From Nodosilinea sp. LEGE 07298 (GTDB taxonomy: Bacteria > Cyanobacteriota > Cyanobacteriia > Phormidesmidales > Phormidesmidaceae), in the NCBI RefSeq assembly GCF_015207265.1, contig NZ_JADEXE010000015.1, positions 1 through 45,865 of the forward strand: a DNA stretch of 45,865 bases. Reading direction: 5' to 3'. Positions 1 to 45,865 of this stretch are shown here, in pieces. Every line of letters starts with the position of its first letter. The first letter of the stretch is position 1. The notes below the pieces were generated by a model. It saw only the letters and a program-made list of their open reading frames with translations. It ran no database searches and had not been told where the DNA came from. The position numbers were made by a program, and so were the translations under genes.

Positions 1-414
1 CGTGCAGTCGTTCTTCGAAAGGCGACCACTGCTACAGCGCTCATGAACGGGGGTGCTGACCTTCTCTCAGACCCTGCAATCCGCCAATCTAGCTGTCGCG
101 TCACCTCTATGTACTTGACATTTGATACCCAGGGGCTAGCGAACCGGTTCCGCAGGCATTGGGCAGACTGGTTCACCTTTCTGTCCCAGCCTGAGGTCAA
201 CCCAGACAACAATGACGCTGAACGGGGGCTACGCCCCGTGGTAATTCATCGCAAAGTCACGGGTGGTGCTCGCAGCGATTGGGGCGCTCATCTCGTGGCC
301 ATGATGTTCAGTTTTCTCGAATCCATGCGCCGTCAGGGTAAAAACGCCGTCGACCACCTCTTTGAACTCATCGCTTCATCAGGGTGCTCGCCCCCAGCTC
401 TTTTACCGGGTTAA
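1..414 (+). CDS. IS66-family transposase, C-terminal part (partial)
   Basis: The frame is open from the first base of the window, so the gene begins outside it; an internal ATG lies at 43. From about base 130 onward the protein reads like the end of an IS66-type DDE transposase: the 'NNDAERGLRP' motif holds the last catalytic Glu, and it is followed by 'GGARSDWGAHLVAMMFSFLE' and a short C-terminal tail. The first 40 or so residues do not resemble the family, so the element may be rearranged upstream. Its last bases overlap the end of the opposite-strand nuclease stub, which suggests that the element truncated that gene. I could not identify the terminal inverted repeat. Confidence 0.75.
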   Translation, partial: RAVVLRKATTATALMNGGADLLSDPAIRQSSCRVTSMYLTFDTQGLANRFRRHWADWFTFLSQPEVNPDNNDAERGLRPVVIHRKVTGGARSDWGAHLVAMMFSFLESMRRQGKNAVDHLFELIASSGCSPPALLPG

Positions 415-737
415 TCCTGCGTCTCTGGAGGCTTTCTCATTACGCCTCTCTTGTTGCTGTGACTAGTTACGCTTTGCCAAACCCCTGAGAGAACCTTTAT
501 CTGGTTAGTTTCTAAAGCGCTCAAAGTCCAACTTCCACGACCGCTTCTCTGCCGTTTAACCTGATGACACTCTGTTCTACCATCTCGAGAAACGAAAAAC
601 TCGAAAGCATCTTCTCCAGGCTGCTCTAGTCTTATGGAATCTGCTTTCTCTTCCATGACATCAATCATGTTGAAAACAGTCCATCGACCTTCATATCGGT
701 TGCCGAGTTTATCGGCTTCTCCTCCAGGTAAGGGCAT
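411..737 (-). pseudogene. Cap4/DUF4297-type nuclease domain, N-terminal stub of a defence gene
   Basis: Only 108 residues remain. They match the start of the dsDNA endonuclease domain that opens many large antiphage ATPase proteins: 'PGGEADKLGNRYEGRWTV' at residues 4-21, a central 'EFFVSRDG', the catalytic-looking 'CHQVKRQ' near residue 60, then 'GSWTLSALE'. Full-length relatives continue for hundreds of residues into an NTPase or sensor region. Here the frame ends after about 35 non-matching residues, exactly where the IS66 fragment ends. I infer a defence gene truncated by a transposon. The nuclease family is recognised from motifs, not from a search. Confidence 0.6.
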
Positions 738-857
738 GATCTTTGACTTGATGAGGTGGAAGTGAGTTAAGAACAGATATATTATCAGTGGATCTTAGCT
801 CACTACCTAATGATTCAGTCGAGAGGCGTTCACCGTTTAGTAGTCAAATCATGCTGA

Positions 858-1982
858 TAAGTAGCTAGGCGCAATTAAACATAAAACGTTCCAGTAGGTA
901 ATCTCCAGCTTGACTGCGCGTCTCCATACCCTCAATGACGGTTATGGCCAGGTCATATTCGTTATCAAACATCTGGCCAGATATCTCGTGACATTTTAGC
1001 TGCCGCCATTGAGTTTCAATCGGATTCATCTCTGAGCAGTAGGGCGGTAAAAAGAAGATGAACAGACCCTGCTCCTGCCACCGAGGCCACTGCTGCCGAA
1101 CCAAGCAACTGGTGTGAAGTGAGCCGTTATCCTGCACAATCACGGTAATGCGTCCCGTCTGAGCCAAGGTCTGTGAGGCCTTCTGAGCCACCCAATCCAT
1201 GACCTGGATATAGCTCTGCCCCTTAAAGCCGCCTTGAGAGAGGGCATACTCGAACCCTTCTCCGGGTTGCCATAATCCCAAGATACTAATCCGACGGCCA
1301 TGGCGAGTCGGCGTTTGCTCCATGCTCTTCTGCTCGCCAATGGGACTATAGCTGTAGCTGACCAGACTCCAGAGGCAAAACCCAGCTTCATCGAGGTATT
1401 TGATATCGACTAGACCCTCCTCAGCCGCCAGCACCAGAGTCTCTAGGTCGGCCTGCTTGAGGGCTTTTTTGAGCGGGTCTTGCTTCCGTTTATGGCTGTG
1501 TCGGGTCCGTTTCCACCGATATCTTTTTTTTGAGCAATCGTCGCAGTCGGTCGCTGCTCAAGTCCACTAAACGCTCTTGCTTGAGCTTTTGAGCTAATTG
1601 TGCGCTGTTGTAGGTGCGCGACTCGTCATCCAAACACGCCGTCAAATAGGCTAGATCTGACGGCTGCCACTTGGGTTTCGCACCGCGCCCAGGGGCTTCC
1701 CATAACCCGCCCAAGCCATCGTTCTCCCAGCGGCGTAACGTTGCTCTGACGGTCTGCTGTTGACACTGAAAGATCTCAGCGATAGCCGGGACGTTTAGAC
1801 CTTGGGCATTCAAGCGCAGCATGTGTGCCCGGTCTCGGGTCCGATGAGGAACCGTCTGAGCTTGCCGCAGTTCGCTTAACGTGCGATCTTCTTCCTCGGT
1901 CAAACTGATGCGCAATGGGGCGGGCATAAGGGGGCTTTCTGGCTACCCTCTTATCTTACGTTTAATTCAAACCCCCTACTTA
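858..1982 (-). mobile_element. IS630-family insertion sequence, complete with TA target duplication
   Basis: The two ends are inverted repeats of one pattern. The left end is taagtag, 8 variable bases, then aattaaacataa; the right end, read inward on the other strand, is taagtag, 8 variable bases, then aattaaacgtaa. The outer TA at 858-859 and 1981-1982 is the expected duplicated TA target, leaving an element of about 1.12 kb. This is the normal size for IS630, and it holds one transposase gene in two frames. The element sits 4 bp from the stop codon of the neighbouring TetR gene and so spares that gene. Confidence 0.85.
865..1927 (-). CDS. IS630-family transposase, two frames joined across an A8 run
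   Basis: The N-terminal frame (1490-1927, 145 residues) holds paired helix-turn-helix domains. The C-terminal frame (865 to about 1520) holds the DDE catalytic domain, with 'YLDEAGFCLW', 'VQDNGSLHTS' and 'PPYCSEMNPIE' supplying the acidic residues. The frames meet at eight consecutive A residues (T8 at 1524-1531 on the plus strand). Reading seven A instead of eight restores a continuous family-like sequence through 'RYRWKRTRHSHKRKQDPLKK'. The split could be programmed slippage, as known in several IS families, or a one-base insertion that killed the gene. As written, the first frame ends 14 codons after the A run. Confidence 0.8.
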
Positions 1983-1986
1983 CTCG

Positions 1987-2580
1987 TCAAGTCTCTGATG
2001 CTGACGTTAATAGCAAATTCAGAGCACGACGAACATAGGCGTTCCAGGGCTCTGAAGCAGGAGGAAAGATCAGCGCATACAGCATGATGCCGCTCATGGT
2101 GTCGAACACCAGCCCCGGATCTAAATCTGCGGTCATCTCCTGTCGAGCTTTTGCCCGCTCAATGACAACGGCAAAGGCTTCTCGGCGAGGCTGGAGATAC
2201 TTGTCCCAGTAAATCTGAGCAAAATTTGAATTGCTGGCCGCACTGCTGATAATCATCGCCACGGTTTGTCGTCCCAGCGGGGTCAGCGAAATCTGGGCGG
2301 CGTTTTCGATCAGCGCCTCCATATCCGCCCAGAGACTGCCGTTATCGGGAATCACCACCTCTTCTCGCAGGCTTTCGATCGCATCGGCCACCAGTTCTTC
2401 TTTGCCGCTGTAGCGACGGTAGATGGTGGTTTTGCCGACCCCGGCGCGGGAGGCGATCGCCTCAATACTCATCGCCTCAAAACCCACTTCTGCCAACAGT
2501 TCCAGCGCCGCCTTCAACATCTTTTGGTGAGCAGCGGCACTGCGGGGTCGTCCTGGGGATTTTTTTTGGGCATCAGTCAT
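1987..2580 (-). CDS. TetR/AcrR-family transcriptional repressor
   Basis: This 197-residue protein is of normal size for a TetR regulator. The basic N-terminus 'KKSPGRPRS' leads into the DNA-binding helices, with 'EAMSIEAIASRAGVGKTTIY' and 'RRYSGKEELVADAIE' at about residues 35-70. The rest is an all-helical ligand and dimer domain. The gene is divergent from the COQ4-like gene, with only 44 bp between the two start codons, and an imperfect palindrome lies in that gap. Autoregulation and control of the neighbour are therefore likely. The ligand is unknown. An IS630 element begins just past the stop codon. Confidence 0.9.
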   Translation of the reverse strand: MTDAQKKSPGRPRSAAAHQKMLKAALELLAEVGFEAMSIEAIASRAGVGKTTIYRRYSGKEELVADAIESLREEVVIPDNGSLWADMEALIENAAQISLTPLGRQTVAMIISSAASNSNFAQIYWDKYLQPRREAFAVVIERAKARQEMTADLDPGLVFDTMSGIMLYALIFPPASEPWNAYVRRALNLLLTSASET

Positions 2581-2596
2581 AGCAGGTATTATAATT

Positions 2597-2613
2597 TACG
2601 AAACAGTATCGTA
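2597..2613. promoter_or_regulatory. Candidate TetR operator between TetR and COQ4-like genes
   Basis: TACGA, 7 bases, TCGTA forms an inverted repeat in the 44-bp gap between two divergent start codons. Its position, 12 bp before the COQ4-like start, suits repression of both genes. The assignment is inferred from position and symmetry. Confidence 0.45.
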
Positions 2614-2624
2614 TCGAAATATCT

Positions 2625-3113
2625 ATGAGCCAGAGTCCTCTCTATATCGATAAGGGCAGCACCCAAACCCTGCGAGAAGGGTTGGCGGAATACTATGCCC
2701 TTAATCCCCACATTACTGACCCAGCCTCGCAACCGCCGGACTTTGCCCAGATCCTGCGCGCCCACGATGTTGGCCATGTGATCTACGGCTGCGACACGGG
2801 CATGCACGACGAGCTAAAAATTCTGCCGCTGTTCTGGTGGACGAGTGAGTGCACGTTTCAAACCTATCTGGAGATGAAAAATTCCCCGGCTGTGGATTTG
2901 ATGTACGCCGACATGATTAAAGATAAGGGAACGCTCTGGTTGTACAGCTCCATTTTGAGGGTGCTGCCGGGGGTAATTTTGGAGCTGATTCCGATTTGGC
3001 TCAAGACCCGCGATCGCTCGAAACTGCTTCCATTTCTGGAGTTTGAGCCCTTGCTCGATCGCCTGCTGCTGGAGATTCGCCAAGAATTTGATTTGCTACC
3101 GTTGATGAAATAA
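2625..3113 (+). CDS. COQ4-like protein
   Basis: This 162-residue protein carries the COQ4 metal-binding signature HDxxH-x11-E, here His47, Asp48, His51 and Glu63 ('HDVGHVIYGC', then 'MHDE'). In eukaryotes COQ4 acts in ubiquinone ring modification and assembly of the CoQ complex. Cyanobacteria make plastoquinone rather than ubiquinone, so the substrate here is uncertain; a role in quinone or other lipid chemistry is possible. The C-terminal half is amphipathic and helical, as in the family. No clear Shine-Dalgarno sequence precedes the ATG. The adjacent TetR and its candidate operator suggest ligand-induced expression. Confidence 0.75.
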   Translation: MSQSPLYIDKGSTQTLREGLAEYYALNPHITDPASQPPDFAQILRAHDVGHVIYGCDTGMHDELKILPLFWWTSECTFQTYLEMKNSPAVDLMYADMIKDKGTLWLYSSILRVLPGVILELIPIWLKTRDRSKLLPFLEFEPLLDRLLLEIRQEFDLLPLMK

Positions 3114-3203
3114 TTCATGCGGCAACCAGCCCATAAGTCAGACGTCTCCACTCATTCTACGAACCGTCGCAGTTACGCGCGTTAGGACAGCCTAGCAGGT
3201 ACT

Positions 3204-4139
3204 TCAAGAGGGGTTCATCCCAACTGGCGGCTCAACTCCCGGCAAATTAGGAATTTCTGTTCTCAGAATTTCTAGAAAGCTCTGTAGCCGACGGGGTTGG
3301 TACGACTTTGACAGGGACGCCACATGAATCGGCAATTTTGGTGCGCGCCACTGGGGCAACAGGTCGATGAGTCGTCCATGATTTAAGTCCTCTTCGATGA
3401 ACCAGCGCGGCAATACGGCAATACCCAAACCTGCTAGCACCGCTCGGTGCAGGGCGAAGATGTTATTCGTCACCAGCCGTACTGAGGGTGACACCACGAT
3501 CGTCTTACCTGATGACTTAGATAGAGGAATACGCCCACCTTCGAAGGGTTCAAGGGCCACACAAGGCCATATCTCTAGATCACCAGGTGACTTAGGTTGA
3601 TGATAGACCTCTAGCAATTCAGGTGCCGCCACCATTAGACGCTCCACTTGCCCCAACGGTTCTATGGTGAGTGACTCATCGGGGACGGAGCCGATCTTAA
3701 TCCAGCAGTCACAGCCGACTTCAGCAAAGCGGATATTGCGGTCTTCCAGCTGCCAGGACAAGGATAGGAGGGGATGTTGTTTTTGAAACTGAAAGGCAGT
3801 ATCCGCTAGGTAAAGCTGCCCTAAAGCTATGGGAGCGACGACTTTGAGCTTGCCGCGTAGCGCGTCTTCTGTCTCTAAATGCTTCTCCTCCAAAGCCTCC
3901 CAGCTGTCGAGCAGGCGTCGAGCATCCGCCAGCAGTTCGGCTCCAACGGGTGTGAGTGACAAATCATGGGTAGTGCGTTGCATCAGTTGAGCGTTGAATC
4001 GCGACTCCAATTCGGCTAGCTGACGACTGACGGACGGCTGAGACAAGCCCAAGTCTCGCGCTGCCGCACTGATGCTGCCAGCATCCGCAATCCGCACGAA
4101 CGTTTGCAGTAGGGTTAGGCGATCTAAAGACTTGCTCAT
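3204..4139 (-). CDS. LysR-family transcriptional regulator
   Basis: I chose the ATG at 4139, which begins MSKSLDRLTLLQTF and gives 311 residues; this is the usual LysR start, with the HTH 'AGSISAAARDLGLSQPSVSR' at about residues 20-40. A longer frame reaches 4181 but adds only a non-conserved leader and would run through the inverted repeat upstream. The remainder is a LysR substrate-binding domain of the CrgA/PA2758-like type. The gene is divergent from a PRISE-type reductase, and LysR proteins commonly control the divergent neighbour. The inducer cannot be told from the sequence. Confidence 0.9.
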   Translation of the reverse strand: MSKSLDRLTLLQTFVRIADAGSISAAARDLGLSQPSVSRQLAELESRFNAQLMQRTTHDLSLTPVGAELLADARRLLDSWEALEEKHLETEDALRGKLKVVAPIALGQLYLADTAFQFQKQHPLLSLSWQLEDRNIRFAEVGCDCWIKIGSVPDESLTIEPLGQVERLMVAAPELLEVYHQPKSPGDLEIWPCVALEPFEGGRIPLSKSSGKTIVVSPSVRLVTNNIFALHRAVLAGLGIAVLPRWFIEEDLNHGRLIDLLPQWRAPKLPIHVASLSKSYQPRRLQSFLEILRTEIPNLPGVEPPVGMNPS

Positions 4140-4154
4140 ACGTGAAGAGAATAA

Positions 4155-4188
4155 CAGATATTTTTGCCACTCGTCTACCAAATATCTG
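4155..4188. promoter_or_regulatory. Inverted repeat, candidate LysR binding site
   Basis: CAGATATTT (4155-4163) and AAATATCTG (4180-4188) are perfect 9-base inverted arms separated by 16 bases. They lie in the 93-bp gap between the LysR start (4139) and the reductase start (4233). LysR sites are interrupted dyads placed just like this, so joint autoregulation and control of the reductase is the natural reading. Confidence 0.6.
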
Positions 4189-4232
4189 GCGATGCTGCAA
4201 TAGTGGATTCAGACGCAGCTAAGGAGTTAAAG

Positions 4233-5282
4233 ATGAGCCAGAAAAAAGCACTTGTTGTTGGTGCCTCAGGCGGCATTGGCCAGAATCTAATTCAGTATTT
4301 GTCTGAATTGGGTGAGTGGGAAATTGTAGGTCTTTCTAGACGCAAACCCAGCTTCAAAAGTAATGCTCATTTCATCTCGGTAGATTTGCTCAACCAGGAT
4401 GATGCGCAGGCCAAGCTGGGAGAACTGACTGACATCACCCATATCTTCTACACCGCTTTCTATGGAGGGCCAACGTTCTCAGGCCCGGTGGCAGAAAATC
4501 TAGCCATGCTGACCAATGTAATAGAAACGGTGGAGCCGATCGCGCCTCTACTGGAGCGCGTCGTACTGATTCAAGGCGGCAAGGTGTATGGCAGGCAGTT
4601 GGGACCATTCAAGACCCCTGCGAAAGAATCAGACCCGCGTCACATGCCGCCAAACTTTTACTTTGACCAGGAAGACTTTTTGACGGCTAGAAGCGCTGAC
4701 AAAAATTGGAGTTGGACTGCTTTGCGAGCAGAAGCCTTCTGTAGCGAGATTGTCGGTATTCCAAGCTTGCCGTTACTGATCGCAGTGTATGCGACTATCT
4801 CCAAAGAACTTGGACTACCGCTACGTTTTCCGGGTATGCAAGCGGCCTATGATACCCTTGTTCAGGTAACGGATGCTGGCCTGCTAGCAGAGGCGATGAC
4901 GTGGGCGGCAACCTCCCCTGGAGCGGCGGATGAAGCGTTTAACCTGACCAACGGCGATGCGTTTCGCTGGTCAAACCTCTGGCCGCAGTTCGCCAAATTC
5001 TTTGACATGGAGTACGCCCCGCCTCAAGACATTTCGTTAGTCGAGGTGATGGCCGACAAAGAGCCTCTGTGGAAACGCATCGTCGAAAGATATGGGCTCG
5101 AAGCTCATTCACTGCAAGAGCTAGCAATCTGGCCGTTGGGTGATTTTCTCTTTCACTGCAACTGGGATGTGCTGCTGAGTGCGACTAAAGTTCAGCAAGC
5201 TGGATTTCACCAGGTTGTAGACAGCGAAACGATGTTCATGCCGCTGTTTCAGAGATTCCGCGATCGCCACATCATTCCCTAA
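4233..5282 (+). CDS. PRISE-like atypical SDR (progesterone 5-beta-reductase/iridoid synthase family)
   Basis: The start is the ATG at 4233, preceded by AAGGAG at 4221; a longer frame from 4164 lacks such a site and would cross the LysR operator. The 349-residue protein opens with the NAD(P)H-binding 'VVGASGGIGQNLIQYL'. It then shows the family's distinctive blocks: 'HIFYTAFYGG', 'IQGGKVYGRQLGPF' with the catalytic Lys, and 'PPNFYFDQEDFL' with the catalytic Tyr region. PRISE enzymes reduce activated C=C bonds of enones using NADPH. In this setting it may reduce a reactive carbonyl compound. It is divergent from a LysR gene and followed by an aldo-keto reductase. Confidence 0.8.
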   Translation: MSQKKALVVGASGGIGQNLIQYLSELGEWEIVGLSRRKPSFKSNAHFISVDLLNQDDAQAKLGELTDITHIFYTAFYGGPTFSGPVAENLAMLTNVIETVEPIAPLLERVVLIQGGKVYGRQLGPFKTPAKESDPRHMPPNFYFDQEDFLTARSADKNWSWTALRAEAFCSEIVGIPSLPLLIAVYATISKELGLPLRFPGMQAAYDTLVQVTDAGLLAEAMTWAATSPGAADEAFNLTNGDAFRWSNLWPQFAKFFDMEYAPPQDISLVEVMADKEPLWKRIVERYGLEAHSLQELAIWPLGDFLFHCNWDVLLSATKVQQAGFHQVVDSETMFMPLFQRFRDRHIIP

Positions 5283-5417
5283 CTGAGAACCCAAGTGGAA
5301 AATCATCGACTTGCATAATGCTCTGGCTAAACCGCCGTTTTTATTGCTGGCTTTACTCACAGCAGGCCAGGAGCTATCTCAAAGTACAAACTCAACACTT
5401 ATGGAGAAAACCAAATC

Positions 5418-6242
5418 ATGAATGCTTCATTACAAACTGCACCCCAGAAGACATTTCAACTCGGCGGTGAACTTGAAGTCAATCGTCTCGGCTATGGGGC
5501 CATGCGGCTGACCGGGCAACCCGGCAATTTTGGTCCTTATCCGCAGTGGCAGCAGGGAGTCGAACTACTACAACGAGCGGTCGAACTCGGGGTGAATTTG
5601 TTTGATTCAGCCAGAGCCTACGGTCCCCAATGGGCTGACAAACTCGTCGGCGAAGCGCTGTTTCCCCATGCCGATCAGGTGGTGATTGCGACTAAAGGCG
5701 GCATTGACAAGGCTGCTCCCGATCGCATTGTGGTTGACGGTTCCCCCGCTACCCTGACCCAGCAGATCGACGAAGCCTTGACCAATCTGAAGGTTGAGCG
5801 CATTGATCTGTTCCAGCTACATCGAGTCGATCCGCAGGTTCCGATCGAGGAATCGGTTGCTGCCCTCCGAACGGCACAGGTGGCTGGCAAGATTCGCTTT
5901 ATTGGCCTTTCCAATGTTGACCAGACACAGCTAGAGCGGGCACTGGCGATCGCACCCATTGCCTCAGTGCAAAACCGTTTCAACCTGGCAGAGCAGCAGC
6001 AGGATGCGCTTGTAGACTTCACCGCTGAGCGCGGTATTGCGTTCATCCCCTACGGGCCGTTAGGGGCACACCCGATGCGTCAGGGGGCAGCCTTGCCGAC
6101 TCGAACAGCCCTGGCCTGGCTCCTGCGCCGCTCACCCAACATCATCGTGATTCCCGGTACAACGTCCATCGCTCATCTGGAAGAAAACATGGCAACCTGG
6201 GACGTCATCGAAGCTGAAACGGCCAACCAGCTAACGGCCTGA
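5418..6242 (+). CDS. Aldo/keto reductase
   Basis: The 274-residue protein is an NADPH-dependent carbonyl reductase of the AKR superfamily. Three of the catalytic tetrad are clear: Asp63 and Tyr68 in 'FDSARAYG' and Lys93 in 'IATKGG', and the His lies in 'LFQLHRVD' near residue 135. The cofactor-binding end shows 'IPGTTSIAHLEENM'. Ser replaces the common Thr after Asp63. The protein ends about 10-20 residues earlier than many relatives. A GGAGA ribosome site lies just upstream. It follows the PRISE gene on the same strand after 135 bp, so the two reductases may be co-expressed. Confidence 0.92.
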   Translation: MNASLQTAPQKTFQLGGELEVNRLGYGAMRLTGQPGNFGPYPQWQQGVELLQRAVELGVNLFDSARAYGPQWADKLVGEALFPHADQVVIATKGGIDKAAPDRIVVDGSPATLTQQIDEALTNLKVERIDLFQLHRVDPQVPIEESVAALRTAQVAGKIRFIGLSNVDQTQLERALAIAPIASVQNRFNLAEQQQDALVDFTAERGIAFIPYGPLGAHPMRQGAALPTRTALAWLLRRSPNIIVIPGTTSIAHLEENMATWDVIEAETANQLTA

Positions 6243-6289
6243 CGCCTATCAGTCTGTTCCCTGATCGATCTCTAGATAAGGAAACCACC

Positions 6290-6883
6290 GTGATTAATCA
6301 ACGTATTAGACCAACACTTTTGGCTTCCATGGCGCTGGCTGCCTTGGCAACAGCCTATCCTACGGCTACTTTAGCCAACAGTCCTGAACCTCAGTTCACG
6401 GCTGAGTCGATTTCCACCGATCATCAAAGGCCTGATCCACTGGCTCAGATTCGGGCGGAGCATGTCATGATTTCGACTGGCGATTATGACGGCACAATTG
6501 CCTGGTATCGTGACAAGCTTGGCTTTCAAATTCTTCAAGAATGGACGGTGCCTGAGTTCGCCGACGTACAGCTCGCCTATTTACAACTCAATGGCTTCAT
6601 CATTGAGGTCGTTAGCACACCCAATGCTTTTCAAGCGGAGCAAATCCCGGCTGATTTGGTAACCGCTTTAAGCGATCGCGGCTTTGGCCATCTGGCCTTC
6701 CTTGCGGCTGATGTGGATGCTGTCGCAGCAGAACTAGTTGCCCGAGGCGTGCCACTGGTTGTGCCGCCTACGAGCTTTCCAGACGCTGGGCGCAGGTTAA
6801 TTTTCATTCAGGACAACAACGGCAACTACATTGAGTTTCTGACACCGCTATCTGCCTATGAAAACCATGGCACTGTGCAGTAG
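6290..6883 (+). CDS. Exported VOC-family (glyoxalase/bleomycin-resistance fold) protein
   Basis: Translation probably begins at the GTG at 6290, with AAGGA about 10 bases upstream. Residues 1-29 look like a signal peptide: Arg6, a hydrophobic core 'LLASMALAALATAY' and a likely cleavage after 'TLANS'. The mature part is one VOC module, with 'AEHVMISTGDYDGTIAWYRD' at its start and 'FIQDNNGNYIEFLTP' at its end; the His and Glu are at metal-ligand positions. The family isomerises, cleaves or sequesters small reactive molecules. Export to the periplasm is unusual for a glyoxalase-like protein. It lies 47 bp after the aldo-keto reductase, probably in one transcript. Confidence 0.82.
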   Translation: MINQRIRPTLLASMALAALATAYPTATLANSPEPQFTAESISTDHQRPDPLAQIRAEHVMISTGDYDGTIAWYRDKLGFQILQEWTVPEFADVQLAYLQLNGFIIEVVSTPNAFQAEQIPADLVTALSDRGFGHLAFLAADVDAVAAELVARGVPLVVPPTSFPDAGRRLIFIQDNNGNYIEFLTPLSAYENHGTVQ

Positions 6884-6944
6884 CTGTCTTGACTGGAGCC
6901 TCAAGGACATCCATCACCTATCCAATAGGCTTATAGGGTCCATT

Positions 6945-7655
6945 TCAGAGCCGATCCTGTAGTTTTGCCACCATTTCCGTCCGGGCCGTCACCTCTAGCT
7001 TGCGGAACATTCGCTTCAACGCCTGCTTAACTGAGTTTTGCGTAATCCACAGCTCCGCGCCGATTTCAGCATTGGTCAGGCCTTGAGCTACCAGACTGGC
7101 GATTTGTCGCTCTCGGGGGGTGAGCCGTTTCGTGAGTGAATCGGATAGGAAGGAGGGCGATCGCCGCAGCTCCGCCAAACAGGCCGACACGTGGCTGCAC
7201 ACCGCTCCCAAATTCGCTAAATCCATTGGGCCAAACGCCGGAGTTTCACCGACACGGGCGAAGTGAATTGTCCCGACGAGCTGCCCCCGCCCCACAAGTG
7301 GCCCGGTCATGATGTGCTCATGGTCATATTCCGAACAGCACCATTGATAGAGAGCGGTGTGCTTCCACTGGCCCTGCGGCACTACTAATTCTTCGTGAGC
7401 TGGGGCGTGGTTTGCCATCACGTAGCACATGACTGGATCGACTGCTCTGCCCAGCTTCTCGTACCTTTCCACAAAGGCATCCGAAACACCTACGACGTCG
7501 AATCCGGCCAGGTTCTGGTGTTCATCCAGCAGGTAAATGCCCCAGCGCTGCACACCAAACGGTTCGCTGAGACCATCCATTAAGCGATGGCGCAGGGCCT
7601 GCTCAGTGGAGGCAGTGGCGATGCTGTGAAACAACGAATGCAGAGAGTTCACCAT
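6945..7655 (-). CDS. GAF-like/autoinducer-domain LuxR-family regulator
   Basis: The 236-residue protein has an N-terminal sensory region (about residues 15-160) with a GAF-like pattern, including 'MTGPLVGRGQLVGTIHFARV'. The C-terminal LuxR helix-turn-helix starts at 'LTPRERQIASLVAQGLTNAE' and continues through 'ELWITQNSVKQALKRMFRKL'. The gene is divergent from the DJ-1/SnoaL/LanC-like cluster with a 96-bp gap, so it is the likely regulator of that cluster. No AHL synthase gene is seen nearby, and the signal is unknown. Confidence 0.85.
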   Translation of the reverse strand: MVNSLHSLFHSIATASTEQALRHRLMDGLSEPFGVQRWGIYLLDEHQNLAGFDVVGVSDAFVERYEKLGRAVDPVMCYVMANHAPAHEELVVPQGQWKHTALYQWCCSEYDHEHIMTGPLVGRGQLVGTIHFARVGETPAFGPMDLANLGAVCSHVSACLAELRRSPSFLSDSLTKRLTPRERQIASLVAQGLTNAEIGAELWITQNSVKQALKRMFRKLEVTARTEMVAKLQDRL

Positions 7656-7751
7656 AGAATTGCCGAAAGAGTACCCAGTTGAGGACTATCCAGGGCTAGA
7701 AGCACTACCTACAATCGTTCCACGCTCAACAATTTCAGACAACGACAAAAA

Positions 7752-8441
7752 ATGGACAAGATTCAGATTGGCTTTCTCATTTATCCCAGCGTGATTCAAC
7801 TGGATGTGATGGGGGCCTATCAGGTGCTGGCCTTTCCACACAATACCGACGTCCATCTGATTGGGAAGACCCTGACCCCTATTGTCAGCAACGAAGGGGT
7901 GACCCTAACCCCCACCGTCACTCTGGAGACTTGCCCGCCCCTGGATGTGATCTGCGTGCCCGGCGGTGGCATGGATCAGGTGGAGGCAATGAAAGACTCG
8001 GAAATTTTGAATTTTCTCAAACAGCAGAGTGCCACCGCCCAGTATGTCACCAGCGTTTGCACGGGCTCGATGATTCTGGCCGCGGCGGGGCTATTGCAAG
8101 GTTACAAAGCTACCTGTCACTGGGCTTTTCGCGATCAGCTTGCTGCCCTTGGCGTAGAAGTTGTGCCGCAGCGGGTGGTGATTGACCGAAACCGCATCAC
8201 TGGCGCTGGCGTCACCTCCGGCATCGATTTTGGGCTTGCACTTTTGAGTTTGCTCTGCGGTGAGCAAATTGCCAAAATGGCTCAGCTGATGATGGAATAT
8301 ACTCCTGAGCCACCGTTTGACGCAGGCACCCCTGAAACCGCAGGCGAGGAGGTTATGGAAGCGTTGCTCCAGGTAGGTAAGCCTTTGGTGGATGCCTTTT
8401 GGGCGCAAACCCAGGCCACAGCAGCCCAGCTAAAGGTGTAA
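7752..8441 (+). CDS. DJ-1/PfpI-family protein, isocyanide-hydratase-like
   Basis: This 229-residue protein has the DJ-1 fold with the nucleophile Cys103 in 'SVCTGSMILAAAGLL' and Asp18 in 'VIQLDVMGAY'. That pairing is characteristic of cyclohexyl-isocyanide hydratase (InhA). The C-terminal block 'GAGVTSGIDFGLALLSLL', then 'EYTPEPPFDAGTPETA', also fits that subfamily, which converts isocyanides to N-formamides. Glyoxalase III-type activity is the alternative. It is the first gene of a likely three-gene transcript facing away from a LuxR gene. Confidence 0.85.
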   Translation: MDKIQIGFLIYPSVIQLDVMGAYQVLAFPHNTDVHLIGKTLTPIVSNEGVTLTPTVTLETCPPLDVICVPGGGMDQVEAMKDSEILNFLKQQSATAQYVTSVCTGSMILAAAGLLQGYKATCHWAFRDQLAALGVEVVPQRVVIDRNRITGAGVTSGIDFGLALLSLLCGEQIAKMAQLMMEYTPEPPFDAGTPETAGEEVMEALLQVGKPLVDAFWAQTQATAAQLKV

Positions 8442-8444
8442 TCA

Positions 8445-8921
8445 ATGACTAACCAGGACATTGTGCTTCAGTTCTACCAGGCCTTCGACGATCGCCAGAT
8501 TGAGCAGGCCGTAGACCTGTTAGCCCCTAACTTTGTTGGCCACTTGGCGGGAATGCCTGCGCCGCTGGATAAGGCGCGGTTCCAGCAGTTTGGTCTGTCG
8601 TTTTACATGGCCTTCAGTCAAGGGAAACACTGCTTTGATCAGGTAATTGTGGCTGATGACAACGTGGTGACCTGCGGCACGTTTACCGCTATCCACAGTG
8701 GAAACTTTCAGGGGCTTCCACCCACAGGCAAGCCCATCAGCCTGGCCATTATGCATATCGATCGGGTTGAGAATGGTCAAATTGTGGAGCACTGGGGCCA
8801 GGGGGATGCCCTGGGGCTGATGCAGCAGTTGGGGATTGTCTTTCTGCCGGGGCCGAAGTTGTTGCTCCCGGTTCTGAAGAATACTGCCGCTAAGCTGTTC
8901 AAAACATCTCCCCAGAGTTAG
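8445..8921 (+). CDS. SnoaL-like (NTF2-fold) ester cyclase-type protein
   Basis: The gene starts 3 bases after the stop of the DJ-1 gene, so translation is probably coupled. The 158 residues show the SnoaL-like polyketide-cyclase pattern: 'IVLQFYQAFDDRQIEQAVDL' at the start, a central 'GTFTAIHSGNFQGLPPTGKP' and 'IVEHWGQGDALGLMQQLG' near the end. Many such proteins are small binding or isomerase proteins without a proven substrate. The tail after residue 130 is hydrophobic and then basic, which is longer than usual. Confidence 0.82.
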   Translation: MTNQDIVLQFYQAFDDRQIEQAVDLLAPNFVGHLAGMPAPLDKARFQQFGLSFYMAFSQGKHCFDQVIVADDNVVTCGTFTAIHSGNFQGLPPTGKPISLAIMHIDRVENGQIVEHWGQGDALGLMQQLGIVFLPGPKLLLPVLKNTAAKLFKTSPQS

Positions 8922-9001
8922 CGTAGAATTCTTTCGAGTAGTGCCGATGGGGTTGCCACGGTTTGCTGCGGAGATTGTTTCAGACGTGGGACGGATAGGA
9001 C

Positions 9002-10204
9002 ATGGCTCTGTTTGATCCCAATCGACACTATCCTCTCGTCCCAATGGCATGGGATGCCGACGAGGCGCGCCGGGCCATTGCTGTGATCGCATCCGAAACC
9101 ATCTCCCAACTCCAAAGCAGCCCGCTACTGGCCGGACACCCCCTGGACGATCAGTCATTCGGCAGCGATCTGTACTTTGGCAAAGCCGGGGTGCTCTGGG
9201 CGATCGATTATTTGCAAACTGTGGGGGCGATCGACACCACCTTTGATGCCGCCGCTCACCTGAATGCCACTCTGGAACAAAACCGCCAGCGCTACCCTAA
9301 ATTCAGCCCCTATCCCGAGCAGTCGTCGTACCTGTTCGGCGAACTGCCGCTGCTGTTGTTGCAGTACAAGCTGACTCCTTCCGAAGAGACCGCTGATCAG
9401 CTCTTTCAGGCGATTCACAAAAATGACACTCAGCCCATTCGAGAGCTGATGTGGGGCATTGCGGGTTCTATGCTGGCGGCCTATTTCATGCACCAGTGGA
9501 CCCAGGAACCGCGGTGGCAAGATGTTTTCCAAGCCCAGGCCGACCAACTGTTGCAGGAGTGGCAACCCGTTGAGGGTGCGGGCTACCTGTGGACGATTGA
9601 CCTGTACGGCAGTCAGCAGCAGTGGTTGGGGCCGGTGCATGGGTTTGCCAGCAACCTGACGCCGCTGCTGGTTGGGCAATCTTTACTGAGCGAGAATGCG
9701 TTTCAAGACATCGCGACCAAAGCGATGACCACGCTGGTGCAGACAGCCCAAACGGAGGATGGCATGGCCAACTGGCCAGCGGTTTACGACCCTGAAACGC
9801 TGGGCCAAAAGCCGATGCTGGTGCAGTACTGCCACGGCGCACCGGGTATGGTGACAGCGCTGGCCATTCTTCCCTTGGGAGTGAACGGCCAGTTCGATCG
9901 CATGCTGGAGCAGGGGGGCGAACTCACCTGGCAGGCAGGGCCGCTGCGAAAGGGCTCGAACCTGTGCCACGGCACGGGCGGCAATGGCTATGCCTTTCTG
10001 AAGCTGTTTGTGCGCACGGGCGATGAGATGTGGCTCGATCGCGCCAGAGTCTTTGCTATGGAGGCGATCGAGCAGTACCGGCTCTCGCAACAGCTCTACC
10101 GACAGCTGCGCTACCCGCTGTGGACAGGGGATTTGGGGCTGGCCGTTTACCTCTGGGACTGCCTCCAGGCCCAGGCAAAATTTCCCACTATCGATGTGTT
10201 TTGA
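9002..10204 (+). CDS. LanC-like protein
   Basis: The 400-residue protein has the LanC alpha/alpha-barrel signature. The zinc ligands are Cys277 ('QYCHGAPGM') and Cys322-His323 ('NLCHGTGGNGYAFLKLF'), with nearly the same spacing as in nisin cyclase. 'YFGKAGVLWAIDYL' and 'ELMWGIAGSMLAAYF' are the Gly-rich inner-helix repeats. No LanB/LanM gene or precursor peptide is seen nearby, so lantibiotic cyclisation is unlikely. Stand-alone LanC-like proteins of eukaryotes bind glutathione or add it to dehydroamino acids. The start is the ATG at 9002 with GGAC-type spacing. The gene follows the SnoaL-like gene by 80 bp and probably ends this operon. Confidence 0.85.
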   Translation: MALFDPNRHYPLVPMAWDADEARRAIAVIASETISQLQSSPLLAGHPLDDQSFGSDLYFGKAGVLWAIDYLQTVGAIDTTFDAAAHLNATLEQNRQRYPKFSPYPEQSSYLFGELPLLLLQYKLTPSEETADQLFQAIHKNDTQPIRELMWGIAGSMLAAYFMHQWTQEPRWQDVFQAQADQLLQEWQPVEGAGYLWTIDLYGSQQQWLGPVHGFASNLTPLLVGQSLLSENAFQDIATKAMTTLVQTAQTEDGMANWPAVYDPETLGQKPMLVQYCHGAPGMVTALAILPLGVNGQFDRMLEQGGELTWQAGPLRKGSNLCHGTGGNGYAFLKLFVRTGDEMWLDRARVFAMEAIEQYRLSQQLYRQLRYPLWTGDLGLAVYLWDCLQAQAKFPTIDVF

Positions 10205-10261
10205 GCCTGTTGTGACCGGCGACCAGGGAAAAGCAAACCTGGCAGATTAATGGAATGTCTG

Positions 10262-10966
10262 CTAAGCGTCGGCTTTAATACCTGCCAGCACTAGGGCGAT
10301 CGCAGATTCAGTAAACCGCTCGATCGCCTCCGGCGTAAACCACTCAAATTCAGGCCGCACGTTTCGCATATTGGGCTGAGCATTGAAGTAAAACGTGCAA
10401 ATCCCCATCGTGTGGTTCACCACCAGCCAGGGATCGACCGGACGAAACCTGCCATCTTCAATGCCCCGCTCCACGAGCGCTACCACCCGATTGATGGGGT
10501 TATCCCACCCGGTCAGGTGAAAGTACTTCCCCTGGTTCTCCATCGCCTCGTGCAGCAATATTCGACCGTAGTAGGGATGGCTCATTTCGTGGGCGATCGC
10601 TACTCGAATCACGGTCTTCAGCGCCTCTTCCGGGGGCAGGTGCTCCAGGTCTAGGTCTGCAAAGGCGTTGGCAAAATCGGCGGCGGGTCGTTCTAGCACC
10701 GCCTTGTACAGCTCGTCTTTACTGCCAAAGTAGTAGTAGATCATGGCCTTGGTGACGCCGGTGCGGGCCGCGATCGCATCCGTTTTGGCCCCTGCAAACC
10801 CGAAGCGGGCGAACTCCTCTTCTGCCGCCGCCAAAATTTCCGCTTTGGTCGCCTCGGCATCTCGGGTCTGCCGAACTGAAGATTGCCCCTTTGTCGCCAA
10901 TGTCGCTTCATCCCGCCAATCTACCCACTCAGGATACCGCCCAGCCCAGCCCAGCGACCACCGCAA
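10262..10966 (-). CDS. TetR/AcrR-family repressor, divergent from the variant D1 gene
   Basis: The frame is 234 residues from 10966. The first 30 or so residues are not family-like, so a TTG at 10900 (LATKGQSS..., 213 residues) is a plausible alternative start. The HTH is clear: 'AAAEEEFARFGFAGAKTDAI' then 'TGVTKAMIYYYFGSKDELYK'. The C-terminal domain with 'HPYYGRILLHEAMENQGKYF' is the ligand and dimer part. The gene is divergent from psbA with a 430-bp gap that holds two strong palindromes bracketing a promoter. It is therefore the prime candidate to repress that D1 gene. Confidence 0.88.
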   Translation of the reverse strand: MRWSLGWAGRYPEWVDWRDEATLATKGQSSVRQTRDAEATKAEILAAAEEEFARFGFAGAKTDAIAARTGVTKAMIYYYFGSKDELYKAVLERPAADFANAFADLDLEHLPPEEALKTVIRVAIAHEMSHPYYGRILLHEAMENQGKYFHLTGWDNPINRVVALVERGIEDGRFRPVDPWLVVNHTMGICTFYFNAQPNMRNVRPEFEWFTPEAIERFTESAIALVLAGIKADA

Positions 10967-11174
10967 AAGAAAAAGGAGAAAGGCGCTAAAGCCGGTAAAT
11001 CAGCAGGACCTGTAGCGTGGGTTAGGCCCTCCTTTGGCCTAGCCGAAGTCAAACCCATTGGGCCAGGGCCGTACCCCACAGGCGAGCGTTTTGCATCAGA
11101 AAGCGATCGGCATCGGAAGAGTTCACAAGCCTTATTTCGAGGCAATTCCGGATTCTGAACATAGCAATATAGTC

Positions 11175-11190
11175 AACTAACGAGTTAGTT
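11175..11190. promoter_or_regulatory. Operator O1 upstream of the psbA promoter
   Basis: AACTAAC-GA-GTTAGTT is a perfect 7+7 dyad ending 5 bp before the -35 hexamer. It shares its arms with O2 and is centred exactly 50 bp from it, so both sites face the same side of the helix. Confidence 0.75.
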
Positions 11191-11195
11191 AATTG

Positions 11196-11224
11196 TTGAC
11201 ACGGCGAAGTCCTCACGCTAAATT
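11196..11224 (+). promoter_or_regulatory. Promoter of the variant psbA gene
   Basis: A perfect -35 TTGACA (11196-11201), a 17-base spacer and a -10-like TAAATT (11219-11224) form a sigma-70-type promoter. Transcription would start near 11231, inside O2, leaving a leader of about 165 bases before the ATG at 11398. Confidence 0.7.
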
Positions 11225-11241
11225 AACTAACAAGTTAGTTA
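11224..11241. promoter_or_regulatory. Operator O2 over the psbA -10/start region
   Basis: TAACTAAC-AA-GTTAGTTA is a perfect 8+8 dyad overlapping the last base of the -10 and the predicted start point. Repressor bound here would block initiation. It is almost identical to O1. Confidence 0.78.
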
Positions 11242-11397
11242 GTGACGCTTCTGGCGTTACACCTGGCTCACCTGTTTCAGCCAACTTCCGCTTCTCAATG
11301 TCAGGCGTTGTGAGTAGTAGAAAACTGCTTCTGAACGCCTGAAGAATCGACGTTTGGCTAAAACAGACAAATTTTGCTGTTTTTTACGATTATCCCT

Positions 11398-12495
11398 ATG
11401 ACAACTCTCTTGCAGCGGCGCAACAGCGCCAGTCTGTGGGAGCAGTTTTGCAGCTGGGTCGTCAGCACCGAAAACCGCCTCTACGTGGGCTGGTTCGGCG
11501 TGCTGATGATTCCCACCCTGCTGACTGCAACCACCTGTTTTGTCCTTGCCTTCATTGCCGCCCCGCCGGTGGATATCGACGGCATTCGCGAGCCTGTGGC
11601 AGGCTCCTTGATGTACGGCAACAACATCATTTCGGGGGCGGTGGTGCCTTCCTCTAACGCCATTGGCCTGCACTTTTACCCAGTTTGGGAAGCGGCTTCG
11701 CTGGATGAATGGCTCTACAACGGCGGCCCCTACCAGCTCGTTATCTTTCACTTTTTGCTGGGGGTGTTTGCCTACATGGGCCGCGAGTGGGAACTCAGCT
11801 ACCGCCTGGGCATGCGCCCCTGGATCTGTGTGGCCTACTCTGCCCCGGTGGCGGCGGCGACGGCGGTGTTTCTGGTCTATCCCCTGGGTCAGGGCTCGTT
11901 TTCGGACGGCATGCCCCTGGGCATTTCCGGCACCTTCAATTTCATGCTGGTGTTTCAGGCCGAGCACAACATTCTGATGCACCCGTTCCATATGCTGGGG
12001 GTGGCCGGAGTGTTTGGCGGAGCGCTGTTCTCCGCCATGCATGGCTCGCTGGTGACCTCCAGTTTGGTGCGGGAGACCACCGAAATCGAGTCCCAAAACT
12101 ACGGCTACAAATTCGGTCAGGAAGAAGAAACCTACAACATCATCGCCGCCCACGGCTACTTTGGCCGGTTGGTGGGACGTACCAATGAGGTCATCCTCGG
12201 CGTCAACGCCAACAGCCGCAGCCTGCACTTTTTGCTGGCGGCCTGGCCAGTAATCGGCATCTGGTTTACCGCACTGGGCATCAGCACGATGGCGTTTAAC
12301 CTGAATGGGTTTAACTTCAACCAGTCGGTGCTAGATTCTCAAGGGCGAGTGATTGCCACCTGGGCCGATGTGATCAACCGGGCCAACCTGGGCATGGAGG
12401 TAATGCACGAGCGCAACGCCCACAACTTCCCGCTGGATCTGGCTTTTGGTGAGGCAACCCCTGTGGCACTGAGCCAGGTGGATGTGATTCGCTAG
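11398..12495 (+). CDS. psbA: Photosystem II D1 protein with a replaced QB-pocket loop
   Basis: The start is the ATG at 11398 ([10 protein letters not shown]), which matches the canonical D1 N-terminus; an in-frame start at 11374 adds eight non-conserved residues. The 365 residues align without gaps to canonical D1 through Leu258. Donor-side residues are intact: Asp61, Tyr161, Asp170, Glu189, His190 and, after the loop, the equivalents of His332, Glu333, His337, Asp342 and Ala344. His118, His198, His215, Glu244, Tyr246 and His252 are also kept. Canonical residues 259-267, which include Ser264 and Phe265 of the QB site, are replaced by 14 residues '[14 protein letters not shown]', and Phe274 is Leu. 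Residue 130 is Glu, residue 125 Ala. A 16-residue extension follows the Ala344 equivalent, the normal CtpA processing point. It is a D1 that should build the oxygen-evolving centre but has an altered plastoquinone/herbicide pocket. Confidence 0.95.
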
Positions 12496-12525
12496 TCCGA
12501 ATCTGGTTTTTATAGAATGATTGCT

Positions 12526-12549
12526 GTGCGCCTGCGATCGCGGGCGCAC
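12526..12549 (+). terminator. Hairpin after psbA
   Basis: GTGCGCC and GGCGCAC pair as a 7-bp GC-rich stem around a 10-base loop that contains the HIP1 octamer. It starts 31 bp after the psbA stop. No U-run follows, so it may stabilise or end the transcript without being a classic terminator. Confidence 0.4.
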
Positions 12550-12580
12550 GCTTCAATCAAAGGGGAATTCATTCAGCCCT

Positions 12581-13147
12581 ATGACAAGCCCTAACTCATC
12601 AGATATCATTCTCATTGGTCCGATTGGTACAGGAAAGTCTACGGTTGGCTCACGGCTGGCGGCCCGGCTGAATCTTCCTCAATGCTCAATGGATGAGTAT
12701 CGATGGAGCTATTATCAAGAGATTGGCTATGACGAAGAATTAGCTAATCACAAGCGGCAAACGGAAGGTTTCTGGGGAATCTATCAGTACTGGAAACCTT
12801 TTGAAGCGTACGCAGTTAAGAGATTGCTGTCGGAACACAAAAACTGTGTAGTTGATTTTGGGGCGGGGCATTCTGTTTATGAGGATGATGCCCTATTTCA
12901 AGACATTCAACAGGTTCTAGCGCCTTATTCAAACATTATCCTTTTATTGCCTTCGCCAGACTTAGATGAATCAATACAAATTTTGAATGAGCGAAATCAG
13001 TATGTATCTGACGGCAGCCTGAATATTAACGAGCATTTTGTGAGACATTCTTCAAACTATAGGCTCGCGAAGTTTACGGTGTACACAAAAGCAAAAGCAC
13101 CTGAAGAAACTTGCAGGGAGATTTTGGAACTGGTGGGCGTCGCATAG
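12581..13147 (+). CDS. P-loop kinase-like protein (shikimate-kinase-like fold)
   Basis: I chose the ATG at 12581, which gives 188 residues and puts the P-loop 'LIGPIGTGKSTVGSRLA' near the N-terminus, as in small-molecule kinases. 'VVDFGAGHSVYEDD' resembles the substrate and lid part of shikimate or adenylate-type kinases, and 'ILLLPSPDLDESIQILNERN' is the segment after the central strand. The key shikimate-binding motifs are not clear, so I do not call it AroK. A longer frame from 12521 would run through the psbA hairpin. The gene is more AT-rich than its neighbours, which hints at separate acquisition. Confidence 0.7.
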   Translation: MTSPNSSDIILIGPIGTGKSTVGSRLAARLNLPQCSMDEYRWSYYQEIGYDEELANHKRQTEGFWGIYQYWKPFEAYAVKRLLSEHKNCVVDFGAGHSVYEDDALFQDIQQVLAPYSNIILLLPSPDLDESIQILNERNQYVSDGSLNINEHFVRHSSNYRLAKFTVYTKAKAPEETCREILELVGVA

Positions 13148-13280
13148 CCATTATTTACTGCCACAGGCGTTGTTAGCCTAGAAATTTCGGTGGCGATCGC
13201 AGGCACAGGTTTCAGTAGATACAAGGAACCGAAAATAGTTAACATGCTAAGGATTAGCGCGTTAGCCAACTCCTCCCCGA

Positions 13281-13748
13281 ATGCCCGAGCCTTCTGCCAA
13301 TGCTGATTTTCTTGCCCAGTGGCGATTTGCCCTGGCCCCGTATAACCTGGGCTACAAAGTCAAACTCACTTCTCAGCTCATGTATCGGGCATTCCAGGAA
13401 CGGCTGGAACCCCACGGGCTAACCCCCTTTCACTACCTGGTGCTGTGCTGCCTGTGGGAAGAGGATGGCCTCTCCACCTCGGGCATTGCCGACAAGCTCA
13501 AGCAACTGGGCGCAACCCTCACGGGCGTTGTCGATCGCATGGAAAGCCGCCACCTGGTCTACCGCGAGCGGGATCCCAGCGATCGCCGCATTGTCCGCAT
13601 CTGGCTCACCGAGGAAGGCAGGCAGCTGATGCAGGTGCTGCCGCCGCTGGGGGCGGAGGTGATCGAGCAAGCCACGGCAAATCTCTCAAAGCCAGACCAG
13701 GAAACCCTTTTGCGGCTGTTAGACCAGGTAGTTCAAAACCTGTTGTGA
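13281..13748 (+). CDS. MarR-family transcriptional regulator
   Basis: The 155-residue protein shows the winged-helix pattern of MarR: 'LTPFHYLVLCCLWEEDGLST' and 'IADKLKQLGATLTGVVDRME', followed by the wing 'YRERDPSDRRIVRIWLTEEG'. MarR proteins repress nearby resistance or catabolic genes until they bind small phenolic or oxidising compounds. The next gene on the strand encodes a small membrane protein, and a tandem AT-rich repeat lies between the two genes. I infer local control of that gene. Confidence 0.9.
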   Translation: MPEPSANADFLAQWRFALAPYNLGYKVKLTSQLMYRAFQERLEPHGLTPFHYLVLCCLWEEDGLSTSGIADKLKQLGATLTGVVDRMESRHLVYRERDPSDRRIVRIWLTEEGRQLMQVLPPLGAEVIEQATANLSKPDQETLLRLLDQVVQNLL

Positions 13749-13786
13749 TGGTTTTCTGGGGTAGGGATTGCGATCGCGGCAAATAC

Positions 13787-13813
13787 TTAATATATTGACT
13801 ATTAATATATTGA
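13787..13813. repeat. Tandem AT-rich repeat, candidate MarR site
   Basis: TTAATATATTGA occurs at 13787-13798 and again at 13802-13813, a 15-base period. Each copy has a self-complementary AATATATT core. It lies between the MarR gene and the membrane protein gene, about 80 bp before the start of the latter. Confidence 0.4.
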
Positions 13814-13894
13814 ATAAATTCAGGGCGACCCCTGAACGCTTCCCAGGCTCAGGGATCTGCGACTCACAACAGCGATACTTCAAGGAGACTAGCG

Positions 13895-14425
13895 ATGCCC
13901 AAGCTCAGCATTCGGCAGAAAAACTGGCTGCTATCGGCCCATATTGGCTTTGCCGCCCTGTGGACGGGCACAGTTTTGAGCATGTTTCTGCTGTCGCTGC
14001 GGAATACCAACGCGGCAGGCCCAGGGGCACTCTATGCCCTCAACTCGGCTATCAACCTGCTGGATGACTACATCGTGATTCCATCGGCGATCGGCTCAGT
14101 GCTGACGGCGACATTTCTGTGCTGGACCACCAACTACGGCTTCACCAAGTTCTACTGGGTGATCACCAAATGGATTTTGACCACCGGACTGATTATTTTT
14201 GGCACATTCTGGCTGTTTCCCTGGGGCAACACCGCCGAAGCCATCTCTGCCCAGGACGGCTTGGCCGCATTCCAGAACCCCCTCTACACCTTCGATGCCA
14301 GGGGTGTGCTCATTGGCGGCGGCATTCAGGCATTTCTGCTGCTGGTGATCATTGGTATCTCGGTACTCAAGCCCTGGGGCAGACGCCCTACTCAGGCTAA
14401 AATGAACGCCAGCACCGATGGCTAA
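13895..14425 (+). CDS. Four-helix integral membrane protein (DUF2269-like)
   Basis: The 176-residue protein has four hydrophobic segments, at about residues 13-34, 53-77, 85-107 and 135-158. The first contains 'AHIGFAALWTGTVLSMFLL', the His-bearing start seen in DUF2269-type membrane proteins. The end is short, basic and polar. A good ribosome site, AAGGAGA, lies 8 bases before the ATG. The function of the family is not established. It follows a MarR gene and a repeated candidate operator, so it may be induced by a small toxic compound. Confidence 0.7.
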   Translation: MPKLSIRQKNWLLSAHIGFAALWTGTVLSMFLLSLRNTNAAGPGALYALNSAINLLDDYIVIPSAIGSVLTATFLCWTTNYGFTKFYWVITKWILTTGLIIFGTFWLFPWGNTAEAISAQDGLAAFQNPLYTFDARGVLIGGGIQAFLLLVIIGISVLKPWGRRPTQAKMNASTDG

Positions 14426-15075
14426 CAGAAAATCCCGATTCAAAAAAAATTGGCGTCGCTGAATTGAGGTATGAATTTGGGTAGGGGCATAGGCGCAGCC
14501 AAACCGAAGGCTCTATGGCATTTGCCTTTGCGAGAGGCGTTATTTTTTTGATTTATCCCTGTTTCTAACCATCCCAAACGATCATGCAGGATAGAGCACA
14601 CTACTTGCTGGGTTTGGTCAAACGCAGTGTCAAACCATACGTGGCCAATCCGAAAACTAGAGCGGTAATGGTGACTGGCTCGCTGGCAGAAGGTCTATGC
14701 GATGAGTATTCCGACTGCGACGTAATGTTCTACTACGACAAATTGCCCACTGAGGCAGAACTGGCGCGATCGCGTCAGCACAATCGAGGCGCAGAATTAG
14801 TTGAAATTTTGGGCAACCCTACCGAAGGAGCCGTTGGCGAAACCCTCTGCATCGACGGGGTAGAATGCCAGTTTGCCCATGCAACCATTGCCCAGTGAGA
14901 GCGAGAAATCGCCAGCATTCTGGAAGCATTCGACATCACCTCCCCCATCATGAAAGGCATGAGCGGCACCTTAAACGGCATTCCGCTCTATGGCGAACCG
15001 CTGATTCAGCAGTGGAAAGCGCGCATCGCTGACTACCCCAATGGCCTGGCGCAGAAAATGGTGGAGCATTACTTA

Positions 15076-16825
15076 GGGCTTGCTGAAAAAGTCAGCATTT
15101 GAGGAAGCGATGTAGCGAAGCCGTTAGATGCGGGTGAGGGCTAAGCGGCTTTGAGCGAACCTAGCGGTTGCCAATCGGATCGCGCTGAGTTGCGAGGCCC
15201 TTTTAGCCCGACAACGGTAGCCAAAATGAGGACAAAAAAGAGCGTCATGGCCTGGAGGCAGCGCTCCAGGTTCATCACCAGAAAGGTGATGGCGATAGCG
15301 GTTTCAGCACTACGAGCCACCTTGGCCATGACCCGGCCGAGGGAGAACCGCCGCTTGCCCTGGCCAAACTTACCTTCAACGGCATTGCAAATCTTGGCAT
15401 CGGCTTGGGCTTGCCGGTCAACCTCAGCCTTAGCCCCGGCCTTAGGCCGCCCCAAGGGTGGCCCACTGAGTCGAATGCCACGTTCTTTGCACCAAGCTCG
15501 GTTCGTCCGGGTGCGATAGATTTGGTCGGCATGAACCGATTCAGGGTAATACCCGTGGCGAGCCTTGTACTGCTCCACCTGGTGGGGCAAGTCAGCGGCT
15601 TCGTGATAGGCCTCCCAATCGAGCCGGTCGAGGGAGCAGTAGCCTAACACACAGCTAATCGAGATCTTGGCTCCAAATTCGACGGGGGTACCGGCTTTGC
15701 CTCGAACAATTGGTCGCACGTGGGGCTGAGCCAAACTGACAATGCGGTGCTCAATACTCCGTTGCCGGTGCTGATAGAGATGCCCCTGTTGCCGGTAGAC
15801 CTCCTGAATCACCAGCAGACGTCGGTACCAAAACCGCGATAAGACACTCAAGGGTGCCCCAGCCTCGACGAGTCGTCGGATATGGCCCAGGTTGCGGCGT
15901 AGATAGCGTAGCTGTTGACCAATAGCCTTACGGATTTGTTGTCGAGTGGCGCGGCGTTGTTTAGCCACCTTGAGATAGGCCCGACGCGCCTGCTGACGGT
16001 AGGTGCGGGGTTTGCGCATCCCCGGTTGCGCTATCGCGTTATGGAGATAGTCGAGAATGCGTTCACTGCTGGCTCTAGCCACATTGAGCAGATGCAGGTC
16101 AGTGGGATAGTGAATATCAGCCGGTGTCACACTGGCATCGATAATCAGTTGGCCCTGATTGGGCGGCATGGGTGGCTCATCCTCATCCTCTGACTCGGTT
16201 GAAGATGACGGCTCGGCGTCTGATGACGCCTCAACCGGGGTCTGCAAGTCACGGCTTTCGGCGGCCATCTCGCCATTCTCGACCGCAGGCGTCGCCCGCT
16301 CAGCCGCCAATGCGTCCTCGACGAGTCGGGCATTCACTTGATTGACCAACTCCAGACTCAATCGCTGCCGAAAGTGGCTCAGCATTGAGGCCTCAAATGG
16401 GGCCTGGTCGCTGTACTCATGAAATCCCAGAAAGTATTGCAAATACGGGTTCTCTCGGATCTGCTCCACCGTCTCGGCGTCAGTCGTCCCCAGCCGTTCT
16501 TTGATAATCAGTGCACCCAAGGCCAGGCGAAACGATTTGGCGGGGGCACCTTGGCTCTCGCTGAACTGCTCGGCATAACTCGTTTCAAAGGCCTCCCAGG
16601 GGACAAGTTCTGCCAGTTTCACCCAGCGATTCTTACCGGAGAGTTTGCCCCCAAACGGCAAATAGAAGTCCTCGAAACTTAGTTGACCTGGGCTAGGACG
16701 GCGGTACATCGGCAATCAGGTGCAAGGGTTTTGGCCCTATCGGGCGATTTTCCTTGCACCTTATCACCTCGAATCCACTCTGAACACCCCAACCTACAAG
16801 CCTCTTAGCTTTTTTCAGCAAGCCC
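15076..16825 (-). mobile_element. IS5/IS1182-like insertion sequence with 6-bp target duplication
   Basis: The inverted ends read GGGCTTGCTGAAAAA on both sides (left at 15076, right ending at 16825). They are flanked by the direct repeat TACTTA at 15070-15075 and 16826-16831. The element is 1750 bp with one transposase gene and splits the nucleotidyltransferase gene cleanly. The near-perfect ends and flanks suggest a recent insertion. Family naming rests on the transposase type. Confidence 0.9.
15141..16715 (-). CDS. DDE transposase of the IS5/IS1182-like type
   Basis: The 524-residue protein starts with 'SPGQLSFEDFYLPFGGKLSG' and a DUF772-like N-terminal domain that includes 'PYLQYFLGFHEYSDQAPFEA'. 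An acidic, low-complexity linker lies near residues 165-185. The catalytic acids appear in 'LIIDASVTPADI', 'PESVHADQIYRT' and 'AVEGKFGQGKRRFSLGRV'. Length and frame are intact, so the element may still move. The gene fills most of the element between its inverted repeats. Confidence 0.88.
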   Translation of the reverse strand: MPMYRRPSPGQLSFEDFYLPFGGKLSGKNRWVKLAELVPWEAFETSYAEQFSESQGAPAKSFRLALGALIIKERLGTTDAETVEQIRENPYLQYFLGFHEYSDQAPFEASMLSHFRQRLSLELVNQVNARLVEDALAAERATPAVENGEMAAESRDLQTPVEASSDAEPSSSTESEDEDEPPMPPNQGQLIIDASVTPADIHYPTDLHLLNVARASSERILDYLHNAIAQPGMRKPRTYRQQARRAYLKVAKQRRATRQQIRKAIGQQLRYLRRNLGHIRRLVEAGAPLSVLSRFWYRRLLVIQEVYRQQGHLYQHRQRSIEHRIVSLAQPHVRPIVRGKAGTPVEFGAKISISCVLGYCSLDRLDWEAYHEAADLPHQVEQYKARHGYYPESVHADQIYRTRTNRAWCKERGIRLSGPPLGRPKAGAKAEVDRQAQADAKICNAVEGKFGQGKRRFSLGRVMAKVARSAETAIAITFLVMNLERCLQAMTLFFVLILATVVGLKGPRNSARSDWQPLGSLKAA

Positions 16826-17184
16826 TACTTAACCTTCATCCCAGTGTGGGGCATGCAGGAAAAGCTGGCGAGACGGGATACCACCCTCTGGTATCACCAG
16901 ATTTTGGTGGAATCAGCTCAGAACATTCTGGGGGTCTTGTCAGGCCTGAACCGCCTGTATTTCTCAGCCTTTCAGTTTAAGCGGATGGGGCGCTTTGTTG
17001 AGCAGATGGCGATCGCCCCCGCAGACCTTTCGGCTCGCCTCGAAGGCTTGTTTCTCCAAGAACCTCCGGTTGCAGCCCGTGAGCTTGAAGATCTGGTGCG
17101 AGAAACGACAGAATTAGTGGACATTCACATGCCTCAGGTAGATACTGCATTGGCAAAGCGAAAACTTGGGTGGAGACAGCAACC

Positions 17185-17592
17185 ATGGACACCAGCGCCC
17201 CATTGAACCCCACGAACACTGAAATCGAAGCCCACATTCGTAACCAGGAAGCGCGTCTTTATGCCGCCATGCTCGCCTCAGATGTGGCCGAGCTAGATGC
17301 GCTGGTTGCCGACGATCTGCTGTTTGTGGGGCCAACCGGGGACTTGGCCACCAAGGAGATGGATCTGGAACTGCACCGCACCGGAGGCACCCGGTTTCAT
17401 GAATTCGTGCCCAAATCTTTGGACATTCGCGTTTGGAGCGACCACTTCGCCTTCGCCACCGCCAAAATTTACCTGAAAGGCGAGTTTTTAGGCGATGCCT
17501 TCGCCGGAGACTATTGCTACACAAGGGTCTGGCGCAACGGAGAAAAGGGCTGGCAAATTGCAGGCGGCAGCGTTAGCGCGATCGCCGGATGA
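17185..17592 (+). CDS. NTF2-like protein (DUF4440/SnoaL-like)
   Basis: The start is the ATG at 17185 (MDTSAPLNP), giving 135 residues; a GTG at 17170 is possible but less likely. The pattern 'EARLYAAMLASDVAELDALV', then 'DDLLFVGPTGDLATKEMDLE', and 'GDYCYTRVWRNGEKGWQIAG' at the end is that of DUF4440, a cone-shaped NTF2-fold domain. Such proteins bind or isomerise small molecules or serve as immunity or accessory proteins, and no activity can be assigned here. The start overlaps the dead nucleotidyltransferase gene. Confidence 0.82.
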   Translation: MDTSAPLNPTNTEIEAHIRNQEARLYAAMLASDVAELDALVADDLLFVGPTGDLATKEMDLELHRTGGTRFHEFVPKSLDIRVWSDHFAFATAKIYLKGEFLGDAFAGDYCYTRVWRNGEKGWQIAGGSVSAIAG

Positions 17593-17862
17593 CAAGCTAC
17601 ATTCGTCTACAAGTGGCCTTGCCAGTGCCAGCAGATGTCAGTCCTTTAACTGGGCAACTACGGCTCAAATCCCCAGGCGGCTGCCCCAGCCCACGCCCCG
17701 GTTAATTCCATAAAGCAGGCTCGCAATTGCATTGGGCTGGGGCGCAGTGGTGATCTGGATAGTGAGTGGCTCAAGCATCATCGAGTTATACCCAGTTGGG
17801 CATTTGGCGAGCAGGCGGCAAACCCTATTCTATAGACGTGCCCTGATGGGTTTAAGGTACCT

Positions 17863-18363
17863 ATGGCGATTCCCATTTCAACCCTGTTTATCGGCCTCAG
17901 CGGTTTGATTGCCTTTGTGCTCTCCTATCTCGTCGTTATGGAGCGCACCCGCACCCGCATCTGGCATGGGGCCTCGTCGGCAGAGGTGAGCGACCAGCCC
18001 AGCTATCTGGAGCAGCCCAACCCCTGGACCGCCTTTGTCGAACGCTATACCCAAAAGTCGGTGGCAACCAAAACGGCGGATGACGGCTTGCTACAGCGCA
18101 AGATTCGCGCCTTTGGCAATTTTGTGGAGTATGTGCCGCTGGCGCTGTTGTTCCTAGTGGCGCTAGAGGTGGTGGGAACTGCCCACTGGCTACTGTGGCT
18201 GCTGGGGATGGCGCTAACAGTAGGACGAGTTGCCCACGCCTGGGGAGTGATCGCTACCTATGGCCCTTCTATCGGTCGGGCGATCGGCTTTTTTCTCACC
18301 TGGTTTGTCTATCTTGTCGGCGCAGGAGCCTGTATTTATGCTGGTATTGCAGCACTGCTGTAG
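17863..18363 (+). CDS. MAPEG-family membrane protein
   Basis: The 166-residue protein has four transmembrane helices, at about residues 7-25, 87-107, 112-130 and 138-162. The signature is 'RKIRAFGNFVEYVPLALLFL', where 'R-x-x-x-N-x-x-E' is the glutathione-binding pattern of MAPEG enzymes, and 'GRVAHAWG' follows. MAPEG proteins conjugate glutathione to electrophiles or reduce peroxides at the membrane. The loop between helices 1 and 2 (residues 30-80) is longer than in most relatives. It stands alone, 270 bp after the NTF2-like gene; I see nothing in that gap. Confidence 0.88.
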   Translation: MAIPISTLFIGLSGLIAFVLSYLVVMERTRTRIWHGASSAEVSDQPSYLEQPNPWTAFVERYTQKSVATKTADDGLLQRKIRAFGNFVEYVPLALLFLVALEVVGTAHWLLWLLGMALTVGRVAHAWGVIATYGPSIGRAIGFFLTWFVYLVGAGACIYAGIAALL

Positions 18364-18457
18364 TCAGAAAGTGTGTGTTTATAACATTCTCAACTTGGAT
18401 GTAGCAAAAACCTATTTAAGTTTTCGTTATAGAAGGGTTTAATTGTGGCGGGTCATT

Positions 18458-20416
18458 TTACCGCATGAGTTCTTTAGGAAGATAACTATTATGCATCTTG
18501 CGTAAATATCCTAGGCCTGAAGCTTCATTGGGAGCATAAATCAGCTTTTCTTGAAAGAATCTTAATCTGGCTTGGCAAGAGTCAATCACCTGCCCCCAAG
18601 TCTTAACCCATATACGTATACGTTTTTCATCATTGTCTAAAATAAGCCCTGGAGCTCGATTCGTTTGGTTTGCCTCCATCTTTACAGAAGCACTCAAGTC
18701 ATCAGATAAAGCCCAAAAATCCCAACGCGTATCTGTATCCCGAAAACGGTCGTCTGCTGCAATAGCGACAGCATAATCTTTAATTTGACCAGCTTCATTA
18801 TTTCCGATAGGCACACTTGGTCTTTTGAGTTCAATAATCAAGTGATGTTTTTTATTTGCATCAGGCTGGGGAATAACTCTAGATAGCATTAGATCGATAA
18901 CTCCTCTTGAACCGTCGTCTCTTAATACGGGAGATTCATCGTCCAGCAATTCTTTATCGGCACCAATTATATCAATATGACGCTTCAAGACAGTAGTCAA
19001 AGTCTGATCAGATGCAGCCAGGTTGTATTCCTCTCCAAAAATCCAGGTATGATTTGCAACTATTCGATGCAACTGCTTCCTTTCCAAAGTCTTCTTCTTA
19101 AACTCCTTGTCAAAGACTAGCAGTTCAAGGCCTTTCAAAAACTCCAGTCTATCAGTGACTACTCTAGAAGCATTTATCATGGCTTCTAATGATGTTTTCC
19201 CCAGCAGTTCTGCAAACTCTTCCTGTTTTTCATAAGGTAGATTCAGAACATCATCAATGATTGATCGAATTGCGCTAGGACTAGTCTCAATCGCATTCTT
19301 TAAAAGTTTGAACTGCATTCTCTTACTTTGAGAGGAGGATTTCTCAAAATCAGGTAGGTACTCGTTTACATTTAGTGCTACAACATCGAAAATTTGTCTT
19401 TCAGCATCCTCTAAAGGTGAAGCAGGTTCCCCCTGGTATGGATAGATCTCATCTGCCTTCCAACTCTGAACGAGATCAACTGCTTGTTGAGAAGTCTTAA
19501 TGCGAAAGTGTTCCCGCATTTTTTCTTTAGCAGCATCTAAAATCTTTTTTAAGTTGAGATGTATGTCTTCAACATGCAACATCCCTTCTTGCTCAAGCTG
19601 TCTTATATAATCTGACTTTAAATATGCAGTGAACGAGAAGCCTGGAGCTTGTATTCCTGCTGCAGTTTCATGTAGCGTGAAGCCATCTTTGTCGCAAAGA
19701 TAGAGGGTTTTTTTGGTATTTTTGGACCATTCGATTATGGTTAAGTCGAATATCAAGTCAATGTTGTCTTCGATCTTAATTTCCAGTTGATAATCGCTTA
19801 CTTCTTCTTCGATGTCGGCGGGATTAATGTTAGACCCGGCTACGCAGATCTTGGTATCTGTATATTGGCGAAGATACAAAGCAAATTCTTCAGTTATCTT
19901 CTGAATATTGTTGTCAGTTTCCAATATAAAAGGCTTATTAATATCAGATATATGAATTGTTGTTCCTGTACTTGCTTCAGTCTCCTGCTCACCGCTAATC
20001 TCGAATCTTTTTAGATTTTCCTTGCTACCTTCAATGCTAAATCTCTTGTTAAGCTGATTATCTTTGTAGACCGTGTCCCACTTGACGTAGCCACCCAATC
20101 GGAAGGCACGGAACCTACCTTTACCCTCCCGGCCATGATAGATTCGTCCACCTGGGGTTCGATGCTTATGGCGCTTTCTTGAACCACCTAAATTCTTGAA
20201 CGCCTCGTTAGCATCACTAAATGAGAGGCCATGACCATTATCTATTATCCTTATTTGCTCAAGTACACCTAGTTCGTTCTCCCTAGTTTGAACTCTGACA
20301 TCAACTGCATCTGCGTCTAAACTGTTCCAAATTAATTCAATTAGAGCTGCAACTGGTGAACAAGATGTCAGTTTTTGTAAGTGATCTTCTCTAACTTGGA
20401 CTTCTACTATACTCAT
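18458..20416 (-). CDS. GHKL ATPase fused to a Shedu-like PD-(D/E)xK nuclease domain
   Basis: The 652-residue protein begins with a Bergerat-fold ATPase: the N-box 'ALIELIWNSLDADA' with Glu27 and Asn31, the G1 box 'IIDNGHGLSF', a Gly-rich lid 'GREGKGRFRAFRLGG' near residues 95-109, and 'STGTTIHI' near 150. A helical middle leads to a C-terminal domain with 'NHTWIFGEEYNLAASD', Asp508 in 'GVIDLMLS' and Glu529-x-Lys531 in 'LIIELKRP'. That order is typical of PD-(D/E)xK nucleases, close to the DUF4263/Shedu type. ATPase-nuclease fusions of this kind often defend against phages. The gene stands alone, is AT-rich compared with its neighbours and is probably acquired. Defence is inferred. Confidence 0.78.
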   Translation of the reverse strand: MSIVEVQVREDHLQKLTSCSPVAALIELIWNSLDADAVDVRVQTRENELGVLEQIRIIDNGHGLSFSDANEAFKNLGGSRKRHKHRTPGGRIYHGREGKGRFRAFRLGGYVKWDTVYKDNQLNKRFSIEGSKENLKRFEISGEQETEASTGTTIHISDINKPFILETDNNIQKITEEFALYLRQYTDTKICVAGSNINPADIEEEVSDYQLEIKIEDNIDLIFDLTIIEWSKNTKKTLYLCDKDGFTLHETAAGIQAPGFSFTAYLKSDYIRQLEQEGMLHVEDIHLNLKKILDAAKEKMREHFRIKTSQQAVDLVQSWKADEIYPYQGEPASPLEDAERQIFDVVALNVNEYLPDFEKSSSQSKRMQFKLLKNAIETSPSAIRSIIDDVLNLPYEKQEEFAELLGKTSLEAMINASRVVTDRLEFLKGLELLVFDKEFKKKTLERKQLHRIVANHTWIFGEEYNLAASDQTLTTVLKRHIDIIGADKELLDDESPVLRDDGSRGVIDLMLSRVIPQPDANKKHHLIIELKRPSVPIGNNEAGQIKDYAVAIAADDRFRDTDTRWDFWALSDDLSASVKMEANQTNRAPGLILDNDEKRIRIWVKTWGQVIDSCQARLRFFQEKLIYAPNEASGLGYLRKMHNSYLPKELMR

Positions 20417-20786
20417 GGCGTGGCCAAAACCCCTGTACTAGCTTTAATAATGGTAGACATAAAGCCCTTAAAGGTGTGGTCTGATTCGTATATTTTTATG
20501 TAATCCCTATTTAGCTAAGGCTGTATGTTTGGCCAGTAAAATTTCTAGCTAGGATGAATAAGTTTGAGCCTTCTGATTTAGGACTTTTAGTATAGAGATG
20601 AGTTTTATCCTGTGTGTGTCCGGAGCGATAGCGTCCCTAGACTTGCCTGGGATAGTGTGCAGCACCATACATACTGGTAAAAAAAACGAGCATATCATAT
20701 CAATTCCGTTGCGATAGGCTGAATTGAGATGCTCAAGTTGGATCTAAGAAACTAGTGTCTACTGGTCAAGCTCGTTATCAAGTATT
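20417..20786. other. Intergenic stretch, no gene seen
   Basis: This 370-bp gap separates the ATPase-nuclease gene from the TetR gene; both lie on the minus strand. It should hold the promoter of the ATPase-nuclease gene. I see no conserved gene, RNA or strong repeat. Confidence 0.5.
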
Positions 20787-21368
20787 TCATCGCATATGAC
20801 CGATTGCCCTAATCAACGCCTCCAACATCACGTTGTAGCTCTCATCAACCGATCGCCCCAGCGTCATCAATCCCTTTTGCTCGATCGCGATGAATCCGTA
20901 AATTGCAGCGTTGAACATCCGCATTACGTCGATGAGCTGCGTTTCGGTTAGGTCATAGGCGCTCAGCGCTCGCTGCAAAAAGCCCAGCAAATCTCGAATT
21001 ACGGCTCCCGCTTTCGGATCGCTGGGAATTAGCTGCACCTGCATCATCACCTGGTAGCGGGCGGGGTGGGCTTTAGCAAAGTCGCGGGTGAAGTGGCCGA
21101 GCTGTTTGAGCAGGTCGGTGGTGATGGCGCGATCGCCCATCACCCGATCGCAGTCCACTAGGTACTGCCGCCAGAGTTCGATGGCTGTCTCCTGCTGCAG
21201 GGCGGCCCCACTCTCCAGGTGCTTGTAGATCGCTGGCGGCTTGATGCCCAGCGATCGCGCTACCCGACTCACCCCCAGGGCATCGGCTCCTTCCTGGTCG
21301 ATACAGCGGATGGCGGCGGCGATCACATCCTGCCGGGATAGTGACTTTTCCTTTGGCGGACGACCCAT
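20787..21368 (-). CDS. TetR-family repressor with TetR_C/WHG-type C-terminal domain
   Basis: The 193-residue protein starts 'GRPPKEKSLSRQDVIAAAIR' and has the HTH 'LGVSRVARSLGIKPPAIYKH'. The C-terminal half, with 'FTRDFAKAHPARYQVMMQVQ' and 'FNAAIYGFIAIEQKGLM', fits the TetR_C_33/WHG group. It is divergent from the amidase gene with 89 bp between, and a strong palindrome lies in that gap. I infer repression of the amidase and of itself until a ligand binds. Confidence 0.9.
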   Translation of the reverse strand: MGRPPKEKSLSRQDVIAAAIRCIDQEGADALGVSRVARSLGIKPPAIYKHLESGAALQQETAIELWRQYLVDCDRVMGDRAITTDLLKQLGHFTRDFAKAHPARYQVMMQVQLIPSDPKAGAVIRDLLGFLQRALSAYDLTETQLIDVMRMFNAAIYGFIAIEQKGLMTLGRSVDESYNVMLEALIRAIGHMR

Positions 21369-21377
21369 GGCAGGATA

Positions 21378-21400
21378 TTTAGTTAACAGCTTTAACTAAA
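21378..21400. promoter_or_regulatory. Candidate TetR operator between TetR and amidase
   Basis: TTTAGTTAA (21378-21386) and TTAACTAAA (21392-21400) are perfect 9-base arms around 5 bases. The site begins 10 bp before the TetR start codon and lies 58 bp from the amidase start. The arms resemble the AACTAAC half-sites of the psbA operators. Confidence 0.65.
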
Positions 21401-21457
21401 AGTGAATATAATTAACTTTAGCAAGGGATAGCGCTGTCGCTGAAGGGACATGAACCC

Positions 21458-22936
21458 ATGAGTGATTTGGTATTTCGCCCCGCCCATGAACTGGCAAAGC
21501 TGATTCGCGATCGCGAAATCTCCGCCGTTGAAGTGCTCAACGCCTACCTTACACAGATTGCTCGACACAACCCCAAGCTGAACGCCATCTGCACCCTGGA
21601 CGAAGACAATGCCCTCACCTGTGCCCAACAAGCCGACGAAGCCCTGGCCAGTGGCGAAAGCTGGGGGCCGCTGCACGGCGTTCCCGTCACCATCAAAGAC
21701 ATCTTTGAAACCGCAGGGCTCCGTACCACTGCAGGCTACGTTCCCTTGAAGGATTACGTGCCGCAGGCCGATGCGACCGCTGTGGCGCGACTACGGAATG
21801 CTGGAGCCGTCATCCTGGGCAAAACCAACATGGCGGAACTGGCAGGCGACTATCAGAGCACCAATTCACTGTTCCCCCGCGTCAACAATCCCTGGAATCT
21901 GGACTACACCCCTGGCGGCAGTTCCGGTGGCAGTGCAGCTGCCGTCGCCGCTGGCCTCTCTCCTCTAGATCTCGGCAACGACATCGCCGGGTCCGTGCGG
22001 CAGCCCGCCCACTTTTGCGGCGTGTACGGGCTGAAGCCTACGGAGCGTCGCATTTCCACAGCTGGCACCATTCCCGAGGTGCCGGGCATGCCCCACTGTC
22101 TGAGGCATATGATGACGGTGGGCTGTTTTGCGCGATCGCTCGATGACATTCGGCTGTGCTTTTCACTGATCGCTGGAGCCGACCATCACCGCCCTGAGGT
22201 TCCTCCGGTGCCGTTGGATGTGCCTTCAGGGAAAGAGTTGCAGCAGCTCAAAATCGCCTGGATCGATCAGTGGCCAGAAGTCCTGGTTAACGAGGAAATT
22301 CGCAGTCGGATGCACGCCGTGGCGCAGAACCTGGAGAACGCCGGGGCTCAGATCGAATCCTGGATGCCCCAAGACTTTGACCTCTCCCGGATTCTTAACT
22401 TGTATGGAAAACTAGCGGCCTATATCAACCTTTATGCACAGCCCGTCGATCGCTACAACATTCGCCGTAGCTTTACGCAAATCTGGCGCACAGCAACCCA
22501 GGGCGATCGCACGCTCCGCCGATTAGGCGACTTCAGCCGCCTGCTGCCCGAGTTGCTGAATCCCAGCTTGAAAGGGTATTTTGAAACGCTGACCGAGCGC
22601 GATCGCTTCACCGCCCAGCTCGATGCCGCCCTAGAACCGTGGGATGTCTGGCTGACTCCGGTGGCAGCAACGGCCGCCTTTACCCATCGCCCCGCCTGGA
22701 GCGCCGTTGAAGTTGACGGTACCCCTTATCCCCATGCCGTAGCAAATGGGGCCTACGCCATGCCCTTCAATCTGAGTGGACATCCTGCCGTGGTGATTCC
22801 CGTTGGTCAAACTCAAGCGGGCTTGCCCATTGGATTGCAGATTGTGGGGAAACGATGGCGCGAGATGGAGTTGTTGGCGATCGCTCAGCAGCTTGACCGT
22901 ATTGTTGGTGAATTTCGGCTCCCGCCCAGCTATTAA
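21458..22936 (+). CDS. Amidase-signature family hydrolase
   Basis: The 492-residue enzyme carries the Ser-cisSer-Lys triad of the amidase signature: Lys80 in 'VPVTIKDIFETAGL', the cis-Ser in 'TPGGSSGGSAAAVAAG' (Ser155) and the nucleophile Ser179 in 'NDIAGSVR'. Length and order are normal for the family, which hydrolyses amides, including carbamates and anilides in some members. It lacks neighbours of the GatCAB complex, so it is not a tRNA amidotransferase subunit. Control by the divergent TetR suggests an inducible hydrolase; its substrate cannot be read from the sequence. Confidence 0.92.
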   Translation: MSDLVFRPAHELAKLIRDREISAVEVLNAYLTQIARHNPKLNAICTLDEDNALTCAQQADEALASGESWGPLHGVPVTIKDIFETAGLRTTAGYVPLKDYVPQADATAVARLRNAGAVILGKTNMAELAGDYQSTNSLFPRVNNPWNLDYTPGGSSGGSAAAVAAGLSPLDLGNDIAGSVRQPAHFCGVYGLKPTERRISTAGTIPEVPGMPHCLRHMMTVGCFARSLDDIRLCFSLIAGADHHRPEVPPVPLDVPSGKELQQLKIAWIDQWPEVLVNEEIRSRMHAVAQNLENAGAQIESWMPQDFDLSRILNLYGKLAAYINLYAQPVDRYNIRRSFTQIWRTATQGDRTLRRLGDFSRLLPELLNPSLKGYFETLTERDRFTAQLDAALEPWDVWLTPVAATAAFTHRPAWSAVEVDGTPYPHAVANGAYAMPFNLSGHPAVVIPVGQTQAGLPIGLQIVGKRWREMELLAIAQQLDRIVGEFRLPPSY

Positions 22937-22992
22937 AGCGTCGGGCACATCCAACACTCTGGGTTCTCGCTCTTCGGTTTGGGTATAGGTTG

Positions 22993-23127
22993 TTATGTGA
23001 GCAGGCCGCTGATGCTGATGATGTGGTCGCCATTGCGCCATTTGTGTTTGTCGTGGCGCTCGCATTCCAACCCCAAATGCGCCGCCGTATCCTCTAAAGC
23101 TGCTCCCCACACCTCATCGGCAACTTC
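22993..23127 (-). pseudogene. N-terminal remnant of a plasmid TOPRIM-type primase
   Basis: About 45 residues are recognisable on the minus strand: 'EVADEVWGAALEDTAAHLGL', then 'HDKHKWRNGDHIISISG'. This resembles the start of cyanobacterial plasmid proteins with a TOPRIM domain. Stop codons bound the frame on both sides, at 23128-23130 and 22993-22995. A C-terminal part of such a protein lies at the far end of this window (45424-45865). The rest of the 22937-23252 gap shows no gene. Confidence 0.45.
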
Positions 23128-23252
23128 TTACAGCGTCAGCTCATAAACAGGTTTTATGGGCTTGGCCGGGGTAGATCCTGGGATGGCGCAGGCACTGCTG
23201 TCACTGGCTCCTGTTGTTACAGGGGATCTGGGCCAGGTGTGACGCTAGGCCT

Positions 23253-23744
23253 TCAATTGTTGAGGATGTCTCCGAGGTCGCCTAGCTCATTACCATCCAT
23301 CGCGACCCCCTGCTCAATATCCATCTGTGCTCGTGTAGGGGATGGAGACGCAATCGCCTCTCCGCCTCTAACAACCGCTACTAACTCCTCCAAAATTGTT
23401 TCCAGGCGAGCAGTGCTACTCAGTTGACCTGGCGCACTGAAATTAGTCGTAACTGGATTGGCAATATGGTAGCGATCGCACAAATCAGCAATCTGCTTCG
23501 CCAAGCGCTCCACACAGTGCCGGGCCATCTCCTGAATCTCCGAGACTGACAACTCACCGTGGAACTCCTCGGCCAGGGGACGGTAAAACGCCATCATGGC
23601 ATCCATCCCCTGCTGTCGCCCTTGACGTCCAGTGAAATGTGAATTGTTCAGCAGGTAATTCAGCACGACTGCTGTCGCTGCCGGGAACTGGGCATTGTAG
23701 ATGAACTTGACTCGATCCGGCTTCGGGTGAATATTTTGATTCAT
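23253..23744 (-). CDS. Probable ParR-like partner of the actin-type partition ATPase
   Basis: I do not recognise a named domain in these 163 residues. The start overlaps the end of the ParM-like gene by 4 bases (ATGA), the usual parM-parR layout with coupled translation. The N-terminus, with 'RVKFIYNAQFPAATAVVLNY', could form a small DNA-binding fold. The middle is helical and charged, and the end, from about residue 125, looks disordered and acidic. Binding to a centromere-like site is inferred from position alone. Confidence 0.6.
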   Translation of the reverse strand: MNQNIHPKPDRVKFIYNAQFPAATAVVLNYLLNNSHFTGRQGRQQGMDAMMAFYRPLAEEFHGELSVSEIQEMARHCVERLAKQIADLCDRYHIANPVTTNFSAPGQLSSTARLETILEELVAVVRGGEAIASPSPTRAQMDIEQGVAMDGNELGDLGDILNN

Positions 23745-24865
23745 GCTCCCACCCGCAGTCGATTGAAATCGCCAAGCAGCGCCTGGAACAGGCCAAAGCC
23801 ATCGGTCATCCGCATCGGCAGCGAGGGTAGTTCTACCGCTTCCGGTAGTTGAGCTTTGACCAATTGAGTTAACGCTTCTTGATGCTCCCAGGCAAACGTT
23901 AGACGAGACGCAAACCCCCGCTCCTCAAAGAACTGCCGCAACGGCTCCCGCATTAGGTAAGCGGCCCCGCCTGCCAGCACCACATCGCCCTTTCCCGTCG
24001 CCAGACTGGGCAGCAGGTGATCAGTAAAGTGAGACTCCAGGCTGGCCAGATATGCCGCCTCAACCTGGGCGATCGCCGTCGAGAAATCAACCGCCGTTCC
24101 TTTGGCCACTGAATACTGCTGAGCCTGCCCTGTCTCCAGCGCCCTCAGTAGCACGTCATACTCCGTGACCGATACCCCCGCCGCATTAGCCGCCTTCTCA
24201 AAGGATTCCCAGAAGCCCGGAAACTTGGAGGTCGATTTGGCTGAGTTCAGGGTGCCGGTCTCAAAGGCGAGTTGGGTGCCGTTGCGGTGGCCTAGCATCT
24301 CAATCCAGGTTGTGCGCTGGGCGATAGATACCCCAGTCTGCTGAAGCTGAGCTTTACGCTGGACGTAGATGCCATAACCCTCAGGCCGGAAGCTGAGGGT
24401 TAGACCGACTCGGTACTCCACCTCATCTTGAAATCGGAACCCCTGAGCCAAGGTTGTTAAACGAGAGGCAATCTGCTGACGGGTAAACAGCTCATTGATG
24501 GGTAGCAGCACCCAGACCACAGCATCAAAGCGGCTGGGGAGCCCTTCAGTTTTTGCGATCGCCCCCAGCGTCCCCACTATCCGTTCGGGAGCTTTCAGGC
24601 TTTTGTCTTCCTTGAAGCTGTTGTAGTCGAGAAATCGCTGGGCCGCTTTGCCCACAAACGTCAACACCTCACCATTCCTGTACCAAGCACAATCTTGCGG
24701 ACGGCCCCCAGGGCTAATGGATTCGACCCCAGCGGCTTCGCGTTGGGCCACTTCAGCCTCCATCCAAAGGGCATGGGTCTGACCGTGGAGCAGCTTGTAG
24801 AAGAACTTGCCGCCAGACTTACCCAGGTCACAGGCTAATAAAAGCGTCGGAGCATGAGAATTCAT
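23741..24865 (-). CDS. ParM/StbA-like actin-fold plasmid segregation ATPase
   Basis: The start is the ATG at 24865 (MNSHAPTLLL), set 8 bases after GGGAG; the frame is open to 24880. The 375-residue protein has the actin/Hsp70 nucleotide-binding pattern: phosphate-1 loop 'LLLACDLGKSGGKFFY', phosphate-2-like 'LAFETGTLNSAKSTSKFPGF' and adenosine motif 'GDVVLAGGAAYLM'. ParM-type filaments push plasmid copies apart. Several cyanobacterial plasmids carry such genes in place of ParA. The small downstream gene probably supplies the DNA-binding adapter. Confidence 0.82.
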   Translation of the reverse strand: MNSHAPTLLLACDLGKSGGKFFYKLLHGQTHALWMEAEVAQREAAGVESISPGGRPQDCAWYRNGEVLTFVGKAAQRFLDYNSFKEDKSLKAPERIVGTLGAIAKTEGLPSRFDAVVWVLLPINELFTRQQIASRLTTLAQGFRFQDEVEYRVGLTLSFRPEGYGIYVQRKAQLQQTGVSIAQRTTWIEMLGHRNGTQLAFETGTLNSAKSTSKFPGFWESFEKAANAAGVSVTEYDVLLRALETGQAQQYSVAKGTAVDFSTAIAQVEAAYLASLESHFTDHLLPSLATGKGDVVLAGGAAYLMREPLRQFFEERGFASRLTFAWEHQEALTQLVKAQLPEAVELPSLPMRMTDGFGLFQALLGDFNRLRVGA

Positions 24866-24923
24866 AAGAACATCTCCCAATTACTGTTCTATTTATCAGC
24901 ACTAACTCAGCTAGATCCGTGCA

Positions 24924-24943
24924 ACTTTGTGAAACTTTGCGAA
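24924..24943. repeat. Tandem 10-mers, candidate parC centromere/operator
   Basis: ACTTTGTGAA and ACTTTGCGAA stand head to tail, 59 bp upstream of the ParM-like start. Short tandem repeats in this position are typical of parC sites that bind ParR. Only two clear copies are present. Confidence 0.4.
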
Positions 24944-25190
24944 AAGGGCTGATTTTCACGGAGAGCAATGTGACCTTTTGGGATAGGTGCTCTTAATGCT
25001 GATTAATTGGAATACAATTTGGTGTATCAGGATGCTGCGCCCCTATCGGGGGCTTCGCGGAGAGGCCACACAGTACGCCAAGGTTTTGGCAAGAACCGGG
25101 CAACGGCTCTCCCCACAGGGTTTCTACCGCTTTTGAAGACGCTATCGCTTTCGCCTCAGGGTGGCGTCATGTTTTTAACCCAGCTTCTCC
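24944..25190. other. Gap between partition and relaxase genes, candidate oriT
   Basis: The 300-bp gap between divergent ParM-like and relaxase genes has no recognised gene. GCCCC (25039-25043) and GGGGC (25049-25053) form a short GC-rich hairpin, about 140 bp before the relaxase start. Transfer origins of MobF plasmids commonly lie next to the relaxase gene and contain such a hairpin. The assignment is by position. Confidence 0.3.
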
Positions 25191-28100
25191 ATGCTTTCCA
25201 CGAGCAACCTCTCTGCGGCTCAGGCGGAGACCTATTACACCCACGAGGACTATTACTCGGCAGAGGAATCGGCTCACCCGACGCAGTGGGTGGGCAAAGG
25301 GGCTGCGTCGTTGGGTTTAGCTGGGACAGTGAGCCAGGAGGCGTTTAGCCAAATGCTCTCAGGGCAGGCTCCGGACGGGCGATCGCTGACAGGAAAAGTG
25401 GTTGACCCTGAGAAGCGCCGGGCGGCGACAGACTTTACCTTTAGCGCTCCGAAGAGTGTCAGCATTGCGGCCTTGGTGCAGCAGGATGAAAGGGTATTGG
25501 AGGCCCATCATCAAGCGGTAGCCAAGGCCCTCTCGGTGTTGGAAGAGCGCCATGCCCAAACACGAATTTCAACCGAGGCCGGGCGGACGAAGGTGACGAC
25601 GGGGAATATCGCGGCGGCAGTGTTCACCCATTCCACCAGTCGGGAGGCGGAGCCGCAACTGCATAGCCATTGTGTGGTGATGAATGCGACGCAGTTGGCC
25701 GATGGGCGGTGGTTTAGTTTAAGCAATGAGGCCGCGATCGCTAACCAAAAACTCCTGGGCCAGATCTACCAGAACGAACTGGCGGTAGCGCTGAAGCAGC
25801 AGGGATACCAGATTGAACCCAAGGCCCATGGGCAGTTTGAGTTGACAGGGTATTCCCCAGATCTGCTGAAGGCCTTCTCGACTCGGCGGCAACAGATCCT
25901 AAAGCTGATTGAGGAATGGGAGGCGACGGGGTCTGAGAACAATCGGTCGATGCGCGAGACGGCGACGCTTGTATCTCGGAAGCGGAAGCCCAAGGAGGTG
26001 GACGAGGGGCTACTGCAACGGGGGTGGGATGCGCTGATTCAGCTCAAGGGGTTGGAACTGCCGGAGTTACCCGAAGGAGTAGTTCGGTCACCTGCCGCAT
26101 TGCCATCGGCCCAATCGGTAATTGACGCCGCGATCCAGCACTGTGGGGAGCGGGAGTCGGTGTTTCGGCGGACAACGCTGGAGCGGTTTGTCTTTGAACA
26201 TGAACTAGGAGCCCAAAATTTTGAGGCGCTTCAACAAACCATTGCCCACAGCCCTGAACTGATCCGAGTGGCCGACGGCAAGTTCACCACCCAAACCGCA
26301 CTCAATCTCGAACTCAACACGATTCGTCTGATGCAGCAAGGACGGGGGCAGGTGATACCGCTTGTCCCCAGTGGTACCCAGTTAGAGAGCCTGGTGAGCC
26401 ACACCTTAAACCCCGAGCAGCAAAACGCGGTAGAGATGGCGGCGACCACACCGGATACCGTTATGGCGTGGCAAGGGGTGGCGGGGGCGGGCAAGACCTA
26501 TGCTCTAAGCGTGTTGAAGGATCTGGCTCAGGCGCAAGGTTACATGATCAGAGGGCTGGCCCCAAGCGCTGAAGCGGCCCATGTTTTGGGAGAGTCGTTG
26601 GGGATTGAGACCACTACCGTAGCGGGCCTATTGGTTTCTGATACCCCTGATCAAGCACCGCAACCCACGCTATGGATGGTGGACGAGGCGGGGCTGTTGA
26701 GCATGAAGGATGCCCAGGCCCTAATGCGGCGGGCAGCGTTGGAGCAGGCCAGGGTGCTCTTAGTTGGCGATACCCGGCAGCTTTCGGCAGTGGAAGCGGG
26801 TAATCCCTTCAAGAGTTTGCAGGCGGGGGGAATGACGACCGCTTATCTGGAAACCCATCGGCGACAGCAGAATGGGGTGCTGCGATCGGCTGTGGAATTG
26901 GTGGCCCAGGGGCAGGTCAGTGAAGGCATTGAGCTATTGGCTCAGGCCGGATATGTCAAGGAAGGGGCGGAGACTCGGGAACGGATCCAGCAGGTTGCCA
27001 CCGATTATCTAGCACTGGCGGCAGGAGAGCGGGCGACCACGCTCGTGCTGGCGGGGACGAATATGGAGCGGTTAGCCCTGACCCAAATGATGCGAGTAGG
27101 GTTACAGCATGAGGGGGCTTTGGGCGCGGATGGCTTTGTGATGCAGAGCCTACGCCGTAAGGATTTAACCACAGCTCAAGCCAGCTATCTCAAAGCCTAT
27201 GCCGTGGGCGATGTGCTGGTGCCGATCCAGGATTACCGGACGCAGGGGTTGATCAGAGGAGAGCAGTACCGAGTGATCGGGGTGAATTCCGAGGCTCAGC
27301 AGGTGGTGCTGGAGACGCCGAGTGGCTCAGTACTGTCGATCAATCCGGCAGCGTGCCCGCGCAAAACCCTCTATACAACTCAATCGATTTCGGTGGCGGT
27401 GGGCGATCGCCTCAGATGGACACGCAATGACCCCAAAGCCGGAATTCGCAATGGACAGGGGTTTGTGGTGACGGGGCTGGAGGCCGATGGGACGGCGACG
27501 ATTCAGGATGGAGCAGGGCAAACCTCAACCATCAACCTCAGCGGAAATCAGTATGTGGACTACGCCTGGGTGAGCACGACCTACAGCAGCCAAGGCAAGA
27601 CAGCGGAGCGGGTGCTGGCGCTGCTGGGCGAAACGACGAATCGAGAAGCCTTTTATGTGGCGATCTCCAGAGCCAAGCGAGCGGTGACGTTGTACACCAC
27701 CAGCCAGGCCGATCTGGTGCGACTGGCCCAGGTGTCACGGGCCAAGGAGAACGTAAGTGACTACGTGCCATTAACTCAACAGGTGATGACCTATGGACAA
27801 CATGAACAGCGGGAACAACGGCAGCCAGAACCCATCCCCGGATTTGACCCTAGAGCAGTGGGAGAGCGTATTGGCCACCGTGTTGCAGAACAGCTTAGAG
27901 CCGCTGCGGGCCGAGATTTGCGTCAACACGCAGCGGGTGCTGCACCTCGAAGACCAAGTCCAGACCTTGGGCGAGGAGTTGGCAATGTGGCCACAGCACT
28001 GGAACCAGAGCTTGGGGTGCTTAGTCGCGCAATTGCAGCGTATCGTCAGCGACGAGATCTCCTCCGATGCACAGGCGACCTTGCAGGAGCAGTTGCGGCT

Positions 28101-28532
28101 GTTAATTGCGGCTTTGAGCAGTTGGAACGGACAGCTCAAGACCGAGCTGGCTTTGCAGCAGCAGTTGATCGCGTCGCTAGAGCGGTTGGAAGGACGGTTG
28201 AGCGAGAGCAGCAAGGGGTAGATGCCCCTCAACCAAAGCTGATAAACACGAGGGAGCAGCTTTTGGCGCTTTGGGAGAAATACTCAGCTGGGTTGCCGTC
28301 AGCGAGTTTGGAGTTGCGGGTGGCCCAGCGGGCATTACGGGATGGGTGTTCGGCTAAGGAAGTGACGCTGATGCTGGTGGCTGGGAGTGAGACAGTGAGG
28401 CTGATCTATGACAAGCAAGGTAGGAAAGAGGCGATCGCCTTCGCAAAGCACATCATGACCATCGCTAGCCAACACCAAACCCCATCTACAGGTACGGAGC
28501 ATCATAGCTATGGGCTGGAAATAGGCGACTGA
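25191..28532 (+). CDS. MobF-family conjugative relaxase-helicase (TrwC/TraI type)
   Basis: The 1113-residue protein nicks and unwinds plasmid DNA for conjugation. The relaxase domain (about residues 1-310) shows the catalytic tyrosines in 'AETYYTHEDYYS' (Tyr15, 16, 21, 22), 'FTFSAPKSVSI' and the metal-binding His triad in 'PQLHSHCVVMNATQLADG'. The helicase domain has Walker A 'GVAGAGKTYAL' near residue 430, 'WMVDEAGLLS', 'VGDTRQLSAVE' and a RecD-like end 'AISRAKRAVTLY'. The last 240 residues carry a low-complexity segment and a compact end 'EQLLALWEKYSAGLPSASLE'. Bases 27793-28221 are open in a second frame too. No coupling protein or pilus genes are in this window. Confidence 0.93.
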   Translation: MLSTSNLSAAQAETYYTHEDYYSAEESAHPTQWVGKGAASLGLAGTVSQEAFSQMLSGQAPDGRSLTGKVVDPEKRRAATDFTFSAPKSVSIAALVQQDERVLEAHHQAVAKALSVLEERHAQTRISTEAGRTKVTTGNIAAAVFTHSTSREAEPQLHSHCVVMNATQLADGRWFSLSNEAAIANQKLLGQIYQNELAVALKQQGYQIEPKAHGQFELTGYSPDLLKAFSTRRQQILKLIEEWEATGSENNRSMRETATLVSRKRKPKEVDEGLLQRGWDALIQLKGLELPELPEGVVRSPAALPSAQSVIDAAIQHCGERESVFRRTTLERFVFEHELGAQNFEALQQTIAHSPELIRVADGKFTTQTALNLELNTIRLMQQGRGQVIPLVPSGTQLESLVSHTLNPEQQNAVEMAATTPDTVMAWQGVAGAGKTYALSVLKDLAQAQGYMIRGLAPSAEAAHVLGESLGIETTTVAGLLVSDTPDQAPQPTLWMVDEAGLLSMKDAQALMRRAALEQARVLLVGDTRQLSAVEAGNPFKSLQAGGMTTAYLETHRRQQNGVLRSAVELVAQGQVSEGIELLAQAGYVKEGAETRERIQQVATDYLALAAGERATTLVLAGTNMERLALTQMMRVGLQHEGALGADGFVMQSLRRKDLTTAQASYLKAYAVGDVLVPIQDYRTQGLIRGEQYRVIGVNSEAQQVVLETPSGSVLSINPAACPRKTLYTTQSISVAVGDRLRWTRNDPKAGIRNGQGFVVTGLEADGTATIQDGAGQTSTINLSGNQYVDYAWVSTTYSSQGKTAERVLALLGETTNREAFYVAISRAKRAVTLYTTSQADLVRLAQVSRAKENVSDYVPLTQQVMTYGQHEQREQRQPEPIPGFDPRAVGERIGHRVAEQLRAAAGRDLRQHAAGAAPRRPSPDLGRGVGNVATALEPELGVLSRAIAAYRQRRDLLRCTGDLAGAVAAVNCGFEQLERTAQDRAGFAAAVDRVARAVGRTVEREQQGVDAPQPKLINTREQLLALWEKYSAGLPSASLELRVAQRALRDGCSAKEVTLMLVAGSETVRLIYDKQGRKEAIAFAKHIMTIASQHQTPSTGTEHHSYGLEIGD
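27793..28221 (+). CDS. Nested reading frame inside the relaxase gene, coiled-coil-like 142-residue protein
   Basis: This frame lies wholly inside the relaxase gene in another frame. It starts with ATG preceded by AGGTGAT, a fair ribosome site. The product has heptad-like Leu spacing, as in 'LRAEICVNTQRVLHLEDQVQ' and 'ALQQQLIASLERLEGRLSES', and a balanced composition. The relaxase frame across the same bases is Ala/Arg-rich and low in complexity. I think both may be translated, with the nested protein perhaps an accessory mobilisation factor. It could also be chance in GC-rich DNA. Confidence 0.45.
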   Translation: MDNMNSGNNGSQNPSPDLTLEQWESVLATVLQNSLEPLRAEICVNTQRVLHLEDQVQTLGEELAMWPQHWNQSLGCLVAQLQRIVSDEISSDAQATLQEQLRLLIAALSSWNGQLKTELALQQQLIASLERLEGRLSESSKG

Positions 28533-29090
28533 AGTAGCTGCGGAGCCTTGAGGTTTTGAATCATTGCCGGAGTTGGCGGAGCGATCACGTTCTAAACGAC
28601 CTTACAACACTGATCCCTGCCCCCTCGTTCTGGAGTTTGTTTCGAGATACTGCTACCCTAGCGAAAATCGCTCTGCCCAAAATGGTTTAGGGATGGGGAG
28701 GCTGGGGCTGAACCGCTGCCTGATTCTAGATATGGGCATGGTGTTGTTGGGCAGCTTTGGCAAGGCTGATAACCAATTTGGCTGACCTAATGGATCTGTG
28801 CCTTGGTTAGCAAGCAGCAGGTCTCGGGGTTTTAGAGAGCACTCAGCAGAGGGAGTTTAGCACTGCCGGTGGTACTGGGATATCCCAAGACCTGCCAAAG
28901 CAAAGATACCGCTCGTCATTGACTTAGCAACGACAGCACTTGATCATAAAGACAGGTGGCGGCTGACATGGCACAGCCCCTGAGCTGAAGCAAATTTCAG
29001 TATTTCATGACGGTCAATCTTTTTGCCGGAGCCTACAAGTTTTCAAGGCTTTCACACATTTATGTACAGGCATCCAGTGCAGGGAGATAA
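28533..29090. other. Intergenic stretch without a convincing gene
   Basis: A 73-codon frame (28564-28785) is open, but its product resembles nothing and has poor coding character. The stretch marks the border between the plasmid backbone and the conflict-type block. It ends with AGGGAG at 29081-29086, the ribosome site of the next gene. Confidence 0.5.
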
Positions 29091-29093
29091 TTG

Positions 29094-29489
29094 ATGATTC
29101 AACGGCTTATTCTCGAAGATGAAGCAAACACCTATAGCGTTCTGGTTGAGTCAACCTTAGCGTCTCCTATGCGCAGCGTTGATGAGGGTTTCGATTCTTA
29201 CGATCTGGATACACCCAGAGGAAGTGTTTCAGGAATCCGTCAGCCTCAAATTACACCTGAGCTAAGGGTCAAGTTGGCAGACGTGCACCGCACGATCCAA
29301 GGTTACACGCAATATGCCATTGGGGCATTTAAGGACTTAGCAATCGCAGAGGTTGAGGAGATTACCCTGCGCTTCAATCTCAAAATCACTGCGGAGGGGG
29401 GTCTGCCCATGATCGCCAGCGGTAAAGCAGAGTCAGATTTTGCGATCGAGGTGAAGTGCAAATTCCCTACGTCTGGCTCTAAGGGCTAG
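29094..29489 (+). CDS. Trypco1-like (CU044_2847 family) protein
   Basis: The start is the ATG at 29094, seven bases after AGGGAG; 131 residues. The C-terminal half matches the Trypsin-co-occurring domain 1: 'VEEITLRFNLKITAEGGLPM', then 'IASGKAESDFAIEVKCKF'. The N-terminus supplies a beta strand, 'ILEDEANTYSVLVES'. Trypco1 proteins are small companions of trypsin-like peptidases in bacterial conflict systems, where they are thought to be substrates or signal adapters. A trypsin-like gene lies about 3.5 kb away on the other strand. A direct link is inferred. Confidence 0.7.
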   Translation: MIQRLILEDEANTYSVLVESTLASPMRSVDEGFDSYDLDTPRGSVSGIRQPQITPELRVKLADVHRTIQGYTQYAIGAFKDLAIAEVEEITLRFNLKITAEGGLPMIASGKAESDFAIEVKCKFPTSGSKG

Positions 29490-29717
29490 CGACTGGCTCT
29501 ATGATTAGCCCTCTGCATGGCAGGCTTCGAAACCAGCACAGTGTGCAATTTGATCAAAGAAGTTTAGGGGATCCCTAAGGTGGGGGCATGATCTAAGCCT
29601 GGTTACCCAGGTGTGACAGGGCTTTGGGCGATTGGGTAGGGGGATTGGCTTTGGGGCGGATGGCTTGGTGAAACTGGGCTCAAAGCAAACCTCCCTATTC
29701 GTTATGCAGGTGCCTCC

Positions 29718-30329
29718 ATGGTGACTTCGAGTTTCTTGCCCACCGTCGCAGATGTTCGCCCAGCACGGTTTACTGAAAGCAAAGAGCAACCCAAAAGAGC
29801 AGAGCTGGCTATGCTAAGCCGTCTTTTTGAGGGGTTTGCGGATGGTGTTTTATTGCTGACCCAGGAGGGAAGCTGTCTCTATAGCAATCAGGAGGGGCGG
29901 AGGCTTTGCCGGGTTTTGAAGGAAGGTCAGCATTCTGCTGATGCTGTGCCTTTGGGGGTGTGGCTCATGTATAGGCACATGAGCGAAAGCCGTAGTCTGT
30001 TTGGAGATGAGGCGTTGGTGCCAACTCAGACGCTTACAGGGGCTAAGAATCAGCAGGTTCGGGCCAAGGTGCAGTGGTTAAATTTGCCGGCTGATCCGGA
30101 AGCTTACCTGCTAGTGCTATTGGAAGATCAGTCTCGGTCGGCGCAGGCTACGGCGCTGCTGGAGGCGGTGCGGTACAAGCTGACGCCTCGGGAAAAGGAT
30201 GTTTGGCTGCTGCGGTACGCGAATTGCAGCTATAAGGAAATCGCGGCGAAGCTGTTTGTCAGCGTCAATACGGTGAAACGCCATCTCAAGAGTATTTCTG
30301 CCAAGCGCATGCTGGTGGCTGAGGATTAG
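29718..30329 (+). CDS. PAS-like/LuxR HTH transcriptional regulator
   Basis: The 203-residue protein has a PAS-like sensory region (about residues 30-140), with 'LFEGFADGVLLLTQEGSCLY' and 'YSNQEGRRLCRVL'. A LuxR-type HTH follows from 'LTPREKDVWLLRYANCSYKE' to 'AKLFVSVNTVKRHLKSISAK'. This fusion of a short PAS and LuxR HTH is common in cyanobacteria. It is convergent with the CHAT gene and follows the Trypco1 gene by 229 bp, so it may regulate that gene or the block. A weak site, AGGTG, precedes the ATG. Confidence 0.82.
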   Translation: MVTSSFLPTVADVRPARFTESKEQPKRAELAMLSRLFEGFADGVLLLTQEGSCLYSNQEGRRLCRVLKEGQHSADAVPLGVWLMYRHMSESRSLFGDEALVPTQTLTGAKNQQVRAKVQWLNLPADPEAYLLVLLEDQSRSAQATALLEAVRYKLTPREKDVWLLRYANCSYKEIAAKLFVSVNTVKRHLKSISAKRMLVAED

Positions 30330-30657
30330 GGGGCGATCGGTTGAGCCCTATCCCTTTCATCTTATTTTCAGCAAGGGCACAGGCGTATTAAGGAGATGTG
30401 CTAATTTAAAGCCTGGCTGCTTGGCACATCTCCGGAAAACCTTGATTTTCCTTCGAAGATGTTGTCTGAAAGCCCAATAGTTTATAGCTTTTTAGATTCA
30501 GGCTTTGAACTATAGGCTTCAGCTTTTAGACAAGGTATTTTTAATACCTTTAGGATTTGTGCCAGACTATCATGTCTTAAAATGTCGATCACTATTTTCT
30601 ATGGCTTTTAGAAAGTGAAAGATTAACATGTCTCGGACAATCAAATATCAACTGACC
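30330..30657. other. Convergent intergenic stretch with a small hairpin
   Basis: No gene is seen between the PAS/LuxR gene and the CHAT gene, which converge here. An 8-bp inverted repeat with flanking T/A-rich bases lies at 30532-30550 and may end transcripts from both sides. Confidence 0.5.
30532..30550. terminator. Hairpin between convergent genes
   Basis: AAGGTATT (30532-30539) and AATACCTT (30543-30550) pair perfectly around TTT. The stem is AT-rich, so a terminator role is possible but weak. Confidence 0.35.
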
Positions 30658-33003
30658 TTAGCTGGATGATTCAGTTTTATCAGTGTTTGATTTTCGCTTT
30701 ATCACTGGTGTTAAAGCTTCCGGAATATTTTCTAATTCAATTGAGGCACATCCAATTTCAAAAGCTTCTTCAACCGTTCTTCCTGCACCAATCGCATCAT
30801 AAAAACCAATAGCAAACTCAATGGCTGCATGATCGCCAATTGCTTTATTCATACCAATCACATAATCAATATGTTGACTGATGCTTTCTGCCTGTACTTC
30901 TGAATAGCAGGCATTGAGTACAACACACTCAATTTCATCCTTAAAGATGGAAAATAATTTAGCCAGAGCGCTTGTATTAACTAAGTGTAACTTTCCTGAA
31001 TTATTCTCAAACGCTAGACCGTCTTCACCTCCACCGTGGCCGGAGAAGTGTACTATCTTGGGCTTGTGGTCTAGTAAAGCACGTCTTAAATCGCTAGGTC
31101 GAGATGCTAGTGAATAACTTATTTGAAAGCGATCTCGCTGCTTTGCTCGGTCTAAACCTGCCTGAATCTCTCGGGCTTCTTTCTCTAACCTGAGCCTGTC
31201 TGTATCGGTTGGATTTGCAGTCAAAATTAGAATTTTTTTGGGAGGCTCTTGGCCCAAATTATAGCTTGTCTCTACGTAAAATTTGTTATTTTCCATTGCT
31301 GACAAAACCATTTGCTCAAGTTTTTTGATGCGATCATCTTTTTCGGAAATTCCTGACAGCAAAGACTGTAGATCGTGATGAGGAAGAGATTGTATTTCTT
31401 GATACTGACTAAAATATTCTGTGCTTAACTCAGAACGATCAACAGTACCAATCACCTGAGCCTGTAGTCGAATTTTTTCGTTACCTCTTCCTTCTAGCGC
31501 AACTACTTGCAACTGAGCTTCTGGATGTGCTTCAGATAGATTTTTTAATGCGATTGCAGCTGCAGCTGGATCAATCCCATCATGATGGTAAAGATCAAGC
31601 GTCTTAAATGTGTGCGCTAGTGCACGGGGATCAACATTTTGCTGACGATAAAGCCCTAACGTATTGAGAATAGGAGCCATGAAATCAGAAAAATCGCCAT
31701 CCTTAAACACTTCCTGGCGATTGTCTGGCTTACGGCATGGATCCTTATCTTCTGGGGTAGGCATTCGCATGTATACAAAGTCGCATATGATACTGTCTAA
31801 TATCGTTTCAGTAGAAATTCCCCAATCTTGAATTGTAGTTCCTGTCAAGCAGGCTCCTTGGAGATTTGCTCGATACAGTTGAGCCTGAGCTAATATTGCT
31901 CCTGTTAAGTCAGCATTACTCAGATCAGTATCAGTAAGATCGGTTCCAATAAAGCTGGCATTTCTTAAGTCAGCATTAGATAAATTTAAGGTTCTCAAAC
32001 AAAGAAAACTATAATTTTGATCACGCCCTATTTTTGTGGTCGCTAGTTTCTGTATTGAGGGGCTGGAAAGATAAGTACCTTCCGTTCTAGCCTGATCAAT
32101 CTTTTGTGCTTCAAACCAATTTACCCGCCCTAATGAAGCTTCTCTAAAATCAGTGCTTTTGAGAAAAGTATTTTCAAAGTTGGCATTCCTTAAATTAGCT
32201 CCCTTAAAAGAAGTACCCTGTGTTGTACAGGCCAATGCAAGTGATCGGATCAGAGTATATCTTAAATCTCCCGATATTGCTTTTCTCGAAATTCTAGTAC
32301 TTAAGAAAAGGAGAGGAGTAAGAATAGCTATCGCAATTATCAGCGCGGTTAATATTTGAACTTGTGTAAAAGGCATTTCTGACAGTTGCTTTAACCCAAA
32401 ACCTATCCCCCATAGGCCACCTATCAATGTGGTCAATCCAAAATAAAACCTATTCAAGGTCTTAGATTCTACTACATTTAGATTTATTGAATGGCCAAGG
32501 GCAGATATTAAACAACCTGATATGGCACCTGCTATGGCTGTAGACTGAACAAAAGAAACTCCCAAGCCCGCAAATTCACCACTGATTAAGGTTATAAATG
32601 TTGTAATTATAGCTGTCACAACAACTACAAGCGGTGCAGTTTGAGTTAATCCTCGTAGATAAACTAAACCTGAAAAAAAAATTAAAATCCCTATGCTTAA
32701 AAAGCTTGATATCAGGTTATATTCTCGGCTACCACTAATATCTACTAATATGCTGCTAATACTAATACTTGCATAGCTTGTCATCATACTGGCTAAGCAC
32801 AGCAGCAAGAAAGCTAAAGTTACTAAGGCAATAGATACATAAGGTTGTAAACCAGCATGGGCACCGCTGAAATTGGCATTTTCGAGGATAGCTTCCGAGA
32901 AGTCTGCTCCTCTGATGTCAGACCCCCTAAAATCAAATCCGCTCAGATCTTGTCTTCTAAACCGCTGACCTTGAAGCTGCCGTCCCCGAAATTCTCCGGC
33001 CAT
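30658..33003 (-). CDS. CHAT-domain caspase-like protease with pentapeptide repeats and membrane helices
   Basis: This 781-residue protein is modular. Pentapeptide repeats (residues 1-50, 'DLSGFDFRGSDIRGADFSEA') come first, then six or so transmembrane segments (about 55-265). More pentapeptide repeats follow (about 285-420, 'LSNADLRNASFIGTDLTDTD'), then a helical linker. The C-terminal CHAT peptidase (about 590-765) has its catalytic His656 in 'VHFSGHGGGEDG' and Cys699 in 'VVLNACYSEVQAESIS'. CHAT proteases act as triggers in bacterial cell-death and defence systems. Membrane anchoring puts the protease at the cytoplasmic face. It starts 3 bases after the trypsin-like gene stop, so the two are co-translated. 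Confidence 0.88.
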   Translation of the reverse strand: MAGEFRGRQLQGQRFRRQDLSGFDFRGSDIRGADFSEAILENANFSGAHAGLQPYVSIALVTLAFLLLCLASMMTSYASISISSILVDISGSREYNLISSFLSIGILIFFSGLVYLRGLTQTAPLVVVVTAIITTFITLISGEFAGLGVSFVQSTAIAGAISGCLISALGHSINLNVVESKTLNRFYFGLTTLIGGLWGIGFGLKQLSEMPFTQVQILTALIIAIAILTPLLFLSTRISRKAISGDLRYTLIRSLALACTTQGTSFKGANLRNANFENTFLKSTDFREASLGRVNWFEAQKIDQARTEGTYLSSPSIQKLATTKIGRDQNYSFLCLRTLNLSNADLRNASFIGTDLTDTDLSNADLTGAILAQAQLYRANLQGACLTGTTIQDWGISTETILDSIICDFVYMRMPTPEDKDPCRKPDNRQEVFKDGDFSDFMAPILNTLGLYRQQNVDPRALAHTFKTLDLYHHDGIDPAAAAIALKNLSEAHPEAQLQVVALEGRGNEKIRLQAQVIGTVDRSELSTEYFSQYQEIQSLPHHDLQSLLSGISEKDDRIKKLEQMVLSAMENNKFYVETSYNLGQEPPKKILILTANPTDTDRLRLEKEAREIQAGLDRAKQRDRFQISYSLASRPSDLRRALLDHKPKIVHFSGHGGGEDGLAFENNSGKLHLVNTSALAKLFSIFKDEIECVVLNACYSEVQAESISQHIDYVIGMNKAIGDHAAIEFAIGFYDAIGAGRTVEEAFEIGCASIELENIPEALTPVIKRKSNTDKTESSS

Positions 33004-33006
33004 GCT

Positions 33007-34440
33007 CTATTCCTCTGTTAAAGCATTTCGAATCGTTAAATTAAAACGACCTTCACTTGAGATATTGTCAGAAATTACTCTGACTTGATAACGGCCATCG
33101 GCAGGAAGATTGAGAGTTATTATTGAATTCAAATCTCCAAAGTAATTTCCACGATTTTCTTGAATAATTTGCCCTGATGAGCCTCTTAATTGAAGAGCTG
33201 TTTTCAATTCTTCACTAACTGCTAAAATTGTAACTCTCTGGCCAGCTTCACCTAAAAACTCGTAATCTTTATACAGGTTTCCAGGACTTAGAAAAGAGGC
33301 TTCCTCTTCTTCAAAGAACAACCCTTCTTCTCGTAGCTCTAAAATTGGCTCTACAAAGAGTCGGAGGCGATAGTCACCTGTTGTAAGACTTAGGAGCGAA
33401 GTGGCAAATATACAGTAAATTCCGCTGCTAGGAATTGTAACTTCACTAATTCTCAAATCATTTTTTAAGTCATTATTTTCATTTACACCGATCACTTCTC
33501 CACCCTCTGTCTCTAGTGTCAAATATGGATAGAATTTCCTATCTTCAGTTGTCATCTCAATCGTGATGATCTGCTGAGCTTGTGCTTGAAAATGATAACT
33601 ATTGAAGTAGCTCCCATCTTCTGAAAGATCACTAGAATCTAATCGACCCTCAATTTCTATATCACTTACTTCTATTTCTTGAGATTGTGGACTACAAATG
33701 CTGGTGAGCTGTAGTGGTCGATTGGGAGCATTCCCCGTAATCACGTAAGTTTCTACAAAATCTCTAACTAAGTCAACGCTGATGGCGTTTCCCGATCCAC
33801 TTATTATATTTTTGCTTTTTATGATTCCAATGAGTTTCCAATCCTCATTAAACAATGCGCTTCCAGAATGGCCTGGATTCACATCAATGGAAGAATCGAA
33901 CTCAATTTTGTGCCTCTTTTCTATCAAGTTTTTAATCGTACCACTTACGGTTGGGCCAGGCAAAGTACCATCACGACTATCAAAAAAGAAAATAGAATCA
34001 TTTTCTAATATTGCTTCGCTAGCATCATCTAGAACTGATGCCAAACCGGTAACACCTTGAATTTCTACTGCAGCCAAATCATAGCTGGAATTTGGATGAA
34101 AGGCTATGACTTTTGCAGAACTAAAGGATCGTCCATCGTGCAGTTCAACATTTACTTCTGGATAAACACCGACAACATGTGCATTAGTAACGATTAATCC
34201 ATCTGAGTTTACCAGAAACCCATTACCCAATAATTTTCCATCAGGTGTTTTGATAGAAACTATAGAATTGACAACGTTTTCAGGAGGTACGTTTTCAATA
34301 TCTTGAATTATCATTTCTGAATCATAATTTTGTTTCGGAAAGAAGAGATGAAATGAGTGTTTTAGCAGCGGCAATCCAAAAGATTCACTTATCATAAGTA
34401 AACTAAAAAAGGCAAAAGAAAGATGAAATATTAAATTCAT
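33007..34440 (-). CDS. Exported trypsin-like serine protease with two C-terminal beta domains
   Basis: The 477-residue protein begins with a hydrophobic export signal (about residues 3-22). The trypsin/DegP-like domain has the triad His88 ('VTNAHVVG'), Asp121 ('NSSYDLAAVEI') and Ser192 ('NPGHSGSALF'). Two pre-peptidase C-terminal (PPC)-like modules follow, at about residues 255-365 and 375-477, each ending in patterns such as 'SGIYCIFATS' or 'DGRYQVRVIS'. No PDZ domain is present. It lies between the HEAT protein and CHAT protease genes in one array. A periplasmic or lumenal protease next to a membrane CHAT protease suggests signalling across the membrane, which is inferred. Confidence 0.88.
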   Translation of the reverse strand: MNLIFHLSFAFFSLLMISESFGLPLLKHSFHLFFPKQNYDSEMIIQDIENVPPENVVNSIVSIKTPDGKLLGNGFLVNSDGLIVTNAHVVGVYPEVNVELHDGRSFSSAKVIAFHPNSSYDLAAVEIQGVTGLASVLDDASEAILENDSIFFFDSRDGTLPGPTVSGTIKNLIEKRHKIEFDSSIDVNPGHSGSALFNEDWKLIGIIKSKNIISGSGNAISVDLVRDFVETYVITGNAPNRPLQLTSICSPQSQEIEVSDIEIEGRLDSSDLSEDGSYFNSYHFQAQAQQIITIEMTTEDRKFYPYLTLETEGGEVIGVNENNDLKNDLRISEVTIPSSGIYCIFATSLLSLTTGDYRLRLFVEPILELREEGLFFEEEEASFLSPGNLYKDYEFLGEAGQRVTILAVSEELKTALQLRGSSGQIIQENRGNYFGDLNSIITLNLPADGRYQVRVISDNISSEGRFNLTIRNALTEE

Positions 34441-34472
34441 TATTGCTGCCTAAATAAGTGTGAACAAGAGTA

Positions 34473-36341
34473 TTAAGCACACCTGAAAAAGCTCCTTATT
34501 CCTCTGATGCCACAAACAACTCTAGATCGTTGGCTTGTATATGTGCTAACAGCTATAACTGACTCCCTTGAGCCAGCAACATCTTCATCCTTAAGTAACT
34601 CCAGAAGAAATGCGAACAGGTCAGAATTGAGTGTGCAAAGCTTATATAATTCTGTATCTACAATGTTTAATGTCTCCTCTGGTGGTAATGAACAGGATTG
34701 TTCTAAATTAAAGTTAGTATTGCTTAAGTCTTCTAGCGCTGCAAAAGATGCAAATCCTAGTCTATATTCAGGATTTCGCCTAAGCTCTCCTATGTCAGCA
34801 CTTGCTGTGCTGATAGTGCTCCATCGCTGATAAAGCGCACTCTTTTTTAACTCATTCAAAATAATTTCAGCGTAAAGCGCATTGGAAAGATTTGAAAATT
34901 CGGGAAGAACACCATAAGCGCGGATAGCACCTGCTCTGAGGAAAGCATCATCTTCAGCAGTGATAAGAGAGAGCCAATTCAGTTTGTAGCCTCGATTCAC
35001 TAACTCTTCTAGCAACTGAGTGGCAAGATCTTCTTGATATCTTAAAGAGCGAGCATTCAATTCTTCTAACGGACTCTTTGCAAAAAGTCGAAGAATGCCT
35101 GGAAGAATTATTTGATCAGGCAATGACAACCATTCTGAAGATTCTGCATCTAATAATAGCTTTTCTTTTAGAATACTAGTTGAAAGAGCAACTTCTGTGT
35201 CATAATTTATGACCTCATTCTCTGGAGAACCTACTGAGATTTCAAAAAGTGCAGGTAAAGCGTTTGAGGCTAAGTTATTTAGAATGTAGCTAGCACTACT
35301 TCGAATATTTTCATCTTCACTCGCTACTTCTGCCATAATTATACGCAAGTGAGGAGCCTGGTATAGTTTTGATTCTGCTAATGCATCACCTGCTGCAGCT
35401 CTTACCTCAATTGCATTCGTCTCATCCTGAAAAACCTCTATCAAGGTAGGAATAGCATCCTCTGTGGCAATTTCCCCTAGGGCAACTATTGCAATTACCT
35501 TTGTAAATAAATCTATCTCTGTAGTTGCCAAGTCTGTAGAAACCAGTTCCAGTAACATTGGGACTATGTTGTTTAAAACCAGAGGTTGCTCTGCTTTAAG
35601 TATTCTTATAGTATTTACAAAACTAGTTCGTCTTACGTTAAGACGATTGGCTCCTAAATCCTGATTTGTTAGCATTGATTTAAGGCTTTCTGTAGCTGCT
35701 GTTTTTAATTCAGGATTCTCTAAATGTCTTATTAACACACTTATCGTTTGAGAAGAAGCTAGTGCAGCTAACTGATAACCAGTCCAATTGCGGGTAGATG
35801 TACTGAATGTTGAATTTTCATAAATTCGGATATATTCAAACGGCTGGACAGCCACTAGTAGTTCAGGATCTTGAGCTTTCAATCCAGTTAAAGCTACATT
35901 TTCAATATCAGAGATAGCTAGCAGAGTAAGTAGTGCTTGGACAGTTTCTACTGACTTTATTTGGGCTAACACTCCAATTACACGGTGACGTTCTGACAGT
36001 AGAATTTCAGAATCCTGAGCCATCTTAGTCAAGACAGGAATCGCAAGTTCGCTATACTCGCTTACGCAATTAAGCCTTCGATAAATGAGGCGTCCATTCC
36101 TTGTCCACTGAGTGTAATCTTCATACTCTTCAGAAAAAGGAATGGGACAATTCTGGTTAGACTCAAGCTGGGAAACTAAATTATGAGCAATATCTTTCGA
36201 GATTAAGTCAGCTAGGCTTGTAGTATTTTGTTTTAGCTGATGCAAGCTAGCACTAGCAGAAGTTGCCATCCCAATGCTGTAGGCATTGACAAGACAAAGC
36301 AAGGTTATAAGTTTGTTGTATTTCCTGTGATAAAGACGCAT
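34473..36341 (-). CDS. Exported HEAT-repeat protein
   Basis: The 622-residue protein has a basic start, 'RLYHRKYNKLITLLCLVNAY', and a likely signal peptide ending near 'ATSASAS' (residue 31). Much of the rest is HEAT-like helical repeats, for instance 'VIAIVALGEIATEDAIPTLI' followed by 'VRAAAGDALAESKLY', and 'RVIGVLAQIKSVETVQALLT'. Such solenoids bind proteins. Cysteines at the start of the mature part and at the C-terminus could form disulfides after export. The gene lies 32 bp upstream of the trypsin-like gene. It may be a scaffold, inhibitor or sensor for the protease; no catalytic motif is visible. Confidence 0.75.
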   Translation of the reverse strand: MRLYHRKYNKLITLLCLVNAYSIGMATSASASLHQLKQNTTSLADLISKDIAHNLVSQLESNQNCPIPFSEEYEDYTQWTRNGRLIYRRLNCVSEYSELAIPVLTKMAQDSEILLSERHRVIGVLAQIKSVETVQALLTLLAISDIENVALTGLKAQDPELLVAVQPFEYIRIYENSTFSTSTRNWTGYQLAALASSQTISVLIRHLENPELKTAATESLKSMLTNQDLGANRLNVRRTSFVNTIRILKAEQPLVLNNIVPMLLELVSTDLATTEIDLFTKVIAIVALGEIATEDAIPTLIEVFQDETNAIEVRAAAGDALAESKLYQAPHLRIIMAEVASEDENIRSSASYILNNLASNALPALFEISVGSPENEVINYDTEVALSTSILKEKLLLDAESSEWLSLPDQIILPGILRLFAKSPLEELNARSLRYQEDLATQLLEELVNRGYKLNWLSLITAEDDAFLRAGAIRAYGVLPEFSNLSNALYAEIILNELKKSALYQRWSTISTASADIGELRRNPEYRLGFASFAALEDLSNTNFNLEQSCSLPPEETLNIVDTELYKLCTLNSDLFAFLLELLKDEDVAGSRESVIAVSTYTSQRSRVVCGIRGIRSFFRCA

Positions 36342-36397
36342 GGCTTATCTGAGTCTCCAAAGATAAAATTGTCTGGCTTCTTTGAGAAGAAAACTCA

Positions 36398-36655
36398 CTA
36401 ATCTTTTTTGGTTGTAGATCGATCATTATCTAGAGATTTAAGGTCTTCATCGGTGGTAGGAATTGCTAAACTACGTACTTTATCTGATTGCCTGGGGTTT
36501 GGTGTCTTTGCCATCTCTTGAGACTCGTTAGATATATTGCGTTCAGTTTTGGTAGGAGAGCGATCGCCGCTCTCCTCTGCACTTTTCGTAGAGTCTGGCG
36601 TAACTAGCTTTCTAACAACCTCAGAGTTTTCTGAACTCCTATTCTCTTCTGTCAT
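36398..36655 (-). CDS. Small charged, probably disordered protein
   Basis: These 85 residues are rich in Ser, Glu, Lys, Thr and Asp, with almost no hydrophobic residues, as in 'ESGDRSPTKTERNISNESQE'. I recognise no family. The gene sits in the minus-strand array between the STAND gene (gap 29 bp) and the HEAT gene (gap 56 bp). A good site precedes the ATG (AAGGTGCAGTAGCT on the minus strand). It could be a protease substrate or linker protein, but this is a guess from its place. Confidence 0.5.
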   Translation of the reverse strand: MTEENRSSENSEVVRKLVTPDSTKSAEESGDRSPTKTERNISNESQEMAKTPNPRQSDKVRSLAIPTTDEDLKSLDNDRSTTKKD

Positions 36656-36684
36656 AGCTACTGCACCTTTAACTTGTGGATAAT

Positions 36685-39273
36685 TTAGCCCTCAACTTCC
36701 ACTGCGCCCAACGCCCTCAGAACCCCAACCTGGGCAGCGGTCAACCCCGTAACTCCAATAATATTCATCTCTTCGTAGGGGCGGTTACTTCTTAACACCC
36801 TTAAACACTCTCCCGTTTCAGTATTCCAGATTCTAATCGTGCCATCTTCACTACAACTCGCCAGCGCCTGCCCATCATCGCCAAACGCAACCGACCACAC
36901 AATCTGGCTGTGGCCCTCTAAAATCTGCAAGCAATCCCCAGTCGCCGCATCCCACAACTTAATAGCATAGTCTTCGCCTCCACTCGCCACCCAGCGCCCA
37001 TCCGGGCTAAACGCCACCGCCCGAATGCGCCCCCCGTGGGCCGGTTGAGACCACAGGCATTGGCCCGTCGCCACATCCCAAAGCTTCAGCATCCGATCGC
37101 CGCTGCCGCTGGCCAAAAACCGACCACAGGGGCTAAACCCCAGAGAAAGCACCCAATCTTGATGCCCCTCCAGCGTAGCGAGACAAGCCCCCGTTTCCAC
37201 GCTCCAGAGCTGAATGGCGTGATCATCCCCCCCACTGGCCATCATCCCACCTTGGGGGCTAACAGCTACCGCCTTAACTCGACCTTCGTGGCCTTGCAAC
37301 GTCTGCAAACACTGCCCAGTCGCCACATCCCACAACTTAATCGTCTTATCGTGACTACCACTCAGCACCTGCTGCCCACTGGGGCTAACGCATACCGATT
37401 GCACCCAATCCGTATGCCCCATCAACACCTGGCGACAGTCCCCTATCTGGGCATCCCACAAGCGCACCGTACAGTCATCGCTGCCGCTGGCCAGCCAGGT
37501 ACCGTCCGGGCTAAAGGCAACGCTAGAAATTAGATTGGTGTGGCCTGCCAAGGTGCGATCGCACCTGCCCGTCTCCAAATTCCACAGCCGCACCATCTGG
37601 TCTTCGCCTCCGGAGGCCACCAGCGGCGCAATCGGGCTAGCCGCGATCGCCACAATCCAATCGCTGTGGGCCTTGATGGTTTTCAAGCAGTCTCCCGTGC
37701 GGGTATCCCATAGCTTGAGAGTTTGATCGTCACTGGCGCTGACCAGAGTATAGCCATCGGGGCTAAACTCCACCAGCCACACTCGGGCCGAGTGGCTCTC
37801 TAGCGTCTTCAGGCACTGGTTCGTTTGGGTACTCCAAAGACGCACCGTATTGTCTTCTCCAGCAGTGGCCAGCAGCTCACCATCGGGGCTGTAGTCCACC
37901 GCCCAAACCTTGATTGCATAGTCGGGCAGCGTGCCTAGGCGATCGCCCGTTTCCACATCCCAACGCTCAACAACCGTGGTACTTTGGCTGGCTGCAATTT
38001 CCTGGCCCCTTGGGTGCAGGGCTAACCCCAGAGCCCAACCGACATCAATTGCCAGCGATCGCAGACAATCCCCCGATTGCAGATCCCAAAGCTTAACGGT
38101 GCGATCGTCCCCACTGCTGATTAACATCAGCTGGTTGGGATGAAACTTCAACGAGAGCACCCGGTTAGTGTGCCCCGACAAAGTTTGCCTACAGTCCCCC
38201 GTTTGGGCATCCCAAAGCCGAATCTCGGCCTCATTGCCAGCGCTAGCGATGGTTCCCCCATCGGGGCTAAAATCCACCGTCTGCACCCAACTGCTGTGCC
38301 CCGGCAATGTGCGCAAGCAGGCTCCAGAGTTCACCTCCCACAGCCGCACCGTCTGGTCATGGCTACCACTGGCCAATGTTTGACCGTCGGGGCTAAAGCA
38401 CAGCGCTGTGACCCAGGCCGTATGCCCCTTAAAGCTCAGCACCTGGCGACCATCGGCTACATGGATTAGCAAAATGGATTGATCGACCCCCACCGCCAGA
38501 TATGCCCCATCTGGGCTGAAGGTGGCCGACAGAATGCAGCCTAGAACTTGGGTGAAAACTGACTTTGTCAGGTCTGCATAGGCAAAGCTGACCTCGTGGA
38601 GCGCCATGCCCTGCAAATATACCTGCCACACCGCCAGATGAGAAAAGTCGTAGCCTTTCAGGTCAATCCCCATCTGCCACAGCAGATTGAGCAGGTTTCC
38701 GGCGGCATAGCCTGGCTTATCTCTCAGCGTGGCCTTTAGCTGAGCCAAGAACTGGCTGAAGTGGGCCTGGGCAAAGTTGCGGCTGCCAAAGGTCTCCAGC
38801 AGCTTGGTCGCCAGCGGCTTCAGCAGCAGGCGAATTTGGGCCTCTCGCAGGTAGTCTTTGGCCTGGGCATTAATCAAAAACTGATGGTTGAGTAGGTCAA
38901 CCTCAAGAGCGCAAATCTCTTGATAAATCTGGTCAATCACATGATTAACCACATACTCCATCACCACCGGCTGTTGCGAAAACCTCACCTGATGGTCGTC
39001 GAGGGGTAAGCTGGTGGACTTTTCAATCAGCGATCGCCGCTCTAACGACAGCAACACCTCCAGAAGTTCCACCTGAGACGTAGATGGCATTAGCTCTTCC
39101 CGAATTTCCTGCGGCAGCACCCACTCGCGATGCACCGCCACCCACTCCATCACCCGCTGCTCCAGGGGCGACAACCGGCTAAATTGTTGATCAATTAGAT
39201 TGGCGACATCGCCGAAAACGGTGGTGCCGCAGGCTAAAAACTGCTGAATGCTGGCATTGAACAGCTCCTGCAC
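36685..39273 (-). CDS. STAND NTPase, C-terminal part: winged-helix region and 14 WD40 repeats
   Basis: The 862-residue frame begins inside the STAND gene, after the frameshift at 39308-39313. Its first 240 residues contain 'FSRLSPLEQRVMEWVAVHRE', the winged-helix region of NB-ARC proteins, and a helical bundle. About 14 WD40 repeats follow, many with 'SPDG' turns and 'KLWD' ends, enough for two seven-bladed propellers. Several blades are near-identical, for example 'LWDVATGQCLQTLQGH'. The propellers are the sensor part of STAND switches. No independent start or ribosome site is evident, so this is half of one gene, not a separate one. Confidence 0.85.
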   Translation of the reverse strand: MQELFNASIQQFLACGTTVFGDVANLIDQQFSRLSPLEQRVMEWVAVHREWVLPQEIREELMPSTSQVELLEVLLSLERRSLIEKSTSLPLDDHQVRFSQQPVVMEYVVNHVIDQIYQEICALEVDLLNHQFLINAQAKDYLREAQIRLLLKPLATKLLETFGSRNFAQAHFSQFLAQLKATLRDKPGYAAGNLLNLLWQMGIDLKGYDFSHLAVWQVYLQGMALHEVSFAYADLTKSVFTQVLGCILSATFSPDGAYLAVGVDQSILLIHVADGRQVLSFKGHTAWVTALCFSPDGQTLASGSHDQTVRLWEVNSGACLRTLPGHSSWVQTVDFSPDGGTIASAGNEAEIRLWDAQTGDCRQTLSGHTNRVLSLKFHPNQLMLISSGDDRTVKLWDLQSGDCLRSLAIDVGWALGLALHPRGQEIAASQSTTVVERWDVETGDRLGTLPDYAIKVWAVDYSPDGELLATAGEDNTVRLWSTQTNQCLKTLESHSARVWLVEFSPDGYTLVSASDDQTLKLWDTRTGDCLKTIKAHSDWIVAIAASPIAPLVASGGEDQMVRLWNLETGRCDRTLAGHTNLISSVAFSPDGTWLASGSDDCTVRLWDAQIGDCRQVLMGHTDWVQSVCVSPSGQQVLSGSHDKTIKLWDVATGQCLQTLQGHEGRVKAVAVSPQGGMMASGGDDHAIQLWSVETGACLATLEGHQDWVLSLGFSPCGRFLASGSGDRMLKLWDVATGQCLWSQPAHGGRIRAVAFSPDGRWVASGGEDYAIKLWDAATGDCLQILEGHSQIVWSVAFGDDGQALASCSEDGTIRIWNTETGECLRVLRSNRPYEEMNIIGVTGLTAAQVGVLRALGAVEVEG

Positions 39274-40405
39274 CGTCGTCGAGACAATGCGTAAGGCCAG
39301 GGGATTGCCCCCCGTACTGCTCCACTAATGCCTGGGCTTCCTGCGCCGATGGGGTGAGCCCTCTCGCCGTCAAAAGCTGCTGGCCTGGTTGATAGCTCAG
39401 CCCTTGTAGACGGAGCGATCGCAGCCCGCTACCTTCTCTAGAAAATAGCCCCAGGGGTTGCTCTCGGCTGGTAAACACCAGACAGCTCTGGTGACGGCTC
39501 TCGGCAACACAGCGCAGAATCTGGCCGTAGGCCTCATAGCCAGAGCGATACGCCCCGGTGCCATCCTGCCCCTGAAGCACAGACTCAACGTTATCGAGAA
39601 CGATCAGACGGCGGGCGGTTTGCAGACACCCAATCAGCTGCAACAGTTGGCTATCCCAGGTGTCTGCCAAGGGGACGTCCTGACGGGGGGACAGAAATCG
39701 GATCGAGTCAGCCAGCAGCGGGTCAGCCGGGGGTGCGTTGCGGAGCGATCGCCACATCACAGCCTCAAACTCACCGCTCAGCTGCTCAGCCAGCTTCACC
39801 GCCAGGGTCGTTTTGCCCACGCCCCCCATGCCCAGCACCCCCACCAGGCGGCAGTTGTCCCTCAAAATCCATTCCTTCAGCACCGTCAGCTCATCATCTC
39901 GCCCGTAAATCAGAGGAATTTCTGGAGCATCCCCCCAGTCCTGCCGGGCTACAGATGCTTCTGAGATTTGAGACGGCAGCGGCGGCGAGGTTTGGGTGGC
40001 CTGGTGAGATTTGAGCGGGCGGAGGCGTTCCCATTCTGCTTCGAGCTTGGCTAGATTGGCCGCCACATCCTGCCGTCGATGCCACAGCTTGAGGGTAAAG
40101 TGCCAGTCCTCGGAACCCTGGGTGGCAGGACGATTATCCTCCAAAATGCCAAGAAAATCTTGCAGCCGCTTCAAGACTTCGCGAATCTGCTCAGGGGTGA
40201 GCTGGCCATCGTAAGTATCTTGCGCTGTTAAGTAAACCAGATAACGTACTTTAGTTCTGACAACCAATTGCCTATCGGTTTGCCAGTTTACCTGTAGCCG
40301 CACAACATCAGGCTCGTCCCAATCTTGGTTAGCGTAGGCCAAAAGTGCTGCCAGTAGGCGTTTCGTGCGCTGCTTTACCTGGGGTCCGTAGTTTGGTCTT
40401 GCCAT
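39191..40405 (-). CDS. STAND NTPase, N-terminal part: effector-associated region and NB-ARC domain, frameshifted
   Basis: The first 130 residues ('RPNYGPQVKQRTKRLLAALL' onward) are a conserved cyanobacterial N-terminal region of unknown role. The NB-ARC NTPase follows, with Walker A 'VLGMGGVGKTTLA' near residues 190-202, Walker B 'RRLIVLDNVESVL' and the sensor 'LVFTSREQPLG'. At six G residues (C6 at 39308-39313 on the plus strand) the frame goes wrong and ends in about 40 unrelated residues. With five G it would read 'EQYGGNPLALRIVSTTVQEL' and continue into the WD40 frame as one protein of about 1240 residues. As written, the switch protein is broken; a base-call error is possible. Confidence 0.82.
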   Translation of the reverse strand: MARPNYGPQVKQRTKRLLAALLAYANQDWDEPDVVRLQVNWQTDRQLVVRTKVRYLVYLTAQDTYDGQLTPEQIREVLKRLQDFLGILEDNRPATQGSEDWHFTLKLWHRRQDVAANLAKLEAEWERLRPLKSHQATQTSPPLPSQISEASVARQDWGDAPEIPLIYGRDDELTVLKEWILRDNCRLVGVLGMGGVGKTTLAVKLAEQLSGEFEAVMWRSLRNAPPADPLLADSIRFLSPRQDVPLADTWDSQLLQLIGCLQTARRLIVLDNVESVLQGQDGTGAYRSGYEAYGQILRCVAESRHQSCLVFTSREQPLGLFSREGSGLRSLRLQGLSYQPGQQLLTARGLTPSAQEAQALVEQYGGQSPGLTHCLDDGAGAVQCQHSAVFSLRHHRFRRCRQSN

Positions 40406-40430
40406 CTGACCTGTCTAAAACAGCCAAGAA

Positions 40431-40449
40431 GTTTGGGGAATCCCCAAAC
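40431..40449. promoter_or_regulatory. 19-bp palindrome in the STAND/subtilase divergent promoter region
   Basis: GTTTGGGGA-A-TCCCCAAAC is a perfect 9+9 dyad, 26 bp before the STAND start codon. A related but weaker GGGG/CCCC dyad follows at 40522-40534. The gap between the two divergent operons is 183 bp. An operator shared by both is possible. Confidence 0.45.
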
Positions 40450-40588
40450 CTTTTCATAGACTCTCGTACTCTACCCAAGATTCTATAAGGCTTTCAGCTA
40501 AGAGAAATACTGATTAGCTTTGGGGTGGTTCCCCTAGTGATAGTGAGTTCAAGGCTTCAGAAGAGCCTCCTTACATAAGGGAAATACC

Positions 40589-41410
40589 ATGATTGACCTC
40601 GGTTCCTATCTTCGCTGTTTTACTCAACGATCAAATACTCACATCTCTCACTTACCACTGATTGGTTGGGATCAGGATTGGAGCATAGCAGCAGGGCAAG
40701 GAATCCGCATTGGCGTCTTGGATACTGGCTTTGCCGCCGATCACCCGGATTTAGCCGGTGCTGACGTTGTCAGTCAGAATTTCACTGGCTCAAAACCGAG
40801 CCAAACACTACCTACCGGGCATGGTACAGCATCTGTCTCTTTGCTCGTGGGCCAGGGCAAGTCTCTTATTCGAGGAATTGTTCCACAGGCCCTTCTATTT
40901 GCAGCTCAGGTAGTGGGAAAGGACGGATACGCCAAACCAGAGGCTGTCGCCAGGGCAATTACCTGGTTAATCGCTTCCGGGGTGCACATCATTGCCATTC
41001 CCTTAGGGAATGGCATCGGGTATCCAGAAATCACCTCAGCAATAGTTGAGGGCAATCAGCAGGGAGTATTTTTTCTTGCATCTGTAGGCAACGATTTTCC
41101 AAAGCCAACGATGTTCCCAGCATGCCTACCCCAAGTGGTTGCTGTAGGAGCTTCAGATTCGCAAGGAAATCTTCTTCCAAGCTGTTGTAGGTTACCCAAA
41201 CTTGATTTGGTCGTACCAACCGTTAATCTTTTTGTTCCCGATCAAAAAAGTGTCTTTCAGCTATTCAGTGGGTCTTCAGCTGCTTGTGTTTTAGCCGCTG
41301 GAGTTGCTGCGCTAGCTCTCTCGCACCGATCAAATCAGGACAAAACAGCTCTTCTGAAATCCCTCTTGCACAAACCATCAACTTTAAACATTGGAGAATT
41401 CCATGTCTGA
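40589..41410 (+). CDS. Subtilisin-like serine protease (S8), compact
   Basis: The 273-residue protein is a minimal subtilase. The triad is visible: Asp45 in 'IGVLDTGF', His78 in 'TGHGTASVSLL' and the Ser in 'FSGSSAACVLAAGVAALAL' near residue 231, with an oxyanion Asn in 'ASVGND'. There is no signal peptide and no pro-domain, so it probably acts inside the cell. A GGGAAA site precedes the ATG. Its end overlaps the start of the beta-trefoil gene by 8 bases, so the two products are made together. The pair is divergent from the STAND operon. Confidence 0.88.
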   Translation: MIDLGSYLRCFTQRSNTHISHLPLIGWDQDWSIAAGQGIRIGVLDTGFAADHPDLAGADVVSQNFTGSKPSQTLPTGHGTASVSLLVGQGKSLIRGIVPQALLFAAQVVGKDGYAKPEAVARAITWLIASGVHIIAIPLGNGIGYPEITSAIVEGNQQGVFFLASVGNDFPKPTMFPACLPQVVAVGASDSQGNLLPSCCRLPKLDLVVPTVNLFVPDQKSVFQLFSGSSAACVLAAGVAALALSHRSNQDKTALLKSLLHKPSTLNIGEFHV

Positions 41411-43445
41411 AATTATTGCTTCGGAAATGACTGAGACAACTAATCCTAAACTCAAAGCATTAGCAGATCGTGTGACAAACACTCTGCGGCTAAGCCTTGA
41501 AAAGGCAATCGCCCATCAGGCCGATCCGACTAATTATCCGCTATCTGCAGACCCCAACTCATTTGAACAGGCAAGCTTATCCTACTTCAATGCCTATTTT
41601 GAATCTCGTTTGCAACAGATATCTGCCAAACTAGGCCCTCAGAAAGCTTCAGAGGTTCAACCTCTACTAACTGCTCAGCGCAAGGAGGTGACAACTAAAG
41701 TGATGACCAGTCTCAAAGCTCCTCAAAAGGAGCGAGCTGTAATGTATGGAGATTTAGCACAGGTGAATCTCCAGCTAGATAGTACGGTCATTCAGCAGGT
41801 ACAAGCCATTCGTATACCATCAACAATCAAGCTTTCCCAACAGGATTTGCTCTTGATTAATCCATCTATTCCCGGAGTTCAAAGAATTTCGGGAATGGAT
41901 GGCTCAGGCCTAACGCCTCAAAGTACACTCAACACTTTAGAACTTCGGGTTCGCAAGTTGAAATGCCTAGATAAAACTGATGTCAAAAACTTCTTGGGAA
42001 TTCCCCTGGAATTGGATCCTGACGCGATTGCTCTCTCCGCCATTGCGACTGACCCCACGGGCCAGGTCTGGAATATTGCTGAGACCCCTATGGGAAGAAA
42101 TTTTGACAACGGACGTACGGAGACCTACTCTCCATCAAAATCAATTGCCCGATTCGCTCTTGACCGAGGCACAACTTGGCCACGAACCTATCGAGCATCA
42201 TTAACTATCGCGGAGAAGGACGATGGTGGGGGGTTAACTGTTTTTTCAGATCGAATCTTCACGGAGGCTTCTAGACTAGTAGCTGATGCCCTTGACGATG
42301 AAGTTGGGGAAACTTGGGCTGAAGCAATTGCACGAGTAATTGTTCAGGTTTGTAAAGAGTTATGGAAGTGGATTATTGAGGCATTAGGTCTAAACGATGA
42401 TGTCTATCCTCCCCAACTAGTACAAATCAATATTCCTTCCTTTGGTGCTCGATTCAGCGGAGCAGTAACCAGTCCTGAGAGAAAGATTGTTTATAGAGCC
42501 CATGGTGGAGTCTACGAACTCTATTATGAATGGCATCTCTCTAACGCCACCCCCATGTCTCCAGCATCCTCTGGCCCCAGAACTGGAACAGGCTCTGGCA
42601 CCGGGGTCATTTCGGCTTCATTGGTAGCCAGTCAACCCAGTGAAGGAGTGCCGCTAAGGCTGTATTGGAGTCGGCAACGTGGTGATAACTTCAGCACAGC
42701 GACTCTAAAGGGCCGTCAAGATGCAGAGGCCGCTGGATACAGTCTTATTCGAACTGAAGGATACGTCTTACCTGAATCGCAGCGCAATACAGTGCCTCTA
42801 AATTTGTACTGGAACTCGGCTCGGTTAGATAACTTTGTCGGTGCAAGCCAGCAAAGCAAGCAAGAGATAGAAGCTAATGGGTACGGGTTTGTTCGCACTG
42901 AGGGCTACATTTTCTCTGCGCAGCAGCCAGGGACAGTGCCACTAAAGCTCTACTACGGAGCCACTAGGGGAGACTACTTCACTACAGCTACTGAGCAGGG
43001 CCAACAGGATGCACGAGGAGCCGGATACCGCTTGGTTCGTACAGAGGGATATATTTTCCCAAAAGCCATTGCTCTTCGCGCACATAATGGGATGTATGTC
43101 TGTGCAGAGGCAGGAGGCGGACGCGAACTAGTTGTGAATAGAACCTGGATAGGTGAATGGGAACCCTTTCTAATCATCTGGCTAGGCGGCAATCAGGTCG
43201 CTCTGCGAGCCTACAACGGCCAATATTTGTATCCAGAGGATGGGGGTACCCGAAGAGTAGTTGCGAAAGCGACTCAAATTGACCCTCGTACTATCTTTGA
43301 GATGGTTCATGTTGGTGGTAGTAAACTAGCCTTCAAAGCCCATAACGGCATGTACCTTTGTGCCGAAAATGGCGGAGGGCAGGAAGTAGTTGCTAATAGA
43401 CCCAGGATTGACATTTGGGAAACTTTTGAAATCTTTGGGGCATAA
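41403..43445 (+). CDS. Multidomain protein with DUF5648-like repeats and a fascin-like beta-trefoil
   Basis: The start is the ATG at 41403 with GGAG just upstream; 680 residues. Residues 1-350 are unfamiliar: a helical start, then beta-rich segments and a helical hairpin 'EAIARVIVQVCKELWKWIIE'. A Gly/Ser/Thr linker near residue 390 leads to three DUF5648-like repeats, each near 45 residues with 'VPLRLYW' at the start and 'RTEGYV' at the end. The C-terminus is three fascin-like units beginning 'IALRAHNGMYVCAEAGGG', which make a beta-trefoil. Such trefoils and repeats bind sugars or surfaces. It may be the substrate or targeting partner of the co-encoded subtilase. No export signal is seen. Confidence 0.75.
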   Translation: MSEIIASEMTETTNPKLKALADRVTNTLRLSLEKAIAHQADPTNYPLSADPNSFEQASLSYFNAYFESRLQQISAKLGPQKASEVQPLLTAQRKEVTTKVMTSLKAPQKERAVMYGDLAQVNLQLDSTVIQQVQAIRIPSTIKLSQQDLLLINPSIPGVQRISGMDGSGLTPQSTLNTLELRVRKLKCLDKTDVKNFLGIPLELDPDAIALSAIATDPTGQVWNIAETPMGRNFDNGRTETYSPSKSIARFALDRGTTWPRTYRASLTIAEKDDGGGLTVFSDRIFTEASRLVADALDDEVGETWAEAIARVIVQVCKELWKWIIEALGLNDDVYPPQLVQINIPSFGARFSGAVTSPERKIVYRAHGGVYELYYEWHLSNATPMSPASSGPRTGTGSGTGVISASLVASQPSEGVPLRLYWSRQRGDNFSTATLKGRQDAEAAGYSLIRTEGYVLPESQRNTVPLNLYWNSARLDNFVGASQQSKQEIEANGYGFVRTEGYIFSAQQPGTVPLKLYYGATRGDYFTTATEQGQQDARGAGYRLVRTEGYIFPKAIALRAHNGMYVCAEAGGGRELVVNRTWIGEWEPFLIIWLGGNQVALRAYNGQYLYPEDGGTRRVVAKATQIDPRTIFEMVHVGGSKLAFKAHNGMYLCAENGGGQEVVANRPRIDIWETFEIFGA

Positions 43446-43477
43446 CTCTTAGCCTCAAAAAACCATTTCTATCAATT

Positions 43478-43527
43478 AAACCGATCTCTCAAGATGCTTA
43501 TTCAATAGCGAAATGAGAGATCGGTTT
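43478..43527 (+). terminator. Strong hairpin after the subtilase/trefoil operon
   Basis: AAACCGATCTCTCA (43478-43491) and TGAGAGATCGGTTT (43514-43527) are perfect 14-base arms around 22 bases. A T-rich stretch ends the right arm. It lies 33 bp after the stop codon and looks like a factor-independent terminator. Confidence 0.75.
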
Positions 43528-43678
43528 TCTAGAGTAAAGGTTTAAAACATCCGGCTATCTTGGAATAACTATGCAGCGACCGGAGAAAAATAGCAACAGA
43601 TGAGGCAGCGGAGCCGAAACCGCTTAACGTTAGTGAAATCGTAATCAGATCGCGTTATCAACTGTAGACGAGTGTTAA

Positions 43679-43703
43679 TAAGTAGATAGCCTTAATTAAA
43701 CAT
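43679..43703. repeat. Solo IS630-type terminal repeat
   Basis: The bases taagtag, 8 variable bases, then aattaaacat match the end of the IS630 element at 858-1982, with the same spacing. No IS630 transposase lies beside it. The IS30 element abuts its inner end, so it is either an old IS630 end or a short non-autonomous relative. Confidence 0.6.
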
Positions 43704-44789
43704 CGCCAATTCAAATCTGAAGTGCATCGGTGCCTAATTTGTCTGGATAGAATACTTCAAATGGCGTTTTGTAGTCAAGCGATTTTCTCGGCCTTTTGTT
43801 AATCAACGTGACTGCTTTTTCTAATGCCTCTGGCTTCACAATTTTGAAATTTGTTTGTTTTGGGAAAAACTGTCTTAACAATCCATTCGTATGCTCATTG
43901 AGTCCTCACTCCCAGGAGTGATAAGGATTGGCAAAATAACACAATAGTCCTAGCTCTTTGCTCAGCTCTGCGTGTCTGCTAAACTCTTTTCCATTGTCAA
44001 ATGTCATCGTTTTTAGTTGTGTCTCTGGAATCTGAGCGAAAAGTTCAATCGTCACCTTATTAATTTCAAAAGACGTTTTATTCTTACCTAGACCAGCTAC
44101 TAAAAACTTCGATGACTTGTCCACGTGGGTCACAATCACGCCGTGATGATTTCCTCCAATCATCGTGTCACTTTCCCAATGACCTATCTCAGTCTTTGCG
44201 TCAGCTATCGAAGGCCGATGTTCTATCCCTATACGCCCTAGAATCTTCCCTCGCTTTGAGTTACAGCCCCCTCGCCTACGTCGTTTGCCTCGCCCCTGCC
44301 GTAAATACTTCTGGTAGCTCTTCAAGCCTTCATGGTCAGCATAGATCATCTGATAGATGGTTTCATGACTGATCTGTGCTCGTCCTTCTCGCTTCAGTCG
44401 CCCAGCAATTTGCTCAGGACTGTGGTACTGCTTTAAGCGCTGTTTGATTTCGAAAACACAAATCTCCGATACACAACTAAACGCTGTCTTTGATTGCTGT
44501 CGTCGAACCTGCATCTTCTGCTGGGCGCTGTCGGGTAAGTAATACCCTTCTTCGTTTCTGTTACGGGCTAGCTCTCGCGATACTGTGCTCTGATCTCGTC
44601 CGAGTTGCCGGGCAATGGCACGCATGGACAACGCTGTCGTAGTTCTCAATTCGTAAACTTGATTTCGTTCAGAAGCGCTAAGCTGGGTATAGCTCATAGG
44701 GTGTCTTTTTGTTGTGGTAAACATCAGACTATCCTATGAGTCCCTCTGCGGGAAGCTTCTAGGCGTTGCACTTCATTCTAGAATCGGCG
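43704..44789 (-). mobile_element. IS30-family insertion sequence with CAT target duplication
   Basis: The left end, read outward from the other strand, is TGCACTTCAGATTTGAATTGGCG split over 43704-43726; the right end at 44767-44789 has TGCACTTCA and GAATCGGCG in the same places. CAT flanks both sides (43701-43703 and 44790-44792). This 3-bp duplication and the 1086-bp length fit IS30. The element holds one transposase gene, interrupted by a stop codon. Confidence 0.82.
43711..44697 (-). pseudogene. IS30-family transposase with an in-frame stop after the catalytic Glu
   Basis: I take the ATG at 44697 (MSYTQLSASER). The N-terminal HTH, 'LSMRAIARQLGRDQSTVSRE', is followed by the DDE domain, with Asp in 'HWESDTMIGG', Asp in 'TMTFDNGKEFSRH' and Glu in 'YHSWE'. 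A TGA (43906-43908) comes right after that Glu, where the family has Arg in 'WERG'; CGA to TGA is a single transition. The same frame then goes on with 'GLNEHTNGLLRQFFPK' to the normal end at 43711. The product would lack its last 65 residues, so the element is probably inactive. Confidence 0.8.
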
Positions 44790-44792
44790 CAT

Positions 44793-45179
44793 TGCTCTGT
44801 TATGTCGTTCGCGGAGTAACGCCAATGGAGTAACGGAGCGAAGCGTAGTCGAGACATCTCGGTCCGCTGGCGAAGTCTGAGATTCCTCCCGTTGGTCGGA
44901 ATGATATCGTTTACTTACGTTTCTCTACTTACCTTCAACTAAATCGCTCGTGATGCGGTGCTCAAAATGCTAAAGGATTTCGCCAAACTATCGCTTCATT
45001 GTCGCCACAGCCTCAAATAAACCCCAAAAGGTCTCTTTGGCATAAAGCCATAAGGTACAGTGACAAAACTTGAACGAGAGCAGAGAGCTAGAGATGAAGG
45101 GGATTTGACTAACTTAAGGGAGAGGCGGTGAGCTAGAAATTACCACATCCCTGCCCCCTCCCGTCTCCTGAACAAGGCT
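44793..45179. other. Intergenic stretch, no gene seen
   Basis: About 390 bp between the IS30 element and the IS4-like fragment. It contains short imperfect inverted segments (around 44820-44900) of the kind found in cyanobacterial intergenic repeats, but no gene or RNA that I recognise. Confidence 0.45.
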
Positions 45180-45391
45180 ACCCGAATTCTAGCCGCTCTG
45201 CGACCCTACCTGCCCTAGCACGGTGCCGACTGAGATTTCTAATGCTCTTTCTAATGGCATTGTTTCGCATCGAAAAGGTGAACCTAGATAAGCTAGCAAG
45301 TGTTTTTGCCAATCAGACGCAGAGTGCTTCGAGCTACAAACATCTAGCCCACTTCTTTCAAGGCTTTGCGATTCAGGCCTACAACTTTTGT
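45180..45391 (+). pseudogene. IS4-like transposase, N-terminal fragment
   Basis: About 50 recognisable residues remain: 'FLMALFRIEKVNLDKLASVF', then 'SSYKHLAHFFQGFAI'. This is the start of IS4-type transposases that open with 'RxVNLxxLA' and 'SxYRRLQRFF'. No catalytic domain follows; the frame runs into the antisense of the primase gene after about 45391. Both borders are approximate. Confidence 0.5.
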
Positions 45392-45423
45392 CCCTGGACT
45401 GAGCCTCTACCTTTCGACTGCCG

Positions 45424-45865
45424 TTATATCTCAACATCTATAGTCTTCTTAGCCACTGTCCTTGGCCTACTCCCCAAATCTCGCTGCATAGCCGCGATCG
45501 CCTTCTCGGAAAGTGACTGTCCTTTCGCCACTTCCCTCGCTACCTCGGTTATCCGGCTCAAATGTCCTTCTGGTCTCCCCAGCGCAGTTGCCGCCCCATG
45601 CCATCGCCAGAGTTGACCCAACTCCGGGCGGCTCTGCTGCCACCCATTGCCGCCCCCCTCTGGATTGACCAACACCTCATTCCAGTCCTTGCCCTGGTTC
45701 GGCGTCAGCCGCTCAATCCCTGGCACCTGCTGCGCCACCCGCCAGGCCATGGTCTCCCCCGCCACATCGGCATCAAACGCTGCTGCCACCAGCCCTCCAC
45801 TCCGCAGTACCGTCTTTAACGCTTCCGATGGCACCCCTCCAGAGCCATCCGTCGAAAGGTAAATT
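45424..45865 (-). CDS. TOPRIM-domain plasmid primase-like protein, C-terminal part (partial)
   Basis: The frame is open to the end of the window, so the N-terminus lies outside it; an internal GTG at 45834 is not the true start. 'YLSTDGSGGVPSEALKTVL' followed by 'LVAAAFDADVAGETMAWRVA' is the end of a TOPRIM domain with the Asp-x-Asp metal motif, as in plasmid primases with DUF3991/TOPRIM modules. 'PNQGKDWNEVLVNPEG' follows. The last 70 residues are helical and basic. A stub of the N-terminus of a similar protein lies at 22993-23127. Confidence 0.75.
   Translation of the reverse strand, partial: IYLSTDGSGGVPSEALKTVLRSGGLVAAAFDADVAGETMAWRVAQQVPGIERLTPNQGKDWNEVLVNPEGGGNGWQQSRPELGQLWRWHGAATALGRPEGHLSRITEVAREVAKGQSLSEKAIAAMQRDLGSRPRTVAKKTIDVEI

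Follow-up and report, generated by a model that had tools for sequence, protein, structure and literature searches.

Does a reading frame that lies out of phase inside a plasmid-transfer gene encode a second protein, and is the host protein still read through the same bases? The question is raised by a 45,865-nucleotide stretch of Nodosilinea sp. LEGE 07298 (contig NZ_JADEXE010000015.1), referred to here as the window. A preliminary description had pointed to a 142-codon frame with its own ATG nested in a MobF relaxase gene. We find it exactly at 27793-28221 of the plus strand, wholly inside the relaxase ORF 25191-28532 and in the +1 frame relative to it (Table 1). To our knowledge, long out-of-frame bacterial genes with clear evolutionary support have seldom been demonstrated, and annotation pipelines tend to discard such genes. 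Judging from sequence comparison, dual coding is supported here: both frames are open, the +1 frame is under purifying selection, and the relaxase is read on to its tail. The 142-codon frame is probably a real protein-coding gene with its own start on the relaxase mRNA, its likeliest role being that of a mobilisation accessory.

Table 1. Positions of the relaxase gene, the nested frame and their associated elements in the window
Feature	Position	Strand	Details
MOBF relaxase-helicase gene, frame 0, 1113 aa	25191..28532	+	Pfam matches, full-length relatives
Relaxase-frame linker hosting the nested gene	27771..28247	+	Rich in Ala/Arg; no stops in any close copy; constraint weak
AGGTGAT, Shine-Dalgarno-like, nested gene	27781..27787	+	Duplex energy with anti-SD -9.4 kcal/mol
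TGA TGA, two +1-frame stops directly ahead of the nested ATG	27784..27789	+	Read from the sequence
Probable nested +1 gene	27793..28221	+	ATG, 142 codons/142 aa, stop TAG 28219-28221
Relaxase helical tail domain, conserved, frame 0 only	28248..28478	+	pLDDT about 90, residues 160-236 of model A4
Relaxase C-terminus LEIGD	28515..28529	+	Alignment A4; alike in relatives

The host relaxase and its tail

The host gene has the N-terminal relaxase domain of the MOBF class (TrwC, PF08751, residues 9-281, E 7.3e-84 in Pfam). An SF1 helicase part stands behind it (AAA_30, PF13604, residues 405-593, E 1.8e-53), in which PF22232 is also matched (E 5.6e-18). This order of TrwC relaxase domain and helicase is that of TraI from F/R1 and TrwC from R388, and full-length relatives of the gene share 68-88% identity. 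Over the linker, AlphaFold block means are about 40-75. The Ala/Arg-rich composition remarked on earlier for this part is indeed seen, and it arises because the nested frame, whose codons are rich in Leu/Gln/Glu, is here read one base off. A minus-strand ORF (27771-28232, 153 aa, TTG) spans the same region. The relaxase tail is present in 21 of 143 related genomes; it has no Pfam match, and searching folds with the C-terminal part of the relaxase yielded none at E <= 0.001. The final LEIGD possibly acts as a secretion signal.

Selection on the two frames

Comparison of synonymous change in both frames across related MobF genes, proposed earlier as a check, shows that variation flips frame over the overlap. 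Among 23 close copies, the relaxase frame is open throughout the overlap in all 23, the +1 frame in 19 and the +2 frame in none (8.4 stops on average). Third-position diversity in the relaxase frame is 0.311 upstream, 0.081 in the overlap and 0.486 in the tail, while first-position diversity is 0.104, 0.170 and 0.296, the overlap figures leaving out the first 20 codons. Across the whole overlap, first positions of frame 0 are more variable than second and third ones, so that the periodicity of substitutions switches frame there. The dN/dS-like ratio in the overlap is 0.27 (0.19-0.36) for +1 and 0.65 (0.46-0.94) for the relaxase frame, and mean amino acid identity is 0.87 versus 0.79. Outside the overlap, where +1 is no more than a pseudo-frame, its ratio is 0.79 (0.63-0.99) upstream and 1.03 (0.89-1.22) over the tail. 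Indels within the region preserve both frames. By these measures +1 is the better protected frame of the two in the window's clade.

Stops in close relatives had been named as what would refute the nested frame. This applies in part: 4 of the 23 copies are interrupted, but all four are in genomes also holding intact copies. Genome G007 has one copy with a TGA in the nested frame.

In three further MOBF groups the +1 ratio is 0.36 (0.18-0.62), 0.48 (0.32-0.70) and 0.66 (0.51-0.84), and the corresponding values for the relaxase frame in the overlap are 0.86, 1.29 and 1.00, with intervals that include 1. Since these groups show no significant constraint on the relaxase frame, what speaks for that frame in three of the four groups is that it stays open and leads to the tail. 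The earlier suspicion that the other frame dictates the relaxase sequence here also holds, the relaxase frame being the less constrained of the two in the overlap, 0.65 in the window's clade included. These figures also suit an alternative that we doubt and yet take seriously, in which the overlap serves the nested gene alone, the relaxase residues there forming a neutral linker with no role of its own, open just so that the tail can be translated; the +1 protein is, in addition, the more conserved of the two. Against it stand the ratio in the window's clade, whose interval lies below 1, and helix-like frame-0 motifs such as GERIG.RVAEQL, which by eye recur in distant relatives. That the relaxase end past the nested frame is conserved and both frames may be real, as first suggested, is supported by selection on +1, by the conserved start and its Shine-Dalgarno-like site, and by a tail that is reached only in frame 0.

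Relatives and probable role of the nested protein

With moderate confidence (mean pLDDT 74), AlphaFold predicts that the nested protein forms two long helices, one over residues 20-87 and one over 91-141, which fits the coiled-coil-like leucine spacing noticed at the outset. Outside cyanobacterial genomes, the suggested search of the 142-residue product against plasmid proteins returned no match at E <= 1, and a search of phages found nothing. The nested proteins of two other loci (L019, L205) likewise had no plasmid matches, and Pfam, NCBIfam, PHROGs, solved structures and folds turned up nothing for the nested protein beyond generic coiled coils and insignificant matches.

Matches to the nested protein occur in 21 of 143 genomes, two of which were set aside (in G132 the match lies in an unrelated gene, and G033 has no relaxase match). 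A wider search matched 52 of 388 genomes, 22 of them at E <= 1e-10; the others are mostly weak coiled-coil matches and were left uncounted, except those traced to relaxases. Distant copies share 42-65% protein identity. A tree of relaxase cores with 60 rows places 38 of the 39 nested-bearing rows in a single group of 42 that has full support. In these counts, script-called ORFs in L192, L202 and L204 are taken as absent, being off the nested site or seemingly unrelated; L177 has an internal deletion; the contig of L186, labelled 'none' in the tree, ends just after MPRPRK; and the +1 ORF of L205 (231 aa, AAGGAG site) is counted as nested on position alone.

Genes nested in this manner are known from other transfer enzymes. 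In ColE1 (NC_001371), mbeB (2868-3386) and mbeD (3393-3626), both in frame 2, lie whole inside mbeA in frame 1, the same relative frame as here, and MbeD is likewise short, Leu/Gln-rich and helical-looking. RSF1010 carries mobB inside mobA/repB, which encodes a MOBQ relaxase. ColE1 differs in that mbeA encodes a MOBP relaxase, whereas the host in the window is a MOBF enzyme with a helicase, and in that the window has a single nested gene followed by a conserved tail domain. We did not adopt identity with MbeD, as the similarity test failed (hhalign probability of 5% for the nested profile), and Pfam scans found neither the MbeB nor the MbeD family, for the window protein at E <= 1. Nor was the protein named a MobB homologue; RSF1010 MobB ends in a hydrophobic stretch, and by eye the window's protein lacks one. 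We know of no out-of-frame gene in TraI (F/R1) or TrwC (R388), and found none described in the literature for MOBF relaxases, these two included. The arrangement is thus apparently new for MOBF.

Judged by position, shape and precedent, the product is most likely an accessory of mobilisation that acts on the very relaxase hosting its gene. A small helical coiled-coil protein would be made along with the relaxase and would bind that relaxase or the coupling protein, aiding relaxosome assembly or docking as do MbeB and MbeD of ColE1 and MobB of RSF1010, while the relaxase tail would carry the signal for the secretion channel. The genome does encode TrwB-type coupling proteins. It is rather unlikely, in our judgement, that the product serves some other role, such as plasmid entry exclusion, partition or regulation. 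Such a role could be argued from ColE1 MbeD, which is annotated as a mobilization/exclusion protein, from a ParM/StbA-like gene that adjoins mobF in related plasmids, and from MPRPRK, the basic first residues in distant relatives, which could bind DNA. In the loci examined, however, the gene was always found within relaxases, of two families, rather than next to other genes, and this points to the transfer machinery.

Start of the nested gene

The ribosome site described earlier is confirmed: AGGTGA ends 6 bases ahead of the nested ATG. The Shine-Dalgarno-like energy averages -7.0 at 44 nested starts against -3.5 at 725 other +1 ATGs, and values <= -6 are reached by 68% of the former and 19% of the latter. 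Kinship links these rows, as it does the bootstrap codons, so that neither count as independent. In distant MOBF genes, an own-genome paralogue among them, the nested start lies at the homologous place and often reads MPRPRK; nested starts of relatives usually have a ribosome-binding site.

A programmed frameshift near 27793, giving a relaxase that ends in the nested protein in place of its usual C-terminus, would use a +1 frame that lies directly behind the helicase part and would likewise select that frame. We consider it very unlikely. In the 44 genes the +1 frame is closed by a stop that precedes the nested start by a median of 2 codons (the exceptions, L175, L194, L195 and L205, have it at least 26 codons away), and on these stops the fusion was rejected. 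Moreover, alignments A1 and A2 show no variation at the start methionine, which a fusion would not need. With a stop in its frame some two codons before a conserved start, the nested gene seems to be started afresh, presumably from a ribosome-binding site that the relaxase mRNA carries for it.

Chance opening and nucleic-acid elements

When the relaxase was shuffled among synonymous codons (5000 times), the +1 frame was stop-free over the 142 codons in 0.52% of cases (mean 3.9 stops), and the longest +1 opening had a mean of 79 and a 99th percentile of 136 codons, against 143 observed. The opening in one sequence is thus only moderately surprising; it is the comparison of copies that decides. 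Ala/Arg-rich, GC-rich coding does open other frames, the minus strand is open there too, and some copies carry stops, all of which would suit an open +1 frame that follows from codon composition and shared descent and is no gene. That reading is nevertheless highly improbable. It predicts free third positions in frame 0, where variation is low; a +1 ratio near 1, where the window's clade and the three other groups all fall below; and none of the protein identity that distant copies share. A chance ORF was rejected on the +1 ratios. Least probable of all is an element in the DNA or RNA itself (an origin of transfer, an RNA structure), which would also cut synonymous change and could be expected from the fact that relaxase genes often adjoin transfer origins, but which would not hold a three-base rhythm shifted by one, nor confine indels to those that keep both frames; it was rejected on periodicity.

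A possible dual-coding module in two relaxase families

Nested +1 coiled-coil-like proteins are also found in cyanobacterial MOBP-type relaxases (L196, L206, L213, L214, L217). These differ in their relaxase domain (PF03432 in L206 and L213) and in an extra hydrophobic C-terminus of the nested proteins, a feature shared with RSF1010 MobB, and L206, with two nested +1 ORFs, resembles ColE1 in layout. In the L213 trio of MOBP-type relaxases variation flips frame as well, the share of frame-0 third positions that vary being 0.524 before, 0.084 in and 0.542 behind the nested stretch; one of three MOBP-type copies, L217, has a stop in the nested frame. The nested profile A2 is similar to the L206 nested protein (probability 95%), and the MOBP-type tail is homologous to the MOBF tail (hhalign probability 99%). 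The L019 tail resembles that of L206 by eye only, and the tail profile gave no match to L019.

It is tempting to propose, as a tentative idea, that the MOBF and MOBP-type relaxases of cyanobacteria, although unrelated families, have in common a single dual-coding module at the C-terminus that can be transferred, consisting of a +1 coiled-coil gene in the linker and behind it a helical tail marking the relaxase for the secretion channel, which moved between the families as DNA. If so, a single recombination step would give a relaxase both a tail and a partner protein, in two frames at once.

Nested genes in MOBQ (RSF1010), MOBP (ColE1) and now MOBF suggest that relaxase linkers repeatedly host the genes of their own accessory proteins, which is open to test by stop mutations that hardly touch the relaxase. 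The nested gene is kept across many cyanobacterial plasmid-transfer genes and has seemingly been overlooked so far. Should the encoded protein prove to be a relaxase partner, cyanobacterial DNA transfer would have a hitherto unknown component.

Tests of selection in the two reading frames

The window corresponds to contig C127 in a 7.25-Mb genome of 617 contigs. Among named organisms, those closest to it are Nodosilinea and further Leptolyngbya-like cyanobacteria. In this single sequence, the +1 frame stayed free of stops over the nested codons in 0.52% of 5000 synonymous shuffles of the relaxase. When the nested protein was fixed instead, frame 0 (the relaxase frame) was open in 9% of shuffles using its own codon pool and in 0.12% using relaxase codon usage. 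The single-sequence case against chance is moderate, and comparison among copies decides the matter.

Coordinates of the features in the window and in two other loci
Feature	Sequence	Position	Strand	Observation
MOBF relaxase gene, 1113 aa	window	25191-28532	+	TrwC and helicase domains
Nested ORF, +1 frame	window	27793-28221	+	entirely within relaxase gene
Antisense ORF, TTG start, 153 aa	window	27771-28232	-	spans nested region; probably a composition by-product
Trypco1-domain (trypsin-co-occurring) small gene	window	29091-29486	+	just behind relaxase region
EAD4/NB-ARC gene adjoining large WD40 repeat gene	window	36688-40405	-	resembles a conflict or signalling system
+1 ORF in a distant MOBF gene	L205 (G169:C4)	1083-1775 and beyond	-	AAGGAG site; overlaps relaxase end
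Weak match to L206 nested protein (E 2e-4)	Gloeothece citriformis plasmid NC_011733.1	8275-8487		within annotated MobQ relaxase gene; possible additional nested gene, which would bring in a third family of relaxases

The close set comprised 23 copies (the window, L001-L014, L085-L090, L092 and L093; L015 and more distant loci were excluded). Diversity at frame 0 positions 1, 2 and 3 was 0.104, 0.056 and 0.311 upstream of the overlap, 0.170, 0.064 and 0.081 within it, and 0.296, 0.252 and 0.486 in the relaxase tail behind it. Each change was then scored by its effect in both frames, with intervals from codon bootstraps that ignore kinship. Over the overlap, the +1 ratio (dNN/dNS) was 0.27 [0.19-0.36] and the frame 0 ratio (dNN/dSN) 0.65 [0.46-0.94]; where only frame 0 codes, the +1 ratio was 0.79 [0.63-0.99] before the overlap and 1.03 [0.89-1.22] over the tail. 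The dual coding proposed in the preliminary description is supported by this substitution pattern, most clearly for the +1 frame. Its expectation that close relatives keep the nested frame uninterrupted held in part: over the overlap, +1 is open in 19/23 copies, frame 0 in 23/23 and +2 in 0/23.

The four interrupted copies (L003, L011, L012, L014) carry one or two internal TAG codons. In LEGE 07088 (G016), three of six nested copies are broken, and in CCT1 (G007) two of three, each time alongside intact ones; the TAG of genome G004 sits at about the usual nested end. The host genomes of the broken close-set copies hold several copies, and all stops that interrupt the nested frame in these four and in L217 are TAG, as from Gln CAG codons. 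Broken copies may reflect relief where another plasmid provides the nested protein in trans.

The same test was applied to more distant MOBF groups. A paralogue in the window's own genome (L019, relaxase 52% identical) has a 161-aa +1 ORF at the same spot, beginning MPRPRK. The +1 ratio was 0.36 [0.18-0.62] in its group (5 copies), 0.48 [0.32-0.70] in the L181 group (4 copies) and 0.66 [0.51-0.84] in the L185 group (5 copies). Frame 0 overlap ratios were 0.86, 1.29 and 1.00, respectively, with intervals including 1; in the stretch before the overlap they were 0.20-0.35, and across the tail 0.35-0.62. Consequently, the nested frame is the more protected of the two, and the relaxase frame appears to serve mainly as an open linker that leads to the tail.

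Probable initiation of the nested gene

Among 44 nested genes, the mean anti-SD duplex energy at the start was -7.0 kcal/mol, compared with -3.5 for 725 other +1 ATGs in the same stretches, and -6 was reached by 68% and 19%, respectively. Sites are clear in L098, L100, L175 and L205, with AAGGAG (AGGAG or longer), and likewise in most members of the window clade, with AGGTGA. Upstream of the nested start, the nearest +1 stop lies at a median distance of 2 codons (exceptions: L175, L194, L195, L205). Frameshifting from the relaxase frame would be an alternative route to the nested product, and the four exceptions lack that nearby stop; the close upstream stops and SD-like sites speak against it and favour fresh initiation.

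Distribution among cyanobacterial relaxases

Nested protein matches occur in 21/143 related genomes, and the relaxase tail is also found in 21/143. Across the class, profile A1 (nested proteins) matched 52/388 genomes, 22 of which reached E <= 1e-10, and among them are three from a different family (G178, G207, G271). MOBF matches were present in 33 of 36 further loci. A nested +1 ORF was found in 19 of these 33 and was absent from 12; L177 has a deletion and L186 meets a contig end just past MPRPRK. Among the loci compared, the nested ORF is missing from Nostoc-type and ~900-aa MOBF relaxases, and also from L102 and L103, which combine the tail with a short linker. A 60-row relaxase-core tree accounts for the nested label with 4 changes (mean 17.4 after shuffling), and 38 nested rows fall in a single 42-row group with full support. 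This tree points to a single old gain with a few losses, plus L205 outside the main group.

Beyond the relaxase stop, the +1 ORF of L205 adds a hydrophobic stretch along with a basic end, which makes it similar to MOBP-type nested proteins. The MOBF relaxases L194 (G201:C53) and L195 (G201:C120), of 668 and 731 aa, each contain a nested MPRPRK ORF, and one segment appears repeated in both frames; the 668-aa protein has a TrwC match and no helicase family match.

Behind the overlap, frame 0 encodes a tail modelled as helical with pLDDT of about 90, and most tails end in LEIGD or a similar sequence. Searched against a 6-sequence database, a profile built from 13 MOBF tails hit the MOBP-type relaxase ends of L217, L213, L214, L196 and L206 (E 7e-23 to 5e-7) and did not match the L019 tail; hhalign of MOBF tails against the L213 group gave 99.1%. 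L206 and L213 have a PF03432 domain by scan, the other three being assigned by likeness. All five loci carry nested +1 ORFs, and in L213, L214 and L217 the variable fraction of frame 0 third positions was 0.524 before, 0.084 inside and 0.542 behind the nested stretch. The MOBF nested profile matched the second nested protein of L206 (95% probability, E 2e-8, 88 columns), while the ColE1 MbeD control gave 5%. Because coiled coils inflate such scores, homology of the MOBF and MOBP-type nested proteins is only likely, not proven.

Discussion

Comparison of the copies shows both frames to be kept, with the nested protein under selection and the tail conserved. The arrangement resembles known ones: ColE1 mbeA contains mbeB and mbeD in its +1 frame, as its sequence record confirms, RSF1010 mobB is described within mobA/repB in a different frame (PMC2200642; PMC5572225), and mobA, mobB and mobC are reported to overlap in MOBP plasmids (PMC3832669). 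We found no description of nested genes within MOBF relaxases among the open-licence papers searched, and passages of PMC8683028 and PMC12857230 describe none.

We propose that the nested protein is initiated separately on the relaxase mRNA and that this helical product, made alongside its own relaxase, would act on it. The relaxase tail could serve the secretion channel. Translocation signals are reported to be internal in TraI, short terminal signals being typical elsewhere (PMC3912908). Seven TrwB-type coupling protein matches in the genome place a potential channel partner at hand.

What the first reader, a model, noticed from the sequence alone, without database searches (positions are those of the whole stretch)
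40589..43445. Overlapping subtilase and trefoil/DUF5648 protein pair, divergent from the STAND operon
The genes overlap by 8 bases. The subtilase is minimal, with no signal or pro-domain; the partner has an unknown N-terminal half, three DUF5648-like repeats and a fascin-type trefoil. This suggests a protease and its cut-activated, surface-binding effector.
Basis: partly seen in the sequence, partly recalled or inferred. Interest (0 to 1): 0.62.

Follow-up and report, generated by a model that had tools for sequence, protein, structure and literature searches.

The report
Mini-protease paired with C2-hairpin protein
Two overlapping cyanobacterial genes encode a stripped-down subtilisin protease and a protein that looks built to grip membranes and sugars; the pair has stayed together in distant bacteria, probably as a protease-triggered membrane-attacking device of a protein family not described before.

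Summary
An intact, minimal S8 subtilase (273 aa, no prodomain or signal) overlaps by 8 bases a 680-aa partner that ends in one DUF5648 domain (three repeats) and a CBM92-like trefoil. The 'unknown' N-terminal half is a helical domain, a disordered linker, and a C2-fold domain (AlphaFold2 plus structure search) with a two-helix hairpin inserted in the presumed third Ca2+-binding loop. Acidic loop residues (D190, D207, E271, D273, D332) are nearly invariant across 28 relatives. In many relatives the hairpin is hydrophobic and glycine-zipper-like; in the window copy it is only amphipathic. The pairing is not accidental: 12 loci (cyanobacteria, Gammaproteobacteria, Burkholderiales, Bacteroidota, an acidobacterial MAG) place a mini-subtilase beside this C2 protein, in both gene orders, and in two genome samples (291 and 274 genomes) every mini-subtilase had the partner beside it. 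Many C2 relatives lack the subtilase. Best reading: the subtilase cuts its partner to release or activate a membrane-inserting, glycan-targeted effector, functionally like fungal HET-Q1/HET-Q2 or bacterial gasdermin-protease pairs but with an unrelated effector fold. Cleavage, toxicity and Ca2+ binding are untested.

The parts
40589..41410 (+). Minimal S8 subtilase, 273 aa; catalytic D45 (40721-40723), H78 (40820-40822), oxyanion N168 (41090-41092), S230 (41276-41278)
   Evidence: PF00082 4.9e-27; subtilisin alignment; D/H/S conserved in 12 of 12 mini-subtilases and N in 11 of 12
41403..41410 (+). 8-base overlap of the two reading frames (ATGTCTGA)
   Evidence: direct sequence
41403..43445 (+). 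Partner protein, 680 aa, no signal peptide seen
41436..41852 (+). N-terminal helical domain of the partner (residues 12-150), absent from the shortest relatives L026 and L027
   Evidence: AF2 model, pLDDT mostly 85-98; alignment A4
41853..41933 (+). Linker (residues 151-177, pLDDT under 50 at 154-173): candidate cleavage region 1
41934..42542 (+). C2-fold core (residues 178-380), eight strands, type II-like order
   Evidence: leading fold hits are C2 domains: best Z 9.1, and 9.4 for the relative L009
42231..42383 (+). Two-helix hairpin (residues 277-327) inserted between E271/D273 and D332, i.e. in the presumed Ca2+-binding loop 3
   Evidence: AF2/DSSP; Gly-zipper Pfam matches in up to 7 of 16 relatives but not in this copy; hydropathy table
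42543..42665 (+). Ser/Gly/Thr-rich linker between C2 core and lectin-like half: candidate cleavage region 2
   Evidence: direct sequence; pLDDT about 40 at 389-399
42666..43052 (+). DUF5648 domain (three repeats), likely glycan-binding
   Evidence: PF18885 6.9e-7; PMC12853789
43062..43430 (+). CBM92-like beta-trefoil; WExF sugar-site motif kept in subdomains 1 (WEPF) and 3 (WETF), lost in 2
   Evidence: 7zoh_A 7e-15; PMC11039641

Best explanation
A dedicated two-gene protease-effector module. The mini-subtilase is a cytoplasmic-type, substrate-dedicated protease whose substrate is the neighbouring C2-hairpin protein. Cleavage, probably in a disordered linker before or after the C2 domain, frees the C2-hairpin unit. 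The acidic loops then bind Ca2+ and anionic membrane, and the inserted helical hairpin penetrates or disrupts the bilayer. In the window copy a DUF5648 + CBM92-like half would hold the product on a glycan-bearing surface. Shown here: sequence anatomy, predicted C2+hairpin fold, near-invariant acidic loops, recurrent adjacency. Inferred: that the subtilase cuts the partner, that cutting activates rather than matures or inactivates it, Ca2+ dependence, and membrane damage.
For: Pair recurs in 12 loci with both gene orders. In 291 cyanobacterial-class genomes mini-subtilases are confined to the genomes with the partner (the fourth match, G400, looks like an ordinary subtilisin); in 274 gammaproteobacterial genomes only G585 and G965 have one, both beside the partner, and all weaker matches sit in long ORFs. 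Clades {L016,L013,L014 in the protease tree}, {L056,L057} and {L009,L010,L011} recur, and the distance matrices are correlated (Mantel r 0.53, p 0.003 for 12; r 0.43, p 0.05 for 10 non-redundant pairs). Catalytic triad intact in 12 of 12. C2 fold. C188/D190/T192/D207/E271/D273/D332 nearly invariant in 28 proteins. Hairpin hydrophobic, with glycine-zipper Pfam matches in up to 7 of 16. Disordered linkers. Glycan-type C-terminal modules. Other C2-hairpin genes sit beside TPR-CHAT genes (L026) or between STAND-like ATPases (L037). Precedents: HET-Q2 subtilase activates HET-Q1 (PMC10989679); QhpE, a cytoplasmic subtilisin, cuts its operon partner (PMC7876137).
Against: No cleavage, toxicity, Ca2+ or membrane data. 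More than half of the C2-hairpin relatives have no adjacent mini-subtilase, so the protein can work without it. The window copy's hairpin is among the least membrane-like (5% Gly, charge -5, GRAVY 0.37), so it may no longer insert. Neither protein has an evident Sec signal, so a glycan-targeting role needs lysis or non-classical export. Most hairpins of the subtilase-paired clade are amphipathic (best 19-residue hydropathy about 1.4-1.6) rather than clearly transmembrane.
Confidence: 0.45

Rival explanations
1. Maturation pair: the subtilase trims an N-terminal leader or linker so that the C2-hairpin protein can be exported or folded, as QhpE does for QhpC; the product is a surface adhesin or Ca2+-dependent membrane/glycan binder and not a toxin.
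For: QhpE is a cytoplasmic subtilisin that processes its operon partner once (PMC7876137) and the mini-subtilase scores 67.8 bits against the QhpE model; both genes lack evident Sec signals; the window copy carries two glycan-binding-type modules and a hairpin without glycine zipper.
Against: QhpE score far below the cut-off (165); no radical-SAM, ABC exporter or QhpC-like gene recognised beside it; many relatives carry bacteriocin/glycine-zipper-like hydrophobic hairpins, unusual for an adhesin.
Confidence: 0.25
2. Inhibitor/chaperone pair: the partner's helical domain replaces the missing prodomain and keeps the subtilase folded or silent until membrane damage or Ca2+ influx releases the protease, which is the real effector.
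For: The protease has no prodomain and was always found with the partner, whereas the partner may lack the protease; C2 domains respond to Ca2+ entry in eukaryotes (general knowledge).
Against: The partner's N-terminal domain is helical in the model, unlike the alpha/beta I9 prodomain (general knowledge); relatives without any subtilase keep that domain (e.g. L018, L021, L023, L024).
Confidence: 0.12
3. Conserved neighbours with no direct biochemical relation (a mobile cassette that happens to carry both genes).
For: Patchy distribution (about 1% or less of sampled genomes), not found in 11 same-genus genomes, IS30-type transposase gene next door.
Against: Adjacency kept across phyla despite gene-order reversal, and correlated gene trees; no mini-subtilase without partner in the samples.
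Confidence: 0.1

Closest known systems
Podospora HET-Q1 (gasdermin-like) / HET-Q2 (S8 subtilase), and fungal gasdermin-protease two-gene clusters (about 60% S8, 17% CHAT)
   Same: Subtilase genetically tied to a membrane-acting effector that it is thought to cut; S8 and, once, TPR-CHAT genes sit beside the effector family.
   Different: Effector here has a C2 fold with an inserted hairpin, not a gasdermin fold; HET-Q1 and HET-Q2 are idiomorphs at one locus; cleavage here is unproven.
Bacterial gasdermin-protease operons
   Same: Two-gene logic of protease + soluble membrane effector.
   Different: No gasdermin similarity seen (no Pfam match in the core, C2-dominated structure hits); no short C-terminal inhibitory peptide identified.
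QhpE (S8, QHNDH biogenesis)
   Same: Cytoplasmic subtilisin encoded beside its substrate.
   Different: Score below cut-off (67.8 against 165 bits); no qhp genes recognised nearby; substrate unrelated.
Type VII secretion mycosin, PatA/PatG cyanobactin protease
   Same: S8 catalytic domain with 98 and 50 bits of similarity.
   Different: Far below cut-offs (278 and 421); no ESX or cyanobactin genes recognised nearby.
C2 domains of cPLA2, perforin, dysferlin
   Same: Fold, and placement of acidic residues in the loops corresponding to Ca2+-binding loops 1 and 3.
   Different: A 50-75-residue helical hairpin is inserted in loop 3; sequence identity of structural matches about 10%.
BSAP pore-forming toxins with DUF5648 C-terminal domains
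   Same: Putative membrane-attack protein carrying a DUF5648 C-terminus.
   Different: BSAPs are MACPF-type (general knowledge) and secreted; here the effector domain is C2-hairpin, and a CBM92-like trefoil is added.

Membership tests
Peptidase S8 (subtilase) | Catalytic Asp/His/Ser with oxyanion Asn in order D-H-N-S | tested here: met
   D45/H78/N168/S230; Pfam 4.9e-27
Peptidase S8 (subtilase) | Proteolytic activity | not testable with these tools
   needs biochemistry
QhpE / mycosin / PatA subfamilies | Reaches the curated NCBIfam score | tested here: not met
   67.8 against 165; 98.5 against 278.75; 49.8 against 421.05 bits
C2 domain | Eight-stranded C2 beta-sandwich | tested here: met
   two AF2 models; top rows are almost all C2 domains, Z up to 9.1 and 9.4, rmsd 3-4 over about 120 residues; predicted models only, Foldseek E-values weak
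C2 domain | Recognisable by sequence profile (PF00168) | tested here: not met
   no C2 match among the 25 families listed for 16 members at E up to 5
C2 domain (Ca2+-binding type) | Ca2+-dependent lipid binding | not testable with these tools
   acidic loop residues nearly invariant but coordination not modelled
Gasdermin | Gasdermin fold | tested here: inconclusive
   no gasdermin among the Foldseek/VIA rows for two models; absence from a list does not exclude it
Protease-activated effector pair | Stable genetic linkage of protease and effector | tested here: met
   12 loci, two gene orders; mini-subtilase never found without partner in the two samples
Protease-activated effector pair | Cleavage of the effector by the protease | not testable with these tools
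   needs in vitro cleavage
CBM92 | Trefoil with WExF motif per subdomain | tested here: met
   7zoh 7e-15; WExF in 2 of 3 subdomains; CBM92 members lacking Trp in one or more sites are known (PMC11039641)
DUF5648 | Pfam gathering score | tested here: met
   30 against 25 bits

The most novel reading that the evidence does not exclude
A previously undescribed bacterial family of membrane-attack proteins, a C2 domain whose third Ca2+-binding loop carries an insertable helical hairpin, is switched on by dedicated proteases: mini-subtilases in one large clade, in several loci followed by a second, larger subtilase that could form a proteolytic cascade, and other partners such as CHAT elsewhere. 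This would be a gasdermin-like cell-killing or defence device built from unrelated parts and possibly gated by Ca2+ entry.
Probability: 0.3. Interest if true: 0.85.

Novelty: new variant of a known kind. Interest (0 to 1): 0.62.

Why it matters
If the reading is right, protease-triggered membrane attack in bacteria is not limited to gasdermins: the same two-gene logic would exist with a C2-based, possibly Ca2+-gated effector that no Pfam, NCBIfam or PADLOC model was found to cover, and with lectin-like add-ons that could aim it at glycan surfaces. It gives a concrete, easily tested protein pair and a defined family of about 28 members with which to test it.

Tried and rejected
Viral and phage origin: no relative in viral contigs or phages. 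Plasmid-borne pair: only one partner relative, on a Streptomyces plasmid without subtilase. Known defence model for the partner: none in PADLOC. Sequence-only profile search of the core against solved structures gave only chance-like matches of the hairpin to designed helical repeats. A papain-like protease beside L027 was suspected by eye but had no Pfam match, so it is not used as evidence. A cleavage site could not be chosen computationally. Large-subtilase cascade: seen in L056, L057, L009, L010, but the window locus lacks it, so it is kept only for the novel case. Gasdermins did not appear in the structure search lists. Literature searches for a C2 + subtilase bacterial system found nothing relevant; many journals are not held.

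Full report
OBSERVATION. The two genes are present as described. The subtilase ORF is 40589-41410 (+) and the partner starts at ATG 41403 and ends at 43445, so the frames overlap by eight bases, ATGTCTGA. Both starts follow purine-rich ribosome-binding-like sequences. The subtilase is a 273-residue S8 catalytic domain (PF00082, 4.9e-27) with D45, H78, oxyanion N168 and S230 in place by alignment to subtilisin BPN', with no prodomain match and no evident signal. The partner has DUF5648 (residues 422-550) and a fascin/DUF7910-type trefoil (about 554-676).

WHAT THE C-TERMINAL HALF IS. [quoted passage not shown] The trefoil is closest to 7zoh/7zoi (7e-15), domains of GH18 proteins; CBM92 domains bind beta-1,6-glucans through a WExF site in each subdomain (PMC11039641). 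The window trefoil keeps WEPF and WETF in subdomains 1 and 3. This half therefore looks like a surface/glycan binder, but it is not part of the conserved pair: relatives end after the core or carry other extensions (L022, L058).

WHAT THE N-TERMINAL HALF IS. Whole-genome searches found a second copy in the same genome and one each in two other cyanobacteria; an alignment-based scan of genome contigs gave 22 loci (L009 is the same locus as L004). An AlphaFold2 model of residues 1-399 (mean pLDDT 83.8) shows a helical domain (12-150), a disordered linker (154-173) and an eight-stranded beta-sandwich (178-380) with a helical hairpin (277-327) between strands 5 and 6. Foldseek and VIA-align put C2 domains at the top (cPLA2, CEP120, dysferlin; best Z 9.1; Foldseek E-values were weak, best 8e-3). 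A second model, of the Myxacorys relative L009 (mean pLDDT 72.3), again gave C2 domains (cPLA2 Z 9.4). Nearly invariant residues in 28 relatives are C188, D190, T192, D207, E271, D273, G276 and D332: these flank the loops that, in C2 domains with this strand order, are Ca2+-binding loops 1 and 3 (assignment of loop numbers is from general knowledge; metal coordination was not modelled). The hairpin sits inside loop 3. It matches glycine-zipper Pfam families in up to 7 of 16 relatives and is strongly hydrophobic in many, but in the window copy it is amphipathic with few glycines.

THE PAIR IS CONSERVED. Mini-subtilases sit next to the C2-hairpin gene in the window, the second copy of the same genome (L056), G027 (L057), Myxacorys (L009), two Okeania (L010, L011), an acidobacterial MAG (L012), two Zooshikella (L013, L014), Leeuwenhoekiella (L016), a Burkholderiales MAG (L017) and a gammaproteobacterium (L058). 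Gene order is subtilase-first in the window, L013, L014, L017 and L058, and partner-first in the others, so linkage survived rearrangement. The triad is intact in all twelve. In a sample of 291 genomes of the window's class, matches at E <= 1e-40 occurred only in the three partner-bearing genomes plus G400, whose match (E 1.9e-44, against 1e-124 for the others) looks like an ordinary subtilisin and has no partner in its genome. In 274 gammaproteobacteria the two strong, stand-alone matches (G585, G965) are exactly beside the partner; the weaker ones lie in ORFs of 477-758 residues. The distances in the two gene trees are correlated (Mantel p 0.003, or 0.05 without near-duplicates); the short window core is placed differently in the two trees. 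The mini-subtilase thus appears dependent on the partner, whereas the partner also occurs without it.

CONTEXT IN RELATIVES. In L056, L057, L009 and L010 a third gene follows: a 711-775-residue protein with a long N-terminal region, an S8 domain and a C-terminal HhH motif. In Methylobacter L007 a 301-residue protein without Pfam match takes the place of the mini-subtilase before the large one. Relatives without subtilase include one flanked by two TPR-CHAT genes (L026) and one lying between two AAA/TPR genes on a Streptomyces plasmid (L037). In the window the divergent neighbour is an EAD4-NB-ARC/WD40 STAND locus, with Trypsin_2 and CHAT-pentapeptide genes further along. These associations resemble those reported for gasdermin clusters but are few and were not tested statistically.

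MECHANISM. The best-supported statement is that the subtilase acts on the partner; the most likely sense is activation of a membrane-inserting C2-hairpin by linker cleavage. Precedents are HET-Q2 cutting HET-Q1 (PMC10989679) and QhpE cutting QhpC (PMC7876137). I put about 0.7 on 'the protease cuts the partner' and 0.45 on the full activation-and-membrane-attack reading. Rivals are maturation for export, an inhibitor/chaperone relation, and mere linkage.

MEMBERSHIP AND NOVELTY. The protease is an S8 peptidase but fails the QhpE, mycosin and PatA cut-offs. The core is a C2 domain by predicted fold, not by sequence profile. It is not filed as a gasdermin. No Pfam, NCBIfam or PADLOC model was found for the window core, and no paper describing the pair was found in the held library. 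I rate it a new variant of the protease-effector kind, with a plausible path to more.

Noticed in passing
window 36685-40405 (-): EAD4-NB-ARC ORF (39191-40405) and WD40 ORF (36685-39273) overlap and look like one STAND gene split by a frameshift near 39270-39310; real pseudogene or sequencing error not resolved.
   Followed up: partly
window 30658-36341 (-): Same-strand neighbours downstream of the STAND genes: CHAT-pentapeptide protein, Trypsin_2 + PPC protein, HEAT-repeat protein: a locus with several protease-type genes.
   Followed up: partly
window 43906-44724 (-): IS30-type transposase gene, apparently truncated, just downstream of the pair.
   Followed up: no
L056 2941-5076, L057 8813-11095, L009 7781-10105, L010 8290-10440: Large subtilase (711-775 aa) with a long N-terminal region and C-terminal HhH motif as third gene of the cluster; possible second tier of a protease cascade.
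   Followed up: partly
L007 6902-7807: A 301-aa protein without Pfam match replaces the mini-subtilase in Methylobacter; by eye it resembles the N-terminal region of the large subtilase without its protease domain.
   Followed up: no
L026 2781-5837 and 6811-9732 (-): Two TPR-CHAT genes flank a C2-hairpin protein that lacks the N-terminal helical domain.
   Followed up: partly
L037 2752-8963: Streptomyces plasmid: C2-hairpin gene between two AAA/TPR STAND-like genes, overlapping the downstream one by one base.
   Followed up: partly
L058 3726-4508 (-): Mini-subtilase with DYT instead of DTG/DSG after the catalytic Asp and HGL instead of HGT: possibly altered activity.
   Followed up: no
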